Source: Deltaproteobacteria bacterium (GTDB lineage: Bacteria > Desulfobacterota > Binatia > Binatales > Binataceae). Taken from it: a stretch of DNA of 64,000 bases. The position numbers and the translations under genes are program-made. The notes beneath the pieces were generated by a model, which worked only from the letters and a program-made list of their open reading frames with translations, was not told the origin of the DNA and did no database searches. Positions within the stretch are counted from its first letter, which is position 1. Every line of letters starts with the position of its first letter. Location: positions 1 through 64,000 of the forward strand of contig JAKBMB010000009.1 of assembly GCA_021831785.1 (NCBI GenBank), in the 5' to 3' direction. Shown one piece after another: positions 1 to 64,000 of this stretch.

Positions 1-40
1 CTGATTCGTTGGTCGCGCGGGCGTGGCGCCCGCGCATCAT

Positions 41-91
41 GGCGGGCACGGCGGCCCGCCCCACTAAGATTTATTTTCGCATAAGGCTTAA
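41..91. repeat. 51-bp direct repeat, copy 1 (GC-rich palindromic family)
   Basis: The segment 41-91 recurs exactly at 256-306. Its GC-rich half folds on itself (GGCGGGC pairs with GCCCGCC), followed by CCCCACTA and an AT-rich tail. Just downstream, TTATTTTCGC at 71-80 pairs perfectly with GCGAAAATAA at 99-108, so this copy lies in a stem-loop. The core GGCCCGCCCCACTA also occurs near 20345, and a near-identical core near 45715. Confidence 0.8.
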
Positions 92-255
92 CCGTGAAGC
101 GAAAATAAGTTTATCGATGAAGACTCGGAAGTCCGCGCCCTATGCCGGTGCCATAGCCGAAAGGCAGCGGACCGGCTTGCGGGTTTTTGGTGCGTTGGAC
201 GTCGCCCGGTCCGCGGGCCTCGGTGGCGCGGGCGGCCCTGCCCGCGCTGGGCACG

Positions 256-306
256 GGCGGGCACGGCGGCCCGCCCCACTAAGATTTATTTTCGCATAAG
301 GCTTAA
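256..306. repeat. 51-bp direct repeat, copy 2
   Basis: This is an exact second copy of 41-91, offset by 215 bp. Unlike copy 1 it is not followed by the GCGAAAATAA arm, so only the GC-rich hairpin half is kept. Confidence 0.8.
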
Positions 307-569
307 GCGACTCGGAACGATTGTCGGCTGATACCGTAGCGGCGCGTGGTCGTTGCAAAAGGAGCCGCGAAAGATATTTGATGGGGGGCCGCAGCCGTCC
401 CAAGCGTGAGTCAGGCCGCCGGAATTAAGCGACGGCTCTAGAGTTCGTCGGGGCGGCCGCCGGGATTGCTCGCGGCAGCGCGCTTTCACGGCCTCGGTCA
501 GGCCGACCGGCATCGAGCGCAACGTCCCCAGACGGGGCGCGTGAGAACGATCGTCCCCGACGCGCCGGC

Positions 570-1373
570 TTAGGGGAAAAAGCCGAAGCCGGGCATCATT
601 CCGAAGCCCCCGAACGGGCCAAAGCCGGTACCGAAGCCCATCCCGCCACCGCCGTAGCCCATGCCGCCGCCGTAGCCGAACCCCGGACCGCCCATCATGC
701 CGCCCATCGGCATCATGGGCATCATCGGCATCGCCTGGCCGGCTTGCTGCTGCTGCTGCAAGTAAGCTTGGGCGCCGGCCGGCAGTTGTTGCGCATTCAG
801 CGCAGCGCTGGCGTTAGGCCAAGAGTTGGGCTGACCGGTGCCGTTGTCCGGATTGCTGCCCGGCGATGAGCCGTTGGCTGGCGTCGGATTTGCCTGGCGG
901 TACTGCGCGTTCAGGGCGGCCAGATTGGGGCTGACACGAACATAATTGGTGACCGGCCAGGACGGGTTGTTGACGTAGCTCATCACCTTGGAAACAGCGT
1001 CGTTCTTGCCGTAGCTGCTAGCTACAAAGCCGGATAGGACAAGCTTTCGCTGACCACTTTCGTCGCGCTGGACGTTGGCCTGCACCAACGGCAATTGATT
1101 GCGGTGGAGGTAGCCGGTGATTCGGTCGCTTAACTCCTGGTCGCTCATGGAGGCCAGCGGTCCTTGAATGTGCTCCTGGCTCGTGCTGGGCGTGCTAAAG
1201 CCATTGCCGAATTGCGACGAGCTGATGCCGGAAGACTGGTATTGGCTTAGAGGCGTCGAGCCCGGGAAAACCTGGTAACCGGAACCGGGCCCAAGCGCGC
1301 AAGCGGACAAAAACGCCGCCGCCGAGGCCAGCAATGCCGCTCTCAGGGCTTTGCCTTGTGCTTCGAGTTCCAT
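570..1373 (-). CDS. Putative lipoprotein with Gly/Met-rich C-terminus
   Basis: A secreted protein of 267 residues with no function I recognise. The N-terminus is a lipoprotein signal (hydrophobic run ending FLSAC), so it is probably lipid-anchored in the envelope. The middle, roughly residues 85-150, has a mixed alpha/beta pattern that vaguely resembles a BON-like fold (DRITGYLHRN, LVLSGFV); this is weak. The last 60 residues are low complexity: a Gln run, then Met-Pro repeats, then Gly/Phe/Tyr repeats. I chose the Met at 1373 over the one at 1388 because it gives a short n-region and an upstream AGGATGG. It is followed after 142 bp by nothing coding; the glycine-zipper lipoprotein lies upstream on the same strand. 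Confidence 0.6.
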   Translation of the reverse strand: MELEAQGKALRAALLASAAAFLSACALGPGSGYQVFPGSTPLSQYQSSGISSSQFGNGFSTPSTSQEHIQGPLASMSDQELSDRITGYLHRNQLPLVQANVQRDESGQRKLVLSGFVASSYGKNDAVSKVMSYVNNPSWPVTNYVRVSPNLAALNAQYRQANPTPANGSSPGSNPDNGTGQPNSWPNASAALNAQQLPAGAQAYLQQQQQAGQAMPMMPMMPMGGMMGGPGFGYGGGMGYGGGGMGFGTGFGPFGGFGMMPGFGFFP

Positions 1374-1515
1374 TTTTTCGCGCACCATCCTACTATGTAA
1401 AGCTACGCCCGGTACGCGAGTTTTTCAAGGCGCGCTTCAGTGCTGCCAACTACGGGCGGCCACGCTCGACGAGTATGCTCGACACGCCGCCGGCCCTGGT
1501 TGCCGGCGCGCGTGC

Positions 1516-1884
1516 CTACGAGCCGCTTGCGCCTTGGACCTGAGCCGGTGAGACCTCGCCCTGCGGATGTCCCGTCAATAGCGGTTGCTGTTCGAGCGGG
1601 CCTTGAAGCTGGCTTTGGTGGTTCTGTTGGCTCTGCTCGGTCGCGATCTGGTTGCCTAAAAGCAAGCCGCCGACGCCCCCAACGCCGGCACCTACCACGG
1701 TTCCAATCACCGGTCCGCCGGCTGCGGCGCCGATAATCGCTCCCAGGGTGGCGCCCGTGACGATGCCTACGGCGGTATCGGTCACACGCGGTGAAAGCGC
1801 CTGGCCGGAACATCCGCTACAGGTCAAGGCGATCACCCAGATCGCCGCCGCCGCGCCGCGTTGAACACTTCCGTTAAACCTCAT
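1516..1884 (-). CDS. Glycine-zipper envelope lipoprotein
   Basis: A small envelope protein of 122 residues. A hydrophobic leader ends in a Cys pair (ALTCSGC), a poor lipobox, so lipidation is likely but not certain. It is followed by a Gly/Ala-rich hydrophobic stretch of about 50 residues with GxxxG spacing (GATLGAIIGAAAGG, GAGVGGVGG) typical of glycine-zipper 2TM (SlyB/Rick_17kDa-like) proteins. The C-terminus is Gln-rich and polar. Such proteins insert in or stabilise outer or inner membranes. The Met at 1884 is preferred over the one at 1926 because a GGGGAG lies nine bases upstream and the signal then begins at the N-terminus. Confidence 0.6.
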   Translation of the reverse strand: MRFNGSVQRGAAAAIWVIALTCSGCSGQALSPRVTDTAVGIVTGATLGAIIGAAAGGPVIGTVVGAGVGGVGGLLLGNQIATEQSQQNHQSQLQGPLEQQPLLTGHPQGEVSPAQVQGASGS

Positions 1885-1926
1885 CCCGTCGCACTCCCCG
1901 GCGCCACAGGTCAGTTCTTGTTCCAC

Positions 1927-2478
1927 GAAAGAGCCCCATCCAGAGCAATTATCTCTTCGCTTAGCCTCGACCTGTCAAGCTATGGCCGCCCCTGGTGGGG
2001 AAACAAATGACCCAGAAGCGTCGGTAGATACGGTTTGTCGTGACCCAGTGTTCCGAGCCCAAAGTTTGGTGAATAATTCCTGCGCCCCCGCCCGCAAGCG
2101 GAACAGGGTTAGCGGCGGTCTTAACGCCTCTCCCGACGGGGAGAGGAACGGACGTAGCTCAGCCGATGCTGCGCTCAACGGACCATGCTGAGGGCTAGCC
2201 GCCAGGCGCCCGAACTATTCAACAAGCTTATAACTCACGACAGTAGGTGGCCGGGGCGTGCGCGCGCGCCGGAAGGGAACCTGTCCCTTGCTTACGCTTC
2301 GTACTAAAGTGGCGGGAAGAGGCAAAAGGCGCTCGGCGGCGGGTCTAAGCCGGTGGCGGGTCTTGAGCAAGATTCGCGTCGGGGGTCAAGCCTGACGAGC
2401 GCGTCCAGCGCTTAGGCCGCAGGCGAAGTTGAAGCGGCAAGGCGTTATTGGCGCGTCGCGCAAAAGGGTTTCGAACAT
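1927..2478. other. Gene-free stretch between divergent genes
   Basis: No credible gene seen. It separates the minus-strand lipoprotein from plus-strand rmuC and so should hold both promoters, but I see no convincing sigma70 pair. A hairpin with 8-bp arms (CCTCTCCC at 2127-2134, GGGAGAGG at 2139-2146) has no T-run after it. Confidence 0.5.
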
Positions 2479-3894
2479 ATGGCCGAGTCCGCGCTGATAA
2501 TAGCATTAATGATAGCGGCAGGCGTTATCGGATGGCTTATCGGCTCCCGCGGCAAGGCGAAGACCAAGGAGCGGGTCAGCGGCGCGGAGGGCGAACTCAA
2601 GGGGCTTAAGGAAGCGGCCGAGCGGTTGCGCGAGGACAGCCGCAAACGCGAAGAGGGCTTGATGCGCGAGCTTGAGCAGTTGCGCGGGCATTTGGGCCAA
2701 GCCGAGAGCGCCCGAGAGGCCCACGAAGCGCGCCTGGCGGAAATGCGGCGCAACATCGAGGAGCAAAAAGCCCTTCTCAATCAGGCTCAAGAGGCCCTCG
2801 CCGCCACGTTCAAGTCGCTTGCGGCCGACACGCTCAAGGGGAGCAACGAGGAGTTTCTCAAACTCGCCGCCGAGCGCATGGACGCGCTGCACAAGCAAGC
2901 GGCGGCCGACTTTGAGCATCGCCAACGCAATATCGAGGGCGTGGTCAGTCCGATGCGCGAGAGCCTGGGCCGGCTTGACCTGGAGATACACCGGCTCGAC
3001 GAAGAGCGTCGCGGCGCGCAGGCGCAGCTCGCCGAGCATCTGCGCATGCTCACCAGCAAGACCGAGCGCTTGGCCGGCGCTTTGAGCAGGCCCTCGGTCA
3101 AAGGGCGCTGGGGCGAGATACAACTGCGCAACGTGGTCGAGATGGCCGGGATGGCGAGCCATTGCGACTTCCGCGAGCAAACCGAGGTCGCCGGAGCGGA
3201 CGGAAAGCTCCGGCCGGACATGACGATAAATCTGCCCGGCCGGCGCACTATCGTCGTCGACTCGAAGGTTCCGTTGCAGGCTTATCTCGAAGCGCTGGAC
3301 CTGTCCGACGGCGAGCAGCGCACCGCCAAGCTCGTGGACCATGCTCGCCAGGTCCGTTCGTACATCGACCAGCTAAGCTCTAAGGCGTACTGGGACGCCT
3401 TCGATTCGGCGCCCGAGTTCGTGGTCCTGTTTTTGCCCGGCGAGATGCTCTTCAGCGCCGCGCTGCAGCACGATCCCACGTTGATCGAGGAAGGCGCCAA
3501 GCGCAAGGTCATCCTGGCCACGCCGACGACGCTGATCGCGCTGCTCAAGGCTGTCGCCTACGGCTGGCGCCACGAGCAGCTCGCGCAAAACGCGCGGCGC
3601 ATCAGTCAGCTCGGACAGGAGCTGCACGAACGGCTCGCCACGATGACCGAATACATGGGGAATTTGGGCAATTCGTTGAACCAGTCGGTGAGTCACTACA
3701 ACAAGGCCGTGGGCTCGTTCGAGCAAAGGGTGCTGTCGGCGGCGCGCCGATTCAAGGAGCTTGGCGCGGAAGGTAAGAAGGAGATCAAGCAGCTCGAGCA
3801 GATAGAAAGCGCCGCGCGTCCGCTCGCCGCGCTGCCTGCCGACCCAGGGTTGAAAGTCGAGCCGCCGGCCGTGGCAGAGAGCAAGCCCACCTGA
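2479..3894 (+). CDS. rmuC: RmuC family DNA recombination protein
   Basis: RmuC family protein, 471 residues. The family limits recombination between inverted repeats and is thought to act as a nuclease-like, membrane-tethered protein; the mechanism is poorly defined. The architecture is typical: an N-terminal membrane helix (residues 5-23), a charged coiled coil to about residue 120, then the conserved RmuC domain with KGRWGEIQLRNVVE (about 208-221), PDMTINLPG and VVDSKVPL (about 245-265), FLPGE and ATPTTLIALLK (about 320-355). The length is normal. It starts at an ATG and ends in a stable TTCG hairpin shared with the convergent response-regulator gene. Confidence 0.93.
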   Translation: MAESALIIALMIAAGVIGWLIGSRGKAKTKERVSGAEGELKGLKEAAERLREDSRKREEGLMRELEQLRGHLGQAESAREAHEARLAEMRRNIEEQKALLNQAQEALAATFKSLAADTLKGSNEEFLKLAAERMDALHKQAAADFEHRQRNIEGVVSPMRESLGRLDLEIHRLDEERRGAQAQLAEHLRMLTSKTERLAGALSRPSVKGRWGEIQLRNVVEMAGMASHCDFREQTEVAGADGKLRPDMTINLPGRRTIVVDSKVPLQAYLEALDLSDGEQRTAKLVDHARQVRSYIDQLSSKAYWDAFDSAPEFVVLFLPGEMLFSAALQHDPTLIEEGAKRKVILATPTTLIALLKAVAYGWRHEQLAQNARRISQLGQELHERLATMTEYMGNLGNSLNQSVSHYNKAVGSFEQRVLSAARRFKELGAEGKKEIKQLEQIESAARPLAALPADPGLKVEPPAVAESKPT

Positions 3895-3912
3895 CCCGCG
3901 TTCGCGCGGGTC
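3893..3912. terminator. TTCG tetraloop hairpin between convergent genes
   Basis: GACCCGCG at 3893-3900 pairs perfectly with CGCGGGTC at 3905-3912 around a TTCG loop. It begins inside the rmuC stop codon and sits 15 bp from the stop of the convergent regulator gene. There is no clear T-run, so it may act as a 3' stabiliser or factor-assisted terminator. Confidence 0.55.
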
Positions 3913-3926
3913 TCGGTTGTGCAGCG

Positions 3927-5339
3927 CTAGTCCGTGCCGCCTGCGGCGGCGCTCTCGGGTTTCTTAAGCCCGAACTTTTCCAAGCGGTACTGCAGCGTGC
4001 GGTAGCTCATGCCCAGGAGCTTGGCCGCCTTGGCGATGACCCAGTCGCTTCTTTCCATCGCCTGAATGATCAAATCGCGCTCGAAGCGCTCGAAGTTTAT
4101 TCCGGCGGGCGGCAGATCAAAGCGGTCCCCGCGCTGTTTGTCGGCACTTTGGCCCGGGCGTCTTCGCCCGAGCACCTCCGGGGTCAGGTCGTTCACCGTG
4201 ATAGCTTCGCCCTCGCATAGAAGGACAGCGCGCTCGATCGCCGACTCGAGCTGGCGGATATTGCCCGGCCACGAATAATCGAGCAAGGCCTCCATCGCCT
4301 CGCGGCTTATTTCCTTGACCCGCCCGCCGGCCATGTGGGCGAACCGGCGCAGAAAATGACTGGCCAAAAGCGGGATATCAGAGCGCCGCTCGCGCAGCGG
4401 CGGCAGAGCGATTTGTAACACATTGACCCGATAGTAGAGGTCCTGGCGGAACCGTCCTTCGGCGACCTCCTGCGCCAGGTTGCGATTGGTCGCTGCCAGC
4501 AGCCGTACGTCGAGCGGTAAAGATTCGTGGCCGCCGACGCGGCGAATCTCCTTTTCCTGCAGCACGCGCAGGATCTTTCCTTGAAGCCCGCCGTCGAGGT
4601 CGGCAATTTCATCCAGGAACAAGGTCGAGCGGTCGGCTGCTTCGAACAGCCCGATCTTGCGTTCGGTGGCGCCGGTAAAGGCGCCGCGCTCATGGCCGAA
4701 CAGCTCGTTCTCAATCAGGCTGTCCGGAATTGCCGAGCAGTTGATCGCGACAAAGGGTCGCTGCGCGCGCGGCGAGAGCTTGTGAATCGCCCGCGCGACC
4801 AGCTCTTTGCCGGTGCCGCTTTCGCCCTCGATCAGCACGGTCGTATTCGAAGGCGCGACCTTGCGTACGACCTTGACCACCTCGAGAAACGCCGGGTCTT
4901 GGCCGATGATGCCTTGAAGCTCCAGCTTTCCTTCCAAGCCGGCCCGCAGCAACATAATTTCCTGCTGCAAGCTGGCGAGTTCCGCGGCCTTGGTCACGGC
5001 CATCACCAGCGTCTCGCGATCGATCGGCTTGGTCAGGTAGTAAAAGGCCCCGTTTTTCATCGCCTTGACCGCGTTGTCGATCGAGCCGTACGCGGTGACC
5101 AGCACGACCTGGGTTGCCGGATGCTTTTGGCGCAGCTCGACCAGCAACTGCTCACCGCTCATCCCGGGCATCATCAGGTCCGTTATCACCACGTCGAATC
5201 GGCTGAGCGCGATCATTTCGAGCGCGCGCTTGGCCGCCGCCGCCTCTTCGACCAGAAAACCCTCCTCGCGCAGCGTCTCGACCGTAATCTGACGCTCGCG
5301 TTCGTTGTCCTCGACCAGCAGAACCGAAGCCTGTCTCAT
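3927..5339 (-). CDS. NtrC-family sigma54-dependent response regulator
   Basis: Two-component response regulator of 470 residues that activates sigma54 promoters. Domains in order: receiver (about 5-118, phosphoacceptor Asp in ITDLMMPGMSG), AAA+ sigma54-interaction domain (about 140-370) with Walker A GESGTGKE, the GAFTGA loop that contacts sigma54, Walker B LFLDEIADL, and a C-terminal Fis-type helix-turn-helix (IAKAAKLLGMSYRTLQYRL). The open frame extends upstream to 5705, but that part lies over the kinase gene. The real start is the ATG at 5339, whose ATGA overlaps the kinase stop, so the pair is translationally coupled. Its targets are not evident. Confidence 0.93.
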   Translation of the reverse strand: MRQASVLLVEDNERERQITVETLREEGFLVEEAAAAKRALEMIALSRFDVVITDLMMPGMSGEQLLVELRQKHPATQVVLVTAYGSIDNAVKAMKNGAFYYLTKPIDRETLVMAVTKAAELASLQQEIMLLRAGLEGKLELQGIIGQDPAFLEVVKVVRKVAPSNTTVLIEGESGTGKELVARAIHKLSPRAQRPFVAINCSAIPDSLIENELFGHERGAFTGATERKIGLFEAADRSTLFLDEIADLDGGLQGKILRVLQEKEIRRVGGHESLPLDVRLLAATNRNLAQEVAEGRFRQDLYYRVNVLQIALPPLRERRSDIPLLASHFLRRFAHMAGGRVKEISREAMEALLDYSWPGNIRQLESAIERAVLLCEGEAITVNDLTPEVLGRRRPGQSADKQRGDRFDLPPAGINFERFERDLIIQAMERSDWVIAKAAKLLGMSYRTLQYRLEKFGLKKPESAAAGGTD

Positions 5340-6826
5340 GTCCTGATGTCCGTTGCGTTGCGCGGAAAAGAAAAGAGCACTTCGGCGCCCGGGGGAGGAT
5401 CGTTCGGGCGGATCGAGATCGTGCCGCCGTGCTTGCTCACGATCGCGCGCGAGGTGAAAAGGCCAAGTCCGATGCCGTCGAGCTTGGTGGTGAAGAACGG
5501 CTCGAATACGCGCTGCGCAACCTCCGGCGTCATGCCCACGCCGGTGTCTCTGAACGCGATTTCCAGCCGCTCTTGCGCGAGCCGGAAGGCGACGGTCAAG
5601 GTTCCCCCCTCGGGCATCGCGGCGATTGCGTTCGACACCACATTGACGAAACACGTGCGCAGCTTCTCCGCGTCCACGTTGAGTATCGCGTGGTCGGCCT
5701 CGCACTCCTCGCGCACCGTGATGTCCTGGCTCTTCATCTTGGACTCGCCGAGCGCGAGCACGTCGTGCACCAAGGCGCGCACGTCGGTCGGGGCCGGACG
5801 AATCTCGATCGGCTTGCCATAATCGAGGAAGTTCTGAATCAAGGCCGAGAGCCGGCGCACCTCGTCCTTGATCATGGCGACCTGGCGCAGGAACGGGCCG
5901 CGTTCGCCCTCGCCGGACGGGGCGTAGCGGTTGCGAATCTGGTCAACGGCGAGGCTGATAAAATTCAACGGATTCTTGATCTCGTGGGCGAGGCTTCCGG
6001 CGAGCTGTCCGAGCGCGGTGAACCGTTCCAGCCGGTTAAGCTCCTGCTCCCGCTGCCGGGCGCGTTGTAGCTGCGTCACCATGTCGTTGAAGCTTCGCGT
6101 CAGGAGCCCAATCTCATCTCGCCGGGAAGTCTCGGGCACCGGCTCAAGGCCGCGCGCCGCGACATTTTGCGCCGCCTCGGCCACGGCGTGCACGGGACGC
6201 ACGTAACGGTCAGCCAGAAAATAGGAAAATAGTATTCCGGCGGCGAAGATCAGCGATGCTAATGCTACCAGGCGCGTCTGATTCTGGCGCAGCGCTTCGG
6301 TCAGGTTGCCGAATTTCACGTTGACGTAGATGTAGCCCATCAGATGGTCTTCGATCTCGACCGGGATGTAGTAGACAGCCGTGCCTTGGTCTCCGATGCG
6401 GTAGTATACCGGGATCCTGCCGCCGCCGTCGGCTCCGCCGTTCAATCTGCCCAGGGCGCGCTTTAGCCCCGACTTGAGCGCGGTGCCGATGAGCTTCGGG
6501 TTCGAGCTGTTGATGATCAAGTCCTGGGTCGAGACGATCGATACTTCAAGTTTCTGGTTGCCTTCTTCGCCGACGAACTTTTGCAGCAGGTCCGGGTCGG
6601 TTTTGCCCACCGCCGTGAGCTCGCGTACGCTGATGTGAATCGCGTTGGCCAGCGCGCGCACGTTCTGTTCGGTGGCCGCCACAATCGCGTTCTGCGTGCT
6701 CAGGCTGACCGCTACCGCGGCGCCCAGAGTGAGCGCCAGCAGCACGACCATGATTAACACCAGCTTGGCCTTAAGGTTAAGGGCCGGTAAGTAGACCTTC
6801 ATTTCCGTTGCGCTCGAGCGCGCCAT
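5336..6826 (-). CDS. Membrane sensor histidine kinase (NtrB/AtoS-like)
   Basis: Sensor kinase of 496 residues, partner of the downstream NtrC-type regulator. It has a first membrane helix (about 22-44), a periplasmic sensor segment of about 145 residues (single-Cache-like by pattern), a second helix (about 188-208), HAMP (209-262), HisKA with phospho-His in SLAHEIKNPLNF, and HATPase_c with N box VVSNAIAAM, G1 DTGVGM and G2 GIGLGL. A GGGAG lies eight bases upstream of the start. It is the third gene of a probable four-gene unit (PCYCGC protein, DedA, kinase, regulator). The signal sensed cannot be read from the sequence. Confidence 0.92.
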   Translation of the reverse strand: MARSSATEMKVYLPALNLKAKLVLIMVVLLALTLGAAVAVSLSTQNAIVAATEQNVRALANAIHISVRELTAVGKTDPDLLQKFVGEEGNQKLEVSIVSTQDLIINSSNPKLIGTALKSGLKRALGRLNGGADGGGRIPVYYRIGDQGTAVYYIPVEIEDHLMGYIYVNVKFGNLTEALRQNQTRLVALASLIFAAGILFSYFLADRYVRPVHAVAEAAQNVAARGLEPVPETSRRDEIGLLTRSFNDMVTQLQRARQREQELNRLERFTALGQLAGSLAHEIKNPLNFISLAVDQIRNRYAPSGEGERGPFLRQVAMIKDEVRRLSALIQNFLDYGKPIEIRPAPTDVRALVHDVLALGESKMKSQDITVREECEADHAILNVDAEKLRTCFVNVVSNAIAAMPEGGTLTVAFRLAQERLEIAFRDTGVGMTPEVAQRVFEPFFTTKLDGIGLGLFTSRAIVSKHGGTISIRPNDPPPGAEVLFSFPRNATDIRT

Positions 6827-6873
6827 AGGAGCGACTCCCGCTTAGGGCGCCGCGTTCCGCTTCATAGGAGCTA

Positions 6874-7488
6874 CTAGTGGCTTGAGGCGGTTTGGCGTTC
6901 CTGGCGAGCGGACGCCACCAGGCGGGAGATTCCGATTGCGACCGACAATACGACCAGCAAAAAGATCACGCGCTCGACACCGCCAAGCAATTTAATCACG
7001 ATTTCGATTTGATCGCCGAAAAGGTACCCGGCCGAGACCATGATCGGCACCGAGACGACGGCGCCGAGAAGGTCGAAAGCGAGAAATCGGTTCACCGTGA
7101 CGCCCAGCGTTCCCGCGGAAATATAGACCAAGGCCCGCGCGCCAACCAAAAACCGAGCGTAGAAGATCGCGCGATGGCCGTGGCGGCCCATGAACGCCTT
7201 GAGCCGCTCGATACGCCGTTGCGAGCCCGGCCGGGTGAGCATAAGGTAGCGTAACACCCCCTGGCCAAAACGCCTGCCGAGCAGGAAAAGAGAAAAGTCG
7301 CCGCCAACCACGCCGATGAGCGAAACACCCAGCGTCGGCCCATAGCGCGTGACCCCGTGATGTACCAGGTAGCCGGCAGCCAGCAGCACGATGTCCTCGG
7401 ACAACGGCAGCCCCATGCCGCACAGCAGCAGAATCACCAACAGCCCGAAATAGGTGAAATGCTCGATATACGGCGAGACCAGAACCAT
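6874..7488 (-). CDS. DedA family (SNARE-associated-like) membrane protein
   Basis: Integral membrane protein of 204 residues in the DedA/SNARE-assoc family, some members of which are lipid flippases needed for membrane potential and envelope homeostasis. Seen here: an N-terminal amphipathic/hydrophobic part with GLPLSEDIVLLAAGY, the GDFSLFLLGRRFG motif, FYARFLVGARALVYISAG (the conserved F-x-R-(F/I)-x-P/G-x-x-R region), and a C-terminal membrane helix. The start at 7488 is the first Met in frame outside the upstream gene, and gives a standard length. It begins 17 bp after the PCYCGC gene, so they are probably co-transcribed. Confidence 0.88.
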   Translation of the reverse strand: MVLVSPYIEHFTYFGLLVILLLCGMGLPLSEDIVLLAAGYLVHHGVTRYGPTLGVSLIGVVGGDFSLFLLGRRFGQGVLRYLMLTRPGSQRRIERLKAFMGRHGHRAIFYARFLVGARALVYISAGTLGVTVNRFLAFDLLGAVVSVPIMVSAGYLFGDQIEIVIKLLGGVERVIFLLVVLSVAIGISRLVASARQERQTASSH

Positions 7489-7505
7489 AGATTGTCGGCC
7501 GGCGT

Positions 7506-7946
7506 CTAATGGCCTCGGGCAAATTTGGCCCGCAGTACATCGCGAATCTGCTCCACCGGCGCGCCCTGCTCGAATAGACGCTCGGCCTCTATCGCCTCGC
7601 CCGTGCATATCTCGCAGCGGCTGCCGTGCTGGTCGCGATAACAGTCGAGAAGGTTGCGATGCCCCTCGGCGCGATCACATCCGCAATAGCAGTGGAGCGC
7701 GGCAAGCAGGGCCGGGTTTTTGCGCGCAACTGCGTAAGCCTCTCGAACCTCGCCCTTGAATAACCCCGGGTCGAGCGTCGGATAAGTCTCGGCACCGCTC
7801 TGTTTCTGGGCGTCTGACGGATTCGCCGGCACGACGTCGGTCTGTCTGGCCTGAAGCCAACTAGTCGCTGCCCATGCAGTCATAGCCAGCAGCGCGGCGA
7901 GCGAGACCATCAGCGTCGCGCGCCGACCCTTAGCTTTCCTGCTCAT
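7506..7946 (-). CDS. PCYCGC-motif membrane-anchored protein
   Basis: Protein of 146 residues with one N-terminal membrane helix (about 13-30) and a C-terminal cysteine-rich domain, HCYCGC followed by DCYRDQHG and CEICTGE, matching the PCYCGC-motif family often annotated as (lipo)protein. The motif's first Pro is His here. The five or six Cys could bind a metal or form disulfides outside the membrane; no function is established. I chose the Met at 7946 since it places basic residues just before the helix; the frame opens at 7994. It heads the unit with DedA and the two-component pair. Confidence 0.75.
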   Translation of the reverse strand: MSRKAKGRRATLMVSLAALLAMTAWAATSWLQARQTDVVPANPSDAQKQSGAETYPTLDPGLFKGEVREAYAVARKNPALLAALHCYCGCDRAEGHRNLLDCYRDQHGSRCEICTGEAIEAERLFEQGAPVEQIRDVLRAKFARGH

Positions 7947-8474
7947 AGCTGACCTTCCCAATCGACGGTTGTCGCCGATACGGCCGTTTTCCACGCCTGC
8001 GATGACGGTCTTCCTTGACCCTGCATCTTGCTAACAATTATACGTCATAATTCGCTTGCGTTCAGCGCCGCCAGCCACCCAGCGAGCAAGCTCCCGCGCG
8101 CCGGACGTTGGATAAGCGCCAACGTATCACCTTGGACGTTTTTAGCGCAAAGACCAGCCACAGCCTAGCGCCTGCCCGCCGGGCCGCGGCTCTCACAATA
8201 AGACCCACCGAGGGTTGCGCGAGCGCCCGCTGATTGCGCGACGCGCCCGCCGTAGAGCAAGACATCGATCGCATGCCGGCCGTCAACGGGGCCTGACTTG
8301 CTTCCTCGTAAGCTCGGCATAGAAATAGCGGGCGCCGACGGCCAATCCGAGCGCGGCCCAACGGAAGCCGACCGACCCGAGGCCGCCCCGCGCATCCGGA
8401 ACAGGCTACCGTGGGTTAATGCGGATTGCCGTGGGCAAGGATTTGAGAAGGTTCGGCGCGAGGGTTGCCGCTCG
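7947..8474. other. Gene-free stretch with a possible -10 element
   Basis: No credible gene is seen here. The stretch lies upstream of the PCYCGC-DedA-kinase unit and downstream of the hydroxylase-like gene. On the minus strand a perfect TATAAT lies at 8042-8037, about 90 bp before the PCYCGC start at 7946, but no good -35 is visible at 16-18 bp. The rest is featureless GC-rich sequence. Confidence 0.4.
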
Positions 8475-9008
8475 TTAGCCCTCGGCTCGCCGCCATCCGT
8501 GCAGCATTACTTGTCCGGCCATGTGCAAGTTGCTTCGGCCTTCGAGCGGCGTGATATGAGAGGTGGCGACGGTGAACTCCTTCATCTCGGCCGGCTTCGG
8601 CTCGGTCCCGAAAACTCGATCCCATATAGCGGAAGTTACCCCGAGGCATAGCGAAGAGTTTACGTAATGATGGACCAGATGGCGGCTGCGCAGTCGCTGC
8701 TCGAAGCGGGTGAGCGAGCGCGCAAAGTGCAAACGGTAATGCAGCATCTCGTACAGCGCGAATCCGCACGCCACGCCGCTGAAAAATAGCACCCCGCCGG
8801 ACCATCGCCAAAGATACACGGCGGCCAGCCAAACGAGCGCGACCGGCGGCCACGTACCGACGGCGAAGACGGCATGCGGGTCGCGATGATGGACCGCATG
8901 GAGCGGGCGCGCGAACGTGGCATAGGTATGGCTCATCCACCCGTGGACCGCGTACTCAACCAAGGTCCAGCAGAAAAGGCCGAGCAGAAAGAGAATGAAT
9001 CCGCTCAT
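8475..9008 (-). CDS. Fatty acid hydroxylase/sterol desaturase superfamily membrane protein
   Basis: Membrane protein of 177 residues with the histidine clusters of the FA_hydroxylase (sterol desaturase) superfamily, which uses a di-iron centre to hydroxylate or desaturate lipids. Seen: HGWMSH, HAVHH, LHYRLHF and HLVHHY, between predicted membrane helices (3-22, 65-85, 90-108). This set is compact, as in short bacterial members related to carotenoid or fatty-acid 2-hydroxylases. The substrate cannot be told. I take the ATG at 9008; a TTG at 9056 would add 16 residues. It appears monocistronic. Confidence 0.75.
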   Translation of the reverse strand: MSGFILFLLGLFCWTLVEYAVHGWMSHTYATFARPLHAVHHRDPHAVFAVGTWPPVALVWLAAVYLWRWSGGVLFFSGVACGFALYEMLHYRLHFARSLTRFEQRLRSRHLVHHYVNSSLCLGVTSAIWDRVFGTEPKPAEMKEFTVATSHITPLEGRSNLHMAGQVMLHGWRRAEG

Positions 9009-9782
9009 AGCTGCGTCTAAAGTAATGATCTTAGGTGGGCGCGCCTTGTCCGGCAAGAGGTCAAGGCCCGACTTAGGCTCGCGTAATAGTGCGTAGCAAT
9101 AACATAGACTTCCGATCTACCCGCCGCAGGCAATGCTCGGGGAAAAACGGCGAACATTCTGCGTTCTTGCCTGTTGCTGTGCCTGTTATCGCGCGGAAAC
9201 GCTTCTTCCTTTGCTCGACGTAAAATCGCTTCAAAGCTCCAAACCGACGCTCGAGGACGTTCGTCAACCCGTGACGGCTTCGGCGGGCTCGAGCACGCTC
9301 GCGAGGGTGAGCGGCGGCGGTCAACCGATGCGGGCGGGCGCAGATTCCGCTTCGCTTGCTGAGCTATTCAGGCAGGAGGCCGTCGAGCGGCTCGGCACGC
9401 CGTTCCTCGCCTCGGCGTTGAATGTTGAGAAGAGAAACGCAGGTGCTGAGGAAGCGCCCGCGCGTAGTATAATTTATAAACTGGTCTTGGCCCCGAGCGT
9501 CAATCCGCCGGCGAAGGAGATGGCGCACTCGGTTTCCGTGCCGAGGACGTTGAGGGTTTAAATCCTCATCTACACTTGAAATAATAAGAGTAATTGCAAG
9601 TCTTCATAAACGTCGGTATGCGCCTTGCGTGGCGGGGTTACGATCAATCAATCGGGTTCTTCACCGTCGAGCAGCCCTTGCGCCAGACTCAGAAGGGCAA
9701 GGACTCGTGGCCTTGATTCCAGCCGAGCTATTAGGTTAACGATGTCAGGATTGAGATCCGGTAGGGGCTCAGGAGGATGGTG
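9009..9782. other. Long intergenic region upstream of the HtrA gene
   Basis: About 770 bp without a gene I can support. A plus frame (9133-9561, 142 residues) has no signal, motif or family likeness. A perfect TATAAT at 9468-9473 may be a -10 element of the protease gene, but it lacks a good -35 and would give a 300-base leader. The sequence from 9560 to 9660 is unusually AT-rich for the window. Confidence 0.4.
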
Positions 9783-11354
9783 ATGTTCAGAAGGATGGCT
9801 GTCGTGATTGGCAGCTTGCTTTTAGGGGCAGGTCTGGTTATACCCGCCGCGCACGGGTTCTCGTTGTGGGGTTCTCAGAATGAACCGCAGCAGGGGGCCA
9901 AACCCAGCGAGTCAGGCGGCGTCATGGCGAGCTCCCAGAAGCATGTCGCGCCGCAGGCCGAGGCCGAAGCCAATTCTCCTCGGGTGGCGATTCCGTCGTT
10001 CGCGCCGTTGGTCAAGCGCGTGATGCCGACGGTGGTGAACGTGGCGGTAACGCAGAAGGTCAAAGGACTCGGGTTTCCCGGTTTTGGCGGCGGTGAAGTT
10101 CAGCCCGAGAATCCCCAGGAAGGAGCGCCGGTGCCGGGCCCCTTCGGCCCCCTGGATCCCTTCGAGCAGTTCCGTCGCTTCTTCGGGCAGCCGATGCCGC
10201 GCGAGTTCAAGCAGCACGGGCTGGGCTCCGGCGTGATCGTCTCTTCCGACGGCTATATCATGACCAACAATCACGTGGTGGGCAGCGCCGATGAAATCAA
10301 CGTTACCTTGATGGACAAGCGCGAGTTCAAGGCGAAGGTAGTCGGCAAAGACCCCAAGACCGACCTCGCGCTGATTAAGATTGATGCCAAAGAGCCGCTA
10401 CCCGCCGCGACGTTGGGCGTGTCCTCGGACATTCAGGTCGGTGACTGGGTGGTGGCGATCGGCAATCCCTTCGGCTTCTCGCTGACCGTAACCGCCGGCA
10501 TCGTCAGCGCCAAGGGCCGAGCGCTCGGCGGCAACTACGACAACTATATTCAGACCGACGCCTCGATAAATCCCGGCAACTCCGGAGGCCCTCTGTTCGA
10601 CGCTTCCGGCGCAGCGGTGGGAATCAACACCGCCATCTATAGCCGCACGGGCGAATACGCGGGAATCGGCTTTGCGATTCCGATCGATCTGGCTAAAAGC
10701 GTGATGGAACAGCTCAAGGCTCACGGGCGGGTGGTGCGCGGATGGCTCGGCGTAGAAATTCAGGAAGTAACGCCCGACCTGGCGCACTCATTCGGATTGG
10801 AGAAGCCCGCGGGTGCTTTGGTCGCGAACGTACAGAAAAACAGCCCGGCGGAAAAAGCCGGCATAAAGCGCGGCGATATCATAACTAAGTTCGCCGGCCA
10901 GTCGGTGCGCGAAGAACACGACCTCCCAGAGATTGTCGCGGAGACGCCGATTGACAAGACGGTGAACGTGGAAGTGCTGCGGGGGGGCAAGCTTGAGACC
11001 TTCCAGGTCAAGGTCGGTGAACTGAAGGACACTGAGGTAGCCAACGTCAAGGGCGAGCAGCCAAGCGGCGACTGGGGACTTCAGGTCGCGCAGAACTCGG
11101 CCGATCTTGCGCGTCAATATAATCTGCAGACCGACAAAGGCGTGGTGATCCGCGGCGTGCATCCGGACTCTCCGGCGGCCGATGCGGGACTGCAGCCCGG
11201 AGACGTATTGCTCGAAATCAACCGTCGCAAGGTTGACTCGATCCAGCAATTTCTTGACGAGGCGGGCCGCTCCAAGAAACAGAAGAGCCCGGTGTTATTG
11301 CTCGTGCAAAGAGGTAACTTGTCGATGTTTTTGACGCTCAAGCCGCAGGGTTGA
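9783..11354 (+). CDS. HtrA/DegP-family periplasmic serine protease (Do)
   Basis: Periplasmic trypsin-like protease and chaperone of 523 residues that degrades misfolded envelope proteins. It has a signal peptide (AVVIGSLLLGAGL, cleaved near AHG), a Gln/Pro/Phe-rich LA-loop, the catalytic triad in TNNHVV (His), KTDLALIKI (Asp) and NPGNSGGP (Ser), then PDZ1 (about 330-410) and PDZ2 (about 430-520). The length is typical of DegP/DegQ. The ATG at 9783 is six bases after a perfect AGGAGG (9771-9776); the earlier ATG at 9777 abuts the AGGAGG and is not plausible. It stands alone, with a long upstream region. Confidence 0.93.
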   Translation: MFRRMAVVIGSLLLGAGLVIPAAHGFSLWGSQNEPQQGAKPSESGGVMASSQKHVAPQAEAEANSPRVAIPSFAPLVKRVMPTVVNVAVTQKVKGLGFPGFGGGEVQPENPQEGAPVPGPFGPLDPFEQFRRFFGQPMPREFKQHGLGSGVIVSSDGYIMTNNHVVGSADEINVTLMDKREFKAKVVGKDPKTDLALIKIDAKEPLPAATLGVSSDIQVGDWVVAIGNPFGFSLTVTAGIVSAKGRALGGNYDNYIQTDASINPGNSGGPLFDASGAAVGINTAIYSRTGEYAGIGFAIPIDLAKSVMEQLKAHGRVVRGWLGVEIQEVTPDLAHSFGLEKPAGALVANVQKNSPAEKAGIKRGDIITKFAGQSVREEHDLPEIVAETPIDKTVNVEVLRGGKLETFQVKVGELKDTEVANVKGEQPSGDWGLQVAQNSADLARQYNLQTDKGVVIRGVHPDSPAADAGLQPGDVLLEINRRKVDSIQQFLDEAGRSKKQKSPVLLLVQRGNLSMFLTLKPQG

Positions 11355-11618
11355 AATGGTGCGGAACCATGCTCGCTCAAAGCGGGTCGCTGAAAGCGGG
11401 CGCCGGGCGCGGCTTCGGCCGCCGAGGCTGCGGCTGAGCGTGAATGTCGCCGGGTAACCCGCCGATTTTAGTAAGGTAGGCAATCCGGCGCGCTTGGCTG
11501 GACACGTGGACCCATCGGCAGCTCGCCGATGCGCAGCAATCGGTTGAGTCAGCCGCGACCGCTTGACGTAGCAACTGCGGTCGACAGGCCGCGCGGACTT
11601 AGCTGCGGTTGACGCGGC

Positions 11619-12977
11619 ATGGTCGTCGGCGTGCGGGCGAGTGCGGGGGAGCGTGGGTTCGCGTGCGAGTCGGGTCTTAACCGGCTGCCGCGGGTTCGGC
11701 AAAGGCCGGTGGAAGCACAAGCGCCAGGTCATTCCGAGTTGCCGCCGGCCTCGCGCCGCTGCAAGGTGTTGATCGCCGGGGCCGGGCCCGCAGGGATAGC
11801 CACCGCCCTCTATCTGCTCCACCTTCGGCCTGAGTTGAGCGGGGAGATTGTGGCGCTGGAGAAGCGGCGCCATCCGCGGGCCAAAGTTTGCGCGGGCGGG
11901 CTCATTCCTAGGACGCTCCAGTCGCTGGCCGAGCTCGGGCTTGAGCTGGGGGTGCCTTCGGTGGCCGTTGTGCGCGGGCGGGCGATGACGGAGATCGGCG
12001 CTTTTGAGCACGTCCGCGAGCAGGCGCTCTGCACCATAGTCCGGCGCGATGAGTTCGACCACTGGCTGGCGGATGCGGCCAAGGCCCGCGGGCTGCGGCT
12101 CTACGAAAACGCCGCCGTACAACATGTGGCGCTCGGGCAGCGGGGCGTCAGCGTAGCGTCCGACCGCGGCGTTTTTTGCGCCGACGTGCTGGTTGGAGCT
12201 GACGGTTCGAGCAGCAAGGTCAGGGGCGCGCTGTTCGGCGCGATGAAGAGCGCCGTCGGGCGGGCGCTTACCGCCGACCTTCCGCTCGGCGCGCGGTTTA
12301 GTGAAGAATTTGCGAGCCGGCTATACAGGTTCGACTTTCGATGCGTAGGGTGGGGAATCAAAGGCTACGCCTGGTCGTTTCCGTGCCTGATTGGCGGTCA
12401 ACCCCATCTCAACGTCGGCGTCTACGATCAAACGCCTCACGCGACCGTCGGCGGGAAAGCCGCCAAGCCGCGTCTGGATGAAGCCTTGCGGCGCAGCTTC
12501 CCCGAATTGAAGCTCGATGGTCCCGCGCCGGACGGGCGGCTTTTCAAAGGGGCGCCTATCCGGTGGCATGATGCGGCCGCGCGCTTTGCCCACGGCCGCG
12601 TGCTGCTCGCCGGCGACGCGGCGGGCGTGGATCCAATGATGGGCGAGGGAATCTCCATTGCGTTCGAGCACGGTAAGCTCGCGGCGTTGGCAATTGCGCG
12701 TCTGCTTGACGGCGACGAACGGGCGCCTGCGGATTACGATCGCGCCCTGCACGTGGGCCCGATCGGGCGCAAGCTCAACCGGCTCGCCTCGGCGGCGCGT
12801 CATTTCTATGGTTCCCGCCACCGCTTCTTTTTGCGCGTGATGGCGGCCAGTCGACCGGCGCGAGAGATCGGGTTGGACTGGTACAATGGCGTTGGACGAT
12901 TGGACGAACTGCGAACCGGGGGCGTCGTTATCGAATGGTTGCGCAGGCTGCTGTTGGGCGAGCCTTACGCCCGCTAA
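11619..12977 (+). CDS. Geranylgeranyl-reductase-family FAD-dependent oxidoreductase
   Basis: Flavoprotein of the geranylgeranyl reductase/PHBH-like family, which saturates isoprenoid double bonds or hydroxylates aromatics. Seen: FAD-binding AGAGPAGIATALYLL (about 53-67), the family-typical KVCAGGLIP, the FVADG-like VLVGADGSSSKVR, and the GDAAGVDPMMGEGI motif near residue 330. The first 49 residues are Arg/Pro-rich without family likeness; a GTG at 11766 immediately before the dinucleotide fold may be the true start. Substrates could be menaquinone side chains, archaeal-like lipids or carotenoids. It heads a same-strand run with a metal receptor, a CoA-transferase, a hydrolase and a ClC transporter. 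Confidence 0.82.
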   Translation: MVVGVRASAGERGFACESGLNRLPRVRQRPVEAQAPGHSELPPASRRCKVLIAGAGPAGIATALYLLHLRPELSGEIVALEKRRHPRAKVCAGGLIPRTLQSLAELGLELGVPSVAVVRGRAMTEIGAFEHVREQALCTIVRRDEFDHWLADAAKARGLRLYENAAVQHVALGQRGVSVASDRGVFCADVLVGADGSSSKVRGALFGAMKSAVGRALTADLPLGARFSEEFASRLYRFDFRCVGWGIKGYAWSFPCLIGGQPHLNVGVYDQTPHATVGGKAAKPRLDEALRRSFPELKLDGPAPDGRLFKGAPIRWHDAAARFAHGRVLLAGDAAGVDPMMGEGISIAFEHGKLAALAIARLLDGDERAPADYDRALHVGPIGRKLNRLASAARHFYGSRHRFFLRVMAASRPAREIGLDWYNGVGRLDELRTGGVVIEWLRRLLLGEPYAR

Positions 12978-13164
12978 TGCCGGACGGGGCGCGTTTGCCG
13001 CGTCTTGAGGCGCAGGTGGCTTGCGGCCGAACCCGCGCAGCCGGCGGCGCGGATCGGCGGGCGCGCGGCGAGCCGCCGGAGCGACCGCGAAACTGGAATC
13101 GTCGCCCTTTGGCGCAGGAGGCTTTCGCGGCCGCAAGGCAGGCGCGATTAGTCAGGCCGTAGCC

Positions 13165-14022
13165 GTGACAGCAGTGAGCGGCGTGTTAAGAAGCCAAACC
13201 GACTTTGTTGACGAGCTGGGCTTTGCGCTGAGGTTCGACGAGTTGCCGCGCCGGATCATCTCGCTGGTGCCGAGCCTGACCGAAACGTTGTTCGCGCTCG
13301 GCCTTGAGCAGGAGATCGTCGGGGTCACGGACTACTGTGTTGCGCCAAGCGATCTCGTGGCGCCCTTGCCTAAAGTCGGCGGAACGAAAAACCCGAATCT
13401 CGACGCGATCCTGGGTCTTGAGCCGGACCTGGTAATCGCCAACGCGGAGGAAAATCGCCGCCAGCATGTGGAATGGCTGCGCGCGCGCGGAGTTGCCGTT
13501 TACGTGACTTATCCGCGCAGCGTCGCGGGCGCGCTCGAAACGATTTTGAGCCTCGGCAAGATCGCCGGACGAGAGGCCCGGGCTTCGCTTTTGGCCCGGA
13601 AGATCATCTCCGGCGTAAGCGCAATCGAAGCCCAACTCGGCATCTGGAACAAGCTGAGCTTTCGCGTATTCTGCCCCATCTGGAAGAGGCCGTGGATCAC
13701 GTTCAACGCTGATACCTACGCTCACGACGTGCTGCGCCTGGTCGGCTTCAAGAACGTGTTCGGCGCGGCTACGGAACGCTATCCGCGCGCCAAGCTGGAA
13801 CAAGCGCTCGAGCTGCGCCCGGACGTTATCCTGCTGCCCGACGAGCCTTACGCCTTCGACTCGTCGGACATCGAGGAACTTAAGCAAGCGCTGCCGGCGA
13901 TGCTCGCGCGCCGCGTCGTCCCAATAAGCGGGCGCGACTTGCATTGGTACGGCGCCCACATGGCGAGCGGCTTGACCTCGTTGGCCGCTCTGTTAAACAG
14001 AGTCAGGGCCTCGTTGGTTTGA
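13165..14022 (+). CDS. Helical-backbone metal receptor (BtuF/FecB-like binding protein)
   Basis: Protein of about 285 residues of the periplasmic-binding-protein-2 family that binds cobalamin, haem or ferric siderophores (helical backbone metal receptor). Family features: RIISLVPSLTETLFALGL, VGVTDYC, VGGTKNPNLDAILGLEPDLVIAN, ITFNADTYAHDVLRLVGFKNVF and LRPDVILLPDEPYAF. There is no signal peptide in any start version and no ABC permease or ATPase nearby, so it may be a cytoplasmic member rather than a transporter subunit. The frame opens at 13021, but the added 48 residues are Arg/Gly-rich; GTG codons at 13165, 13174 and 13183 are better starts. Confidence 0.75.
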   Translation: MTAVSGVLRSQTDFVDELGFALRFDELPRRIISLVPSLTETLFALGLEQEIVGVTDYCVAPSDLVAPLPKVGGTKNPNLDAILGLEPDLVIANAEENRRQHVEWLRARGVAVYVTYPRSVAGALETILSLGKIAGREARASLLARKIISGVSAIEAQLGIWNKLSFRVFCPIWKRPWITFNADTYAHDVLRLVGFKNVFGAATERYPRAKLEQALELRPDVILLPDEPYAFDSSDIEELKQALPAMLARRVVPISGRDLHWYGAHMASGLTSLAALLNRVRASLV

Positions 14023-14125
14023 GCGCGGGCGCGGTCAAGCGGCGCGCCGAAGCTCAAGACCGCGGGCCGGCGCTTCGCTATCAATCTGAACTCAGCCGCG
14101 AAGAAGGAATTAGAGGGTTGCCAAG

Positions 14126-15337
14126 ATGACAGCAGGGGGACCGCTCGATGGAGTGAGGGTTTTGGACCTGTCCAAGCTTGCGCCGGGACCGCATTGCACC
14201 ATGATCCTCGGCGATCTGGGTGCGGACGTAATCCGGATCGAAGAGCCCGGACCGCCCACCGGACGCAGAGCCGAGCAGGCCAGAGCGGCGGGAATAAAGC
14301 CCGTGAACGTGGCCGCTCACATGAGCTCGCCTTACAACGCGCTGGCGCGCAACAAACGCTCGATCGGCCTCAATTTGAAGAGCCAGCCCGGCAAGGAGAT
14401 ATACATGCGCCTGGCGCAAAGGGCCGACGTGGTGGTGGAGGAATTCAGACCCGGCGTGGCCGAGCGGCTGGGAATAAGCTACGAGACCATCTCCGCGCGC
14501 AACCCGCGGCTCATCTACTGCGCGATCACCGGCTACGGCCAGGACGGCCCCTACCGCGACCTCGTCGGTCACGACCTCAACTACATCGCGACCGCCGGCG
14601 CGCTGTCGATTATCGGGCGCCCCAACCAGCCGCCGGCTATCCCGCACAATCTGCTCGCCGATTACGCCGGGGGCGGGATGCACGCCGCGATTGGAATTCT
14701 CGCCGCCCTTTTCGCGCGTCATCAAACCGGCCGCGGGCAGTACGTTGATGTGGCGATGTTGGACGGCACGATGCTGCTCTTGGCTCAGGCCTTTTCCGGC
14801 TACTTCGCCAGCAACCGCGTCCTCGCGCGCGGCGAGAGCCCGTTTGACGGCGGGGCGCCGTTCTTCGACGCCTACCTCACCAAGGACGACAAGTACGTGA
14901 CTATCGCTTCGATCGAGCCGTGGTTTTTCGCCAACCTCTGCCGCGCGCTCGGGCGCGAGGACTTGGTCGTGATGCGCGAGGACAAAAGCCGATATCCCGA
15001 GATGCGGCGCGCGTTCGAAGAAACCTTCCGCCAGAGGACCCGCGACGAATGGTTCGAACTGCTGAGCAAGACCGACGTCTGTGTCGGCAGGATGTTGACC
15101 CTGGACGAGGTTGAAGGCGATCCGCAGGTCAAGGCGCGCCGGATGGTGCTTGAGCTCGACACGCCTGGCGGCGACCGCGTCAAGCAGGTCGGCGTATCGC
15201 TCAAGTTCTCCGACACGCCCGGTTCCGTGCGCCGCCTGGCGCCCCAACTCGGCCAGCATACGGACGAGATATTGCGCGAGCTCGGCTACCGAGACGCCGA
15301 TATCGCGCGATGGCGCGAGCAGGGCGCGCTGAAATAG
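14126..15337 (+). CDS. CaiB/BaiF family CoA-transferase
   Basis: Class III CoA-transferase of 403 residues that moves CoA between a donor acyl-CoA and an acid acceptor through an aspartyl-CoA intermediate. Seen: GVRVLDLSKLAPGP at the N-terminus, LGADVIRIEEPG, RNKRSIGLNLKS, ADVVVEEFRPGVAERLG, the ITGYGQDGP stretch and GHDLNYIATAG, with the catalytic Asp of the family expected at GHDLNY. GRGQYVDVAMLDG and C-terminal LSKTDVCVGRM fit alpha-methylacyl-CoA racemase-like members. A GAGG precedes the ATG. It could be a racemase or a transferase; the sequence does not decide. Confidence 0.9.
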   Translation: MTAGGPLDGVRVLDLSKLAPGPHCTMILGDLGADVIRIEEPGPPTGRRAEQARAAGIKPVNVAAHMSSPYNALARNKRSIGLNLKSQPGKEIYMRLAQRADVVVEEFRPGVAERLGISYETISARNPRLIYCAITGYGQDGPYRDLVGHDLNYIATAGALSIIGRPNQPPAIPHNLLADYAGGGMHAAIGILAALFARHQTGRGQYVDVAMLDGTMLLLAQAFSGYFASNRVLARGESPFDGGAPFFDAYLTKDDKYVTIASIEPWFFANLCRALGREDLVVMREDKSRYPEMRRAFEETFRQRTRDEWFELLSKTDVCVGRMLTLDEVEGDPQVKARRMVLELDTPGGDRVKQVGVSLKFSDTPGSVRRLAPQLGQHTDEILRELGYRDADIARWREQGALK

Positions 15338-15385
15338 CGAGCGGATGTGGTGAAATAGCGAGCCGGCGCGGTGACATAGCGAAGT
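15330..15385. repeat. 21-bp tandem repeat carrying serial in-frame stops
   Basis: TGAAATAGCG recurs at 15330 and 15351, and as TGACATAGCG at 15372, with a period of 21 bp. The first unit contains the stop codon of the CoA-transferase, and since 21 is a multiple of three the later units repeat that TAG in frame. It is a minor local duplication at the gene end. Confidence 0.7.
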
Positions 15386-15511
15386 CAGCCGCGCCGGCAG
15401 TGCCTTTCATCGTAGGCTTGCTTGGCGGGCTAAGCGGCACCAATCGCGGCCGGCCGCGACTTAGAGTCAGCACCCAACTGCGGCCGGGCGCAACTGAGGA
15501 GGCAGGTTAGC

Positions 15512-16390
15512 GTGAGCGAAAGCATACTCGGGCCCACGTCCCACTATTTTTACTCGCAGCGCCTTAAGCTTCACTATGTGGACTGGGGCAATCAGGCGAA
15601 GCCCCTGCTGGTTCTGGTTCACGGCAGCCAGGACCATTGCCGCAACTGGGACTGGGTGGCGCTCGAACTGCGCCGCTACTTTCATATTGTCGCGCCCGAC
15701 TTGCGCGGCCACGGCGATTCGGACTGGGCTATCGGCGGGAGCTACGCGATGATCGATTACGTCCTTGACCTGGCCCAACTTATGGACGTGCTCGACAATC
15801 CGCAAACTTTCGTTATCGGACACTCCTTGGGCGGCGGGGTGGTGCTCCAGTACGCCGGGGTGTTTCCCGAACGGGTCGAAAAAGTGATCTCAATCGAAGG
15901 GCTCGGCCCGCCGCTCTCGATGATCAAGCACGCGCCGGCGCACGAGCGGATGCGCACCTGGATCGGCGCGATGCGCGAGTTGGCCGCGCGCAAGGCGCGT
16001 CATTACTCGACCGTCGCGCAGACCGTGGAGCGCATGCGCGAGGCCAATCCCAATTTGACTCAAGAGCAGGCTTTTCATCTCACCGTTCACGGCGTGCGCC
16101 GCAACGAGGACGGAACCTACTCCTGGAAATTCGACAATTACACCCGTTCGACTTCTCCCTTTCGATTCAACCTTGACGAGGCCAAGGAGATCTGGAGCCG
16201 CATCGCCTGTCCGTGCCTCTTGATCCAGGGCGGCGAGTCAAAAAAGTGGAGCATCGACTGGGAGATGGACCGGCGCGCCGATGCTTTCCGCGATGCGCAA
16301 AAACTCACGATCGAAGGCGCCGGTCATTGGGTTCACCACGATCGTCTGGACGGCTTTCTTAACGCGGTGCGCCGATTCTTCGGCCTGTGA
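15512..16390 (+). CDS. Alpha/beta hydrolase
   Basis: Alpha/beta-hydrolase-fold enzyme of 292 residues. The family signature is clear: VHGSQDHCRNWDWVA (oxyanion region), HIVAPDLRGHGDS, the nucleophile elbow GHSLGG near residue 105, an Asp/Glu region around CLLIQGGES, and the catalytic His in EGAGHWVHHD near residue 275. It resembles epoxide-hydrolase/haloalkane-dehalogenase-like members; the substrate is unknown. It starts at a GTG preceded by GAGGAGG about ten bases upstream. Its stop overlaps the GTG start of the ClC gene (GTGA), indicating translational coupling. Confidence 0.88.
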   Translation: MSESILGPTSHYFYSQRLKLHYVDWGNQAKPLLVLVHGSQDHCRNWDWVALELRRYFHIVAPDLRGHGDSDWAIGGSYAMIDYVLDLAQLMDVLDNPQTFVIGHSLGGGVVLQYAGVFPERVEKVISIEGLGPPLSMIKHAPAHERMRTWIGAMRELAARKARHYSTVAQTVERMREANPNLTQEQAFHLTVHGVRRNEDGTYSWKFDNYTRSTSPFRFNLDEAKEIWSRIACPCLLIQGGESKKWSIDWEMDRRADAFRDAQKLTIEGAGHWVHHDRLDGFLNAVRRFFGL

Positions 16391-18426
16391 CTTACACCGC
16401 CGACAACCTGCGGCCCGCCGCGGCTCAGGCGGGCAGCCAGATCGCGCGGGCGCTGCGCGTAGGACCCGGCCAGTTCGAGTACGCCCGCTTGATCGGCGCC
16501 GCGGCGCTGGTGGGAATCTTCGGCGCGATGGCGAACCTGGCTTTCCGCTGGCTGATCGCCGAGAGCGCCTGGGTGTTCCTCGTTTTTGAGTGGCAGCGGT
16601 TGCGGATTCCCCTGGTGCTGGTTCTGGTCAGCGGCGCGGTGCCCTTGCTGGCGTTGCATTATTTGTTCCCCGGTGAAGTGCTAGGCTACGGATTCCCCGG
16701 CTTTCTCGCCGTGCTTCATTTAGGTGGGGCGAAGATTGAGCGCCGTTGGATTTTTATCAAGACGCTGGCGGCGGCGATCTCGCTCGGTGCCGGCGCCTCG
16801 GTGGGCCGCGAGGGGCCTATCGCGCAGGTGGGCGGTTCAATCGGCGCGACCGTGGCGCAGGCGATCAAACTCACTCCCGGCCGGCGCAAAGTGCTCGTGG
16901 CCTGCGGCGCCGGGGCGGCGATCGCGACCACCTTTAACGCGCCCATCGGCGGCCTGCTGTTCGCCCAGGAGATAATTCTGCTCGGCGACATGGAGCTCGC
17001 CAGCTTGACCCTGCTGATTATCGCCACCACCAGCGCAGTGATTACCTCTCACGCCCTGGCCGGCAACGCGGCGGCCTTTCGTGTCGGGGCGTTCGAGTTT
17101 CTGAGCGACGTCGAATTAGCGACATACGCCGCAATGGGCTTGTTCATGGGGCTTCTGTCGGCGGGCTTTATCAGGCTGTTCTATCTGACGCGCGGATGGT
17201 TCGGCGCGCGCGACTATCCGGTATGGGCGCGGCTCGGTTGTGGCCTGGCGATCGTTGGTCTTATCGCCACGGCCCTGCCCGAGAACTTGTCCGACGGATA
17301 CCCGGTGATCAACGCCGCGCTGGCTGGCCGCTTGGCGCCGAGCCGGATGGCGCTTTTGGCGGTAGCCAAGATTGTTGCTTCATGTGTCTCGCTCGGATGC
17401 GGTGCGCCGGGCGGCGTTTTCGGTCCGATTTTCTTCATCGGTACGATGGTTGGTGGGACGTTTCGCGGCGTCTCCACCTTGCTCGCGCCCAAATTAACCG
17501 GGCCCAGGGGTTCGTACGCCTTGGTGGGTCTCGGCACGTTTCTCGCGGCGACCACGCGCGCCCCGCTGACCGCGGTGTTTTTGCTCTTCGAGATGACTCG
17601 CAGCTACACGATCGCGCTTCCCATCCTGGTCAGCAGCACGCTCGCCTTGCTGGTCTCGCGCCGCCTCGAACGCGAGTCGATTGACACTTACGCGCTGGCG
17701 CTCGACGGGAAAAGCTTGGAGATCGGGCGCGAACGTTTGGTGATGAAGCAGATACCGGTGGCGGACGTTATGACCACCGACTCCATCGCTCTATCTGCTG
17801 AAGCGCCCTTGGTCGAGGTGCTCAGAGTCGCGGGCGACGCCTCGCTCAGCAGCCTGCCCGTCGTTGACCGCGACGGCGGACTGGTCGGCACGATTTCCGT
17901 GCGCGATCTGCTGGCGCTGCTCGCGACCGGAATCGATCTCGGCCCGCTGGTCAACGCCTACGACTTATGTCGACGCTCCGCACCCGTCGTCACGCCGGCT
18001 TCGAATATCGACGAAGCGCTGCAAGCGATGGATTTCGACATTTTGAACGAGTTAGCGGTCGTTGAGGCCGGCGAAAAGCGCCAGTTGGCCGGCATCGTGA
18101 CCCGCCAAGCCATCGCGCAGGCCGCCAGCCGCGCCGCGATCTCGCTATCCGCGGTGTCAGCAGCCGACGCTGATATCCCCTGGTCAACGGGCTACCGCGT
18201 GATCCGGGTGACGATCCCGGCCGGCGCGGCGGGCAAAACTCTGCGCGAGCTCGAACCGCGGGCGAAATTCGGCGTAAGCGTGCTCGCCGTGTGCGACGCC
18301 GCCAAGCCCACTGGCGGGTTTATGCTCGGCGACCCCGACCGACCGCTCAAGGGCGGAGACGTTATCGTGGCGGCGGGCCGTCCGAGCGCGCTGCGTCTTT
18401 TTCAACGCGAGCTGGCGCAGCCTTAA
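16387..18426 (+). CDS. ClC-family chloride transporter with CBS pair and RCK-C-type domain
   Basis: ClC chloride channel or H+/Cl- exchanger of 679 residues. The membrane part spans about 35-435 with the family signatures GYGFPGFL, GREGPIAQVGG and APGGVFGPIFF; the N-terminal GSGIP-type motif reads GYGFP, so the usual selectivity Ser is changed. The cytosolic part has two CBS domains (about 455-575; VADVMTTD, VGTISVRDLL) that often bind adenosine nucleotides, then a TrkA-C/RCK-C-like domain (about 598-679; IPAGAAGKTLREL, LKGGDVIVAAG). It starts at a GTG overlapping the hydrolase stop. It is convergent with the Ser/Thr kinase gene, 152 bp away. Confidence 0.92.
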   Translation: MTYTADNLRPAAAQAGSQIARALRVGPGQFEYARLIGAAALVGIFGAMANLAFRWLIAESAWVFLVFEWQRLRIPLVLVLVSGAVPLLALHYLFPGEVLGYGFPGFLAVLHLGGAKIERRWIFIKTLAAAISLGAGASVGREGPIAQVGGSIGATVAQAIKLTPGRRKVLVACGAGAAIATTFNAPIGGLLFAQEIILLGDMELASLTLLIIATTSAVITSHALAGNAAAFRVGAFEFLSDVELATYAAMGLFMGLLSAGFIRLFYLTRGWFGARDYPVWARLGCGLAIVGLIATALPENLSDGYPVINAALAGRLAPSRMALLAVAKIVASCVSLGCGAPGGVFGPIFFIGTMVGGTFRGVSTLLAPKLTGPRGSYALVGLGTFLAATTRAPLTAVFLLFEMTRSYTIALPILVSSTLALLVSRRLERESIDTYALALDGKSLEIGRERLVMKQIPVADVMTTDSIALSAEAPLVEVLRVAGDASLSSLPVVDRDGGLVGTISVRDLLALLATGIDLGPLVNAYDLCRRSAPVVTPASNIDEALQAMDFDILNELAVVEAGEKRQLAGIVTRQAIAQAASRAAISLSAVSAADADIPWSTGYRVIRVTIPAGAAGKTLRELEPRAKFGVSVLAVCDAAKPTGGFMLGDPDRPLKGGDVIVAAGRPSALRLFQRELAQP

Positions 18427-18578
18427 GCGCAGGAGTGGTTCCGCTCTATGATGCGCGCGCCCGCAGCCATGCCGCAGCGCGCTGACCGCCCTAGGGCCGG
18501 TCTTAAGCACGCGCCTCGGACGCGCCCGCCGCTCGCTCGCGGCGAAGCCTTGCGCCCCCCGGCGCCCTGGCGCAACAC

Positions 18579-20105
18579 TTATTCGGCGGCGCCCGGCGCT
18601 TCGTCCACTTTGATGTGATCGCTCAGCGTGACCGCGCCGGTGATGGCAAACGCGGTGGCCTCGATCTGGAGCCGGTCGGCTTCGGTGGGCACGCTTCCCC
18701 ACAACTCGATACTCTGGCCGTGAACCTTGAAATGGATCGACGTGTAGCCTTGACCGTCAAGGATGCGGCGCAGCGCAAAGGCGCGCAGCGCATCCGCGGG
18801 CGAGGTCTCCGGCGCCTCGATCGGCGGCGGCGCGTGCGCCTCAGGCCCGGGCACTTCGTCGTGTCCGCCCATCAGGGCCAGCAAAATCGCTGCGAGGCCC
18901 ATGAAGAGGTGGGGCAAGACCCTCAGCACGACCACGCCGAGAATTATCATGACGAAAAAGGCCGTCAATGGACGGCGTTTCCTGCGCCGCACGACGCGAT
19001 GGAATTGGTCGGGCTGGGTCCGAAGCGTGGCCGCTTGCTCGTGCGGCTCGCCGGTCCCCGCGGGGGCATCACTCGGTGCGGGCGCGGAAGCAAGATGCGC
19101 CGCCCCGAGCACCAGCCGCAGGTCGGCTGCGCAATACGAGCAGAAGCTGGAATCGGCCGGAATCAATCGCGTGCAGACCGGGCATGCCGTTTCGCCGCTT
19201 TTGATGCGCACGGTCGGAGCGGACGCCGGCGGCATCGGCGCGCCGCTGGGCGATGCGGCCGGCGCGGCAGGTGCCGCCAACGGCGCTGCACGGGCCGGCG
19301 CGCCGGCGCCCCTAATCGCGAGCAACCGGGCCTTGAACTCGGCGGCGCTTTGGATGCGCCGTTGGGGGTCGTAACTTAGCGCGTGCCCAACCAGCGCGGC
19401 GAGCAAAGGATCAAGCTGGGGGCAGAGCTTCTCCAGCGGAGGAAAGCTAAACGGCGGCTCGCTCGCCGGGTCGCGCCCGGAAAGCAGATGATGCATCGTC
19501 GCGCCCAGCGAATATAAATCCGAGCAGCGCTCGACCTTGCCCCGGTACTGCTCGGGCGGCGAATAGCCCTGCGTGCCGATCAGCGTGGCGTTGCTTTGCG
19601 GTTGGAAGAAGCGCGCGATGCCAAAGTCGATAAGCTTCACCTTCCCGGTTGAGGTGAGCATCACGTTCGACGGCTTGAGGTCGCGGTAAACTACCGGCGG
19701 CTCCAAATTGTGTAGGTATTCGAGCGTGTCGAGAATCTGCAGCGCGATGTCGACCACCCGGCCCTCATCCAGACGGCCGCCGGAGGTCCGCAGAAGCTGC
19801 TCGAGGGTGTCACCCTCGACGTACTCCATGACCAAGTAATGGTGGTTCTGCTCGCTAAAGCGGTCGTAGATGCGCGGGATATGCTCGTTGTTGAGCTGCG
19901 CCAGCATGTCGGCTTCACGTTGAAAGCTAATCAACGCGGCCCGCTGAGCCTGGGGCTCGGTGAAGCTGTCCACCATCTCGGCCAAGGCGCAGCGGCGCGA
20001 GGCCAGACGCAGATCTTCCGCCAGATAGACCAGCTTCATGCCGCCGCCGCCGAGCGGAGTCAACACTCGGTAGCGGTTGCCGACCACCGTATTTGAACTA
20101 ATCAT
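18579..20105 (-). CDS. Ser/Thr protein kinase, WNK-like lysine placement, with zinc ribbon, TM helix and BON domain
   Basis: Eukaryote-like protein kinase of 508 residues. Kinase domain about 11-270: glycine loop GGGGMKLVY (19-27), YRDLKPSN catalytic loop, IDFGIARF, GTQGYSPPEQY and SDLYSLGATM are intact. The beta-3 lysine (VAIK) is replaced: the strand reads CALAEM with Ala42, while a lysine sits in the glycine loop at residue 24, where PKA has its third glycine. That is the WNK arrangement, so activity may be kept. Next come a Pro/Ala linker, a zinc ribbon (CPVC...CSYC), a membrane helix (about 372-398) and a C-terminal BON-like domain probably outside the membrane. The FHA membrane protein lies upstream on the same strand. 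Confidence 0.9.
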   Translation of the reverse strand: MISSNTVVGNRYRVLTPLGGGGMKLVYLAEDLRLASRRCALAEMVDSFTEPQAQRAALISFQREADMLAQLNNEHIPRIYDRFSEQNHHYLVMEYVEGDTLEQLLRTSGGRLDEGRVVDIALQILDTLEYLHNLEPPVVYRDLKPSNVMLTSTGKVKLIDFGIARFFQPQSNATLIGTQGYSPPEQYRGKVERCSDLYSLGATMHHLLSGRDPASEPPFSFPPLEKLCPQLDPLLAALVGHALSYDPQRRIQSAAEFKARLLAIRGAGAPARAAPLAAPAAPAASPSGAPMPPASAPTVRIKSGETACPVCTRLIPADSSFCSYCAADLRLVLGAAHLASAPAPSDAPAGTGEPHEQAATLRTQPDQFHRVVRRRKRRPLTAFFVMIILGVVVLRVLPHLFMGLAAILLALMGGHDEVPGPEAHAPPPIEAPETSPADALRAFALRRILDGQGYTSIHFKVHGQSIELWGSVPTEADRLQIEATAFAITGAVTLSDHIKVDEAPGAAE

Positions 20106-20280
20106 CGCTGCCAGTCGCGCGCGCAGTTTTCAGTCGTTGGGAAACGCTCACACGTAGATTGTTGCACATGGCCGCGCGCGATCGGCAAGGTTGGCAAGGA
20201 TGCTCGTTGACATCCCGCATCCCGGCTTCGCGCCTCAGCGCTTGGAGGTCGATTCGCTGCCCGCGCATCATCAGCGCCGG

Positions 20281-20368
20281 TGAATTTTTGGCAAGCTGCC
20301 GCATGCCGCCGTAGGCTGCGCCCGATAGGTCTCTAGTGGGACGGCCCGCCCCACTACTCAAAAATTCA
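20281..20368. repeat. Palindromic element with nested hairpins
   Basis: TGAATTTTTG at 20281-20290 is the exact reverse complement of CAAAAATTCA at 20359-20368. Inside, TAGTGGG and CCCACTA form a second stem around ACGGCCCGC. The right half (GCCCGCCCCACTACTC plus the arm) recurs, with one base lost, as a half-element at 45698-45721 in opposite orientation, and its core is shared with the repeats at 41-91 and 256-306. It lies between the FHA and kinase genes, which are 308 bp apart with no gene between. Confidence 0.75.
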
Positions 20369-20413
20369 TAAACTCCCAGGACGACGGCGTGGACGATGGC
20401 GCGGCGTGCCCGG

Positions 20414-21703
20414 TCATGCTCGAAACAACAGTTGCACGTCGCCTACGCCCACCACGTCGCCGTCGTGGAGCCGTGCCTCGCTGACGCGCTGTCCGCCGAC
20501 GTAGGTGCCGTTGTGGCTGCCAAGGTCCTTGACGAAGAATCCGCCGTCGCGCGGCTCGACCACCGCGTGATAGCGCGACACCGAAGGCATCATCAGCACG
20601 ACCTCGTTGTCAGTCTCCCTGCCGAGACGGGTCGAGACGTCTGCGCGCAAGGGGAACTCGCGGCCGTTTTCATCGATCAGCCGCGGGCTGGCGGCCGCGC
20701 CGGCCGCGGGCGCGCGGCCGACCGGCGCGGCGTGGCGGGCGGCGGGCGTTGGCGCCGAGACGCCGGCCGCGGTCTTTCTCGAGTGAAAGCGCAGCTCATA
20801 GTCGCCAATTTTGATCCGATCGTCTTCGCGCAGGGTCGCGGTCGAAACCGCCTGGCCGTTGACGAAGACGTTGGCGCCGCCGCTTAGGTCCTTGAGCACG
20901 AAGTCGTGTCCCCGGCGCGCGATCTGAGCGTGCCTGGGCTTAACCGCCGGATCGCCGAACAGCCCAACGTCGTTTTCCTCGGCGCGGCCGATGCCGACGA
21001 CCGCCTTTTCCAGCGGAAATTCGCGCCCGCGCAGCCGTCCCTGCTCGACCTTGAGCCACGCCGCCTTGGTCAGCTCGTGAACCAAACCGATGAACAGGCC
21101 GATCGCCAGTCCGACCGCGCTGAAACCGAAAAAGCGCGCCGCCATGCCGCCCTGGGTGGCGGCAGCGATCGCGTCAAACGACAATCCGCCGACAACCCCG
21201 CCGATCAAGCCGCCAAGCCCGCCTTTTATCACATTGGCCACGACCAGGCTTGCGACCCCCACGCCCACTCCGATGAGCGCTCCTTCTATCGCCCAGCCCA
21301 GGGCGCGCGCCATCACCAGCACGATAATCGAGCCATGGACCATCTCGCCTTGGGGGCTGAAGGCGACGCCGCCCCACTGCAGCACGGAATTAAAAATGCG
21401 ATCGGAAAAATAGCTCGAAAATAGAGAGAGCACGGCGCAGATGATGAATCCGCGCAAAAGCCGGCGCTTGATCTGCGGCGTAATCACGACCAGGGGCAAT
21501 TCGACCGCCAGAACCAGGCCGCCGATCAAGCCGGCCAGGATTGCCTGACCGACGTAATTGCCCAGAACCAAAGTGACGCTGATCGCCTCGCCGAGCCGAT
21601 GGCCGTGCATGACCAGTTCGTTGGGCATCCAGCCGAGCGCCCCGCCGACGAATCCGGCCAGTCCCTTTAGGAAAAGTTGGCGCCGGTTAAGGTCAGCCTC
21701 CAT
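20414..21703 (-). CDS. Membrane protein with two C-terminal FHA domains
   Basis: Protein of 429 residues likely to read phosphothreonine marks at the membrane. The N-terminal half has several hydrophobic helices (about 37-65, 72-90, 110-195, the last very Gly-rich as in glycine zippers). The C-terminal half has two FHA domains: about 225-300 (GIGRAEENDV, KPRHAQI, NVFVNG) and 350-429 (RLGRETDNEV, VSRYHAVV, GSHNGTYVGG), joined by an Ala/Pro linker. The second has the canonical GR, SxxH and NG signature; the first has KPRH in place of S(R)xH. Same strand and upstream of the Ser/Thr kinase, a natural partner. Confidence 0.88.
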   Translation of the reverse strand: MEADLNRRQLFLKGLAGFVGGALGWMPNELVMHGHRLGEAISVTLVLGNYVGQAILAGLIGGLVLAVELPLVVITPQIKRRLLRGFIICAVLSLFSSYFSDRIFNSVLQWGGVAFSPQGEMVHGSIIVLVMARALGWAIEGALIGVGVGVASLVVANVIKGGLGGLIGGVVGGLSFDAIAAATQGGMAARFFGFSAVGLAIGLFIGLVHELTKAAWLKVEQGRLRGREFPLEKAVVGIGRAEENDVGLFGDPAVKPRHAQIARRGHDFVLKDLSGGANVFVNGQAVSTATLREDDRIKIGDYELRFHSRKTAAGVSAPTPAARHAAPVGRAPAAGAAASPRLIDENGREFPLRADVSTRLGRETDNEVVLMMPSVSRYHAVVEPRDGGFFVKDLGSHNGTYVGGQRVSEARLHDGDVVGVGDVQLLFRA

Positions 21704-21984
21704 AACTCGCTCCTTCCATCATCCCGGTCTTACCGTTGATACGAGACGGCTGCGGCAAGGCGGCTTGCAAGCAAGGACAGGTGCGCTCGCTTCGGCGCGG
21801 TTTATCCGCCCATTCCCTCCCTGCCGTACACATGCGCGACGCCGACGCCTGCCGGCATCCCACGGCTGATTCTGCTTGACCCAGCAAAAAGCGCAAGCCT
21901 TGCTTGCGCATCCCTCAAATCATACAATTTTGGCGCGCTCGGGGACACAAATCCGGGTGCGAGCTGTAGCTTAGGGAGGGCGCA

Positions 21985-23229
21985 ATGAGGCAAGATACCT
22001 TGCTGCCGGAGCGGTTCGGACCGCTCCAGGGGGTGCGAATCATTTCTTCCGGCAGGCTTATCGCGCAGCCTTTCGCCGGCGAGCTTGCCGCGGAGTGGGG
22101 CGCGGAGGTGATCAATGTCGAGCAGCCGGGCGCGGGTGACGTTGGCTGGCGCACCGTGGGAATCTGTCTTGAGGCGGCCGACGGCGGACCGGCGGTGTCG
22201 GCTACCTGGCTCCAGGAACGCCGCAACGAGCTTTGCGTGAGCCTGGACTTTTCCAAACCGCGCGGGCGCGAGCTTTTCCTTAAGCTTATCCCGCACGCGG
22301 ACATCTGGATGGAAAGCGGCAAGGCTAATACATACGCCAGGTGGGGACTTGACGACGAAACCGTGCTCAAGGCCAACCCGAAGCTGGTGATCACGCATGT
22401 CGCCGGCTACGGTCAGTACGGCGACCCCGGATACGTCAATCGCGCGGCTTATGATTTTATCGGCCAAGCCTTCGGCGGAATGATGTTTCAGACCGGGTTC
22501 CCGGACCCGAGTCCGCCAACGCGCGCCGCGCCTTGGACCGGCGACTACATCGCCGCGTATATGTGTCTGGGCGCCTCCCTGGCCGCGCTTCACTATGCCC
22601 GCTCGACCGGCAAGGGACAGGTGATTGACCTGGGCCACTTCGAAGCGATTCATCGCACGCTCGGCGGTACGATGGTCGAGTACTTTCACAAGGGTGTGGT
22701 CCGCGAGCGCAGCGGCAATAAAGCGCAGGCCTTTCAGCCCTACGATACCTTCCAGGCGCGCGACGGATGGGTGCTGATCGGCTCCGTAACGATGCCGGTT
22801 TTCGAGCGCGTGTGCAAGGTTATCGGGCTCGACCCGAGCGACCCTAAATGGCGCAAGGCGCAGAGAGAGGTCGAGTCAATCGAAGGAATCGAGTTCGACG
22901 CCATCTTGCGCGGATGGGTCAGCGAGCATACGGTTGCCGAAGCTGAGCAGTTGTTCAACGAAGCGCAGGTTCCATCATGTCCGGTAATGACCAGCCAGGA
23001 TATCGCCGAAAATCCGCATTATAAGGCGCGTAAGGTCCATGTCGAATGGCATGATGACCAGGTGGGCAAGGTCAAAGGTATCGGCGTTATCCCCAAATTC
23101 TCGGCCACGCCCGGAAAAATCTGGCGCGGCACGGTCAGGGTCGGTCATGACAACGAGCGGGTCTACGGAACACTTGCCGGGCTCAGCAAAGCGGAAATCG
23201 AAGCTCTAAGGCAGGAGCAGGTTATCTAG
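21985..23229 (+). CDS. CaiB/BaiF family CoA-transferase
   Basis: Second class III CoA-transferase in the window, 414 residues and only distantly similar to the one at 14126. Seen: GPLQGVRIISSGRLIAQPFAG, WGAEVINVEQPG, RRNELCVSLDFSKPRG, ITHVAGYGQYGDPGYVNRAAYDFIGQA (the family's active-site region, AYDF in place of the usual HDL) and GKGQVIDLGHFEAI. This N-terminal pattern resembles carnitine/crotonobetaine CoA-transferase (CaiB)-like members. GGGAGG precedes the ATG. No acyl-CoA dehydrogenase or hydratase sits next to it, so the substrate is open. Confidence 0.88.
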   Translation: MRQDTLLPERFGPLQGVRIISSGRLIAQPFAGELAAEWGAEVINVEQPGAGDVGWRTVGICLEAADGGPAVSATWLQERRNELCVSLDFSKPRGRELFLKLIPHADIWMESGKANTYARWGLDDETVLKANPKLVITHVAGYGQYGDPGYVNRAAYDFIGQAFGGMMFQTGFPDPSPPTRAAPWTGDYIAAYMCLGASLAALHYARSTGKGQVIDLGHFEAIHRTLGGTMVEYFHKGVVRERSGNKAQAFQPYDTFQARDGWVLIGSVTMPVFERVCKVIGLDPSDPKWRKAQREVESIEGIEFDAILRGWVSEHTVAEAEQLFNEAQVPSCPVMTSQDIAENPHYKARKVHVEWHDDQVGKVKGIGVIPKFSATPGKIWRGTVRVGHDNERVYGTLAGLSKAEIEALRQEQVI

Positions 23230-23383
23230 CACCGCGCCGCTAACGCCGTTAGGTTAGTCAGCCGCGACTCTTGTGCCGGCAGGTAAGTTGCGGCGGCCCA
23301 AGACCTTGCTCGCCGGAGTTCGCGCGGCAGCATAGTTCAACGCTGCGGGCCCCGCGATATACCCGCGCTTGAGGCGGTTGGCA

Positions 23384-23412
23384 TTGTCGCCGGCGCGGCC
23401 GGTGGTTATAAT
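23384..23412 (+). promoter_or_regulatory. Sigma70-type promoter of rpmE with leader hairpin downstream
   Basis: A perfect -10 TATAAT (23407-23412) follows a TTGTCG -35 (23384-23389) by 17 bp. Predicted transcription start is near 23419, 33 bases before the rpmE ATG. The leader holds a hairpin, AGCGCC/GGCGCT at 23426-23440 with a TCA loop, where a ribosome-binding site would be expected; no Shine-Dalgarno is visible. Confidence 0.6.
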
Positions 23413-23451
23413 TAGGCTTAGTAAGAGCGCCTCAGGCGCTTGTCAATTGCA

Positions 23452-23652
23452 ATGAAATCCGCAATTCATCCTGCTTATCGTCGATGCCTGGTCACGTGCG
23501 CCTGCGGCAACACGTTCGAAACTCGCGCGGTCAAGCCGGCGATTCTGGTCGAGATATGCTCCAACTGTCACCCGTTTTACACCGGGCAACAGCGCGCGGC
23601 GAGCACGGCCGGCCGCATCGAGCGCTTCAAGCGCAAATACAACCTTCAGTGA
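23452..23652 (+). CDS. rpmE: 50S ribosomal protein L31
   Basis: Ribosomal protein L31, 66 residues, a bridge protein of the large subunit. The family pattern is complete: KSAIHP, TCACGNTFETRAVKP, VEICSNCHPFYTGQQ, GRIERFKRKY. It keeps Cys residues (CxC and CxxC) of the zinc-binding C+ type. I use the ATG at 23452; a TTG at 23440 is possible but would cut into the leader hairpin. It is the first gene of the block with prfA and prmC, a common order. Confidence 0.95.
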   Translation: MKSAIHPAYRRCLVTCACGNTFETRAVKPAILVEICSNCHPFYTGQQRAASTAGRIERFKRKYNLQ

Positions 23653-23740
23653 ACGCGACGTTTTGCGGATGCGCCGTGGCCAGGGCCATCGGAGCGCGCC
23701 GGCATGAAGCAGCCTGCGAGCCGGCTACGGTCGGGTCTCG

Positions 23741-24802
23741 ATGCTTGAGCGGCTAAGCTCCATCGAGGAACGTTTCGCCGAACTCGAGGGCAAACTCGGC
23801 GAAGCCGGGGCCGCTGCAAACAGCCGTGAGTACGCGCGGCTTGCGCGCGAGCACGCTCAGCTCGAGCCGCTTATCCTGCGGGCACGCGAATATCGCCGTC
23901 TTACCGAGCATATCGGCCAGCACAAGGCGCTGCTCGAAGACAAGGATCGCGAGCTGCGGGAGCTGGCGAAGCAGGAGTTGCCGGCCTTCTTGGCGCGTCA
24001 GAGCGAACTCGAAGCCGAGCTCAAACACCTTTTGGCGCCGCAAGACCCCAACGACGAACGAAATGTAATCCTCGAGGTCCGGGCCGGAACCGGCGGCGAG
24101 GAGGCCTCGCTGTTCGCCGCGGAACTGCTGCGCATGTACACGCGCTACGCGGAAGAGCACGGGTGGCGGTTCGAGCTGCTGAGCGCGAGCACCACCGGAC
24201 TGGGTGGCGTCAAAGAGGCCGTGGCCTCGATCAATGGACGTGCGGCGTACAGCCGCCTTAAGTTCGAGGGCGGGGTCCATCGCGTGCAGCGCGTGCCGGC
24301 TACCGAGGCCTCCGGCAGGATTCACACCTCGGCGGTCACCGTCGCGGTGCTTCCGGAAGCGGACGAGGTCGAGGTTCATATCAACGAGGACAAAGACCTG
24401 AGAATCGACGTGATGCGCGCTTCCGGACCGGGCGGACAGAGCGTGAATACTACGGACTCGGCGGTACGCGTAACCCATCTGCCGACCGGGATGGTGATCG
24501 TGTGCCGAGACGAGAAATCCCAGCATAAGAACAAAGCGCGCGCGCTCAAGATCCTGCGCGCGCGCTTACTCGAGCGCGCGCGCCAAGAGCAGGACGCTCG
24601 AATCGCCCAGAGCCGGCGCTCGATGGTTGGCACGGGCGACCGCTCGGAGCGCATTCGCACCTACAACTTTCCTCAGTCGCGGGTCACCGACCACCGCGTC
24701 AATCTGACGCTTCATCAACTGGACCGCGTGCTCGACGGCCAGCTCGACGCGATTATCGACGCGCTCATCGTGCGCGAGCAGGCCGAAGCCCTAAGCGCGT
24801 GA
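23741..24802 (+). CDS. prfA: Peptide chain release factor 1
   Basis: Class I release factor of 353 residues that reads UAA and UAG stops. It has the N-terminal helical domain, the codon-recognition region with [15 protein letters not shown] (PAT in place of the usual PxT form), and the catalytic GGQ in [17 protein letters not shown] at about residue 229, whose glutamine is methylated by the product of the next gene. [12 protein letters not shown] is typical of RF1. The stop overlaps the prmC start by four bases. Confidence 0.96.
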
Positions 24803-25689
24803 GTACCGCGATTGCGGGCCAATACGCCGAGCTTAAGCCTGCGCGGACATGGCTTGAGCTCGGCGCGCGAGTTCTCGCCCAGGCGGGGATTGAAAGCGCC
24901 ACTCTCGACGCGTCGCTGTTGCTCGCCGAGGCGTGCGGCGCCGAGCGCGCACGATTGCTCGCCGGGCTGGCCGAGGTAAAGCCCGGCCAAGCGCTGCGCT
25001 TCAAGTCCCTGCTCGCCCGCCGGGTGGCGCGCGAGCCCGTGGCCTACATTCTTGGGCGCAAGGAATTTTTCTCGATGGAGCTGCTGGTCTCGCGCCGCGT
25101 ACTGATTCCCCGGCCCGAGACGGAAACCCTGGTCGAGGCCGCGCTTTCATGGGCGCGAAGCCGGCCGCTCGAACGCATCCTCGACCTTGGCACCGGCTGC
25201 GGCGCGATCGCGCTCGCCTTGGCCCGCCACTTGCCCGAGGCGCAAATCGTCGCCACTGACATCTGCGCGGCGGCGCTCGCGCTCGCCCGGCGCAACGCTT
25301 TGCGCCTGGGCTGCGCTGAGCGAATTGAGTTCCGCCGCGGCGACCTATGGTCGGCTCTGGAAGGGGCGGGTGAGAAGCCTCAAAGCTTCGACCTGGTGTT
25401 GGCCAATCCGCCTTACATCGCGCAGGGCGACTTTGACCGTCTGCCGCCGGAGGTAAAAAGTTACGAGCCCGAGATTGCTTTGTTAGGCGGTGCGGACGGC
25501 CTTGCCTACTACCGCAAAATCGCTCGCGGCCTGCCAGGTCATCTGGTTTCCGGAGGTCGCGTTGCTTTCGAAGTGGGACTCGAACAGGCCGGCCACGTAG
25601 CTCAAATCTGCCGCCAAGCCGGGGCCCGTGACACGTATCGCGTTCGCGATTTAGCCGGCGTCGAGCGGATGGTCGCGGCGTGCTTCTAG
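24799..25689 (+). CDS. prmC: Release factor glutamine methyltransferase
   Basis: SAM-dependent enzyme of 296 residues that N5-methylates the GGQ glutamine of release factors. It has the helical substrate-recognition N-domain (about 1-85), then a Rossmann fold with motif [16 protein letters not shown] and the catalytic NPPY in [13 protein letters not shown] near residue 200. It starts at a GTG overlapping the prfA stop (GTGA), so the enzyme and its substrate are translationally coupled. RPETETLVE is the family motif before the SAM site. Confidence 0.95.
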
Positions 25690-25960
25690 CGCGCTTTGTT
25701 CCCGGTTCGCATTGGGCGCATCAAATCGAGCCTGGGCGGATGGTTGCGGAGGTCTCCGCCGAGCCGGCGCGCGCTGCTTCGCGCACCAGTGTTCAAACGG
25801 TTGCCAAAAAGCGCGCGGGTTTTCCGACACGCACCGCCGATATAAGCGCAAGCGTCTAACCGTTCGAACGCGAGCATCCGGTGGTCAAACGCAAAAGCTC
25901 GATGATTTGAGCACTCAGGGCGTCCTGCTATAAAGATTCTGCCGATTTAGGCAGCGGGCG

Positions 25961-27229
25961 GTGGACGAGCTAATCATTCATGGCGGGCGGCCGCTCAGAG
26001 GCACAATCGTGCTGAGCGGCAGCAAAAATGCGACGCTTCCGATCCTGATGGCGTCGGTGTTGACCGCGGAGCCGGTCATGCTGAGCAACGTGCCGCGGCT
26101 CGGCGACGTCCGCACCGCGCTTGCTCTGCTGGGCACGCTCGGGGTCGAGCACGAATGGCTGGGAGAACATGAGCTCAGGTTGTGTGCGGCGCGGATACTC
26201 TCGCACGAGGCCCCTTACGACCTGGTCAAGACTATGCGCGCTTCTTTCGTGGTGCTGGGGCCGTTGCTGGCGCGTGCGCGCAAAGCGCGCGTGGCAACGC
26301 CCGGCGGATGCGCGATCGGCGCTCGGCCGGTCAATCTACACGTTAGCGGCGTCCGCGCCCTCGGCGCGCGAATCCAACTGCGCCACGGCTACTTCGAGGC
26401 CCGCGCCGAGCGGTTGACCGGGGCGCGGATTTGGCTCGACTCGCCCTCTGTCGGGGCCACCGAGAATATCATGATGGCGGGTGCGCTGGCGCGCGGCCGA
26501 ACGGTGATCGAAAATGCCGCCCGCGAGCCGGAAGTCTGCGATTTGGCCGCGATGCTCACCGCGATGGGCGCGCAGATCTACGGCGCGGGTACGCACGTGA
26601 TCGAGATTGAAGGCGTTGAGCGATTGCACGGCGCACAGCATCGTATAATCGCCGACCGAATCGAGGCCGGCTCGATGATGGCCGCGGCGGCGATTACCGG
26701 CGGCGAGGTCTCGATTTCCAACGCTCCCGTCGAGCAGCTCGAAGCGGTGATCGCGAAGCTCAAGGAAGCCGGGGTGGAAATTAGTTCAGAGAACGGCGGC
26801 TTGCGCGTGGCTGCTCGTGGCCAGCTTAGGCCGGTTGAGTTGCGCACGCTGCCGTATCCGGGCTTTCCGACCGACCTGCAGGCGCAGATGATGGCGCTTT
26901 TAGCCAGAGCGCGGGGCACCTCGGTGATCAACGAGACCGTGTTCGAGAACCGCTTCATGCACGCCCCGGAGCTCTGCCGCATGGGCGCCGATATCCTGGT
27001 TAAGGGCGCTACCGCCATCGTGCGAGGCGTTGCCCAGCTTAGCGGGGCGCAGGTGATGGCGACCGATCTGCGGGCCAGCATGGGGCTGGTGCTGGCGGGT
27101 TTGGCCGCGGAGAATGAGACGCAGGTGAGCCGCGTGTATCATCTGGATCGCGGCTACGAGGCATTGGAACGCAAGCTCGCCGCGGTGGGAGCCCAGATCG
27201 AACGGCTGAAGGATGACAGCGCCGAATGA
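25961..27229 (+). CDS. murA: UDP-N-acetylglucosamine 1-carboxyvinyltransferase
   Basis: First committed enzyme of peptidoglycan synthesis, 422 residues, moving enolpyruvate from PEP to UDP-GlcNAc. Seen: [12 protein letters not shown] near the N-terminus (catalytic Lys22 of KN), [14 protein letters not shown], the flexible loop [14 protein letters not shown] with the active-site Cys that fosfomycin alkylates, [12 protein letters not shown] and FPTDLQAQ. It starts at a GTG and its stop overlaps the hisD ATG (ATGA). The 270 bp before it contain no gene. Confidence 0.95.
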
Positions 27230-28536
27230 AGCTTAGGCCCTGGCCGTCCTCCGGCAAGGAGTTCAAGCGCTGGTTCGACTCGTTGCGCGCGCGCCGGCGC
27301 GTGGGCGATCCGCGCGTCGAAGCTGCCGCGGCGCGCATTATCGCCGCGGTCCGGCGCGGTGGCGACCGGGCGCTGCTCGCGCTGAGCAGGCGCTTAGACC
27401 GGGTCGAGCTCACGGCGCGCTCGCTTAAGGTGAGCGAGAGAGAGATGGCCGTCGCCGGCGCGGCGCTGTCCGTGGATGAGCGGCGCGCGCTTGCGCTCGC
27501 CGCGCGGCGCATTCGCGATTTTCACCGCCGCACGCTGGAGAAGTCGTTCAGCTACCGCGATTCATTGGGCGTGCGGCTGGGGCAGGCCGTGCGGCCTCTG
27601 ACGCGCGTGGGGCTTTACGTGCCGGGCGGGCAGGCTTCGTATCCGTCTTCCGTACTGATGAACGCGATTCCGGCTGCGGTGGCCGGGGTGCGAGAAGTCG
27701 TGATGGTGTCGCCGATGCGGCCCGGGCCGGGTGAGGCTGCGGTCTTGGCGGCGGCGGCGCTGGCCGGGGTTACGGAGGTGTACCGTGTCGGCGGGGCGCA
27801 GGCCGTGGCCGCCCTGGCATACGGCACCGAGACCATCGGCGCGGTTGACAAAATCGTGGGTCCGGGCAACGCCTACGTTCAGGCCGCCAAGCGCCTGGTC
27901 TTCGGCGTGGTCGGCATCGACACCGTCGCCGGACCGAGCGAGGTGCTGGTTATCGCGGACGATACCGCCGACCCTCGATGGGTCGCCGCCGATCTTATCG
28001 CGCAAGCCGAGCACGGCTCGGGCGACGAGTGTGCGATTTTGCTGACGCCGTCAGCGGCACTCGCCCAGGCGGTCGGCGCGGCGATAGTGCAGGCGCTCGA
28101 GACCCTGCCGCGCGCCCAGAGCGTGCGCGCCGCGCTGGTTCAAAACGGGGCGTTGATCGTCGTCTCGGACATCAACGAAGCCTTCGCGCTGGCGAACCTG
28201 ATCGCACCCGAACATCTGGAGCTTGAACTGCGCGGCGCTCGCCGCTGGGCAAAAATGGCGCGAACGGCGGGCGCGGTGTTTATCGGGCCGCACAGTCCGG
28301 CGCCGCTGGGCGACTATCTCGCGGGGCCCAACCACGTGCTGCCGACCGCCGGCGCGGCCCGCTTCGCGTCGCCGCTGGGAGTTTACGATTTCGTCAAGCG
28401 CAGCAGTATAATCGAAGCGCCCGCCTCCGCGCTGAGAAAACTCGGACCGGCGGTGGCGCGTCTGGCTCGTCTGGAGGGGCTGGAAGGCCACGCGCGAGCG
28501 GTGGAACTCAGGCTTAAAGGCGGCACGCCCGGATAA
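27226..28536 (+). CDS. hisD: Histidinol dehydrogenase
   Basis: Zinc-dependent, NAD-linked enzyme of 436 residues for the last two steps of histidine synthesis. Motifs: GLYVPGGQASYPSSVLMN, GGAQAVAALAYGT, KIVGPGNAYVQAAK, AGPSEVLVIAD, LIAQAEHGSGDECAIL, and the catalytic/zinc region APEHLEL and PLGDYLAGPNHVLPT. The usual PTGGTAR reads PTAGAAR. It overlaps murA by four bases. In many relatives hisG stands between murA and hisD; it is absent here. Confidence 0.95.
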   Translation: MKLRPWPSSGKEFKRWFDSLRARRRVGDPRVEAAAARIIAAVRRGGDRALLALSRRLDRVELTARSLKVSEREMAVAGAALSVDERRALALAARRIRDFHRRTLEKSFSYRDSLGVRLGQAVRPLTRVGLYVPGGQASYPSSVLMNAIPAAVAGVREVVMVSPMRPGPGEAAVLAAAALAGVTEVYRVGGAQAVAALAYGTETIGAVDKIVGPGNAYVQAAKRLVFGVVGIDTVAGPSEVLVIADDTADPRWVAADLIAQAEHGSGDECAILLTPSAALAQAVGAAIVQALETLPRAQSVRAALVQNGALIVVSDINEAFALANLIAPEHLELELRGARRWAKMARTAGAVFIGPHSPAPLGDYLAGPNHVLPTAGAARFASPLGVYDFVKRSSIIEAPASALRKLGPAVARLARLEGLEGHARAVELRLKGGTPG

Positions 28537-28566
28537 GACGGCGGCGATGGAGCAGAGTTATACGTG

Positions 28567-29253
28567 ATGACGAGCAAGCTTTCGAACGCGCGCAAGCGTC
28601 AGTCCAACCGCAGGCGGCCACGGGCGGCCGATGGCGAGCTCGCCCCGGCGCCCGAGCTAAAGCCCGCCCGCGCGGCCGAGGTCGAACGCGTCACGCGCGA
28701 GACCAGGGTCGCGGCGCGGCTTGCCCTTGACGGCAGCGGGCGCGGCGAAATCTCCACCGGCGTGCCGTTTCTCAACCATATGTTGCAGAGTTTCTCGCGC
28801 CACGGATTCTTCGACCTCACCGTGCAGGCGACCGGCGACCTTGACGTGGACGACCATCATACGGTCGAGGACGTCGGGCTCGTGCTCGGCCGCGCCTTTT
28901 GCCAGGCGCTCGGCGATTGCTCAGGAATCCGCCGCTTCGGCAACGCCACGGTGCCTCTGGACGAAGCGCTATGCACGGCGGTGGTCGATATCAGCGGGCG
29001 TCCGTGCCTGGTCTACAACGTGCCGATCAAACAGGAGCTGATCGGCACGTTTCAGACCGAGCTGGTGCACGATTTTATGAAGGCGTTCTGCGACGAGGCG
29101 GGAATGAATCTGCATCTGATACTGCACAGCGGGCGCAATCCCCATCATATCGTCGAAGCGGCGTTCAAGGCGCTGGCGCGGGCGATGGACCTGGCGACCT
29201 CGGCCGAGCCTCGCCTAAGCGGCGTCCTTTCGACCAAGGGAACGCTCTCCTAG
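28567..29253 (+). CDS. hisB: Imidazoleglycerol-phosphate dehydratase
   Basis: Manganese-dependent dehydratase of histidine synthesis, 228 residues. It has the duplicated metal-binding signatures: DVDDHHTVEDVGLVLG and, in the second half, HLILHSGRNPHHIVEAAFKALARA, plus GTFQTELVHDF. It is a stand-alone dehydratase without the phosphatase domain of enterobacterial HisB. About 33 extra basic/proline-rich residues precede the usual start; a GTG at 28564 sits directly before the ATG used here. Confidence 0.93.
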   Translation: MTSKLSNARKRQSNRRRPRAADGELAPAPELKPARAAEVERVTRETRVAARLALDGSGRGEISTGVPFLNHMLQSFSRHGFFDLTVQATGDLDVDDHHTVEDVGLVLGRAFCQALGDCSGIRRFGNATVPLDEALCTAVVDISGRPCLVYNVPIKQELIGTFQTELVHDFMKAFCDEAGMNLHLILHSGRNPHHIVEAAFKALARAMDLATSAEPRLSGVLSTKGTLS

Positions 29254-29263
29254 CCGCCGGAGT

Positions 29264-30055
29264 TTGCTCCGCTTGTTTGAAGGCTTCACCGTCATTCCGG
29301 CGATTGATCTGCGAACGGGCCGGGTCGTGCGGCTGGTGCAGGGTGACTTCGCCCGGGCAACCGTGTACGGCGAGGATGCGGCGGCGACGGCGGTGGAGTT
29401 CGAACGCCTCGGCGCGAGCGCGATTCACGTCGTGGACCTGGACGGCGCGCGAGCTGGCGAGCCGCGCAATCTGCCGGCGCTGAAGCGGATGCGCGCCGCC
29501 GTGCGCTGCGCGCTTGAAGCGAGCGGCGGGCTTCGCTCGATGGAGTCGATCGAAGCGGCTTTCGCTGCTGGTGCGGATTACGTCTCGCTCGGCTCGGCGG
29601 CGGTGCTGAACCCCGAGCTTGCGCGCGCCGCGGCGCGCGCTTGGCCGGGCCGCGTATGGGGTTCGATAGACTCGCGCGCCGGCAAGGTCGCGATCAAAGG
29701 ATGGGAGCAGACTAGCGCTCTGACGCCGGAGCAAGTGGCGCGGCGGCTGCGCGAAGCGGGCGTGGCCGCGATTATTCTCACGGACATCTTGCGCGACGGC
29801 ACGGAGCAAGGTGTTGACGCGGCCGGCATCGCCGCTTTCGCCTCGCAGTCCGGCGCGCCGGCGATAGCCTCGGGTGGCGTCGCCTCGCTGGCCGATATTC
29901 GCGCTCTCAGCGCGTTGTTCGCTAAGGGCGTCGTGGGCGTGGTCGTCGGACGCGCGCTCTACGAGCGGCGCTTTACGCTCAGCGAAGCGATCGGCGCGGC
30001 CCAAGAAGAGCAGCACCCCGCCGGCGGGCGGCACGGCCGCTCGCCGACTACTTGA
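29264..30055 (+). CDS. hisA: Phosphoribosylformimino-AICAR-phosphate isomerase
   Basis: TIM-barrel isomerase of histidine synthesis, 263 residues. The first catalytic Asp is in PAIDLRTGRVVRLVQGD and the second in DSRAGKVAIKGWE; phosphate sites are ASGGVASLADI and GVVVGRALYE. HisF-like features are lacking, so I call hisA rather than hisF. It starts at a TTG 11 bp after hisB and has an additional Gln/Gly-rich tail of about 20 residues after the last strand. Its 3' end overlaps by 8 bp the convergent lipoprotein gene. hisH and hisF, usually adjacent, are not in the window. Confidence 0.92.
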   Translation: MLRLFEGFTVIPAIDLRTGRVVRLVQGDFARATVYGEDAAATAVEFERLGASAIHVVDLDGARAGEPRNLPALKRMRAAVRCALEASGGLRSMESIEAAFAAGADYVSLGSAAVLNPELARAAARAWPGRVWGSIDSRAGKVAIKGWEQTSALTPEQVARRLREAGVAAIILTDILRDGTEQGVDAAGIAAFASQSGAPAIASGGVASLADIRALSALFAKGVVGVVVGRALYERRFTLSEAIGAAQEEQHPAGGRHGRSPTT

Positions 30056-31424
30056 GCGGCGGCTCCACGACCAGCAAGCTTCCCGCCTCGCCCGCGCAAT
30101 CGCATATCGCCAGGCGCGAGCCCGAGGGCCCCCAGTTGTACAGGAGCAGGCGATTGAGCTGTGCGCCGGCGATTGATTCCACGCGCCGGCTCGAGACGGA
30201 GAAGCCCACTATTACTGGCGTGAAGGTCTTTTTAATCGGTACGGGTATCTCGATCGCCAGTGCATCCGCCGATGCAGAGTACCCTATAGCCGCCTGCGCG
30301 AGCAGCGCCCCGCTGGTCCACAAGCCCAGCGGAAAGATGGTGGTTTCGGATGCCGATTGATCTACGATGCCGACCTGGGCGGGCACGAGCCGGTCCGGCC
30401 TTAGCTTGAAGGTGGCCGGGCGCAGGCTTAGGCTGCCGGGGATCGCGATAGTGCCCCGCTTGGTATATACGGCGTCAGCTATAGGCGCGCCGATCAGTCG
30501 GCGCCGATCCTTCTCCAGCGCGAGCTCGAACACCGCCGGAACATCGCTGTAGCGCGCGCTCAGCGCCGAAGCGTACAGAATGCTGGCGTCCCCGGCGCTC
30601 CATCCCAGGACGCGAATTTGTGCCAGGCCGGGAAGCCCTACGCGCCGGCATTCGAACCGGTCAAAGTCGAGCAGAAAAACCGAGCCTCCGGCGCTCGAAT
30701 CGGCCAGCGCGCGCCGGCGGCCGGCGCTGAGCAAGAAGCGGCCGGAGTTGATTCTCTGCTTGCAGTCGATCACGAACTGCGAGTTGTCGCCGCTAACCTT
30801 GACGCCCAAGCGGTAAAGGCCGGCAAACTCGGCGCTTGCGGCGGCGCTTTCGGCCGCTCGCGTCGGGCCGAGCCCCAACAGCAAATCGCTCTCGCCCATC
30901 CAAGCCAGGGCAGCCTCGTCAACCTGCCCGGGAAAGCGGGCAACGCGGTTAACCGCGGCGTTTGGCGCCAGGGAACGCACGAATACCTTGACCGAGCCAT
31001 CGGCGGGATCGTCGACCGCCGCGGCGAGCGTGGCGCCCTTGGGGTCGATCGCGAAGGTCAGCAGCGAAACCGGCGAAGCGCCGTTCTTTCCATCGCTTCC
31101 CAAGCCGAGGTCGAAGGCGGTTTCATGGTTTAAGCTTGCGCCGTCGAAGCGGACAACCTTGCCTCCGTCAGGAGCGATCCGGAGCAGCGACACGGCACGG
31201 CCGTCCGCGCTCCAAACCGGCGGGATTGACGTGCTGAAGCCCTCGGGCAGGGTGTGAAATGCGATTACGCGGACCTTCGAGGCCAGCGAGAACGGCCCCA
31301 CCACGGTGCGGGGGGGCGCGGCAGGAAACGGAGCGGGCTTGGGGTGCTTGCGTCCGGCGCATCCCGCGATCCACACAGAAAACATCAGCACCAGCGCCAG
31401 GGCGTCGCGGACTCGAAGCCTCAT
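30048..31424 (-). CDS. Lipoprotein with beta-propeller-like repeats
   Basis: Envelope lipoprotein of 458 residues; the signal ends VWIAGC. The body is beta-rich with repeated patterns of the TolB/WD40-like propeller kind (PPVWSADGRAVSLLRIAPDGG, GWSAGDASILYAS, LLYNWGPSGSRLAICD near the C-terminus), each with a W-S/G-x-D/S-G turn. I do not recognise a specific family. Its gene is divergent from sppA and convergent with hisA, overlapping the latter by 8 bp, so it is not part of the histidine unit. Confidence 0.7.
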   Translation of the reverse strand: MRLRVRDALALVLMFSVWIAGCAGRKHPKPAPFPAAPPRTVVGPFSLASKVRVIAFHTLPEGFSTSIPPVWSADGRAVSLLRIAPDGGKVVRFDGASLNHETAFDLGLGSDGKNGASPVSLLTFAIDPKGATLAAAVDDPADGSVKVFVRSLAPNAAVNRVARFPGQVDEAALAWMGESDLLLGLGPTRAAESAAASAEFAGLYRLGVKVSGDNSQFVIDCKQRINSGRFLLSAGRRRALADSSAGGSVFLLDFDRFECRRVGLPGLAQIRVLGWSAGDASILYASALSARYSDVPAVFELALEKDRRRLIGAPIADAVYTKRGTIAIPGSLSLRPATFKLRPDRLVPAQVGIVDQSASETTIFPLGLWTSGALLAQAAIGYSASADALAIEIPVPIKKTFTPVIVGFSVSSRRVESIAGAQLNRLLLYNWGPSGSRLAICDCAGEAGSLLVVEPPLK

Positions 31425-31450
31425 AGTGATCGAGAACTCGTCTAAGATAA

Positions 31451-31456
31451 TATACT
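31451..31456 (+). promoter_or_regulatory. Possible -10 element upstream of sppA
   Basis: TATACT at 31451-31456 lies 55 bp before the sppA ATG, in the short AT-rich gap between the divergent lipoprotein and sppA genes. No good -35 is visible at 16-18 bp, so it is only a candidate. Confidence 0.3.
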
Positions 31457-31511
31457 TCTGTTTCGCGAGCGGCGCTAAGCAGGCAACTTTGCGGCCAAAC
31501 CGCGGTATACG

Positions 31512-33290
31512 ATGTTCAAGGACACACGATTGCTCGCCGCCATCGCGGCTTTCGCCCTCGGCGCCGGCATCTTCGCCCTGGGCTGGCGCGCGAGCGGGAC
31601 GGCTTTGGCCCTAGCGGGGGCCGCGGCGCTGGCCTTTTATGTCGTATGGGTTATCCGACCGATCAGGATTCGCGACGCAAGCGTGCTCGTGATTCGCTTG
31701 GCCGGAGAGCTTCGCGAGGTGGAATCGGCGCCGCTCGTTCAACAGGTGCTCGGCCGGTTTTCTCCAAGCCTTCGTCAGGTGCTCGCGGCGCTCGAATTTT
31801 GCGGCCGCGACCCGAAGATCAAAGCGGTCCTGGTAGAAATTGCCGGACTCGGAGCCGGATTCGCCACGGCCCAGGAGCTCGGCGAGATGCTGCGCGCGCT
31901 CCAGGAGAAGGGCAAGCGCGTAATCGTCCTGCTCAACGGCGATGCGGTTGGGCTGCGCGAGTATATGGTCGCGGCCGGCGCGGGCGAGATCGTGGCGAAT
32001 CCTAATTTGTCGCTGACGATGGTCGGGCTGGCCGCCGGCGGGCTTTTCCTCAAGCGCGCCCTGGACAAGCTCCAGATCGAGGCCCAGACCTTGCAATGGA
32101 AGGAATACAAGGGCGCGGCCGAAACCTTCGCGCGCGACAAAATGTCGCCGGCGTGGCGCGAGAGCACCGAGAGCCTGCTCCACGACTGGGAGGAAATTCT
32201 AGTCGCCCGCGTATCGGCGTGGCGCAAGCTTGCCGTCGAGCAGGTGCGCCAACTGGTCAACCGCGGCTTTCTCGGCGCCGAAGCAGCGCGCGAGGCCGGG
32301 CTCGTCGATCGGGTCGGTTACTTCGAAGACCTCCAGGATGAGCTTGACCGCGGCGGGCGGGGCAAGCCGTTCGTCCCGCTTTTCACTTATTTACGGCGGG
32401 TCCGTTATTTGTCGCGTGCGCGCCGCGCGCGGCGCATCGCGCTGATCTACGGCGTTGGGCCGGTGATCACCGGAGATCCGGTCGCCGGCGAGTTTATCAG
32501 CGGCGAAGAGATGGCCGGCACGCTCCATCGAGCGTCCGCGGACCGGCGCGTCTCGGCGATTCTGATGCGGGTCAGCTCCCCCGGCGGCTCCGCCGTGGGC
32601 TCCGACCTCATATGGCGCGCGGTCACCCAGGCGCGCCAGCGCAACAAGCCGGTGATCGTCTCGATGGGCGACGTGGCCGCATCGGGAGGCTACTACATCG
32701 CCAGCGCCGCAGATGCCATCGTCGCCGGCCACGGCACCGTCTCCGGTTCGATCGGCGTGATATACGCGAAGTTCAACCTTGGCGCGCTGCTGGAGCGCCT
32801 CGGCGTCAACCTCGAATACGTCAAGACCGCTGAGGCCGGAGACGCGCTGTCGCCGGCGCGCGCGCTTAGCGCGGACGAGCTCGACCAGCTTAATCATCTG
32901 ATGGGCGAGCTGTATCGCAATTTCACCGCCAAGGTAGCGCAGGGCCGCCGGCTTAGCGATGCCAAGACCGAGGAGATCGCCAGAGGACGCATCTGGAGCG
33001 GTCTTGCCGCTAAGCGCCACGGTTTGGTCGACGAGTTGGGCGGCTTCCAACGCGCGGTTGAGATTGCGCGAGACAAGGCCGGCTTGGCGCTCGGCGAACC
33101 GCACGAGCTGGTGCTCTTTTACCCCCCGAGTCGGCATCTTAGAACCGGACTGCGCTTGCCGCGCCTTTTCGGGGCCGCGCAATCGCCGGTCTTGCTCGGG
33201 CGCGTGCTGAACTCCTGGGGAGCTTGGGCTCCGGCGCTGGTCAAGCTCGCATGCAGCCGCGCGGCGCTTTTGCTTTGCCCTTTTTTCTAG
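31512..33290 (+). CDS. sppA: Signal peptide peptidase SppA, 67-kDa type
   Basis: Membrane-bound serine protease of 592 residues that digests cleaved signal peptides. Two N-terminal hydrophobic helices (about 8-48) are followed by tandem ClpP-like halves, as in E. coli-type SppA rather than the short Bacillus form. The general-base Lys is expected in the first half at QWKEYKGAAE (about 196-205), and the nucleophile Ser in GDVAASGGYYIASAAD (about 395) of the second half, followed by TVSGSIGVI. It is monocistronic as far as I can see. Confidence 0.9.
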   Translation: MFKDTRLLAAIAAFALGAGIFALGWRASGTALALAGAAALAFYVVWVIRPIRIRDASVLVIRLAGELREVESAPLVQQVLGRFSPSLRQVLAALEFCGRDPKIKAVLVEIAGLGAGFATAQELGEMLRALQEKGKRVIVLLNGDAVGLREYMVAAGAGEIVANPNLSLTMVGLAAGGLFLKRALDKLQIEAQTLQWKEYKGAAETFARDKMSPAWRESTESLLHDWEEILVARVSAWRKLAVEQVRQLVNRGFLGAEAAREAGLVDRVGYFEDLQDELDRGGRGKPFVPLFTYLRRVRYLSRARRARRIALIYGVGPVITGDPVAGEFISGEEMAGTLHRASADRRVSAILMRVSSPGGSAVGSDLIWRAVTQARQRNKPVIVSMGDVAASGGYYIASAADAIVAGHGTVSGSIGVIYAKFNLGALLERLGVNLEYVKTAEAGDALSPARALSADELDQLNHLMGELYRNFTAKVAQGRRLSDAKTEEIARGRIWSGLAAKRHGLVDELGGFQRAVEIARDKAGLALGEPHELVLFYPPSRHLRTGLRLPRLFGAAQSPVLLGRVLNSWGAWAPALVKLACSRAALLLCPFF

Positions 33291-33447
33291 GCGCGAGACG
33301 AGAAGGTGAAATTCGCGCCCGGGCCTTTACGCACCGTCTCCACACTCGCTCGGGATCGCGCGCGCGCCGTGCAATGTAAGCCGCTTGCGACCGCGGGCCT
33401 TTTACGCCGATTCGCTGCCGGCGGGGTGATAGTGGGGCTGGCGGCGT

Positions 33448-33975
33448 TCAGTCTTTAGCGCGCGGAGAAAAGCCCTCGAATTTCAACATATCGCCGGGCC
33501 GAATCCCATGTTGGCGACAAAAGCCGCCGTTCACCTCTAGGACGAATTGCGACTCTCCGGCAACGTTAAGCGAGGTTTCGGAGAAGGGCTCGGCGTTGGC
33601 AACGATGCCTACGATCCGCCCCGCCGGCCCGGCGAAAACCATGTCGAGGGGAATCCGCGTGTTCTTCATCCAGAAGCTGGGTCTGCCGGGGGTTTTGAAA
33701 ACAAACAGCATACCGGCATCCGGGGCCAGGCTCCGGCGAAACATCAGCCCGATTGCGCGTTGCTCGTTGGTCGCGGCGACTTCGACCTTAAGCCGCGCGC
33801 GGGTGCTGCCCTCAGGGCTGACGATCGCCACCGTGGCGGCATCGCCGCAGGCCTGCGCCAGCGCCAGGACCGCGCAGAGCAACAACGCCCGCGCGGCCGC
33901 GCAGATTGCGCGGCGCGCCGCCGGCCGCGCGCTGACCGCGCGACGCTGCGGCGGGTGTGGCCCTGGGGTGCGCAC
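33448..33975 (-). CDS. DUF192 family secreted protein
   Basis: Protein of 175 residues with a hydrophobic N-terminal segment ending ALAQACG (signal peptide, perhaps a lipobox) and a DUF192 domain: RAIGLMFRRSLAPDAGMLFVF, FWMKNTRIPLDMVF, IVANAEPF and VLEVNGGFCRQHGIRPGD. DUF192 proteins are small beta-rich extracytoplasmic proteins without an established function. The frame stays open into the crotonase gene to 34086, but the GTG at 33975 falls 13 bp after that gene's stop and puts the signal at the N-terminus. It is probably co-transcribed with the crotonase. Confidence 0.8.
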   Translation of the reverse strand: MRTPGPHPPQRRAVSARPAARRAICAAARALLLCAVLALAQACGDAATVAIVSPEGSTRARLKVEVAATNEQRAIGLMFRRSLAPDAGMLFVFKTPGRPSFWMKNTRIPLDMVFAGPAGRIVGIVANAEPFSETSLNVAGESQFVLEVNGGFCRQHGIRPGDMLKFEGFSPRAKD

Positions 33976-33988
33976 GGCGCGGAGGCGG

Positions 33989-34810
33989 CTAGCGGCCGGT
34001 GAAAATGGGGCGCCGCTTTTCGAGGAAGGCGCGCACGCCTTCGTGAAAGTCCTCGCTGTCGAAGCTGCGCCACATCTCCTCTTCAATCTGCTCCGAATCG
34101 GGGGCGTTCCTGAGACCGCACACGAAGGCCACCGTGTGCTTCGCTGCGGCCATCGTCAGCGGCGCGTTGCGCGCAAGCCGCAGTGCGTATTCGCGCGTAT
34201 GGGCCTCGAGTTCGCTGCGCTCGATAACGCGATTGACGAGCCCCATGGCCCACGCTTCGTCCGCGTCGATATCGCGCCCGGACAATAACAGATCGCGCGC
34301 GTTGGCCGGGCCCACGGTCTGCGTGAGCATCCGCACCGCCTCCGGCGGATAGACCAGCCCCAGCCGCGCCGCCGGGATTCCCAGACGCGTTCCGCGCGCG
34401 GCGAACCTCAGATCGCAAGCGAGCGCGACTTGAACGCCGCCGCCAAGGCAGAACCCGGCGATCATCGCGATCACGGGCTTTTTGGCGGCGACGATCGCCG
34501 TCACCACGCGCGCCGGCGCCTTCTCGTAGGAGCGCGCCTGATCGGTGTCGGCGCGAAGCCGCGGAAACTCCGAGATATCCGCGCCGGCGATAAACGCTTC
34601 GTCGTTGGCGCCGCGGATAATTATCACTCGCACTTGCGCATCCGCCTCGAGTTCGTCCAAACCCTCGGCGATTCGCCGCCAGGCGCGTAGATTGAGCGCG
34701 TTGCGCACCTCGGGCCGGTTGAGCACCAGCCACCCGAGCGGCGGCTCGTGAAGCACCAATACCGGGTCCTTTTCGGCGCTTTCCGCTTCCATCAGAAAAT
34801 GCTTCCTCAT
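33989..34810 (-). CDS. Enoyl-CoA hydratase/isomerase (crotonase) family protein
   Basis: Crotonase-superfamily protein of 273 residues. The fold markers are clear: WLVLNRPEVRNALNL, AFIAGADISEF (oxyanion-hole strand, HAFSAGAD-like) and FCLGGGVQVALACDLRFAA. The usual catalytic PE of hydratases is PA here (LGIPAARLGLVYPPEA), so the first glutamate is missing. A hydratase role is doubtful; isomerase, hydrolase or C-C lyase activity is possible. The Met at 34810 is used; a second Met lies six residues further. Confidence 0.85.
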   Translation of the reverse strand: MRKHFLMEAESAEKDPVLVLHEPPLGWLVLNRPEVRNALNLRAWRRIAEGLDELEADAQVRVIIIRGANDEAFIAGADISEFPRLRADTDQARSYEKAPARVVTAIVAAKKPVIAMIAGFCLGGGVQVALACDLRFAARGTRLGIPAARLGLVYPPEAVRMLTQTVGPANARDLLLSGRDIDADEAWAMGLVNRVIERSELEAHTREYALRLARNAPLTMAAAKHTVAFVCGLRNAPDSEQIEEEMWRSFDSEDFHEGVRAFLEKRRPIFTGR

Positions 34811-35285
34811 CCTAAGCCGGCGCCGGCGACAGCGGACGCCAGCGCGCTCTGTCTGTCTTCGACTTGCTCGCGCTCTTTGCCCCGAGCACCAGACCGGTGG
34901 TGGGCGCGGCGAGCGGTTAAATTCATCTTGTGCTCGAGAAATCGGCTTGGCGCTTTACGTCATCCTTGCCCGCTTGGATCATAGCCGGATGCGTTTAAGC
35001 TTGCCATGCGGCTTGGTTTCAGGCGCCGGCAGGGGCTTTCAAGCGCGAGCGAATCATTGACGAATAGTGTCAACGGCGGCCTGGGTTCAGGTTCGGCGCA
35101 GCGTGGGGCGCAGCGACGACGCCTCGACGCGCTTTTGCAGGGCGCATGCTTTAGGTTGTACGCTTAGCGACGTAGGCGACGGTATTAGGGAAGTGGAACC
35201 GAAATCGCGCCGCATCGGCGGCGGGCTGAGATTCGGATAGCGCCAGACGAGGAGCGACGCAGACCGGGCGAAGGGGAGGGTTGCA
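34811..35285. other. Gene-free stretch between divergent genes
   Basis: 475 bp without a gene I can support. A small perfect inverted repeat, TTGAC at 35057-35061 and GTCAA at 35069-35073, could be an operator for the PNPOx-like gene, but it is 210 bp upstream of that start. Confidence 0.4.
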
Positions 35286-35756
35286 ATGCAGGCGACAAAT
35301 GCGGATTTGCCGGCGCTTGACGCGCTGATAGCAAAAAGCGCCCGCACCGCGACGCCGGCCGCAGCCGAGTCGGTTGCGTATGCCGGACGCCAGATGAGCG
35401 CCGCGGAGTTGATCGAGTTCTGGCAAAACGTCTCGCTGATAGCGATGGCTACGGTAGGCAAGCGTGGCCAGCCGCACATCGCGCCCGTCCACGCCCGGCT
35501 CGACGGCGTGAGGCTGCGTCTTGTGATCTACGACAACGCCGTGCGGCGCCGAGACCTGGCCGCCAACCCGCGCGTCGCTTTCACTACGTGGTCCGCCGGC
35601 GGCGCAGTCGCTATCCTTTACGGGCTGGCGCGAGAAGTACCGCAGAGCCGGCGCGCGGCGCGCCCGGGGCGCTCGGGCAAACAGCGCTTCGTAATCGAGG
35701 TCGAAGTCGAGCTGACGCGGGTTTATGCGATGCGGGCGCCGCAGCGTCAACCATAG
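35286..35756 (+). CDS. Pyridoxamine 5'-phosphate oxidase-like flavin-binding protein
   Basis: Protein of 156 residues with the split-barrel fold of PNPOx-like flavin or F420-binding proteins: LIEFWQNVSLIAMATVGKRGQPHIAPVH, LRLVIYDNAVRRRDLAANPRVAFTTW. The first 35 residues are Ala-rich and look non-conserved. Such proteins reduce or bind diverse cofactors; the short length and missing C-terminal PNPOx signature argue against true pyridoxamine phosphate oxidase. It is followed after 5 bp by an MFS fragment. Confidence 0.75.
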   Translation: MQATNADLPALDALIAKSARTATPAAAESVAYAGRQMSAAELIEFWQNVSLIAMATVGKRGQPHIAPVHARLDGVRLRLVIYDNAVRRRDLAANPRVAFTTWSAGGAVAILYGLAREVPQSRRAARPGRSGKQRFVIEVEVELTRVYAMRAPQRQP

Positions 35757-35761
35757 CCTTA

Positions 35762-36100
35762 ATGATTTGTGGGCTAATCTGCGCGCAGGCGAGCGCGCCC
35801 GACCGGACCGGCTCGTCCGCGTGGTACACGCCGAATCTTTTGGGGCGGAGCCTTGCCAGCTTTCTTTCCGGCCTGGGTCATGAAATGGCGACCGCGGTGC
35901 TGCCGCTTTTCCTGCTGAGTTTGGGAGTTTCGCCGATCAATCCGGGAATCATCGAGAGTGTCTCGGACGGCGGTTCGACCTTGGCCGGGCTTGTCGGCGG
36001 AGGACTGGCGGACCGCACTGGTGTGCGCCAGCCGGTGGCCGGCGCCGGCTACCTCGTAACGCGCGCGGCGGCTGAGGACGCTCAAGATGGCGGCGCTTAA
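35762..36100 (+). pseudogene. Truncated MFS transporter (N-terminal fragment)
   Basis: A frame of 112 residues matching only the start of a major facilitator: WYTPNLLGRSLASFLSGLGHEM, LLSLGVSPINPGIIESVSD and GLADRTGVRQPVAGAGYLVT, that is helices 1-2 and the A-like loop GGLADRTGxR. It then runs into a charged tail and stops, overlapping the EamA start by 14 bp. A normal MFS has about 400 residues, so at least 10 helices are missing. The EamA gene seems to have replaced the rest by deletion. Confidence 0.75.
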
Positions 36101-37196
36101 GCCGAACGGGCAAGCCCGCCGGGGCACGGCTTTCGGCCTTGGCGCAGCGTTTCTGTTCGGTGTCAGCACGCCGCTGGCCAAGCTCCTGCTGCCCGCAAGC
36201 GGCGCACTCACGCTGGCCGCCCTGCTGTATCTGGGCGCGGGCGGCGGGCTGCTGGCCTTTGGTGCTGCGCGGCGAGCGGCGCCGTGGCTCAGGGCGCTCG
36301 CGCGCGAACCTGGTCTGACCCCGGCGGACGTGCCGCTGATGGCGGGCGTGGTTGTCGCGGGTGGGGTAGTCGGCCCGGTCCTGATGCTTTTTGGGCTGGA
36401 TCATCTCTCGGCGGGCGCGACGGCGCTGATGCTCAACCTCGAAGTGCCGTTCACGATTTTTTTGGCGGCGGTGGTTTTCGGCGAGCATCTGGGGCAGCGC
36501 GAGGCGCTGGGCGCAGTGCTCGTCGTCATCGGCGGCCTTGTGCTTAGTTGGCCCGGTGGCGCGCCCCATGCGGATGGGTGGGGTGCCGTCTACGGAGACC
36601 TGACGGGCGTCCTCGCGCTTGGCGGGGCGTGCCTTAGTTGGGCGCTTGACAACAACCTCACCCAGCGCCTTTCGGCGCGAGACCCGGTGGCGGTGGCACG
36701 GACGAAGGCGCTGTGCGCCGGTCTCTGCACGCTGGTTCTAGCGCGCGTCTTCGGGCAAAGCCTGCCGGCGCCGCGCGTGTATCTGAGCGCGCTGTTGGTC
36801 GGCTTGCTAAGCTACGGCTTGAGCCTGGTGCTGTATGTTTACGCGCAGCGAATCCTGGGCGCCGCGCGTCAGGCCGGGCTTTTCGCGACCGCGCCGTTCA
36901 TCGGCGCGCTGGCGTCGGTTGCGCTATTGGGTGAAAGGCTCGGGACTACGGTTGCGGCCGGCGGCTTGCTGATGGCTTTTGGGCTATGGGTGATGTTCTC
37001 GCAGGCCCATGTTCATGACCATCTCCACGACGCTGTCGCCCACGATCATCTCCACGTTCACGACCTGCACCATCAGCACGGTCATGACAATCCAAGCGTG
37101 GCGGAGCAGCCGCACGCCCACTGGCATCGCCACGTGCCGCTCTCTCACGCCCACCCTCATCTGCCCGACGTTCATCATCGCCACCGGCACACGTAG
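36087..37196 (+). CDS. EamA/DMT-family transporter with His-rich C-terminal tail
   Basis: Drug/metabolite transporter superfamily permease of 369 residues. Ten hydrophobic helices fill residues 10-310, with EamA repeats: first PLAKLLLPASGALTLAAL to VVFGEHLGQREALGAVLVVIGG, second VLALGGACLSWALDNNLTQRLS to LGERLGTTVAAGGLLMAFG. The last 60 residues are extraordinarily His/Asp-rich, with repeated HDHLH, HVHD, HHQHGHD and HAHPH groups. Such tails often bind Ni, Co or Zn, suggesting metal or metal-complex export, but this is inference. The start overlaps the MFS remnant. Confidence 0.85.
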   Translation: MAALKPNGQARRGTAFGLGAAFLFGVSTPLAKLLLPASGALTLAALLYLGAGGGLLAFGAARRAAPWLRALAREPGLTPADVPLMAGVVVAGGVVGPVLMLFGLDHLSAGATALMLNLEVPFTIFLAAVVFGEHLGQREALGAVLVVIGGLVLSWPGGAPHADGWGAVYGDLTGVLALGGACLSWALDNNLTQRLSARDPVAVARTKALCAGLCTLVLARVFGQSLPAPRVYLSALLVGLLSYGLSLVLYVYAQRILGAARQAGLFATAPFIGALASVALLGERLGTTVAAGGLLMAFGLWVMFSQAHVHDHLHDAVAHDHLHVHDLHHQHGHDNPSVAEQPHAHWHRHVPLSHAHPHLPDVHHRHRHT

Positions 37197-37333
37197 CGTA
37201 GTAGCGGGCGGGCCGCGGTGGAGGACGTTGGGGCTGCGCTCAAAGCCTACGCCGAGGAGCTTTTTCGGGCGCCCCCGGTCAGCGGTGGCCGAGCGCCGAA
37301 CGCGCAACTCCCAAATGCGTCGGCGCGCGCAGA

Positions 37334-38065
37334 TCAGTAGAGATGGCGCCCGCCGTCGACGCGGATACATTCGCCGGTCACGAACTCCGTCTCGACCAGG
37401 AACAGCACCGCCTTAGCGATCTCTTCGGCGCCACCCCAGCGGCCAAGCGGCGTGGCTTCGACCACGCGCGCGTTTTCTTCGGGAGCGAGGTCCGCGGGCG
37501 CCTGGACAGGACCGGGCGCGATGGCGTTGACCAGAATCTGTGGGGCCAGCTCAAGCGCCAGGCTCTCGGTCAGCGCAGCGACCGCAGCCTTGGCGGTATA
37601 GTAAGGGAGGTAGCCTTTGTAGCGCGGCCGGCCGCTTATCGGGAGCCAGTCGGTGATATTGATGATCCGGCCGGCGCCGGCGGCCTTCATCAGCGGCGCG
37701 GCGTGGATCGAGAAAAGGAAGGCGCTCTTGGCGTTGGCGTCAAGCGCGCGCGACCAGTCGGCCGCAGCGGGATGGGGACTCTTTTCGTAAATCGAGGCCA
37801 TGTTGACCAGAATATCGAGCCGCCCCAGGGCGCTTGCCGCTTGCTTTACCGCGGCGCCGACTTGTTGATCATCGGTCGCGTCCGTGCGCAGCGCGATTGC
37901 CGCTACGCCCGCGGCTCGCGCCGCCGCCGCGGCGTTCTCGGCCGCCTCGCGCGAGCGGCGATAAGTTAGCGCAAGCGCGCATCCGCGCGCGGCAAGGGCG
38001 CGGGCCACCGCCTGTCCGATACGCGCGCCGCCGGTGAGCAGCGCTACTTTTCCCTTGGGATCCAT
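37334..38065 (-). CDS. SDR oxidoreductase (pteridine-reductase-like)
   Basis: Classical short-chain dehydrogenase/reductase of 243 residues. Seen: cofactor site VALLTGGARIGQAVARALAA (TGGARIG, as in FolM/pteridine reductase-like SDRs), NMAS in place of NNAG, catalytic YxxxK in YYTAKAAV with the Ser or equivalent in NITDWLPISGRP, APGPVQAP, and C-terminal GECIRVDGGRHLY. The Arg after YR at the end of strand 2 suggests NADP preference. No linked folate gene is nearby, so the substrate is open. Confidence 0.85.
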   Translation of the reverse strand: MDPKGKVALLTGGARIGQAVARALAARGCALALTYRRSREAAENAAAAARAAGVAAIALRTDATDDQQVGAAVKQAASALGRLDILVNMASIYEKSPHPAAADWSRALDANAKSAFLFSIHAAPLMKAAGAGRIINITDWLPISGRPRYKGYLPYYTAKAAVAALTESLALELAPQILVNAIAPGPVQAPADLAPEENARVVEATPLGRWGGAEEIAKAVLFLVETEFVTGECIRVDGGRHLY

Positions 38066-38280
38066 CGCCGCGCCTCGCTGGCGCCGTTCCCCATTGTTGC
38101 ACAGGCGATGGCGCTAAGCCTATCGCGAGCACCATTGAAGTCCGAGCGTTCCTTGCTTGTGCGCGACTCGCCGCGCTTGAGGGAAATTCTGCGGCGCCGC
38201 GATTTTGTCCTTCTACCCGACCTGCAGCATCTTCGAGCTTTGCCCTTGACGGCGCGGGGCGGCGCTTGAGCGAAGCTAGG

Positions 38281-38667
38281 TCAGTCGCGCTTCGCGGCGT
38301 AAACTTCAATCTCAACCAAAAACTCGGGACGAACCAAAGCTGGGACAACCAACAGCATCGAAGCCGGGCGGTGATCTCCAAGCCTCCGCGAGCGTACTTC
38401 CACGTATGCCTTAATGTCCTCTTGGCGCGTCAAATACTGGCAGATGCGGAAAATGTCCGCTCTTTGCAGACCGGCTTCCTTCAGCATGCACAATACATTA
38501 TGCCATGCCTGTTCCGCTTGCGCCGCGATACCTTCCGGCACTCTGCCTTCCGGCGTTAAGCCCGGCGTCCCGGAGGTGACGAATATGCGTGCGCCGAGCG
38601 AAGTCTCCGCAGCGTCGCTGTAACGACCGATCTGCCCGGCAATTCCTATGTCGTAAAATTTGTTCAT
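38281..38667 (-). CDS. RidA/YjgF-family protein
   Basis: Small protein of 128 residues in the RidA (enamine/imine deaminase) family, which hydrolyses reactive intermediates from PLP enzymes. Seen: RIFVTSGTPGLTPEG, QAWHNVLCMLKEAGL, RADIFRICQYLTRQEDIKAY, and HRPASMLLVVPALVRPEFLVEIEVYAAK, which carries the conserved Arg and Glu of the active site. The upstream part of the gap (38668-38934) holds a small frame that ends in an ATGA overlap with this start; I do not trust it. Confidence 0.88.
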   Translation of the reverse strand: MNKFYDIGIAGQIGRYSDAAETSLGARIFVTSGTPGLTPEGRVPEGIAAQAEQAWHNVLCMLKEAGLQRADIFRICQYLTRQEDIKAYVEVRSRRLGDHRPASMLLVVPALVRPEFLVEIEVYAAKRD

Positions 38668-38934
38668 AGTCGCCTCATTCGATTCTTTGTTAGGTCCACG
38701 CTATGCTTTTGCGGAGTTTTGAGCTTAGTAAGAATCCGATATCCCCTCGCACGAAGGTCCCGATAGCGCATGATACACATGACCCTCGCCCGTTCTTTGG
38801 TCGCGGCCGCTCGAAGTGCGAATTCCGGCGGCGGGTCCGGTAGCTGGGCGGCGCGCCGTAGCCAAGCGCCCCGCCGGCGGAAGTGCACGCTTTGTCGATA
38901 GTGTCTTCGGGGTTACGCCTTTAGCGTTGCCCGG

Positions 38935-39435
38935 TTAAAGCGGTACGAAGTCGTAAATGCCGACGCCCTGAAGCAGCGCGAACTTGCATTGCTCGCCGTC
39001 GGCGGAACTCACGCGATGAGGCTGGCGGCGCGCAACGGTATAGGTCTGCCCGGGGTGAAGCTCTACGCGGCGGTCCGGCGCTCTGGTCTCGATCACGAGG
39101 GGCTGTTCGAGACAGAAGAACATGTCGGTGACGTTGCTGTGATGATGCCAGGGAACGCACCCGCCGCGAGGAATAGCTATCGTCACCATCCGAAGCGTGT
39201 CGTTCTTGGCCACAACGTCAATCGCGTAATGTCCAGCCTGACCGGCCGCGCCGGCTGAGGATTTCGCTTCGGCCGCCGTCTGGCTCTGCGGCTTTGTTGT
39301 CGCGGTATCTTCGGTCAGGGACACCAAGTAGTGACGCACGAGCGCGCTTATGTCTTTGTGCTCGCGCGCGGCGAGTCGCTCGAGCTTCCGGAGTGCGTCG
39401 TCGTCAAGCGAAAGCGTGAGGTTTATATTGCCCAT
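38935..39435 (-). CDS. RHH (CopG-like) - cupin fusion protein
   Basis: Protein of 166 residues joining two unrelated domains. Residues 1-45 have a ribbon-helix-helix pattern: the beta strand INLTLSLDD, then ALRKLERLAAREHKDISALVRHYLVSL, as in CopG/Arc-like DNA-binding proteins and antitoxins. After an Ala/Gln linker, residues 68-166 form a small cupin: PWHHHSNVTDMFFCLEQ (metal His and Asp), PGQTYTVARRQPHRV (second motif His). It could be a metabolite- or metal-responsive repressor. A candidate palindromic site lies 4-30 bp upstream. Confidence 0.75.
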   Translation of the reverse strand: MGNINLTLSLDDDALRKLERLAAREHKDISALVRHYLVSLTEDTATTKPQSQTAAEAKSSAGAAGQAGHYAIDVVAKNDTLRMVTIAIPRGGCVPWHHHSNVTDMFFCLEQPLVIETRAPDRRVELHPGQTYTVARRQPHRVSSADGEQCKFALLQGVGIYDFVPL

Positions 39436-39438
39436 GAA

Positions 39439-39465
39439 CGATACCCCACAATGATGAATGTATCG
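39439..39465. promoter_or_regulatory. Candidate operator upstream of the RHH-cupin gene
   Basis: CGATAC at 39439-39444 and GTATCG at 39460-39465 form a perfect inverted repeat with arm centres 21 bp (two helical turns) apart, beginning four bases upstream of the ATG. RHH proteins bind such sites as dimers of dimers; autoregulation is inference. Confidence 0.4.
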
Positions 39466-39520
39466 ACCCGTCTCCCACTCTATACTAGAAGCAGTCTCAT
39501 AGATGATCGTAGGCCGCGGA

Positions 39521-39648
39521 TGTCATTCGGAGCTCCCCCTTGTCATTCCGCACGCCTCTTCTGTCGTTCTGAGCGCAGCAATCTGGTTCGGCACGCTACT
39601 GCTAGGTAAATCGCTTCGCGTAGATGCTTCACTTCATTCAGCATGACG
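39521..39648. repeat. TGTCATTC-type intergenic repeat element
   Basis: TGTCATTC occurs at 39521 and 39541 and TGTCGTTC at 39562, the last followed by TGAGCGCAGCAATC. A rough reverse complement (AGATGCTTC...TTCAGCATGACG) ends the element near 39648. It is a degraded form of an inverted intergenic repeat seen in many environmental genomes. The rest of the gap 39436-39959 holds nothing I recognise. Confidence 0.55.
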
Positions 39649-39959
39649 GAGAAAGCTAAAGCGTTCACGAGATAGGCTCTGGTTTGGGCGCGCCCGATCG
39701 CTCCCGCCGTTCACTCCTGCGATGCGCCCGCGATGCGGGTGCATAGGGACTTTTGTTTCGGCATCAGCTTTGGACCGGTACATATGCGCAACAGCCCGTC
39801 TTTATCAAGGTATCTCTGTCAAATTTCCACCATGAGCCTTACGCGTGGGTCTTTGCGGGGCCGCTGATTGCCCCTGAGATCCATTCGAGCGATTGTTCGG
39901 TGCTGGCGCGCAGTGGTTTTGCGGACAACTGCGCGAGCGCCCAATTGTCTTCGATTCTT

Positions 39960-41642
39960 TCAAATACCGCCGAGCGGCGACACCCCGGCGGCCTGACGGG
40001 CAAAGCGCTGGGCGATAGTTGCTACAGTGTCGGCGTCGGCGGCGAATTTGTCCTCGCGCACGCGCACGATTCGCGCGAAGCGCAGCGCAAACCCGCTCGG
40101 GTAGCGAGGGCTTCGCTGAATGTCGCTGTAGGCGACCTCGACTACGAGCTCGGGGCGTACGAAGGCCGTTTTGCCTCGCTCATCGTGCTTAAGCGCGAGC
40201 AGTTGCTCGGTGAGCGTCTGGAATTCCTCATCGCTGGGGCCCTTGAAAGTTTTCCCAACCTCGAGCAATTCATCCGGCTTTTCGCCGCGCGCTGCGAGGT
40301 GATAGTTGGAAAGCCATCCGCGCCGTCTGCCGTATCCCCAGTCGGCGGCGACGATCACGAGGTCAAGCGTATGCGCCCGTTTGATCTTGAGCCATCCGCC
40401 GCCGCGCGCGCCCGGCGTATAGATGCTGTCGAGCGCCTTGGCCATCACGCCCTCGTAGCCCGCGGTGAGGGCGTCTTCGAAAAAGGCCTCGGCTTCTTTG
40501 ACCGAGCCGGCGACGATTCTTTGCGCCAGCGTCAGTCCGGCCCGCTGCGCGAGCGCGCTCAGCGCGTCCCATCGCGTATGGTACGGTGCGTCGACCATAA
40601 GGCGGCCGCGCCACGCTATCAGATCGAACAGAAACAGCGCCGTCGGCTGTTCGCGCAAAAGCCGCTGGATGTCATGCACGCGCCCAAATCGGCGCATCAG
40701 GTCCTGAAACGAGCGCGGCCTGCCGTCGGCGCCGAGCGCGATGACTTCGCCGTCCATGATGACGCCGTCCTCTTTGACGCTCTCTTGCACGAGCGTAACT
40801 ATCTCGGGCAGGCTTCGTGTCACCTCGTTGAGGCGGCGCGAGAAGATTTTCACCTCGGCGCCGAACCGATGAATCTGCACGCGTGCGCCGTCAAGCTTGT
40901 GCTCGAGGGCAAACGGCCGGTCGAGCAGAGCAAAGGCTTGCGCGATATCGGCCGCCGGCTGCGCCAGCATCGGCCTTAACGGGCGCGGCCGCGCCGGTGA
41001 GATCGCCTGCGCGTCGAGCTTTAAGTCTCCGTGCCGCGCGGCGCGCGCCAGACGACCCACGTCGCCCTCGAGCATGAAGGCGCGTTGCACCTCGGCCAGT
41101 GGGCGTGCGGCCATCTGGGCGATCGCCTCGACGAGCAGTCCTTCGCCCACGCCGTGGCGCATCTCTCCAATGACAATCCGCGCCAGGAGTTTGCCCTCGA
41201 GCGGCGCGGCGCGCGCCATCAGCTCGCGCAAGGCGGCGAGCTTGCCCTGGCGAGCAGCGCGGCCTGCGATCGCGGCGATCGCTTCGAAGGCGCGCGCGAC
41301 GTCGACTACAGCCAGCGTCGGTCCGGCTTCGGCGCCCCGCAGCCGCATCAGCGTCTCGATCGCTTCGCCGAAATCAGCGGCGTTCGCGAGCAGCGCTTGG
41401 TCGGGCTCGGTCTCGCCGGCCAACTCGGCCGCCGCTTTCCACACCGCCCGCGCGCTTAGCTTGAGCCGGCCGTTCTCGCCCTGCGCGAGCGTCTGTCCGG
41501 CCAGGAAGCGGGCCGCGATCTCGACCTCCTCGGGCGCGAGCGTGCTAAGGAACTCGGCAACAAGCTGCACTCGTTGAATGCGGCTTGCGGTCTGCGACAA
41601 GGTCTCGCACAGTTGCGCTAGCTCGTAAAACGACGCCACCAA
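39960..41642 (-). CDS. ATP-dependent DNA ligase
   Basis: ATP-dependent DNA ligase of 560 residues, of the archaeal-like (type I, LigB-like) group found as a second ligase in many bacteria. An N-terminal helical DNA-binding domain (about 1-200) precedes the nucleotidyltransferase domain with adenylation motif EHKLDGARVQIH (motif I, Lys near residue 246), DGEVIA (motif III), EGVMAKALDS (motif IV) and GGWLKIKR (motif V), then an OB-fold C-terminus ending with SGFALRFARIVRVREDK (motif VI). No Ku or polymerase domain is adjacent. It starts at the ATG at 41642. Confidence 0.93.
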   Translation of the reverse strand: MVASFYELAQLCETLSQTASRIQRVQLVAEFLSTLAPEEVEIAARFLAGQTLAQGENGRLKLSARAVWKAAAELAGETEPDQALLANAADFGEAIETLMRLRGAEAGPTLAVVDVARAFEAIAAIAGRAARQGKLAALRELMARAAPLEGKLLARIVIGEMRHGVGEGLLVEAIAQMAARPLAEVQRAFMLEGDVGRLARAARHGDLKLDAQAISPARPRPLRPMLAQPAADIAQAFALLDRPFALEHKLDGARVQIHRFGAEVKIFSRRLNEVTRSLPEIVTLVQESVKEDGVIMDGEVIALGADGRPRSFQDLMRRFGRVHDIQRLLREQPTALFLFDLIAWRGRLMVDAPYHTRWDALSALAQRAGLTLAQRIVAGSVKEAEAFFEDALTAGYEGVMAKALDSIYTPGARGGGWLKIKRAHTLDLVIVAADWGYGRRRGWLSNYHLAARGEKPDELLEVGKTFKGPSDEEFQTLTEQLLALKHDERGKTAFVRPELVVEVAYSDIQRSPRYPSGFALRFARIVRVREDKFAADADTVATIAQRFARQAAGVSPLGGI

Positions 41643-41838
41643 GCATCCAAGTTAGCTTCCCGCGCGGTGCGAGGCCAGCAAAGCGCCACCGGCCGCGGGG
41701 CGCGGGCGCAAAGCGCGCGTGGGTAGATCGCCGGCGTTTGCGCAAGCGGCCCTGAAAGAGCGGCTCGCCGATCGCTGAAGGAACCGCATTCGACCTGGAT
41801 ACCCGGCTCCGGCCGAGACCTTCGCGGGCCGATGCGCT

Positions 41839-43170
41839 TTAGGCGGACGCCGCTTTGAGCGGGGACAACTCCTGTGGCCGGTGGCTCACGTCCATGCGGC
41901 TGAAATCAGCCGGCGCGACCGCCCGCCAGCGCATGATTAACTCAGCCCCCGCGACATAGGCGGTTTCCTCATGGGCGAAGCCGGCGCATTCAAGGATGCG
42001 GCTTAAGCTTTGGCGCGTGTAATGAGTGATATGCTCGTGGCGATAGCCGCCTGGGACGGCCATGCCGTAGATCGGCTCGATGATCCTCCACGTGAGCGTT
42101 GCGTAATCGGGGGTGCCGATAATCAATGTGCCGCCGCTGCGCAGCACGCGGCGCATCTCGACAAACAATCGCTCAGCGAACGGGACGTGCTCGATAACCT
42201 GCGAGCTGATTACACATTCGAAAGCCTCGCTCTTAAACGGCAGAGCGTAGGCGGAGGCTCGCGCCACCGGGATTCCGCGCCGTGAAAGAAAACGCGTCTT
42301 GCCGATGTCGATCTCGGCGGCGAAAGCGTTGTTGAGGCTCTGAATGATTAAGCTCGAGCCGCATCCCACGTCGAGCGTGCGTCCGGCGCCGCGCGCCCAG
42401 CCGACGACGATGCGATGGCGCCGGCGCTGCCATAAGCGCTGCATCGGAATAATGCTATAAAAGGCGCGCTCGTCGTAATCGGCCGACTCTATCGAGTTGC
42501 GCAACCGCCACAGCCTGAGCGTGCTCCGCCCGAGGTCGAGACCGAAACGGATCAGCCGCGCGTGTGACCGGCCGGCGCCGCGCGGGAAGTAAGTAAAAGG
42601 AACCTCGGCGATAGCGAAGCCCCCGCTATACGCTTTGATCAATATCTCTTCCAAAACCTCGAAGTTGGCGCTCTCTAGCTTTAAGTTTTCGAGCGTCTCG
42701 CGCCGGTACAGGCGAAAGCCGCTTGACAGGTCGGATGCCGGCATCGCCAGCATCCGCCGCAAGGTCCAGTTTAGGATCCGGCTTAAGCCGCGGCGCAGCG
42801 CCGAGGTGTACGCAACGCCGCCGCGCGTGTAGCGGGACGCGATAATGATGTCCGCGCGCGTCCGTGCGCGCCACATCTTCGCAACGTACTCGGGTTCGTG
42901 CGACATATCGGCGTCGAGGGTCAAGACGTAGCGGCCGCGCGCGGCGGCGAAGCCGCTGACCAGCGCGGCGGCGAAGCCCGGGCGCTCCTGCGTGATCACG
43001 CGGGCGTTCATTCGCCGGCCGACCTCGCGGGTGTCATCGGTTGAGCCGCCGTCAACGATCACCACCTCGAAGTCGAGCCCAAGCCCGCGTAAAAGGGCGC
43101 TCAAGCGCGGCAAGAGATGCCGCAAGTTCTCACCCTCGTTCAGCACCGGCAATACAACGGAAAGGTCCAT
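41839..43170 (-). CDS. GT2 glycosyltransferase - SAM methyltransferase fusion
   Basis: Bifunctional protein of 443 residues. Residues 1-230 form a GT-A glycosyltransferase of the dolichol-phosphate-mannose-synthase-like family 2: VVLPVLNEGENL, VDGGSTDDT, TLDADMSHEPEY (DxD) and SGFRLYRRETL. Residues 260-430 form a class I methyltransferase: TLDVGCGSSLIIQ (motif I), ALPFKSEAFECVISSQVIEHVPF, IIGTPDYATLTWR. It would add a sugar to a lipid carrier and methylate it or a related compound. I start it at the ATG at 43170, where the GT fold begins; the frame opens at 43284. Confidence 0.85.
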   Translation of the reverse strand: MDLSVVLPVLNEGENLRHLLPRLSALLRGLGLDFEVVIVDGGSTDDTREVGRRMNARVITQERPGFAAALVSGFAAARGRYVLTLDADMSHEPEYVAKMWRARTRADIIIASRYTRGGVAYTSALRRGLSRILNWTLRRMLAMPASDLSSGFRLYRRETLENLKLESANFEVLEEILIKAYSGGFAIAEVPFTYFPRGAGRSHARLIRFGLDLGRSTLRLWRLRNSIESADYDERAFYSIIPMQRLWQRRRHRIVVGWARGAGRTLDVGCGSSLIIQSLNNAFAAEIDIGKTRFLSRRGIPVARASAYALPFKSEAFECVISSQVIEHVPFAERLFVEMRRVLRSGGTLIIGTPDYATLTWRIIEPIYGMAVPGGYRHEHITHYTRQSLSRILECAGFAHEETAYVAGAELIMRWRAVAPADFSRMDVSHRPQELSPLKAASA

Positions 43171-43277
43171 GCTCTCATCCTCGCGATGCGCCGCGGCCGG
43201 CAACTCGACAATATCTTGGCGCGCGATATTCGGCGTGATGCCAAGCGCTCGACAAAGAGATAACTTTAGCGGCAAAC

Positions 43278-43306
43278 TTGCCAACAGACCATCCGGCTCC
43301 TATCTT
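43278..43306 (+). promoter_or_regulatory. Sigma70-type promoter of the carboxypeptidase gene
   Basis: TTGCCA (43278-43283) and TATCTT (43301-43306) are 17 bp apart. The predicted start, near 43313, is only about five bases before the ATG at 43318, which suggests a nearly leaderless message. Confidence 0.5.
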
Positions 43307-43317
43307 GTGATTGCACT

Positions 43318-44604
43318 ATGAAACGCCGAGGCCACCGCGCTATTCCCGTAATTGCTCTTCTGATCGCAGCTCTGGCATTTCAGCGTGTCCAAGTTTTAGC
43401 CGCTCGACGCCAGCCGCCGGATTTGGCGCCTGCGCTGTCCCAGGTTCGCGTTCTGGAGGGCCGGCCGGCGCCCTTCGTGCTTAACGCGAAGGCGGCGATC
43501 TTGGTTCCCAGCGACTATAGCACGCCCCTCTACGCCTATAACGAGCGTCAGCGCATGCAGCCGGCAAGCCTGGCAAAGCTGATGACGTTTTACATCACGC
43601 TCAAGATGCTGAAGCAAGGGCGCATTACGCTTGAAACTCCGGTCACCGTTAGCGAGGCGGCATGGCGGCTTTCGGTCAGCAGGGCGATTTCCAAGATGTT
43701 CTTAGAAGTCGGCCAGCGCGTCACGATTCGCGACCTGCTGTTCGGGCTCATGGTCTCCTCGGGTAATGATGCCGCCTTCGCGATCGCCGAGTACATCGGC
43801 GGCAGCGCGCAGGCCTTTGTCGCGATGATGAACGACGAGTGCCGCGCGCTGGGTCTCACCGAGACCCACTTCGAAAATCCGGACGGCTTGCCCGCGCCCG
43901 AACAGTACACCACCGCGGCCGATATGGCCAAGCTCGGCTCGATAATTCTAAGCCGCTTTCCCGAGGCTTTGACTTACACCGCGGCCAAGGAGTTCACCTT
44001 CCACGCGATCACGCAGCGCAACTGGAACACGCTGCTGTTTTACGACTCGCGCGTGGACGGTCTCAAGACCGGGCACGTCGAAGAGGCCGGCTATCATCTG
44101 GTCGCCTCCGCCCACGCTGACAACCTGGGGATGATCGCCGTGGTGATGGGCGCGCCGAACGCGGAGCGCCGCCGACTCGAGACGGAAAAGCTGCTCGACT
44201 GGGGCTTTCGCACCTTCGCCCCGGCAAGTCCGGATTGGCACCGAGTGGCGCCGAGCGAGATCAACGTTTACGAAGGGACCGCGAGCTCGGCGGCGATCGC
44301 GCCTGCGTCGGCGCCCGTGGCAGTCGTCTTCAAAGAGGAAGTGAAGCAGGTAAGGCTGTCGGCCACGCTTGACGCTTCCTACCTGGTAGCTCCGGTAAAG
44401 CGGGGAACCAAAGTCGGCACGCTCACCCTCTCGCGCGGGGATGCCGTTATCAACCAGATTCCGCTCGTCACTCAGGCCGCGGTGCCGAAAGGCGGCCTTT
44501 TCAGCGCCCTGTTCGGCCGCTTGAAGCTTTTGGCCGTCGTGGCGCTCGGCGGAATTGGCGCTCTCATCGGCCGCTTGCTTCACTCGCTCGTTGCCGCCCT
44601 TTAA
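43318..44604 (+). CDS. D-alanyl-D-alanine carboxypeptidase (PBP5/DacA family)
   Basis: Penicillin-binding protein of 428 residues that trims the terminal D-Ala from peptidoglycan stem peptides. It has a signal peptide (about 1-29), then the three active-site motifs: SLAKLM (SxxK, residues about 84-89), SSGNDAA (SxN) and DGLKTGH (KTG). A C-terminal PBP5_C-like beta domain (about 290-385) and a final hydrophobic helix (about 398-420) that anchors it to the inner membrane follow. The length is typical. It is divergent from the GT2-methyltransferase gene. Confidence 0.93.
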   Translation: MKRRGHRAIPVIALLIAALAFQRVQVLAARRQPPDLAPALSQVRVLEGRPAPFVLNAKAAILVPSDYSTPLYAYNERQRMQPASLAKLMTFYITLKMLKQGRITLETPVTVSEAAWRLSVSRAISKMFLEVGQRVTIRDLLFGLMVSSGNDAAFAIAEYIGGSAQAFVAMMNDECRALGLTETHFENPDGLPAPEQYTTAADMAKLGSIILSRFPEALTYTAAKEFTFHAITQRNWNTLLFYDSRVDGLKTGHVEEAGYHLVASAHADNLGMIAVVMGAPNAERRRLETEKLLDWGFRTFAPASPDWHRVAPSEINVYEGTASSAAIAPASAPVAVVFKEEVKQVRLSATLDASYLVAPVKRGTKVGTLTLSRGDAVINQIPLVTQAAVPKGGLFSALFGRLKLLAVVALGGIGALIGRLLHSLVAAL

Positions 44605-44682
44605 TGCCTGTCACGCGGAGCTTGGTGAACGTTGAACGACTTATCAACGCGCTCGGCGGAACATCCTCAGATAAGATCGGGC

Positions 44683-44916
44683 CTATTTCTCGATCGTCAT
44701 GTAACACACACCGGCGCGAGCGTCGGCCTTGACGACCATGTAGCCCTCGCCTTCGGCGGCCCGCGGGATGTCGCGCATTGCGCGCGGGTCGTCCAAGATC
44801 AACTCGAGCATCTCACCGCGTTCCATCTGTTCGAGCCGCACCTTGGAGCGAGCCCAACTGAGGGGGCATTTCACGCCGCGCAAGTCGAGGCGCAAATTTT
44901 TGCCGGCGGCTGTCAT
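44683..44916 (-). CDS. TusA-family sulfur carrier-like protein
   Basis: Small cytoplasmic protein of 77 residues with the SirA/TusA fold: NLRLDLRGVKCPLSWARSKVRLEQM carries the CPxx motif with the sulfur-accepting Cys at about 17, followed by GEMLELILDDPRAMRDIPRAAEGEGY and a final beta strand. TusA relays persulfide sulfur for thiolation or sulfur oxidation. The ATG at 44916 gives the usual length; the frame opens at 45012. No other sulfur-relay gene is adjacent. Confidence 0.87.
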   Translation of the reverse strand: MTAAGKNLRLDLRGVKCPLSWARSKVRLEQMERGEMLELILDDPRAMRDIPRAAEGEGYMVVKADARAGVCYMTIEK

Positions 44917-44998
44917 TGAGTTCTTACTAAAAGTATACACCGAGCAGGCGTAAACGCTGCGCTTTGAGCCTGACCGAGCGTCGGGCGGATACGCAACT

Positions 44999-45028
44999 TT
45001 GACGCGGCGCAATTTTGGGCGATATACT
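44999..45028 (+). promoter_or_regulatory. Sigma70-type promoter of the DsbA-like gene
   Basis: TTGACG (44999-45004) and TATACT (45023-45028) with an 18-bp spacer. The predicted start near 45035 leaves a 29-base leader before the ATG at 45064. This is one of the clearest sigma70-like promoters in the window. Confidence 0.6.
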
Positions 45029-45063
45029 CAACCCCAGCGATAGCCGCAAGGCGTAGTCGAGCG

Positions 45064-45690
45064 ATGCGCTTAAAAGTTGTGGTGTTTTCGGACTTCATTT
45101 GTCCCTTCTGCTATATCGGGCTCAGCACTGCGCGGCGGGTTGCGGCGGAGTCGGATGTCGAGCTTGAATGCCGCGGATATGAGATACATCCGGACTGGCC
45201 TGCTGAAGGAATCAGCGCCCGGGCGTTCTGTGCTCGCCAGGGGATAAGCTCCAGCCAATGGCGGGATACGTGGGAGCATATCGGACGGCTTGCGAGCCGC
45301 GCCGGCCTTGCGCTTAAGCCGCGGACCATAATGAGCAACTCGCGCCTGGCTCTACAAGCGGCCGAGTTTGCCCGGGAGCGCGATGCGGAACGGTCTTTCG
45401 AGGAGCGCGTCTTTAGGGCTTACTTCGAGCAAGGCGCCGATATCGGAGACGTTCAAGTTCTCGCCGCGTTGGGCGAGGAAGCCGGAGTCAAGGCGCCGGA
45501 GCTCGGCGTGGCGCTCGCATCGGAAAAATACCGCGAAAAGCTGGCGGATAACGCCGCGACGGCGCGCCGCTACGGCGTCACCGGTGTTCCGACCTTTCTG
45601 GTCCGCGGGCTCCCCATCGTCGGCGCGCAGAGCGAGGAGACGATGCGAGAGATCTTTAGGCGGGCACAAGAGCGGACGACGTCAATCTGA
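45064..45690 (+). CDS. DsbA-family (FrnE-like) thioredoxin-fold oxidoreductase
   Basis: Cytoplasmic DsbA-family protein of 208 residues similar to FrnE/2-hydroxychromene-2-carboxylate isomerase-like proteins. The N-terminal strand FSDFICPFCYIG holds the CPFC redox motif at residues 13-16; an all-helical insertion follows; the cis-proline is in GVTGVPTFLV near residue 180, followed by VGAQSEE. There is no signal peptide. The role may be disulfide exchange or glutathione-linked isomerisation; the CxxC favours redox. Confidence 0.9.
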   Translation: MRLKVVVFSDFICPFCYIGLSTARRVAAESDVELECRGYEIHPDWPAEGISARAFCARQGISSSQWRDTWEHIGRLASRAGLALKPRTIMSNSRLALQAAEFARERDAERSFEERVFRAYFEQGADIGDVQVLAALGEEAGVKAPELGVALASEKYREKLADNAATARRYGVTGVPTFLVRGLPIVGAQSEETMREIFRRAQERTTSI

Positions 45691-45697
45691 GAGTTGG

Positions 45698-45721
45698 TGA
45701 ATTTTTGAGTAGTGGGGCGGC
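45698..45721. repeat. Half-element of the palindromic repeat family
   Basis: This 24-bp stretch, TGAATTTTTGAGTAGTGGGG followed by CGGC, is the reverse complement of the right half of the element at 20281-20368, apart from one missing C in the GC-rich part. It fills the gap between the DsbA-like and MBL-like genes, ending 14 bp before the next ATG. Confidence 0.7.
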
Positions 45722-45735
45722 GTAGAGGGTGAACA

Positions 45736-46341
45736 ATGAAAGAGATCGTCGAGGGAATCTATACGTGGCCGTGGTTCTCCGCGCCTCATCAATACAACTT
45801 CAACGGTTTTCTCCTCGTTCATCGGGACGGCAACCTCTGCATCGATCCCGCCGAGATGAGCGCGCAGACGCTCGACGAGATCGCCGGCGTTGGCGTCTCC
45901 CGCATCTTGGTGACCAATCGCAACCACCTCCGCGCCGCCAACCGGGTCAAAGCCCGTTGCGGTGCTCCGATTGCGATCAACCGCGAAGACGCCGCGCATG
46001 CGCGGGCGCAAGGCGCCGAGCTTGACGGCGAGATCGAGCCGGGGCAGAAGATTGGGCCGCTAACCGTGGTCGGCCTGCCGGGCAAGTCGCCCGGGGAGGT
46101 TGGGCTTCATTGGCCTCAGCGGCGCATGCTAATCGTCGGGGACGCCGTGGTTGGAGACCCGCCGGGCCGCCTTAAGCTGCTGCCGGACCGAGTGGTGGAC
46201 GATCCGCTGCTTCTGCGCGGGAGCGTGCGCCGGCTGCTCGCTCTCGATCTTGACGTGATGCTTTTGGGCGACGGTGAGTCAATTCTTAGCGGAGCCGGAC
46301 AGGTGCTTAAACAGCTCGTGGCCGGCTTCCCGCCGGAATAA
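45736..46341 (+). CDS. Metallo-beta-lactamase-fold-like protein lacking the metal motif
   Basis: Protein of 201 residues whose order of strands and motifs resembles MBL-fold hydrolases: EGIYTWPW, NFNGFLLV, LCIDPAE, ILVTNRNHLRAAN, VVGLPGKSPGEVGLHWP, RMLIVGDAVVG and a final LLGDGE. The HxHxDH motif is replaced by NRNHLR and the GHSPG His by Lys, while the late Asp (GDAVVG) remains. It is thus unlikely to bind the normal two zinc ions. It may be a non-catalytic or differently acting member. An AGAGGGTG lies before the ATG. It follows the DsbA-like gene on the same strand. Confidence 0.72.
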   Translation: MKEIVEGIYTWPWFSAPHQYNFNGFLLVHRDGNLCIDPAEMSAQTLDEIAGVGVSRILVTNRNHLRAANRVKARCGAPIAINREDAAHARAQGAELDGEIEPGQKIGPLTVVGLPGKSPGEVGLHWPQRRMLIVGDAVVGDPPGRLKLLPDRVVDDPLLLRGSVRRLLALDLDVMLLGDGESILSGAGQVLKQLVAGFPPE

Positions 46342-46476
46342 GCATAGGCCGCGCACACTCAGCCTCGCGCGTCGTTTGCGCGCGCCATCGAGGCCGGCGT
46401 GAATCGGCGCTTGGCGAACTCCAACACATGAATCGGAGCCGCTCGCGGCGCTCTGGTTAAGCAGGGTGGTCAACCT

Positions 46477-47523
46477 TTGAACGCAGGGATTATCGGCGCT
46501 CGAAACGTAGGCAAGTCGACCGTATTTCGCGCCTTGACCGGACTTCCCCAGGTCCCGGCCCATGGCGGCCACAAAGGGCGCGCGAGGGCGGGCCAGATCA
46601 AGGTCCCTGATCCGCGCCTTGACTTTTTGGCCGCGCTATACGACTCGGAAAAGAAAATTCAAGCCGAGATTAACTTGTTCGACTTTGCGCCTAACCCTAA
46701 GGAGCAGAACGGCGATGCCGCGCTGGACGTAAGCCTTCTGCCGCTGATACGCGATCTCGACGCCCTACTCATCGTGATCGCGCGCTTCGGCGTGATGTCC
46801 GCTGAGGTCGAGCGATCAATACGCGATATCAACGCCGAACTGGTGTTTGCCGATCTCGATCAAGCCGAACGCCGTCTGGAACGACTTGGCAAAGAGGGGC
46901 GGCGCGGCGACTTTGAGCGCGCCACGCTGGAAAAATGCCTCGCATGGCTAAGCTCCGGCCGCCCCCTTAGGACTTTTTCGTTGACCGCGCAGGAAGCCAA
47001 GGCCATCTCAAGCTTCGGCTTCGTCTCCCAAAAGCCCGCCCTCGCGGTGGTCAACCAGGAAGCAAAGGGAGGCCGGGAAGACGTTTTGCTCTCCGGAGAC
47101 GAGAGCGCAGAGGCGCACGGCCTTGAGCTGTTCGCGCTCGACGCCCTCTTGGAGGCCGAGCTCTGGGAACTCGACCCACCCCAGCAGCTTGATCTGCTCA
47201 AGGCCGCCGGCCTTGAGTTGCCCGCCGGAGCGCGGCTCGTCCGGGCGCTGTATCATCGTCTGGGACTGATAACGTTCTACACCGCCGGTCCGTCGGAGGC
47301 GCGCGCCTGGTCGTTGCCTCAAGGCGCGACGGCGCTGGAGGCCGCCGGGCGTGTCCACAGCGATATCGCGCGCGGCTTCATTCGCGCCGAGGTCATCAGC
47401 TTTAACGACCTCGAACGCCTGGGTTCGGAGACCAAAGTCCGCGAAGCGGGCAGGCTGCGGCTTGAGTCTAGAGACTACGTGATTCAGGACGGCGATATCA
47501 TACACGTCCGCTTCAAAGCCTAA
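46477..47523 (+). CDS. YchF/OBG-family-like GTPase, divergent, with TGS domain
   Basis: Protein of 348 residues related to the YchF subfamily of OBG-like P-loop NTPases, which act on ribosomes and prefer ATP. P-loop GARNVGKST (7-15) and a C-terminal TGS domain (GLITFYTAGPSEARAWSLPQGATALEAAGRVH, FIRAEVISFNDL, YVIQDGDIIHVRF) are clear, with a helical arm between. The switch II motif DxxG is DFAP here and the base-recognition motif reads NQEA rather than NMSE or NKxD, so nucleotide handling may differ. It starts at a TTG. Confidence 0.85.
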   Translation: MNAGIIGARNVGKSTVFRALTGLPQVPAHGGHKGRARAGQIKVPDPRLDFLAALYDSEKKIQAEINLFDFAPNPKEQNGDAALDVSLLPLIRDLDALLIVIARFGVMSAEVERSIRDINAELVFADLDQAERRLERLGKEGRRGDFERATLEKCLAWLSSGRPLRTFSLTAQEAKAISSFGFVSQKPALAVVNQEAKGGREDVLLSGDESAEAHGLELFALDALLEAELWELDPPQQLDLLKAAGLELPAGARLVRALYHRLGLITFYTAGPSEARAWSLPQGATALEAAGRVHSDIARGFIRAEVISFNDLERLGSETKVREAGRLRLESRDYVIQDGDIIHVRFKA

Positions 47524-48306
47524 GTTCGAACGGCGCAAATCGCCGCTAGCGTACCGGCGGCCGCGCCTCGTGCGCAACCTGAGGGCCGAGAACGACGGGG
47601 CGCTGACCGAGTAGTATTGGGCACAGTGTCGCTGCCGCTCGAAGCGGGGCCGCATCAGCGCGTCGCCTGGTCAGCCGCCTCCGTCGTGCGAAGAGCAAAG
47701 CGTAGCTGCCCAAGCCGTTGCGGCCGCCGTGTCTCCCTCCATCAGCTTACCCCCAGCCAGCGCCATGAGATTTGCACTACTTCACTGTGGAATACTCCCA
47801 CCCTGCAAAAATCGACAGTCTCGCCGCGCGGGGGAGGAGTTGGGAGGCGCGCCGGCCCGCGGTGAGGGAAAGTCCCACCTCTGATGCCTTCCCCGGCGAC
47901 GCAGACGAAGCTCGGGATGGGGGAGGCGGTAGAGGACCATGCTCAGAGTGCGCCTGTCACCGTATTGTGCAGCCCTCCGTAGGAGCCGGTCCCGGTGGCG
48001 GCCGGAGCATGTCCGGGTGCGCGATGGGCGGATTTGCCGTATGCTTACCTAAAGCGGGAAAGACCGGCGCGGAAAGCCCGGTCGAGAGCGGCTTGCCGGT
48101 AAACGCCAGGATGCGCAAGGCGGATTTTGATAGCGCGGCCCAGGTCGTTCGCGGACCAAGACGGGCGTATCCGGCGATCCTTCAGCCCGCGAGCCGCGCA
48201 ACGCGCCCGTCGCCATCGTTCCTTTTGCGATGATAGACCGCATCCGGTAAGCGTTGTGCTATAGGGCAGCACTTCTGCCTGCCTCCGGAAGGACCGAACA
48301 GCGGGA
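47524..48306. other. Gene-free stretch before the surface-polysaccharide region
   Basis: 780 bp with no gene I can support; the open frames here have no family likeness. 47815-47900 contains a GC-rich segment like that in the element at 51.6 kb (CGCGCGGGGGAGGAGTTGGG). The last part (48056-48205) is the first copy of a repeat family found again at 49541 and 50612. Confidence 0.5.
48056..48205. repeat. Dispersed repeat family R, copy 1
   Basis: About 150 bp alignable, with substitutions and small gaps, to 49541-49690. The best-kept block is GCGCAAGG then TTTCGAT-like sequence and GTTCGCGGACCAAGACGG. Read on the minus strand, the copies share RPSWSxN and a similar downstream peptide pattern (RLAHP/HLARH, YRQ/CRQ), yet none is a clear gene. 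Confidence 0.6.
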
Positions 48307-49479
48307 ATGGCTTCCTTACTCAAAAACGGGTTTCTCAGGCTTGCCGAGGATGCGCTGAGAACGCTGGTGTGCCGGCGCCGCACGCGGCCGGCTCCGCCTC
48401 TCGAGGTGTTTCCGAGCACACTCTTGATTGTCAAAGCCGGAGGTCTCGGCGACGCGGTCCTGGTCCGCGCCGTGGCGGCGTCATTGAAGTCGAGACATCC
48501 CGATCTCGAGCTGGGATTTCTTGTCTGTCCTCCGGCGCTGCGCGTTCTGCCGTGCGGATTTGAAGCGACGGTGCATTTTTTTGACCCGCGGCGCGCCGGC
48601 GCGGTTTCAATTTTGAGAACGCTGCTCCAAATCCGAAAAATGCGCTATGAGGCGGCAATCGACTTCGAGCAGGGGACCGCGGTGAGTCCGGCGCTTTTGA
48701 TGGCGGCCGGCATTCGGGTTCGGATCGGCGGTTACCTTGCCGGCGTTAGCGACCCGCGCGCTGCGATGCTTACCCACGCCGTGGAGTTTAGGGAAACGGA
48801 CTCGATGCTGACCTCGTTCTCGGGGCTGGCGAGGGTCCTGGACCCCGGATTGTCCGTTACCGCCGAAAACCTGTATCTACCTTATGGGGCTCCGGCAAAG
48901 CGCCGCGCCGAAGACCTTTGGCGACAGGCCATACCGCCGGGCGCTCGGACCGTCGCGTTTCATCTGGGGCCGCTAGGATGGGGCGCTTATCGCCGCTGGC
49001 CGCTCGAGCGGTTTATCGAGCTTGCCGATCGCCTTCGAGCATCTTGCGGGAGCTTGGCCGTTATCTTGACCGGTACGGGCGACGAGGGGCCGCTTGCCGA
49101 GGAATTTTCCGCAAAATACGGCGGCAAGAGCATAAACCTTTGCGGGCAGTGCCCGGTCGAGGAAACGGCGGCCATCTTGAAGGCGTGCGATCTAGTCGTC
49201 AGCAGCGACACCGGCGTGATGCACCTCGCGGCCGCCATGGGTGCGCCCACGGTGGGGCTGTTCGGGCCCACCACGCCGATCCAATGGGCTCCGGCGGGAT
49301 TGCGCGCGACGTATGTGCCCAGCAACGGCCTTCCTTGCAGCCCCTGCGTAAATAGTTACCGAAATGTCCGGCCTGCGGAGTGTGTGAATGACGTCAAGAG
49401 CCGCTGCATGCTTGAAATTCGGGTCGCGGACGTTCTGGCGGCGGCCCAGCGCGTGGTTCGCAACGGATGGCTGCGTTGA
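48307..49479 (+). CDS. Glycosyltransferase family 9 (heptosyltransferase-like)
   Basis: GT-B glycosyltransferase of 390 residues in family 9, which adds heptose or other sugars to the LPS core. Seen: LIVKAGGLGDAVLVRAVAASLK at the N-terminus, FHLGPLGWGAYRRWPLERF, LTGTGDE, and the nucleotide-sugar region CGQCPVEETAAILKACDLVVSSDTGVMHLAAAMGAPTVGLFGPT. A final cysteine-rich PCSPC follows, common in GT9. The ATG at 48307 has AAGGA upstream. It opens the polysaccharide region. Confidence 0.9.
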   Translation: MASLLKNGFLRLAEDALRTLVCRRRTRPAPPLEVFPSTLLIVKAGGLGDAVLVRAVAASLKSRHPDLELGFLVCPPALRVLPCGFEATVHFFDPRRAGAVSILRTLLQIRKMRYEAAIDFEQGTAVSPALLMAAGIRVRIGGYLAGVSDPRAAMLTHAVEFRETDSMLTSFSGLARVLDPGLSVTAENLYLPYGAPAKRRAEDLWRQAIPPGARTVAFHLGPLGWGAYRRWPLERFIELADRLRASCGSLAVILTGTGDEGPLAEEFSAKYGGKSINLCGQCPVEETAAILKACDLVVSSDTGVMHLAAAMGAPTVGLFGPTTPIQWAPAGLRATYVPSNGLPCSPCVNSYRNVRPAECVNDVKSRCMLEIRVADVLAAAQRVVRNGWLR

Positions 49480-49540
49480 ATAGTTTACGCGCTTCAATCC
49501 CGGCGCGCGATCGGTGGATTCGCGAGATGCTTGCTTCGAG

Positions 49541-49690
49541 CGGGAAAGGGCCGCGTGCAAATCTCGGTTGAAAACGAATTGCCGGCAAATGCAATGGCGC
49601 GCAAGGTGCGTTTCGATTCCGAGGATGAGGGTGTTCTTGGACCAAGATGGCCGGGCTCGGCGGTCTTTCGGCCTGCGGGGCGATAGAGCC
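49541..49690. repeat. Dispersed repeat family R, copy 2
   Basis: Second copy of the family, between the GT9 and VapBC genes. It contains ATGGCGCGCAAGGTGCGTTT followed by CGATTCCGAGGATGAGG and TTGGACCAAGATGGCCG. It fills most of the gap 49480-49755. Confidence 0.65.
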
Positions 49691-49755
49691 CGATATGAGC
49701 AAGCCGGCTTAGTGTCGACATTGAAACCGTGGTGCGGCAAGAATAATGTATTCCC

Positions 49756-49998
49756 GTGTGGACAGTCGCTGAAATTCTCGAGCAAGCTAGGCGGCTGAAG
49801 CCGGATGAGCTCTCGCGTTTAGTGGCGCAGCTCAACGAGCATCTGTCGTCTATCTCAGCGCAAAACGTATGCTCACGCAGGGAGCCGTATTCTCGTACGC
49901 TGGCGCTCTCGGGAATCGCCCACGCCGACCGGTCTGACGTGTCTTCCCACAAGGGCAAGCACCTCGCCGAAGCCTATGCCGCGAGGCAGGATGGGTGA
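49756..49998 (+). CDS. Probable type II antitoxin (VapB-like)
   Basis: Small protein of 80 residues directly before a PIN-domain toxin. The N-terminus, TVAEILEQARRLKPDELSRLVAQLNEHL, looks like the helical front of short antitoxin-like proteins, and the polar C-terminus could wrap the toxin. I see no AbrB, RHH or Phd DNA-binding signature. It starts at a GTG; its stop overlaps the toxin start (GTGA), a typical toxin-antitoxin arrangement. The call rests mainly on context. Confidence 0.65.
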   Translation: MWTVAEILEQARRLKPDELSRLVAQLNEHLSSISAQNVCSRREPYSRTLALSGIAHADRSDVSSHKGKHLAEAYAARQDG

Positions 49999-50405
49999 AG
50001 CGCGTCTTCGTCGACACGAGCGGGTTTTGCGCTCTCATCGTTCACGAGGACGATAATCACGAGCGCGCCGGCGCGCTTTTCAGTCGTGCCAGCCAGGAGG
50101 AATGGGGACTAGTCACTACCAATGCGGTTGTGTTCGAGACCCATGCCCTGCTGTTGAACCGCGCCCGGCCGGGTCGCGAAGTCGCTCTAAAATTCCTCGA
50201 CGCGATCCGGGCTGACGCTTACGAGGTGGTCCGGGTGCGGAAGGACGACGAAGAAAACGCGATTGCGCTCATCCGCGCTCATGACGACAAGAGATATTCG
50301 TTGTGCGACGCCTTGAGTTTTACGGTCATGGATCGGCTCGGCCTAAACGAAGCCATCGCCTTTGATCAGGATTTCCGAAGCTACGGTCGCTTCACCACTT
50401 TGTAG
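49995..50405 (+). CDS. vapC: PIN-domain toxin (VapC family)
   Basis: PIN-domain RNase of 136 residues, the toxin of a VapBC-type pair. The acidic residues that bind Mg are all present: VFVDTSGFCALI (Asp7), VVFETHALL (Glu near 48), SLCDALSFTVM (Asp near 98) and AFDQDFRSYG (Asp near 122). Known VapC proteins cleave tRNA or rRNA. GTG start, overlapping the antitoxin gene. It sits between two R-family repeats. Confidence 0.88.
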   Translation: MKRVFVDTSGFCALIVHEDDNHERAGALFSRASQEEWGLVTTNAVVFETHALLLNRARPGREVALKFLDAIRADAYEVVRVRKDDEENAIALIRAHDDKRYSLCDALSFTVMDRLGLNEAIAFDQDFRSYGRFTTL

Positions 50406-50611
50406 GCATCGACGCCGCTTTAGAGCGGAAAAATCCGCATGAACGAGTCTCAGTCGGGACGCTTGGGAAACAGCAGCTACGGCGCGCCGGGCTTGGGTGC
50501 TATTGCGCAGTTGACCTCGATAGCGTTGCGCAACGTGGGCCAGAAAACACGATGCCCGCGGTGGCCTCAATCCGGCGCTTCTTCGCCTCCCAACTATCGC
50601 GTGGAACCGAT

Positions 50612-50690
50612 GCCGCCCAATGGCGCGCAAGGTGCGTTTCGACTTCGACGATAAGGTCGTTCGCGCACCAAGACGGCCGCGTGCGCCGGA
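50612..50690. repeat. Dispersed repeat family R, copy 3
   Basis: Shorter third copy, upstream of the FkbM gene: ATGGCGCGCAAGGTGCGTTT as in copy 2, then CGACTTCGACGATAAGGTCG and TTCGCGCACCAAGACGG as in copy 1. The remainder of the gap 50406-50720 shows no gene. Confidence 0.65.
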
Positions 50691-50720
50691 CCTCGAGCGG
50701 GGAGGAGAATTAACCGGTCG

Positions 50721-51581
50721 ATGACCACCCCAAGGGCATCCGCGAATCAGCTTCTCAACCGCGCACTCGATGCGATTAGACGGCTCAGACGCGGATCGCG
50801 AAGCGTGGATCGGTTGTGCGGCTTTATCGCCCATGCGGCCGCGGCGCGAATGCGAAAAATTCGGCGCGGGTTGGGTAAAGGCCTGTTGCTCGATGTTGGC
50901 GATGGGCAACTTGGTTATCTCATCGGCAACCCCGAGCCGGACGTGGACCTCGTGCTCGGCGCTCTGCTCGGTCCGGAGCTGACGTTTTACGACATCGGGG
51001 CCAATGTCGGGTACTATACATTGATCGGCGCGCGATTAGTTGGGCCAACGGGCAGAGTCATCGCGTTTGAACCTGCGCCGCGCCATTTAGCCAAGCTGCT
51101 CCACAACGTGGCGCTGAACTATCTCGGAAACGTGTCCGTTCGCTCGGAGGCGCTGGGCGACGCGGACGGCATGGGATCGTTTGCAATCTCATCGATCCCA
51201 GGGCATCACAGGCTCGCCGCCCAGACGACCGCTTCCGACCGCATCGTGGGCTACGTGGAGGTGAGCGTGCGGCGGCTTGACGGGCTGATCGAGGCGGAGA
51301 AACTTCCCCTCCCCGATTTCATTAAGATGGACATCGAAGGCGCCGAGGTAAAGGCGCTGATCGGCGCCGGCGAAACCTTACGACGCAGCCGGCCTGCCTT
51401 GGTAATAGAGCTTCACGACACCGCACGAGAAGTCGCGAGTTTACTGAGCGAGATGGATTACAGGATTTACTCCCTGATGCCGGGGCGAGAGCCCGGGGGT
51501 TCGCACATTATCGCCCTGCCGCAAGAGCGTGCGGACCTGCGTAAGAAAATCGCCGACTTTTCCGCGCCCTTCGACCCCTAG
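50721..51581 (+). CDS. FkbM-family methyltransferase
   Basis: SAM-dependent O-methyltransferase of 286 residues in the FkbM family, which often methylates sugars of surface glycans. Seen: YDIGANVGYYTLIGARLVGPTGRVIAFEPAPRH (motif I and the acidic loop), NVSVRSEALGDADG, LPDFIKMDIEGAEVKALIGA and PALVIELH. The first 85 residues are Arg-rich and helical. It has GGAGG upstream of its ATG and a strong terminator after its stop. Confidence 0.9.
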   Translation: MTTPRASANQLLNRALDAIRRLRRGSRSVDRLCGFIAHAAAARMRKIRRGLGKGLLLDVGDGQLGYLIGNPEPDVDLVLGALLGPELTFYDIGANVGYYTLIGARLVGPTGRVIAFEPAPRHLAKLLHNVALNYLGNVSVRSEALGDADGMGSFAISSIPGHHRLAAQTTASDRIVGYVEVSVRRLDGLIEAEKLPLPDFIKMDIEGAEVKALIGAGETLRRSRPALVIELHDTAREVASLLSEMDYRIYSLMPGREPGGSHIIALPQERADLRKKIADFSAPFDP

Positions 51582-51618
51582 CGCGGCGGTTAGCGTACCC
51601 GTCTAGACCCCCCATCCT

Positions 51619-51655
51619 CACCTTCCCCCTAAAAGGGGGAAGGTGCCAGTTTTTT
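51619..51655 (+). terminator. Intrinsic terminator after the FkbM gene
   Basis: CACCTTCCCCC (51619-51629) pairs perfectly with GGGGGAAGGTG (51635-51645) around TAAAA, followed by TTTTTT at 51650-51655. It is the left end of an element repeated in opposite orientation at the window's right end. Confidence 0.8.
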
Positions 51656-51745
51656 CCTTCGCCCGCTGCGCTGTGCCTGCTACCTCCTTCCCCCGCTGCG
51701 CGGAGGAAGGCCGGGAAGGGCGTCACCGGCCGTGGCCCGGACGGC
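51619..51745. repeat. Terminator-bearing dispersed element, copy 1
   Basis: About 125 bp starting with the terminator hairpin and continuing with CTTCCCCC/GGAAGG motifs to a GTGGCCCGG end. The reverse complement of 63841-64000 matches it in order: hairpin and T-run, a variable middle, CTTCCCCCGC...GGAAGG, GGGAAGGG, CCG/CCACG. Confidence 0.7.
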
Positions 51746-52001
51746 TTCGATGTTTTGCAATCCTCAACCAGGCGGGATTTCATCCGGACCTCTCGGGTCA
51801 GGATACGCGTAGACTAATGGCGTCGCGCAGCGCAAGCGTGGGGGGGCGTTTTTTTCGGCCTGGGACGGACGGTTGCCCGCCGGCGCGGCTTGATGCGCGG
51901 CGGCAGACACAGCGCGCTACTGCCAGGCGAAGCTGTCGTACATCGGCCGGAACGCGGTGCTTCGATTCTCCCGACTCTGCCGGGGGCCGCTTAGAAAGAC
52001 C
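51746..52001. other. Stretch with a duplicated gene end
   Basis: No gene. It carries copy 1 (51877-51954) of a direct repeat whose second copy is the 3' end of the Wzi-like gene. Read on the minus strand, copy 1 encodes the same last residues, FRPMYDSFAWQ and a stop. Confidence 0.6.
51877..51954. repeat. 78-bp direct repeat, copy 1
   Basis: Matches 52857-52934 with five substitutions and no gaps, at an offset of 980 bp. It includes the last codons and stop of the Wzi-like gene. Confidence 0.85.
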
Positions 52002-52079
52002 TCAGACGGAAACGATCTTAAGGTTCTCGATCAACTCGAAATGCCGCCGGTTGTTAGTCAAAACCGTATCGATGCCAAC
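52002..52079 (-). pseudogene. Remnant of a PIN-domain (VapC-like) toxin
   Basis: Only the last 25 or so residues of a PIN-domain protein remain: GIDTVLTNNRRHFELIENLKIVS, the usual C-terminal end (TNNxxHF) of VapC proteins. Upstream on the same strand the frame stays open to 52292 but shows no PIN sequence and lacks the catalytic acids. Confidence 0.65.
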
Positions 52080-52290
52080 TAACTCGACACCGCGCCAATT
52101 CCCCGCAACCGGGACAGCCTGAGCTGATGGGGCGCTTGAATTGGTGTTGCGCCATATCGACCGGAGTGATGCACTGGTATAGGACTGCTTGCTGGGCGCG
52201 GAATGCATCTTTTGGCGATTTTGAGTTGCACTCGGATGCAAAGACGAAGCGCTCGCTGGTAAGCGGAATTCCCAAGAGGACAACGCTATC

Positions 52291-52773
52291 ATGTCCGTAA
52301 CAAAGACGAGTAACGCGCAGACTGAGGGTTGCCGCCCGCTCTATGAACGCGACTATTACGAATGGACTCAGCAGAATGTGCGCGCAATCCGCGAAGGCCG
52401 CTTGCGCGAGGTTGACTGGGCGAACGTGGCTGAGGAGCTCGAGGACATGGGCAGAAGCGAGAGGCGGGCGCTGCGCAGCCAACTGGCGCGATTGATAGCA
52501 CATCTGCTCAAGTGGTCTTATCAGACCGAGCGCCGCCGGGCGAGTGAACACAGTTGGCGTGCTACCCTCGAGCACGCGCGCGATAGCGTCCGCGAGCTGC
52601 TCGACGACAATCCGAGTCTCAAGCCCCAACTGCCTGAATTTCTTCCAGCGGCATACCGCGATGCGCTGGCCCAAGTGGTAGGTGAAACCAACCTGCCGAG
52701 GCAGAATTTTCCCGCCGCCTGTCCCTGGACCCTCGATCAAGTGATGGACGATGATTTCTGGCCCGAAGGGTAG
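52291..52773 (+). CDS. DUF29 family protein
   Basis: Protein of 160 residues of the DUF29 family, whose function is not known. The typical pattern is clear: LYERDYYEWTQQNVRAIREGRL, DWANVAEELEDMGRSERRALRSQLARLIAHLLKW, SWRATLEHARDSVRELLDDNPSLK, FLPAAYRDALAQV, and a final CPWTLDQVMDDDFWP. It is all alpha-helical by pattern. It lies between the two copies of a 78-bp direct repeat beside a PIN remnant, so it may have come in as a small cassette. Confidence 0.88.
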   Translation: MSVTKTSNAQTEGCRPLYERDYYEWTQQNVRAIREGRLREVDWANVAEELEDMGRSERRALRSQLARLIAHLLKWSYQTERRRASEHSWRATLEHARDSVRELLDDNPSLKPQLPEFLPAAYRDALAQVVGETNLPRQNFPAACPWTLDQVMDDDFWPEG

Positions 52774-52856
52774 CCTGGTCCATCTTGGAAGCGACCGGCT
52801 GACTGTTGTCCTCGCCCGAAGAAACGCGGCTAGAGGACGGGAAGTTGCAGTGTGGC

Positions 52857-52934
52857 CGCCGGCGCAGCTTGATGCGCGGCGGCAAACGCGGCGCGCTACT
52901 GCCAGGCGAAGCTGTCGTACATCGGGCGGAACGA
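52857..52934. repeat. 78-bp direct repeat, copy 2
   Basis: Second copy of 51877-51954. Its right half is the 3' end of the Wzi-like gene; the left half is just outside it. Confidence 0.85.
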
Positions 52935-54599
52935 GCCCGAGAGCACGAGTAGGCCCCTCAAGCTGGTGGTTCCCGGCGCGTAATTGAGATTGCGCGCGTA
53001 CTCGAAAGCGGCGCGTATGCGCATCGTCCCCAGCGTCCCGCCGAGAAAGCTCATCTGCTCGGCCAGGCGCCAGACGTCGATTGCGACGCCGCCGCTGTAT
53101 TCATCGACGATCCCTGGGGGATAATACGGCGGTCCGTAAAACAGGTGATGATCATAGCCGGGCGCCTGCGTGGTCCAGAAAAAGTCCACATCGGTCTTGT
53201 AGAGTAGGTTTATCCAGCGTCCGATCTGGAAGTCGATTTCCGAGGCGTTGGGCCCCAGCGGGTAGCCGATCAGCATGTCCTGATAAACCAGCGCCAATCC
53301 GCTGCTATAGACCGAGTAATCGCCATCCGTAATAACGTACTCGAAGCGGAGATCGGTCAGGCCGTCCTCGGTGAGCCGCGGAATGTACACGCCGCCTTGG
53401 TACGAGACGCGCACGAAAGGCAGAAACCCGGCCAGTTTGTCCTCGGCGAGCGTGCCTTGATAAAGCTCGGCGTTGCGCAGCCAAGGCAGGTAAAACTTGA
53501 CGTAAAGACCAGCGCGCGAGTGGCTGTTGGCGCCGGCGGGGTGGACGCCGGGGATGCCGAAAGCGCGTGCCAGGAAGCCCGCCGTCGAGTAGTCGTTGTT
53601 AAAGCGCCCGCCGAAGTCGATCTGATGGAAGAAGCCGAACTCGAAGTAAGGCAGGGGCTTGAAGCTGAAGATTTCGCCGTCGAACCAAGGCGCCGAGACG
53701 TAGGGGTCGGGCTGGTAGCTTAACTGCCCGAAAAAAAACTGGAAGCGAAACGGACCCAGGTAGCGCAAAATCCAGGGTAGATACGTCGGGTGTATGTTCT
53801 GCAGGCGCAGCGCGGTCAGCGGCGGACTATTATCGCTTAGCGCCAGCGAGCCGAAATGGCCTACGCTCCACCACGCCTCTTCCTGCCCGAAAGAGAGCGC
53901 GAAGTTGCCCAGGCTCGCGACAATCTCTCCGTCGAGCAAATTGAGCCGGTTTTGTCCGGCCAGGGAGCGCGTAAACGGGCCGGAGGTCGCGCCTTCGGCG
54001 TAGCCGGTCAAAAATCCGTCGAAGCCGGCCCATCCCGAGGCCCTTACGACTTCGTTGCTGCCCGCACCGGTAGGCAACCCGTCGTTGTTGGGCCAAAGCG
54101 GCGTGGCTTCCTTGGCGTTGATTCCCCCAGGTCCCGTTGGCAGCAGCGCATCAGGCCCGGTCTGCCAGTAACGGCGCGGCCCAGCGGAGTAGACGTATTG
54201 GACTTCCGCGCGCTCAAGCGGATGGATCATCGTCGGCTGGTTGTCTTCAGCGTTGTTTTCCAGCCAGCCGATTTCCTCCTTAAGCTGGAGGCGCAGCGTT
54301 GCGATAAGCTTACTCGCCAGCGGGTCGTTCTTACCCGATTCAGCCAGATTCTGCGCCGCCTCCAGGGTCAGGCGCGCCGCTTCGACCTGCGCGATCGGCC
54401 TGATCTCGTCCATATAAGTGTCGAGATAACCGAGACCGTTGAGTTCGTCGAGTTCGTTGTAAATCGTGCTGTCCAGCGGGATGTAAACGACGTAGGTCGA
54501 CGCTAGAGCGGTGCCGAACCAAAGGAGTAGGAGGGCAAAAGCTGAGGCCAGAACAAGCTGCAAAGCCGACAGAAAACCGCCTTTCCCATGACCCACCAT
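52896..54599 (-). CDS. Capsule assembly Wzi-family outer-membrane protein
   Basis: Protein of 567 residues resembling the Wzi family, beta-barrel outer-membrane lectins that fasten capsule to the cell. An N-terminal hydrophobic signal (about 9-33) is followed by the family-like start STYVVYIPLDSTIYNELDELNGLGYLDTY, a helical segment, and a long run of alternating aromatic beta strands (NFALSFGQEEAWWSVGHFG, SLRGLLVLSGSF), ending in Trp-Gln, an aromatic end as expected for a barrel. Wzi usually works with the Wza channel; a Wza-like SLBB protein lies directly upstream. Confidence 0.78.
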   Translation of the reverse strand: MVGHGKGGFLSALQLVLASAFALLLLWFGTALASTYVVYIPLDSTIYNELDELNGLGYLDTYMDEIRPIAQVEAARLTLEAAQNLAESGKNDPLASKLIATLRLQLKEEIGWLENNAEDNQPTMIHPLERAEVQYVYSAGPRRYWQTGPDALLPTGPGGINAKEATPLWPNNDGLPTGAGSNEVVRASGWAGFDGFLTGYAEGATSGPFTRSLAGQNRLNLLDGEIVASLGNFALSFGQEEAWWSVGHFGSLALSDNSPPLTALRLQNIHPTYLPWILRYLGPFRFQFFFGQLSYQPDPYVSAPWFDGEIFSFKPLPYFEFGFFHQIDFGGRFNNDYSTAGFLARAFGIPGVHPAGANSHSRAGLYVKFYLPWLRNAELYQGTLAEDKLAGFLPFVRVSYQGGVYIPRLTEDGLTDLRFEYVITDGDYSVYSSGLALVYQDMLIGYPLGPNASEIDFQIGRWINLLYKTDVDFFWTTQAPGYDHHLFYGPPYYPPGIVDEYSGGVAIDVWRLAEQMSFLGGTLGTMRIRAAFEYARNLNYAPGTTSLRGLLVLSGSFRPMYDSFAWQ

Positions 54600-54827
54600 T
54601 GCGCTCGGGCGCTTTAGCCTAAGTTAGAGCCGAACCCTTAGCAAGCGCGCCCGAGCTTGTCCAGCAAGCGGCGGAAAAAAGCCGGTGGAGCTGTTTGCTC
54701 GCGGGCGGAAGGGGAAGGCGCCCAAGATATCGCAGTCTCGTTGTTCGCGGCCCAGAGCCCGCATAGCTTTATGCAGCGCACAAAACGGCCGCTTCCACCC
54801 TGCGGCGCGCAATCCCCATGGGTGATT

Positions 54828-57584
54828 CTAGGGGATTAGGAATCCCATCAGCGCGGTGAAGGCGATTGCCTGGGCGGAGTTGGCGATTATCTGCGTTATA
54901 TCGAGCGTCCGCTTAAGCTGGTTCACGTATACGAGCTGCTCGGGTACGTAGACCGTATCCCCGGGCTGGAGACGGGCGCTCATGAGGCCGCCCGACAGCG
55001 TGGGCAACAGCGGAAACACCGCATTCTTGCCGCTCTCGCGAATGCCCGCGTCGGTGATGATCTCGCCGCTCGCCTTGACTACGAACACGTGGTCTGCATC
55101 GGCGCCTTGAGTAAATCCGCCGGCTTGGTTGAGGTATTCGCGCACGGTAAGCGTCGGGTTGTAAGTGATCGCCGTCGGACCGTACACCTCGCCGAGCACG
55201 TTTACCGACGAAGGACGGCGCGGAACGATAATCTCGTCCTTGGGCTCCAGCGTCACGTTGTTCTTCGAACCCGGTAGCTGGTCAAGCGAGCGGACGTGGA
55301 CGACCACCCGGCCGGTGGCCTGCTCGGCCGCGGCCTGGGACAGCACGTTTTGCAGCATGGTCAGGGTCTCGGTTTTCTCTTTTTGCGCCTGGCCGGCCTG
55401 TTGCTGGTTGGTGTCCTGCGGCGTCAGGGCCGCGCGGGCGATTTCCTGAGACAGGCGCGCGCGGGCCTTATCCAGGCTCTGCTGCTGCAAAAGCTTGACC
55501 GACTGGCGCACCAGAATCAGCGCCGGCAGGTAGCCATCGGGCAAGACGCCGCCCGTTCGCTGCAGCACCGAGGCGAGCTGTTCGCCGGGACGGATGACGT
55601 AGGGCCCCGGGCGCAGCACTTCGCCCTTCACCGTGACGGCCCACGGCTGATGCCAGTTGCCGGCCTGCTGGACGAACAGCTCGTCGCCGGCCTGCAGGGG
55701 CTGATCGTCGATTGCCGAGCCGTTGAGCGCGGCGAGCAAGTTGATATCTCTGAACGTGAAGTGGGTCTCGGCTCCGGCGACCACTTCGGTGCGGGCGAGT
55801 TCCGCCTTCTGCCGAAAGGCGTTGTCCTTAAGGCCGCCCGCGCGGTAAATCAGGTCGGTCACCTTCATCCCCTGGGTCAGCGGGTAGGACCCGGGCTTGC
55901 GCACCGCGCCGCGCACGGTGACGGTTGGAATCTCGTTAAGCTCGCCCTGACTATAGATGGTCAGCGAATCTTCGGGCCTGAGCGTGAAGTCTCCCGGTCC
56001 GAGCTCGTCCGACATCGCGTCGTTGAGGTTCACCGGAATGAAGTGGGACGAGCGCTGCGGTCCTTCGCGGCGCTGAATTAGCGCGTAGTCGAAGAACGTA
56101 TGGTCGGCGACGCCCTGGCCCTCGCGTAACAAGTCGATCACGCGCATCCCGGGATGCCATTCATAGGCCCCAGGGCGGTTGACGTTGCCGCGCAGAGTCA
56201 CCGCCTCGTGGGTTTGCGGCAGCACCGGAAAGACCTTGATTAAATCGCCGTCGCGGATCGCAAAACGTCGGCCCTGTAAACCGTCGAGCCCGGCGTCGAG
56301 CACCACGCGGGTCCGGTGGTTTTCAATCCGCTCGACCTGAATTCGTTGAGCGTAACCGAAGGCGTTGACGCCGCCGGCTAGACCGATCACGCTTTGCAGG
56401 CTTTCGACGCCGCGCAGCTCGTAGATCGCCGGGCTCTTGACGTCCCCGGCCGTCGCCGCCACCGGTCCGATGACCGGCACGAAGATGGTGTCGCGCGGTT
56501 CCAGCCGCACGTCGCCCGAAGTGTCGCCCCGCAGCAGCATCTGATACAGGTCAATCCGGCGCAGCACGCGGTTGCCGCGCCGAACTTCAATCCGGCGCAG
56601 GCTCCCGACTCGACTCACGCCGCCCGCTGCCACCAGGGCATTGGAGACGTGCGAGAGAGCGCTCACCGTATATAGACCGGGCTGCACCACCTTGCCCACC
56701 ACGAACACCTGAATCGTGCGCACCCGGCCCATGGTGAGGTCGACCTGGACGCCGGTAATCTGGCCGACGCGTCCCTCGATAAGCTTCTTGGCTTGCTCGA
56801 AGGTCAGACCGCTGATCTGCAGCGGCCCGATTTGCGGCACCAAAACCGAGCCGTCGCGCTCCAGCCGCAGCTTAAGCTTACGGTTGACGCGGCCCCAGAT
56901 GAGCAAATTGAGCTCGTCGCCCGGACCCAGGACGTAGTCGGTGCTGACCGGGACATTTTCGACCGGCGCAAAGGTTGATACGGGCCCGCTAAAAACGTCG
57001 TAGCCGAATTGCCTAAGCCGGCCCAGGCTCGGCGTTGCCAAGAGCCGATAGGGCGAGTCGAGCTCGTGAAAGCGCTGCTCTATTGCCGAGGGCTTGAGCG
57101 GCCACTGGCGAGTTTGCGCACCGGAAGTCAACAGAGGAGCTCCGCGGTTGGCCATCGAGCGATTGCCGGTGGCGCCGCTGACGCAGGTGAGCAACTGCTC
57201 GGCCTGATCGCCCTGCAGCCCGAGCATCGCCACCATCGACTGCACGTTGGAGTCGCTCAGATGCTTGGCGGCGATGCGGGCGCATAGCTGGTCAATCTGA
57301 TCGGGGCCAAGCATCCCCTGCGACATCTGACTGCGTATTTCGGCGAGCTGATCGGCCGACATGCCCAAGCGCTGAGCGGCTTGGTCGAAAGGGCCGCCGG
57401 CGGACATCCCGGCGTTCCCGCCCATACCTTCGCCGCCGCCGCTCTGGTCGCCGTACAGATCACCCTGGCTGCCGTTTTCGTCCGCGCCGCCGAATTGGGC
57501 GCGCGCCGCCACGGCGGTTATAGCCAGGGCCAAGCCCGTGGCGATAAAAACTGCGACTAAGCTCCGTATCCGCCTAAGCTGCAT
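54828..57584 (-). CDS. Polysaccharide export protein with multiple SLBB domains (Wza-like)
   Basis: Large export protein of 918 residues. Signal peptide (about 5-30, ending AARAQ), then 150 residues of Gly/Gln-rich and helical sequence not seen in Wza, then the Poly_export domain (about 225-300; STDYVLGPGDELNLLIWG, LQISGLTFEQAKKLIEGRV) and about six SLBB-type beta-grasp repeats (VFVVGKVVQPGLYTV, VTLRGNVNRPGAYEW, VTVRGAVRKPGSYPL, VTVKGEVLRPGPYVI, VNVLGEVYGPTAITY). It ends with a hydrophobic segment at the very C-terminus (IAFTALMGFLIP). No lipobox. I use the ATG at 57584; a TTG at 57599 is upstream. Confidence 0.9.
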   Translation of the reverse strand: MQLRRIRSLVAVFIATGLALAITAVAARAQFGGADENGSQGDLYGDQSGGGEGMGGNAGMSAGGPFDQAAQRLGMSADQLAEIRSQMSQGMLGPDQIDQLCARIAAKHLSDSNVQSMVAMLGLQGDQAEQLLTCVSGATGNRSMANRGAPLLTSGAQTRQWPLKPSAIEQRFHELDSPYRLLATPSLGRLRQFGYDVFSGPVSTFAPVENVPVSTDYVLGPGDELNLLIWGRVNRKLKLRLERDGSVLVPQIGPLQISGLTFEQAKKLIEGRVGQITGVQVDLTMGRVRTIQVFVVGKVVQPGLYTVSALSHVSNALVAAGGVSRVGSLRRIEVRRGNRVLRRIDLYQMLLRGDTSGDVRLEPRDTIFVPVIGPVAATAGDVKSPAIYELRGVESLQSVIGLAGGVNAFGYAQRIQVERIENHRTRVVLDAGLDGLQGRRFAIRDGDLIKVFPVLPQTHEAVTLRGNVNRPGAYEWHPGMRVIDLLREGQGVADHTFFDYALIQRREGPQRSSHFIPVNLNDAMSDELGPGDFTLRPEDSLTIYSQGELNEIPTVTVRGAVRKPGSYPLTQGMKVTDLIYRAGGLKDNAFRQKAELARTEVVAGAETHFTFRDINLLAALNGSAIDDQPLQAGDELFVQQAGNWHQPWAVTVKGEVLRPGPYVIRPGEQLASVLQRTGGVLPDGYLPALILVRQSVKLLQQQSLDKARARLSQEIARAALTPQDTNQQQAGQAQKEKTETLTMLQNVLSQAAAEQATGRVVVHVRSLDQLPGSKNNVTLEPKDEIIVPRRPSSVNVLGEVYGPTAITYNPTLTVREYLNQAGGFTQGADADHVFVVKASGEIITDAGIRESGKNAVFPLLPTLSGGLMSARLQPGDTVYVPEQLVYVNQLKRTLDITQIIANSAQAIAFTALMGFLIP

Positions 57585-57776
57585 ACGACTTGTTACCAAT
57601 CAACCGAATTAATCGAAAAGCCCGGTTCTGTTCCCCACTTTACCCGGCGAGCGGCGCGCCGGGGCTGGCGCTCCGCCACCGCGCGCGCCCGCGAATCTGC
57701 CGCGTATGATGTCGGCTTCTGCTTGGGTGCTGACACGCTTGCTTCTGCTCTGTCCCTGGTCTACCTTGGAGCCGAA

Positions 57777-58388
57777 ATGGCGGTTGCAAAGATCATGGCG
57801 AAATGCTCGCTGTTTGCCAAGCTGCTGGTTTTTCTGAGCGTGCTCGGCGTTTGCGCGGATGCGCACGCGTGGAGTGAGGTGGTTTGCGCCGGCGACATAC
57901 CGCCTGAGGGTTTAGTCGTTACCGCGACCGGCACTGCGCCCTCCTGCAACGGCGCCTGTAGGGCGCGCAAGGTACAGCCGGTAGTCGGCGAGATCATGAA
58001 AATTTGCGCCGACCAGCCGCTCCCCAAGGGCTACGTCCTGGACGGCATAACCGCGACGCCTGCTTGTGGATGCCTTGGCGGCGACGAGAACGCCTACATC
58101 ATCAAGCGCAAGCCGCTTAATTACGGTTACGACTACGATCAGACCCTCGTGCCGGCTCAAAATCCTGCGTCCGTGGCTGGGCAGATGGCCCCGCCCGGTA
58201 CGCCGCCATCTTCGTATCCATATCCATACCCCAATCAAAACCAAAATCAAGCGCCTTCTTACGGCAACCCCCAGTACGCACCCGGGGCGACCCCACCCGG
58301 CTATACGACGAACAGCAACCCGTATGCGCCCGGGGCGCCAGGCAATTATCCGCCGTATGAACAGGAGCCCATGCGCATCGGCGAATAG
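57777..58388 (+). CDS. Secreted Cys- and Pro/Asn/Tyr-rich protein
   Basis: Protein of 203 residues without a family I recognise. A signal peptide (about 1-31, ending ADAHA) is followed by a region with eight Cys (VVCAGD, PSCNGACRA, KICADQP, PACGCLGG) that may form disulfides, then a low-complexity tail rich in Pro, Asn, Gln and Tyr (YPYPYPNQNQNQ). The ATG at 57777 fits the signal; the frame opens at 57723. It is divergent from the SLBB export gene, 192 bp away, and could be an envelope or matrix protein of the same system. Confidence 0.65.
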   Translation: MAVAKIMAKCSLFAKLLVFLSVLGVCADAHAWSEVVCAGDIPPEGLVVTATGTAPSCNGACRARKVQPVVGEIMKICADQPLPKGYVLDGITATPACGCLGGDENAYIIKRKPLNYGYDYDQTLVPAQNPASVAGQMAPPGTPPSSYPYPYPNQNQNQAPSYGNPQYAPGATPPGYTTNSNPYAPGAPGNYPPYEQEPMRIGE

Positions 58389-58829
58389 CTCATTACGCCG
58401 CACATCGCGGCCTTTCCTGAGGCTATCTGCCCTTATTTCTCGACAAGGTTCTCGAAGGCGGGCAGGGCGTTTCGGCTTTGCGCTCTCGCTTTTCGCCAAG
58501 CGGCTTCTCCCGTCTAGCTTCGAACCTTTCCCCTACAGGCCGCAACCCGGTCTGGGATGTGTTGCTTGGGCAGCCTATGTGCGGGAGGCCGGTCGGTGTG
58601 GTCTTCCTCATGCAGGCTCTGTCCCGATCCTTATTTCTTTTCTACCGATGTCCGAGAAAGAAACATCGACTGCCTGGTCGCATGGCTGCGGCGAAGGCGA
58701 GGCGCTGCCAGGAGGCTTTGTAGCCGTCAGTGGCGGTCGCTAAGTGAAAAAAGCTAAAGGCGCGCATCGCCCAGCGCCGTTTCGCGCCTAAGGTTCGACG
58801 GCACACAAGTTGCTGGTAGTTGGCCTGCG
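58389..58829. other. Gene-free stretch before the hybrid kinase
   Basis: 440 bp with no gene I trust. Several small frames in both directions show no family likeness. No sigma70-like promoter stands out before the kinase start at 58830. Confidence 0.45.
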
Positions 58830-61800
58830 ATGGGATTCACGGACGCCCCTGAGCAACGGTCTGACGCTGCCGACGCAGACGCCAACAATCACCTCGGCCC
58901 CGACTTGGTCGCTGCACGGACGGGGAATCCTTCCCTCTTTGTCGAGCCGGCTCAGCAATTGGCCGGCCAGGCGGCCCAAATCCCGACTAATACGGGGTTG
59001 GTCGGCGAACACACCGATTACTTCGCCGTCGGATCGGTGGGTGCTGCGCTGATTTTCACGTTTGTCTTTCAGGTCAGCTACCTGCTCACCTACTATCGCG
59101 CGGCACAGGAGCAATGGTCCTATCTGCTGGCCTTTAACACCTTTAACCTCTACGTTGCGCTTGGCGTGGGCGCGTTGCTCTTGACCCCTTGGTTCAGACG
59201 CCATTGGCGCGCCGCCTTCTGGACCGCGAGCGTTGCGCTTGTCGGCGGGACCGCCGGGATCTCGCTGGCCACCCGCAGCTCGGACGAACTGGGCTTCTTC
59301 GTGCTCGGCCTGGTGAGCGTGGCCGGCTTCTTGCTGCCGTGGCGTGGTTGGTGGCAAGCCTCGCTAAGTCTGGTTGGTCTCGCCGCGATGCTGGTGGTCG
59401 AGGTTTGGTGCCCGTCCTCACAGATTCCGGCGGCTGTCCGTTGGCTTATGCTGTTGGCGAGCATTGGGTTGGGCCAGTTCGTAATCTACCAGCGGGAGAG
59501 CTACCGGCGGAGACTCGGCGACCAGTTAGCAGAGTTGATCGCGGCTGACCGAAAGATGCGCGCCGAGATCGCCGAGCGCGAAGCTGCCCAAAGCAAGGTC
59601 AAGGAGCGCGAAACCCTGCTGCAAGAAATCTTCGACGCGAGCCCCGACGTGATAACGGTCATGAGCCTTGAGGGCGGAAAGTACTCCTACATGAACCGAG
59701 AGTTCAGCCTCAGCGGCTACTCGAAGGGGGAATTTATCGGTAGATCCGTCGCCGAACTAGGTATCTGGGCGGACGCTAATCAGCTCGAAGAGCTGTTCGT
59801 TCGGCTCAGGTCCGGCAAAAGCGTGCGCAACATGGAGTTTACGTTGCGCAGAAAAGACGGCGCGCTGCTTCCTTGCATGATTTCGGCTACGGTGGCCGAG
59901 CTTGGCGGCGAATCGAGCATCGTGGCGGTGGCGCGCGATATCAGCGCGCTCAAGCGCGGCCAAGAAGTCAACGCGTTCTGGGCCGCGGTTTGCAGCTCGA
60001 GCGAGGTCGCCATTACCACCGCCACGCCGGATTTCGTTTACAACGGTTGGAATCCCGCGGCCGAAAGGCTTTACGGGTACTCCGGCCAAGAGGCACTGGG
60101 CAAAAGCATGTCGTTCATCTTGCCGGCGGACAGTGAAGCGCTAGTCCGTGACATCACTGGCGCCTTGCGGCGCGGCCAGACAGTTGGGGAGCTTGAACAG
60201 CAGTGTCTGCGCAAAGACGGACGGCCGATTGTCTGCTCTTTCACAATCTCCCCGGTTTACAACGAGACGGGCGCGCTGATTGGCTATTCCGCGCTCTCCT
60301 ACGACATCACCGCGCGCAAACAAGCCGAGCAGAGGCTTGCTCAACGCGAGGCCAAGTTTCGAGCAATTTTCGATTCAAATCCCGATCCGGTATCTGTCAA
60401 CTTGCTCGAAAGCGGCCGGTTCGTCGAGATCAATGAACGATGGGTGCAACTGTTTGCCCTTTCGCGCGAGGAGGTCCTTGGCCGCAGGCCGATCGACCTT
60501 GGTCTCTGGGCGGACGTCAACAGCCTGCGCGCCGTGCATCGGATGCTGCGCAAACGGGGCCGGCTGATTAACTACGAGGCGATGTTTCGCGCCAAGGACG
60601 GACGGCAGTTTACGGGGCTGTTTTCCGCGGTGGTCACGGAGCTCGACGGCGCGGACGTGGTCTTGTCCTTCCTGCGAGACATTTCCGAACGCAAGCTCGC
60701 CGAACGCAAGCTCGCCGAGAGCGAAGCCAAGCTCCGGCAACTCTTCGAGGCCACCCCCGATGTGATCGTGGTCGTCAGCCTGAGCGATAACCGCATTCTC
60801 GAGGTCAACCGGGCTTTTGTCGCCATGACCGGCTTTACGCGGGAGGAGGCGCTCGGCTCCACCGCGCTTGATCTGAATCTCTGGGCCGATGTCGCCCAGC
60901 GTCAAGCCTTTTACGCCCAGCTTGAAAGCAAAGGCCTGGTCAAAAACATGGAGGCTGTTTTCCGCTCTAAAGATGGGGGAGTCATTCAGATGCTCTTCTC
61001 GGCGGCCAAAGGATCGCTGGAAGGAGAGCCCTGCATATTCACCATCTCGCGCGACGTCACCGAGCTCAAGCGCACGGGAGCCGAGCTCCGAGCGAGCGAA
61101 GAGAAGTTTAGGCAGGTCTTTGACTCGGCGCTGGACGCGATCGTTGTGGCGGGCCTAACGGACGGAATCATCATCGACGTCAATGCCGAGTTCACACGCC
61201 GGGTTGGCATCAGCCGCGAGGAAGCGATCGGCAAGACTACCGTTGAAGTAGGTATCTGGGCCAGGGAAGCGGATTATGCGGCGTTTCGAGAAAGTCTGCG
61301 CAGGCTTGGGTACGTGCGCAACCAGGAGGCGCTATTCCGGCGCGACGACGGCACGTTCGGCGTTCGTTTGTTGAATAGCTCCAAGGCCGAAATCGGCGGG
61401 CGACGGTGCGTGGTGACGGTCTCGCGTGATATTTCGGCGCTGAAGGAAATCGAACGCCAGTTAATCGAAAGCCGGGAAGCGGCGCTCACTGCCTCCAAAG
61501 CCAAGTCCGAGTTTCTCTCCAGCATGTCGCACGAAATTCGCACCCCGATGAACGCGATTATGGGGGCGGGCGATATTTTGTCTGAGACGCCGCTGAACGC
61601 CGAACAGCGCCGGTATCTGGAACTGATGCGGTCCAACGCCAGTGCTTTGCTCGGTCTGATTAACAACATTTTGGATTTAGCTCGCATCGAGAGCGGCCGG
61701 ATGCACGTCGAGCATAGCGACTTCGAGCTTGATCGGTTAATCGAGGAAACTGCGCAAGACATGGCGGTTCGCGCTCACCAGAAGAGCCTGGAGCTGGCGG

Positions 61801-63545
61801 TGCGAATTTTGCCCGACGTGCCGCTAAGCCTGACCGGCGATTCGATGCGCTTGCGCCAATGTTTGGTCAATCTGCTCGGCAACGCGATCAAGTTCACTAC
61901 CAAGGGCCAGATTGTGTTGACGGTGGAGATGGCACGCGGCCAACCCGGCGCGGCGCCCACTCCTGCGGTGCCGGCCAATGCCGTCGCGCTGACGAAACCG
62001 GCGGCAATGGCGAATCGTGCCGCGGGGGCGGAAGGCGAACCGGTGTGGCTGCATTTTGTCGTGTCCGACACCGGCATTGGCATACCACAGGACAAGCTCG
62101 AGGCTATCTTCCTGGACTTCACCCAAGTGGACTCTTCAACTACGCGCGAGAACAGCGGCACCGGACTTGGTCTGGCCATCGTTCGCCGTTTGGTCGAGCT
62201 CAACGGCGGACAGGTCTGGGTCGAAAGCAAAGTCGGCGCGGGCAGCACGTTTCATCTTACCCTTGCCTTTCAGGCCCGGGTGGGCGCGCCGCAAGAAACG
62301 TCGCCGGAGAACGTCGCTCTTGCCGGCTCTCGCGTGCTGGTGGTGGACGACACGCCGGTCAACCGGTTGATCGCGAAGGACTCCCTATGCGCCGCGGGAG
62401 CGCGTGTGGAAGAAGCGCGCTTGGGAAGCGAAGCGCTGGCTATGGTGGAACGTGCCGCTAGCGAGGGTGAGCCGTTTCAAGTCGTGCTGCTTGACGGACG
62501 GATGCCGGGGATGAACGGCTTCGAGGTCGCGCGGCATCTCAAGGGCCAAACGGGGCGCGAGGATGGGCGCAGTGCTGCGATTATTCTGATGCTCGGCTCG
62601 GATGATCTCAGCACGCAACTTGCGCGCGCAAGTGAAGTGGGCGTCGCCTACTACCTGGTCAAGCCACTAAAGCGCGCCGAGCTCAAATCTGTAGTCGCCG
62701 CGGCGCTTAAGCGTGCCCCGCTAACCAGCGCGCAGGCCGTGCCCACTCCCGCGGCCGCGCCCGGCGCACCAGCCGGTAGGCGAAGCCCGCTGCGGATTCT
62801 TCTGGCCGAAGATTCAATCGATAACCGCATGATCATCAAGGCCTTTCTTGCGCACACGCCGTACAAGCTCGACATGGCCGAAAACGGCGAGCAAGCGGTG
62901 GAAAAGTTTATCGCGGCCGCCGGCGCGGGCAACAAGTACGACCTCGTCTTGATGGACATCCAGATGCCGGTGATGGATGGTCACGCGGCCGCGCGCATGA
63001 TTCGCCAATGGGAACTCGACCAGGGGGTTAAACCGACCCCCATCGTGGCCCTCACCGCGTCGGCCTTCACTCACGACGTGCGCAAATCGCTGGAAGCCGG
63101 ATGCGATGCGCATGTTTCAAAGCCGCTGCGCAAGGCGGCTTTGCACGAAGCGATTGAACGCGCCTGCGGTCGATGCCGTGACACGCCGGATGATAATGGC
63201 GGGCGGGTGTCTGCCGCGGGAGGACCTGGCAACGGAATGCGGACGATCGCCGTGCAGGTGGTTGCGCAGTTTGCCTCGCTCGCCCCGGGTTTTTTAAAAC
63301 GCAAGCGCGAAGACCTCGCCTGCGTGCTGGCGGCCCTTGAACACGGGGACTATGAGACCATCCGAAGTCTGGCCCATATGATGAAGGGCGAGGGCGGTGC
63401 GCTCGGCTTTGACACGATTAGCGAGATCGGCGCCTTGCTGGAAAGCGCCGCCCAGGCCGCCGACAAGAGTGCGATGCGCAAATGGGCCGCAGTGCTCTCG
63501 GATTATCTCGCCAGGGTTCGGATCGTGGGCGCTGCCGCCGAGTGA
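58830..63545 (+). CDS. Hybrid sensor histidine kinase with five PAS, two receivers and Hpt
   Basis: Very large hybrid kinase of 1571 residues. Order: about six membrane helices (65-228), a coiled linker, five PAS domains (about 260-372, 378-495, 506-620, 631-745, 757-872), HisKA with phospho-His in SSMSHEIRTPMNA (about 901), HATPase_c (DTGIGIP, TGLGLAI), receiver 1 (VLLDGRMPGMNG), receiver 2 (VLMDIQMPVMDG), and a C-terminal Hpt domain with the phosphorelay His in SLAHMMKGEGG (about 1515). PAS 1, 3, 4 and 5 share an xWAxxxx pattern, a sign of internal duplication. The full His-Asp-His relay is contained; an output regulator is not adjacent. Confidence 0.93.
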   Translation: MGFTDAPEQRSDAADADANNHLGPDLVAARTGNPSLFVEPAQQLAGQAAQIPTNTGLVGEHTDYFAVGSVGAALIFTFVFQVSYLLTYYRAAQEQWSYLLAFNTFNLYVALGVGALLLTPWFRRHWRAAFWTASVALVGGTAGISLATRSSDELGFFVLGLVSVAGFLLPWRGWWQASLSLVGLAAMLVVEVWCPSSQIPAAVRWLMLLASIGLGQFVIYQRESYRRRLGDQLAELIAADRKMRAEIAEREAAQSKVKERETLLQEIFDASPDVITVMSLEGGKYSYMNREFSLSGYSKGEFIGRSVAELGIWADANQLEELFVRLRSGKSVRNMEFTLRRKDGALLPCMISATVAELGGESSIVAVARDISALKRGQEVNAFWAAVCSSSEVAITTATPDFVYNGWNPAAERLYGYSGQEALGKSMSFILPADSEALVRDITGALRRGQTVGELEQQCLRKDGRPIVCSFTISPVYNETGALIGYSALSYDITARKQAEQRLAQREAKFRAIFDSNPDPVSVNLLESGRFVEINERWVQLFALSREEVLGRRPIDLGLWADVNSLRAVHRMLRKRGRLINYEAMFRAKDGRQFTGLFSAVVTELDGADVVLSFLRDISERKLAERKLAESEAKLRQLFEATPDVIVVVSLSDNRILEVNRAFVAMTGFTREEALGSTALDLNLWADVAQRQAFYAQLESKGLVKNMEAVFRSKDGGVIQMLFSAAKGSLEGEPCIFTISRDVTELKRTGAELRASEEKFRQVFDSALDAIVVAGLTDGIIIDVNAEFTRRVGISREEAIGKTTVEVGIWAREADYAAFRESLRRLGYVRNQEALFRRDDGTFGVRLLNSSKAEIGGRRCVVTVSRDISALKEIERQLIESREAALTASKAKSEFLSSMSHEIRTPMNAIMGAGDILSETPLNAEQRRYLELMRSNASALLGLINNILDLARIESGRMHVEHSDFELDRLIEETAQDMAVRAHQKSLELAVRILPDVPLSLTGDSMRLRQCLVNLLGNAIKFTTKGQIVLTVEMARGQPGAAPTPAVPANAVALTKPAAMANRAAGAEGEPVWLHFVVSDTGIGIPQDKLEAIFLDFTQVDSSTTRENSGTGLGLAIVRRLVELNGGQVWVESKVGAGSTFHLTLAFQARVGAPQETSPENVALAGSRVLVVDDTPVNRLIAKDSLCAAGARVEEARLGSEALAMVERAASEGEPFQVVLLDGRMPGMNGFEVARHLKGQTGREDGRSAAIILMLGSDDLSTQLARASEVGVAYYLVKPLKRAELKSVVAAALKRAPLTSAQAVPTPAAAPGAPAGRRSPLRILLAEDSIDNRMIIKAFLAHTPYKLDMAENGEQAVEKFIAAAGAGNKYDLVLMDIQMPVMDGHAAARMIRQWELDQGVKPTPIVALTASAFTHDVRKSLEAGCDAHVSKPLRKAALHEAIERACGRCRDTPDDNGGRVSAAGGPGNGMRTIAVQVVAQFASLAPGFLKRKREDLACVLAALEHGDYETIRSLAHMMKGEGGALGFDTISEIGALLESAAQAADKSAMRKWAAVLSDYLARVRIVGAAAE

Positions 63546-64000
63546 AGTAGCGCCGGGCCGCTCCTCGCACGACCTTGTGTTAACCTGCTGCCGGCTCTCA
63601 GCCGGTTTCCGGTCGGGCTTCGAAGTAAGCTAGGCTAGGGCGCTCGGCCGGACGCGTTTCAAACGCCATATTGGACGCGAGGCCTCGCTGTCGCGGTATC
63701 TTTTGAGCACGACGAGCCCAGCGGCGAATTCAAAGGACACGCGGTTGGAAGTCGGCCGCGGCCGGCGCATGCTAGAGTATCGCATTATGCCACAGACAGC
63801 CGGGGCCACGCTGTTCTATTGAGAATTGCAAAACATAGCCCGTGCGGGGTCGTGGCGGGCGGCCCCCTTCCCGACCTTCCCCCGCGCGGCGGGGGAAGGA
63901 GAAAGCAGGGGCCTTCTCCCGCTGAGCGAGGCAGTAAAAAACAGGCTCCTTAGGCCTGAGCCGGGAAAGGAAAAAACAGCACCTTCCCCCTTTTAGGGGA
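63546..64000. other. Gene-free stretch at the right end
   Basis: No gene seen. From 63841 to the window end lies the second copy of the terminator-bearing element of 51.6 kb. Confidence 0.5.
63841..64000. repeat. Terminator-bearing dispersed element, copy 2 (inverted, cut by window end)
   Basis: The reverse complement begins TCCCCTAAAAGGGGGAAGGT and continues with a T-run and the same CCTTCCCCCGC/GGGAAGG blocks as 51619-51745. The left arm of its hairpin is cut by the window end. On the minus strand it would terminate a gene lying beyond 64000. Confidence 0.7.

Follow-up and report, generated by a model that had tools for sequence, protein, structure and literature searches.

Passages in two earlier papers (PMC4718504, PMC1821047) describe how in WNK1 a lysine of strand beta-2, K233, stands in for the Lys72 of other kinases and is required for catalysis. 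The part of the 2007 microbial kinome survey that deals with this residue (PMC1821047) names the WNKs as the only functional ePK family without K72, and a section of the 2016 review (PMC4718504) adds PRPK as a kinase that is also active without the typical beta-3 lysine. Like the kinase described below, the CAK-chloro kinases, as the same portion of the survey presents them (R55/M72; PMC1821047), show a basic side chain at position 55 where the charge at position 72 has been lost, but they carry Arg/Met instead of Lys/Ala, their helix-C glutamate is replaced by phenylalanine, and they are no ePK-like protein kinases. Bacterial pseudokinases are treated in PMC12599244, where WNK is mentioned as an analogy in the part concerned. 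Term searches of PMC2877116 and PMC1262709 gave no mention of WNK, and among the papers listed by our searches of the literature outside subscription journals, none described a Hanks-type kinase from bacteria whose lysine is placed as in WNK.

Within the 64,000-nucleotide stretch of DNA analyzed here (the window), an open reading frame on the minus strand (18579-20105, 508 aa, ATG start) encodes a Hanks-type Ser/Thr kinase (PF00069, E 2.3e-39, 135.8 bits versus a cut-off of 31.7 in the Pfam scan). It has a lysine in the glycine-rich loop (G loop), and alanine occupies the site of the VAIK lysine. The gene, its residues and domains of interest, and its two neighbors are the following.

18579..20105, minus strand: Ser/Thr kinase gene, WNK-like, 508 aa (open reading frame and Pfam; ortholog in 40 of 41 genomes of the same family)
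19311..20072, minus strand: kinase domain, residues ~12-265 (PF00069 at residues 12-215; PDB PknB matches to 265-276; AF2 model)
20034..20036, minus strand: K24, lysine for the third glycine of the G loop (position of PKA G55 and WNK1 K233), first residue of beta-2 (alignments, AF2)
19980..19982, minus strand: A42, alanine for the VAIK lysine (position of PKA K72; Cys in WNK1), within beta-3 (alignments, AF2)
19914..19916, minus strand: E64, helix-C glutamate (PKA E91), expected partner of K24 (invariant in the alignment)
19116..19196, minus strand: zinc-ribbon-like segment CPVC...CSYC, residues 304-330 (Pfam below cut-off: DUF7575 3.6e-4, DZR 4.7e-3)
18897..18965, minus strand: probable membrane helix, residues ~381-403, with RRRKRR just before it (read by eye)
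18606..18800, minus strand: BON-like C-terminal domain, residues ~436-500, predicted to be extracytoplasmic (Pfam BON, AF2, Foldseek)
20414..21703, minus strand: protein with two FHA domains, upstream neighbor (Pfam FHA 3.5e-34, two stretches)
16387..18426, plus strand: ClC chloride channel/transporter with CBS and TrkA-C, convergent neighbor (Pfam Voltage_CLC 1e-75)

Glycine-loop lysine and beta-3 slot of the window kinase

The motif of the window kinase reads GGGGMK-LVYLAEDLRLASRRC-ALAEM, with CALAEM in beta-3. The first-pass annotation had placed a lysine at residue 24 and an alanine at residue 42, had described the YRD and DFG motifs as intact, and had likened the position of the lysine to that found in WNK kinases, and all three statements held. 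The two codons, read in the DNA, are AAG (20036-20034) and GCC (19982-19980). YRD and DFG are present, the APE-type glutamate is also kept, and E64 corresponds to the helix-C glutamate. In a joint alignment with WNK1 (GRGSFK and VAWCEL in the PDB sequence), made with one residue more in the beta-2/beta-3 turn, K24 falls on the G-loop lysine of WNK1 and A42 on its beta-3 cysteine. The closest canonical paralog encoded in the same genome (GGGGMG...CAIKEM) is 52% identical over query residues 10-284 and aligns without a gap along the motif stretch.

We also searched the alignments of 20 and 41 orthologous rows for another lysine filling the beta-3 slot, an arrangement that the annotation had named as speaking against its proposal, and none was found. 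The VAIK lysine is absent from the whole window family (A42 in 41/41 rows), and no lysine other than K24 is invariant over residues 1-95 of the 20-row alignment or residues 5-97 of the 41-row alignment. An AF2 model of residues 1-270, computed from 20 orthologs (mean pLDDT 77.3, pTM 0.80), places K24 as the first residue of beta-2 (24-31) and A42 within beta-3 (37-45), the quality of the model being middling in the N-lobe (10-residue means of 60-81) and poor in the activation segment.

By VIA-align, the fold closest to the kinase model was that of Mycobacterium tuberculosis PknB (Z 23.8, rmsd 4.0, 246 aligned), and no WNK chain was among the best 50 of that list. Foldseek gave Staphylococcus aureus Stk1 as the closest structure and chains of WNK1 and WNK3 at ranks 29 and 48, and WNK was not among the best 60 of 1215 sequence matches. 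The nearest sequence and fold matches among those listed were the bacterial kinases PknB, Stk1, and PknA. The profile of Stk1-type PASTA kinases (NF033483) was matched with an E value of 9.8e-60, its 203.1 bits not reaching the cut-off of 450, and the Pfam scan detected no PASTA domain in the window kinase. With Hanks kinases of the PknB/Stk1 kind the window kinase thus shares its best sequence and fold matches and an adjoining FHA partner, but it differs from them by an apparently relocated catalytic lysine and by a BON-like outer domain instead of PASTA.

With the WNK kinases it shares the lysine at the third glycine of the loop, a small residue without lysine in the beta-3 slot, and the helix-C glutamate. 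It differs from them in that the slot is occupied by alanine (41/41 rows and 8/8 divergent paralogs) whereas WNK1 has cysteine, and in that it belongs to a bacterial PknB-like lineage, with a zinc ribbon, a membrane helix, and a BON-like domain. A further difference concerns the position of WNK1 Leu369, which is Phe161 of the DFG motif in the window family (41/41 rows and 8/8 paralogs). The WNK1 chloride site involves Leu369 and Leu371, and, according to the portion of PMC7606576 that deals with it, L369F raised autophosphorylation and L369F/L371F was chloride insensitive. Since the window family has phenylalanine and isoleucine at these two positions, chloride sensing like that of WNK1 is not expected, and judging from these residues the WNK1 chloride site is probably absent from the window kinase.

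Conservation of the exchange and its occurrence in the phylum

A scan of genome contigs gave 20 orthologs with 50 to 78% identity, every one of which had GGGGMK and CALAE. When 96 related genomes were searched, the 41 that belong to the window's family of uncultured soil bacteria all had an ortholog except one, which is 53% complete, and K24 and A42 were both kept in 40/40 ortholog-bearing genomes, so that the two residues are coupled throughout. The 41-row alignment represents these 40 genomes, because the window's own sequence was entered twice (from the window and as locus L029). Invariant in all 41 rows were K24, A42, E64, R141, D142, K144, N147, D160, F161, G162, and E185; in PKA numbering, the invariant positions were G50, G52, K55, A70, A72, E91, Y164, R165, D166, K168, N171, D184, F185, G186, and the APE glutamate. 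Eight divergent paralogs matched the invariant set, K24 and A42 included, with tyrosine, histidine, or phenylalanine at the position of the HRD histidine.

The 65 loci yielded 45 distinct DNA stretches, in which K24 was encoded by AAG (33) or AAA (12) and A42 by GCC (34), GCG (5), GCT (4), or GCA (2). As the residues are fixed while their codons vary synonymously, selection holds these amino acids. An error of assembly or annotation was rejected because 40 genomes concur and their codons vary in this manner. The initial proposal that the two changes represent a swap rather than decay is thus upheld by the retention of K24, A42, and the catalytic residues in 40 genomes and 8 paralogs, and likewise by a second family described below.

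Several genomes of the family carry extra, more divergent swapped paralogs (L069-L073, L235, L247, and L251), one of which (L073) reads CALAVM instead of CALAEM. At E <= 1e-90, a profile of the window family matched 47 of 145 class genomes, of which 38 belong to the window's family (f1) and 9 to family f5. The six f5 kinases that were read (L074, L076, and L239-L242) have the canonical glycine and lysine, as do 17 of 20 sister loci, the remaining three being the swapped paralogs L235, L247, and L251. The canonical pair was also found in three kinases of the window's own genome and in two class-mates.

We then established a baseline from 118 kinase-domain matches in 49 genomes of the phylum, of which 89 loci were read, giving 90 domain rows. 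None of these 90 rows had a lysine at the position of K24, the 29 matches left out of the baseline including six from the window's own genome (the window kinase among them), two second-family kinases of genome G176, and a kinase with two lysines (G178:C13). The beta-3 column was lysine in 86/90 rows, and the four exceptions (L156, L158, L225, and L230) were taken as shifted alignments because a lysine sits one or two residues off, as read by eye.

A search for codons spelling GGxKxVYxA matched 39 of 395 genomes. The matches were fetched and translated except for those of G200, G224, and G254; G349 had no open stretch bearing the motif. Among the translated matches, 10 kinases belonged to the window family and 9 to the second family, 2 kinases had a double lysine, and the others were not kinase-like. 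L106 (G178:C13:46893-47639) and L102 (G286:C1:2385016, split across frames in the stretch read) are divergent kinases that carry a lysine in the G loop as well as in the beta-3 slot, and it is possible that they give a picture of an intermediate state. Two scans of viral contigs found no relatives. Plasmid scans yielded many kinases, and the five that were read (H31, H36, H43, H52, and H56) have the beta-3 lysine and a glycine, alanine, or serine in the G loop, never a lysine.

A second swapped family and the number of origins

The window's own genome encodes another kinase (C14:197713-198522; L021, L122, and L127), reading GEGGSK...EVAFALIR, that displays the same lysine move and belongs to a separate family. 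Over the 530 aa scanned, this protein is composed of a zinc ribbon, then the kinase, and then a guanylate cyclase, and it bears a weak likeness to the TOMM kinase/cyclase profile TIGR03903 (150.9 bits; cut-off, 705.75). At E <= 1e-55, the second family was detected in 13/145 class genomes, with a G-loop lysine in 15 of 15 matches, and it also occurs in G104 (seven matches, six of them read) and G176 (two matches), two more genomes of the phylum. A second-family query against 297 phylum genomes matched five at E <= 1e-18, two of which (G273 and G324) proved canonical. The 23 distinct rows, drawn from 15 genomes, all keep the G-loop lysine; the beta-3 slot holds alanine (20), serine (2), or glycine (1), and the catalytic residues are kept save for one leucine in place of the HRD arginine and one in place of the DFG phenylalanine. 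We also considered whether ALIK in this family might be VAIK displaced by a three-residue insert, but in several members the lysine of ALIK becomes R, P, D, or another residue while the G-loop lysine is constant, and this candidate was rejected. The second family resembles the window family in its invariant G-loop lysine and small beta-3 residue (Ala/Ser/Gly), whereas it differs in the architecture of its own-genome member (zinc ribbon, kinase, guanylate cyclase) and in forming a clade of its own (100/99 in the second and third of the trees described below).

Every tree was built without the trait's own columns and from chosen subsets, trees 1, 2, and 3 including 18, 11, and 9 of the 23 second-family rows and 40, 12, and 8 of the 90 baseline rows. 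In the first, quick tree (83 rows), the two swapped families appeared as separate starred groups, and a joint clade of both withstood an AU test (p-AU 0.163). In the second, careful tree (62 rows, 20 sister kinases added), a branch with 100/99 support separated the families and the joint clade was rejected (p-AU 0.0018), L235, L247, and L251 being counted as swapped in the AU tests. A single window-family clade was not rejected on this tree (p 0.19), in which the swapped L247 and L251 lie apart from the clade of canonical sisters, a position that by itself costs a third change under a canonical root. Because of this placement, the two changes counted on the tree might instead be reversals, and canonical outgroups were therefore added for the third tree. 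These were L169, a YRD kinase of the phylum, and L295-L297, plasmid kinases of Paenibacillus, Agathobacter, and Gemmatirosa; their exact places are unsure because of long branches, and two of them join each other.

In the third tree (58 rows), all members of the window family, paralogs included, formed one clade (99/97) nested among canonical kinases. A canonical root required two gains of the swap versus four changes for a swapped root, and the joint clade of both swapped families was rejected (p-AU 0.031). In both the second and the third tree, neither of which contains a WNK row, the window family nests with bacterial canonical sisters (100/99). The first-pass annotation had suggested a tree of bacterial kinases with GGxK loops, and the third tree, like the analysis without trait columns as a whole, favors two separate gains. 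Since the same move is found in a second, separate bacterial family, bacteria seem to have acquired this trick on more than one occasion.

Probable function of the locus and alternative explanations

Outside the kinase fold, the cysteine pattern of the zinc-ribbon-like segment is retained in the ortholog alignment. The basic stretch preceding the hydrophobic segment, both read by eye, suggests that the kinase lies inside and the BON-like domain outside. The Pfam BON match (residues 444-501, E 0.014) is below the cut-off; an AF2 model of the C-terminal 84 residues is BON-like (pLDDT 81.4), and its best Foldseek match was OsmY (E 8e-4), followed by CdsD and DolP.

A homolog of the FHA gene lies 200 to 510 bases upstream of the kinase gene, on the same strand, in 20/20 ortholog loci. 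FHA domains bind phosphothreonine, and the FHA protein encoded beside the window kinase is thus likely a phosphothreonine reader. The ClC gene, which ends 152 bases from the kinase gene in the window, occurs in the flank of 13/20 ortholog loci and is missing within ~5 kb in six, one locus having too little flank; this adjacency is sufficiently accounted for by a gene order conserved in one family, and we claim no functional role for it. Two open reading frames that we take to be CoA-transferase-like (14126-15337 and 21985-23229) flank the region, followed by a presumably release-factor-like one (23741-24802), and a homolog of the second CoA-transferase-like frame is found beyond the FHA gene in 15/20 ortholog loci.

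We consider it most likely that the product of the window gene is a catalytically active Ser/Thr kinase, anchored in the bacterial membrane, with K24 taking over from the beta-3 lysine, and that it is WNK-like by convergence and not a WNK, the swap having been gained twice independently in bacteria. In the model that we infer for its activity, the contact of K24 with ATP, its topology, its signal, and its substrate, the lysine that anchors the phosphates would have left beta-3 (PKA K72) and would now sit where the glycine-rich loop ends (position of PKA G55). From there, K24 would pass the small side chain of A42, reach the ATP phosphates, and pair with E64, as is thought for WNK1 K233. A small residue in the slot, be it A in the window family, A, S, or G in the second family, or C in WNK1, would fit such an entry of K24. 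The exchange of G for K and of K for A would have taken place in the ancestor of the gene, in one Binataceae-like family and inside the PknB-like kinases, and the second family (kinase then guanylate cyclase in the own genome) would have made the equal exchange independently. The BON-like outer domain probably senses an envelope signal, with output through the adjoining FHA protein. It could also be that K24 is fixed for a different purpose, in a kinase that is weak.

A missing VAIK lysine is a usual sign of a pseudokinase, and families of bacterial pseudokinases exist, as set out in part of PMC12599244; the protein might accordingly bind ATP weakly or not at all and retain its domain as a scaffold or allosteric partner. 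We hold this to be unlikely, since all 41 rows have E64, R141, D142, K144, N147, D160, F161, G162, and E185, so that neither the HRD aspartate (D142) nor the DFG aspartate (D160) has been lost, and since a fixed new lysine matches the lost one while slot 42 remains alanine without drift. A pseudokinase would not be expected to conserve the whole remaining catalytic set. As to history, one ancient swap common to both families, followed by a return of the sisters to the canonical state, would agree with the first tree, in which one clade was not rejected, and with the second, in which two changes fit gains or reversals and a reversal would be allowed by where L247 and L251 fall. With the added canonical relatives, however, the window family is one clade inside canonical kinases, a swapped root costs four changes against two gains, and the joint clade is rejected; as reversal moreover requires two residues to change back, we find this history quite improbable. 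Gene transfer from a eukaryotic WNK is scarcely credible: the identical two positions are changed and WNK1 and WNK3 do appear in the Foldseek list (ranks 29 and 48), but the nearest listed matches in sequence and fold are bacterial, the family nests with bacterial canonical sisters, and the window kinase has DFG where WNK1 has Leu369.

Going beyond the preferred reading of an active kinase with a moved lysine, one may imagine that WNK-type catalysis was invented in bacteria on two or more occasions and that in the window family the emptied beta-3 slot is a regulatory pocket as in WNK. The kinase would then be a sensor of ion or osmotic stress with a BON domain of the OsmY kind and an FHA readout, possibly acting on the ClC protein (whose gene is close by in 13 of the 19 loci that have sufficient flank). 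This picture we regard as very improbable. Since a chloride site of the WNK1 type is unlikely (Phe for Leu369), another ligand would fill such a pocket.

If the preferred reading is true, two bacterial families with the lysine move, one of them fixed family-wide, would indicate a repeatable evolutionary path and not a single eukaryotic accident, and motif-based calls would misfile swapped kinases as pseudokinases. Canonical sisters within the same genomes would offer natural comparisons for why the G-loop site substitutes and why the old slot stays small. In the window's own genome, canonical YRD kinases are clustered at C4:213164-217730, one of them with an FHA-like end (a candidate), and provide a natural canonical control for the window kinase.
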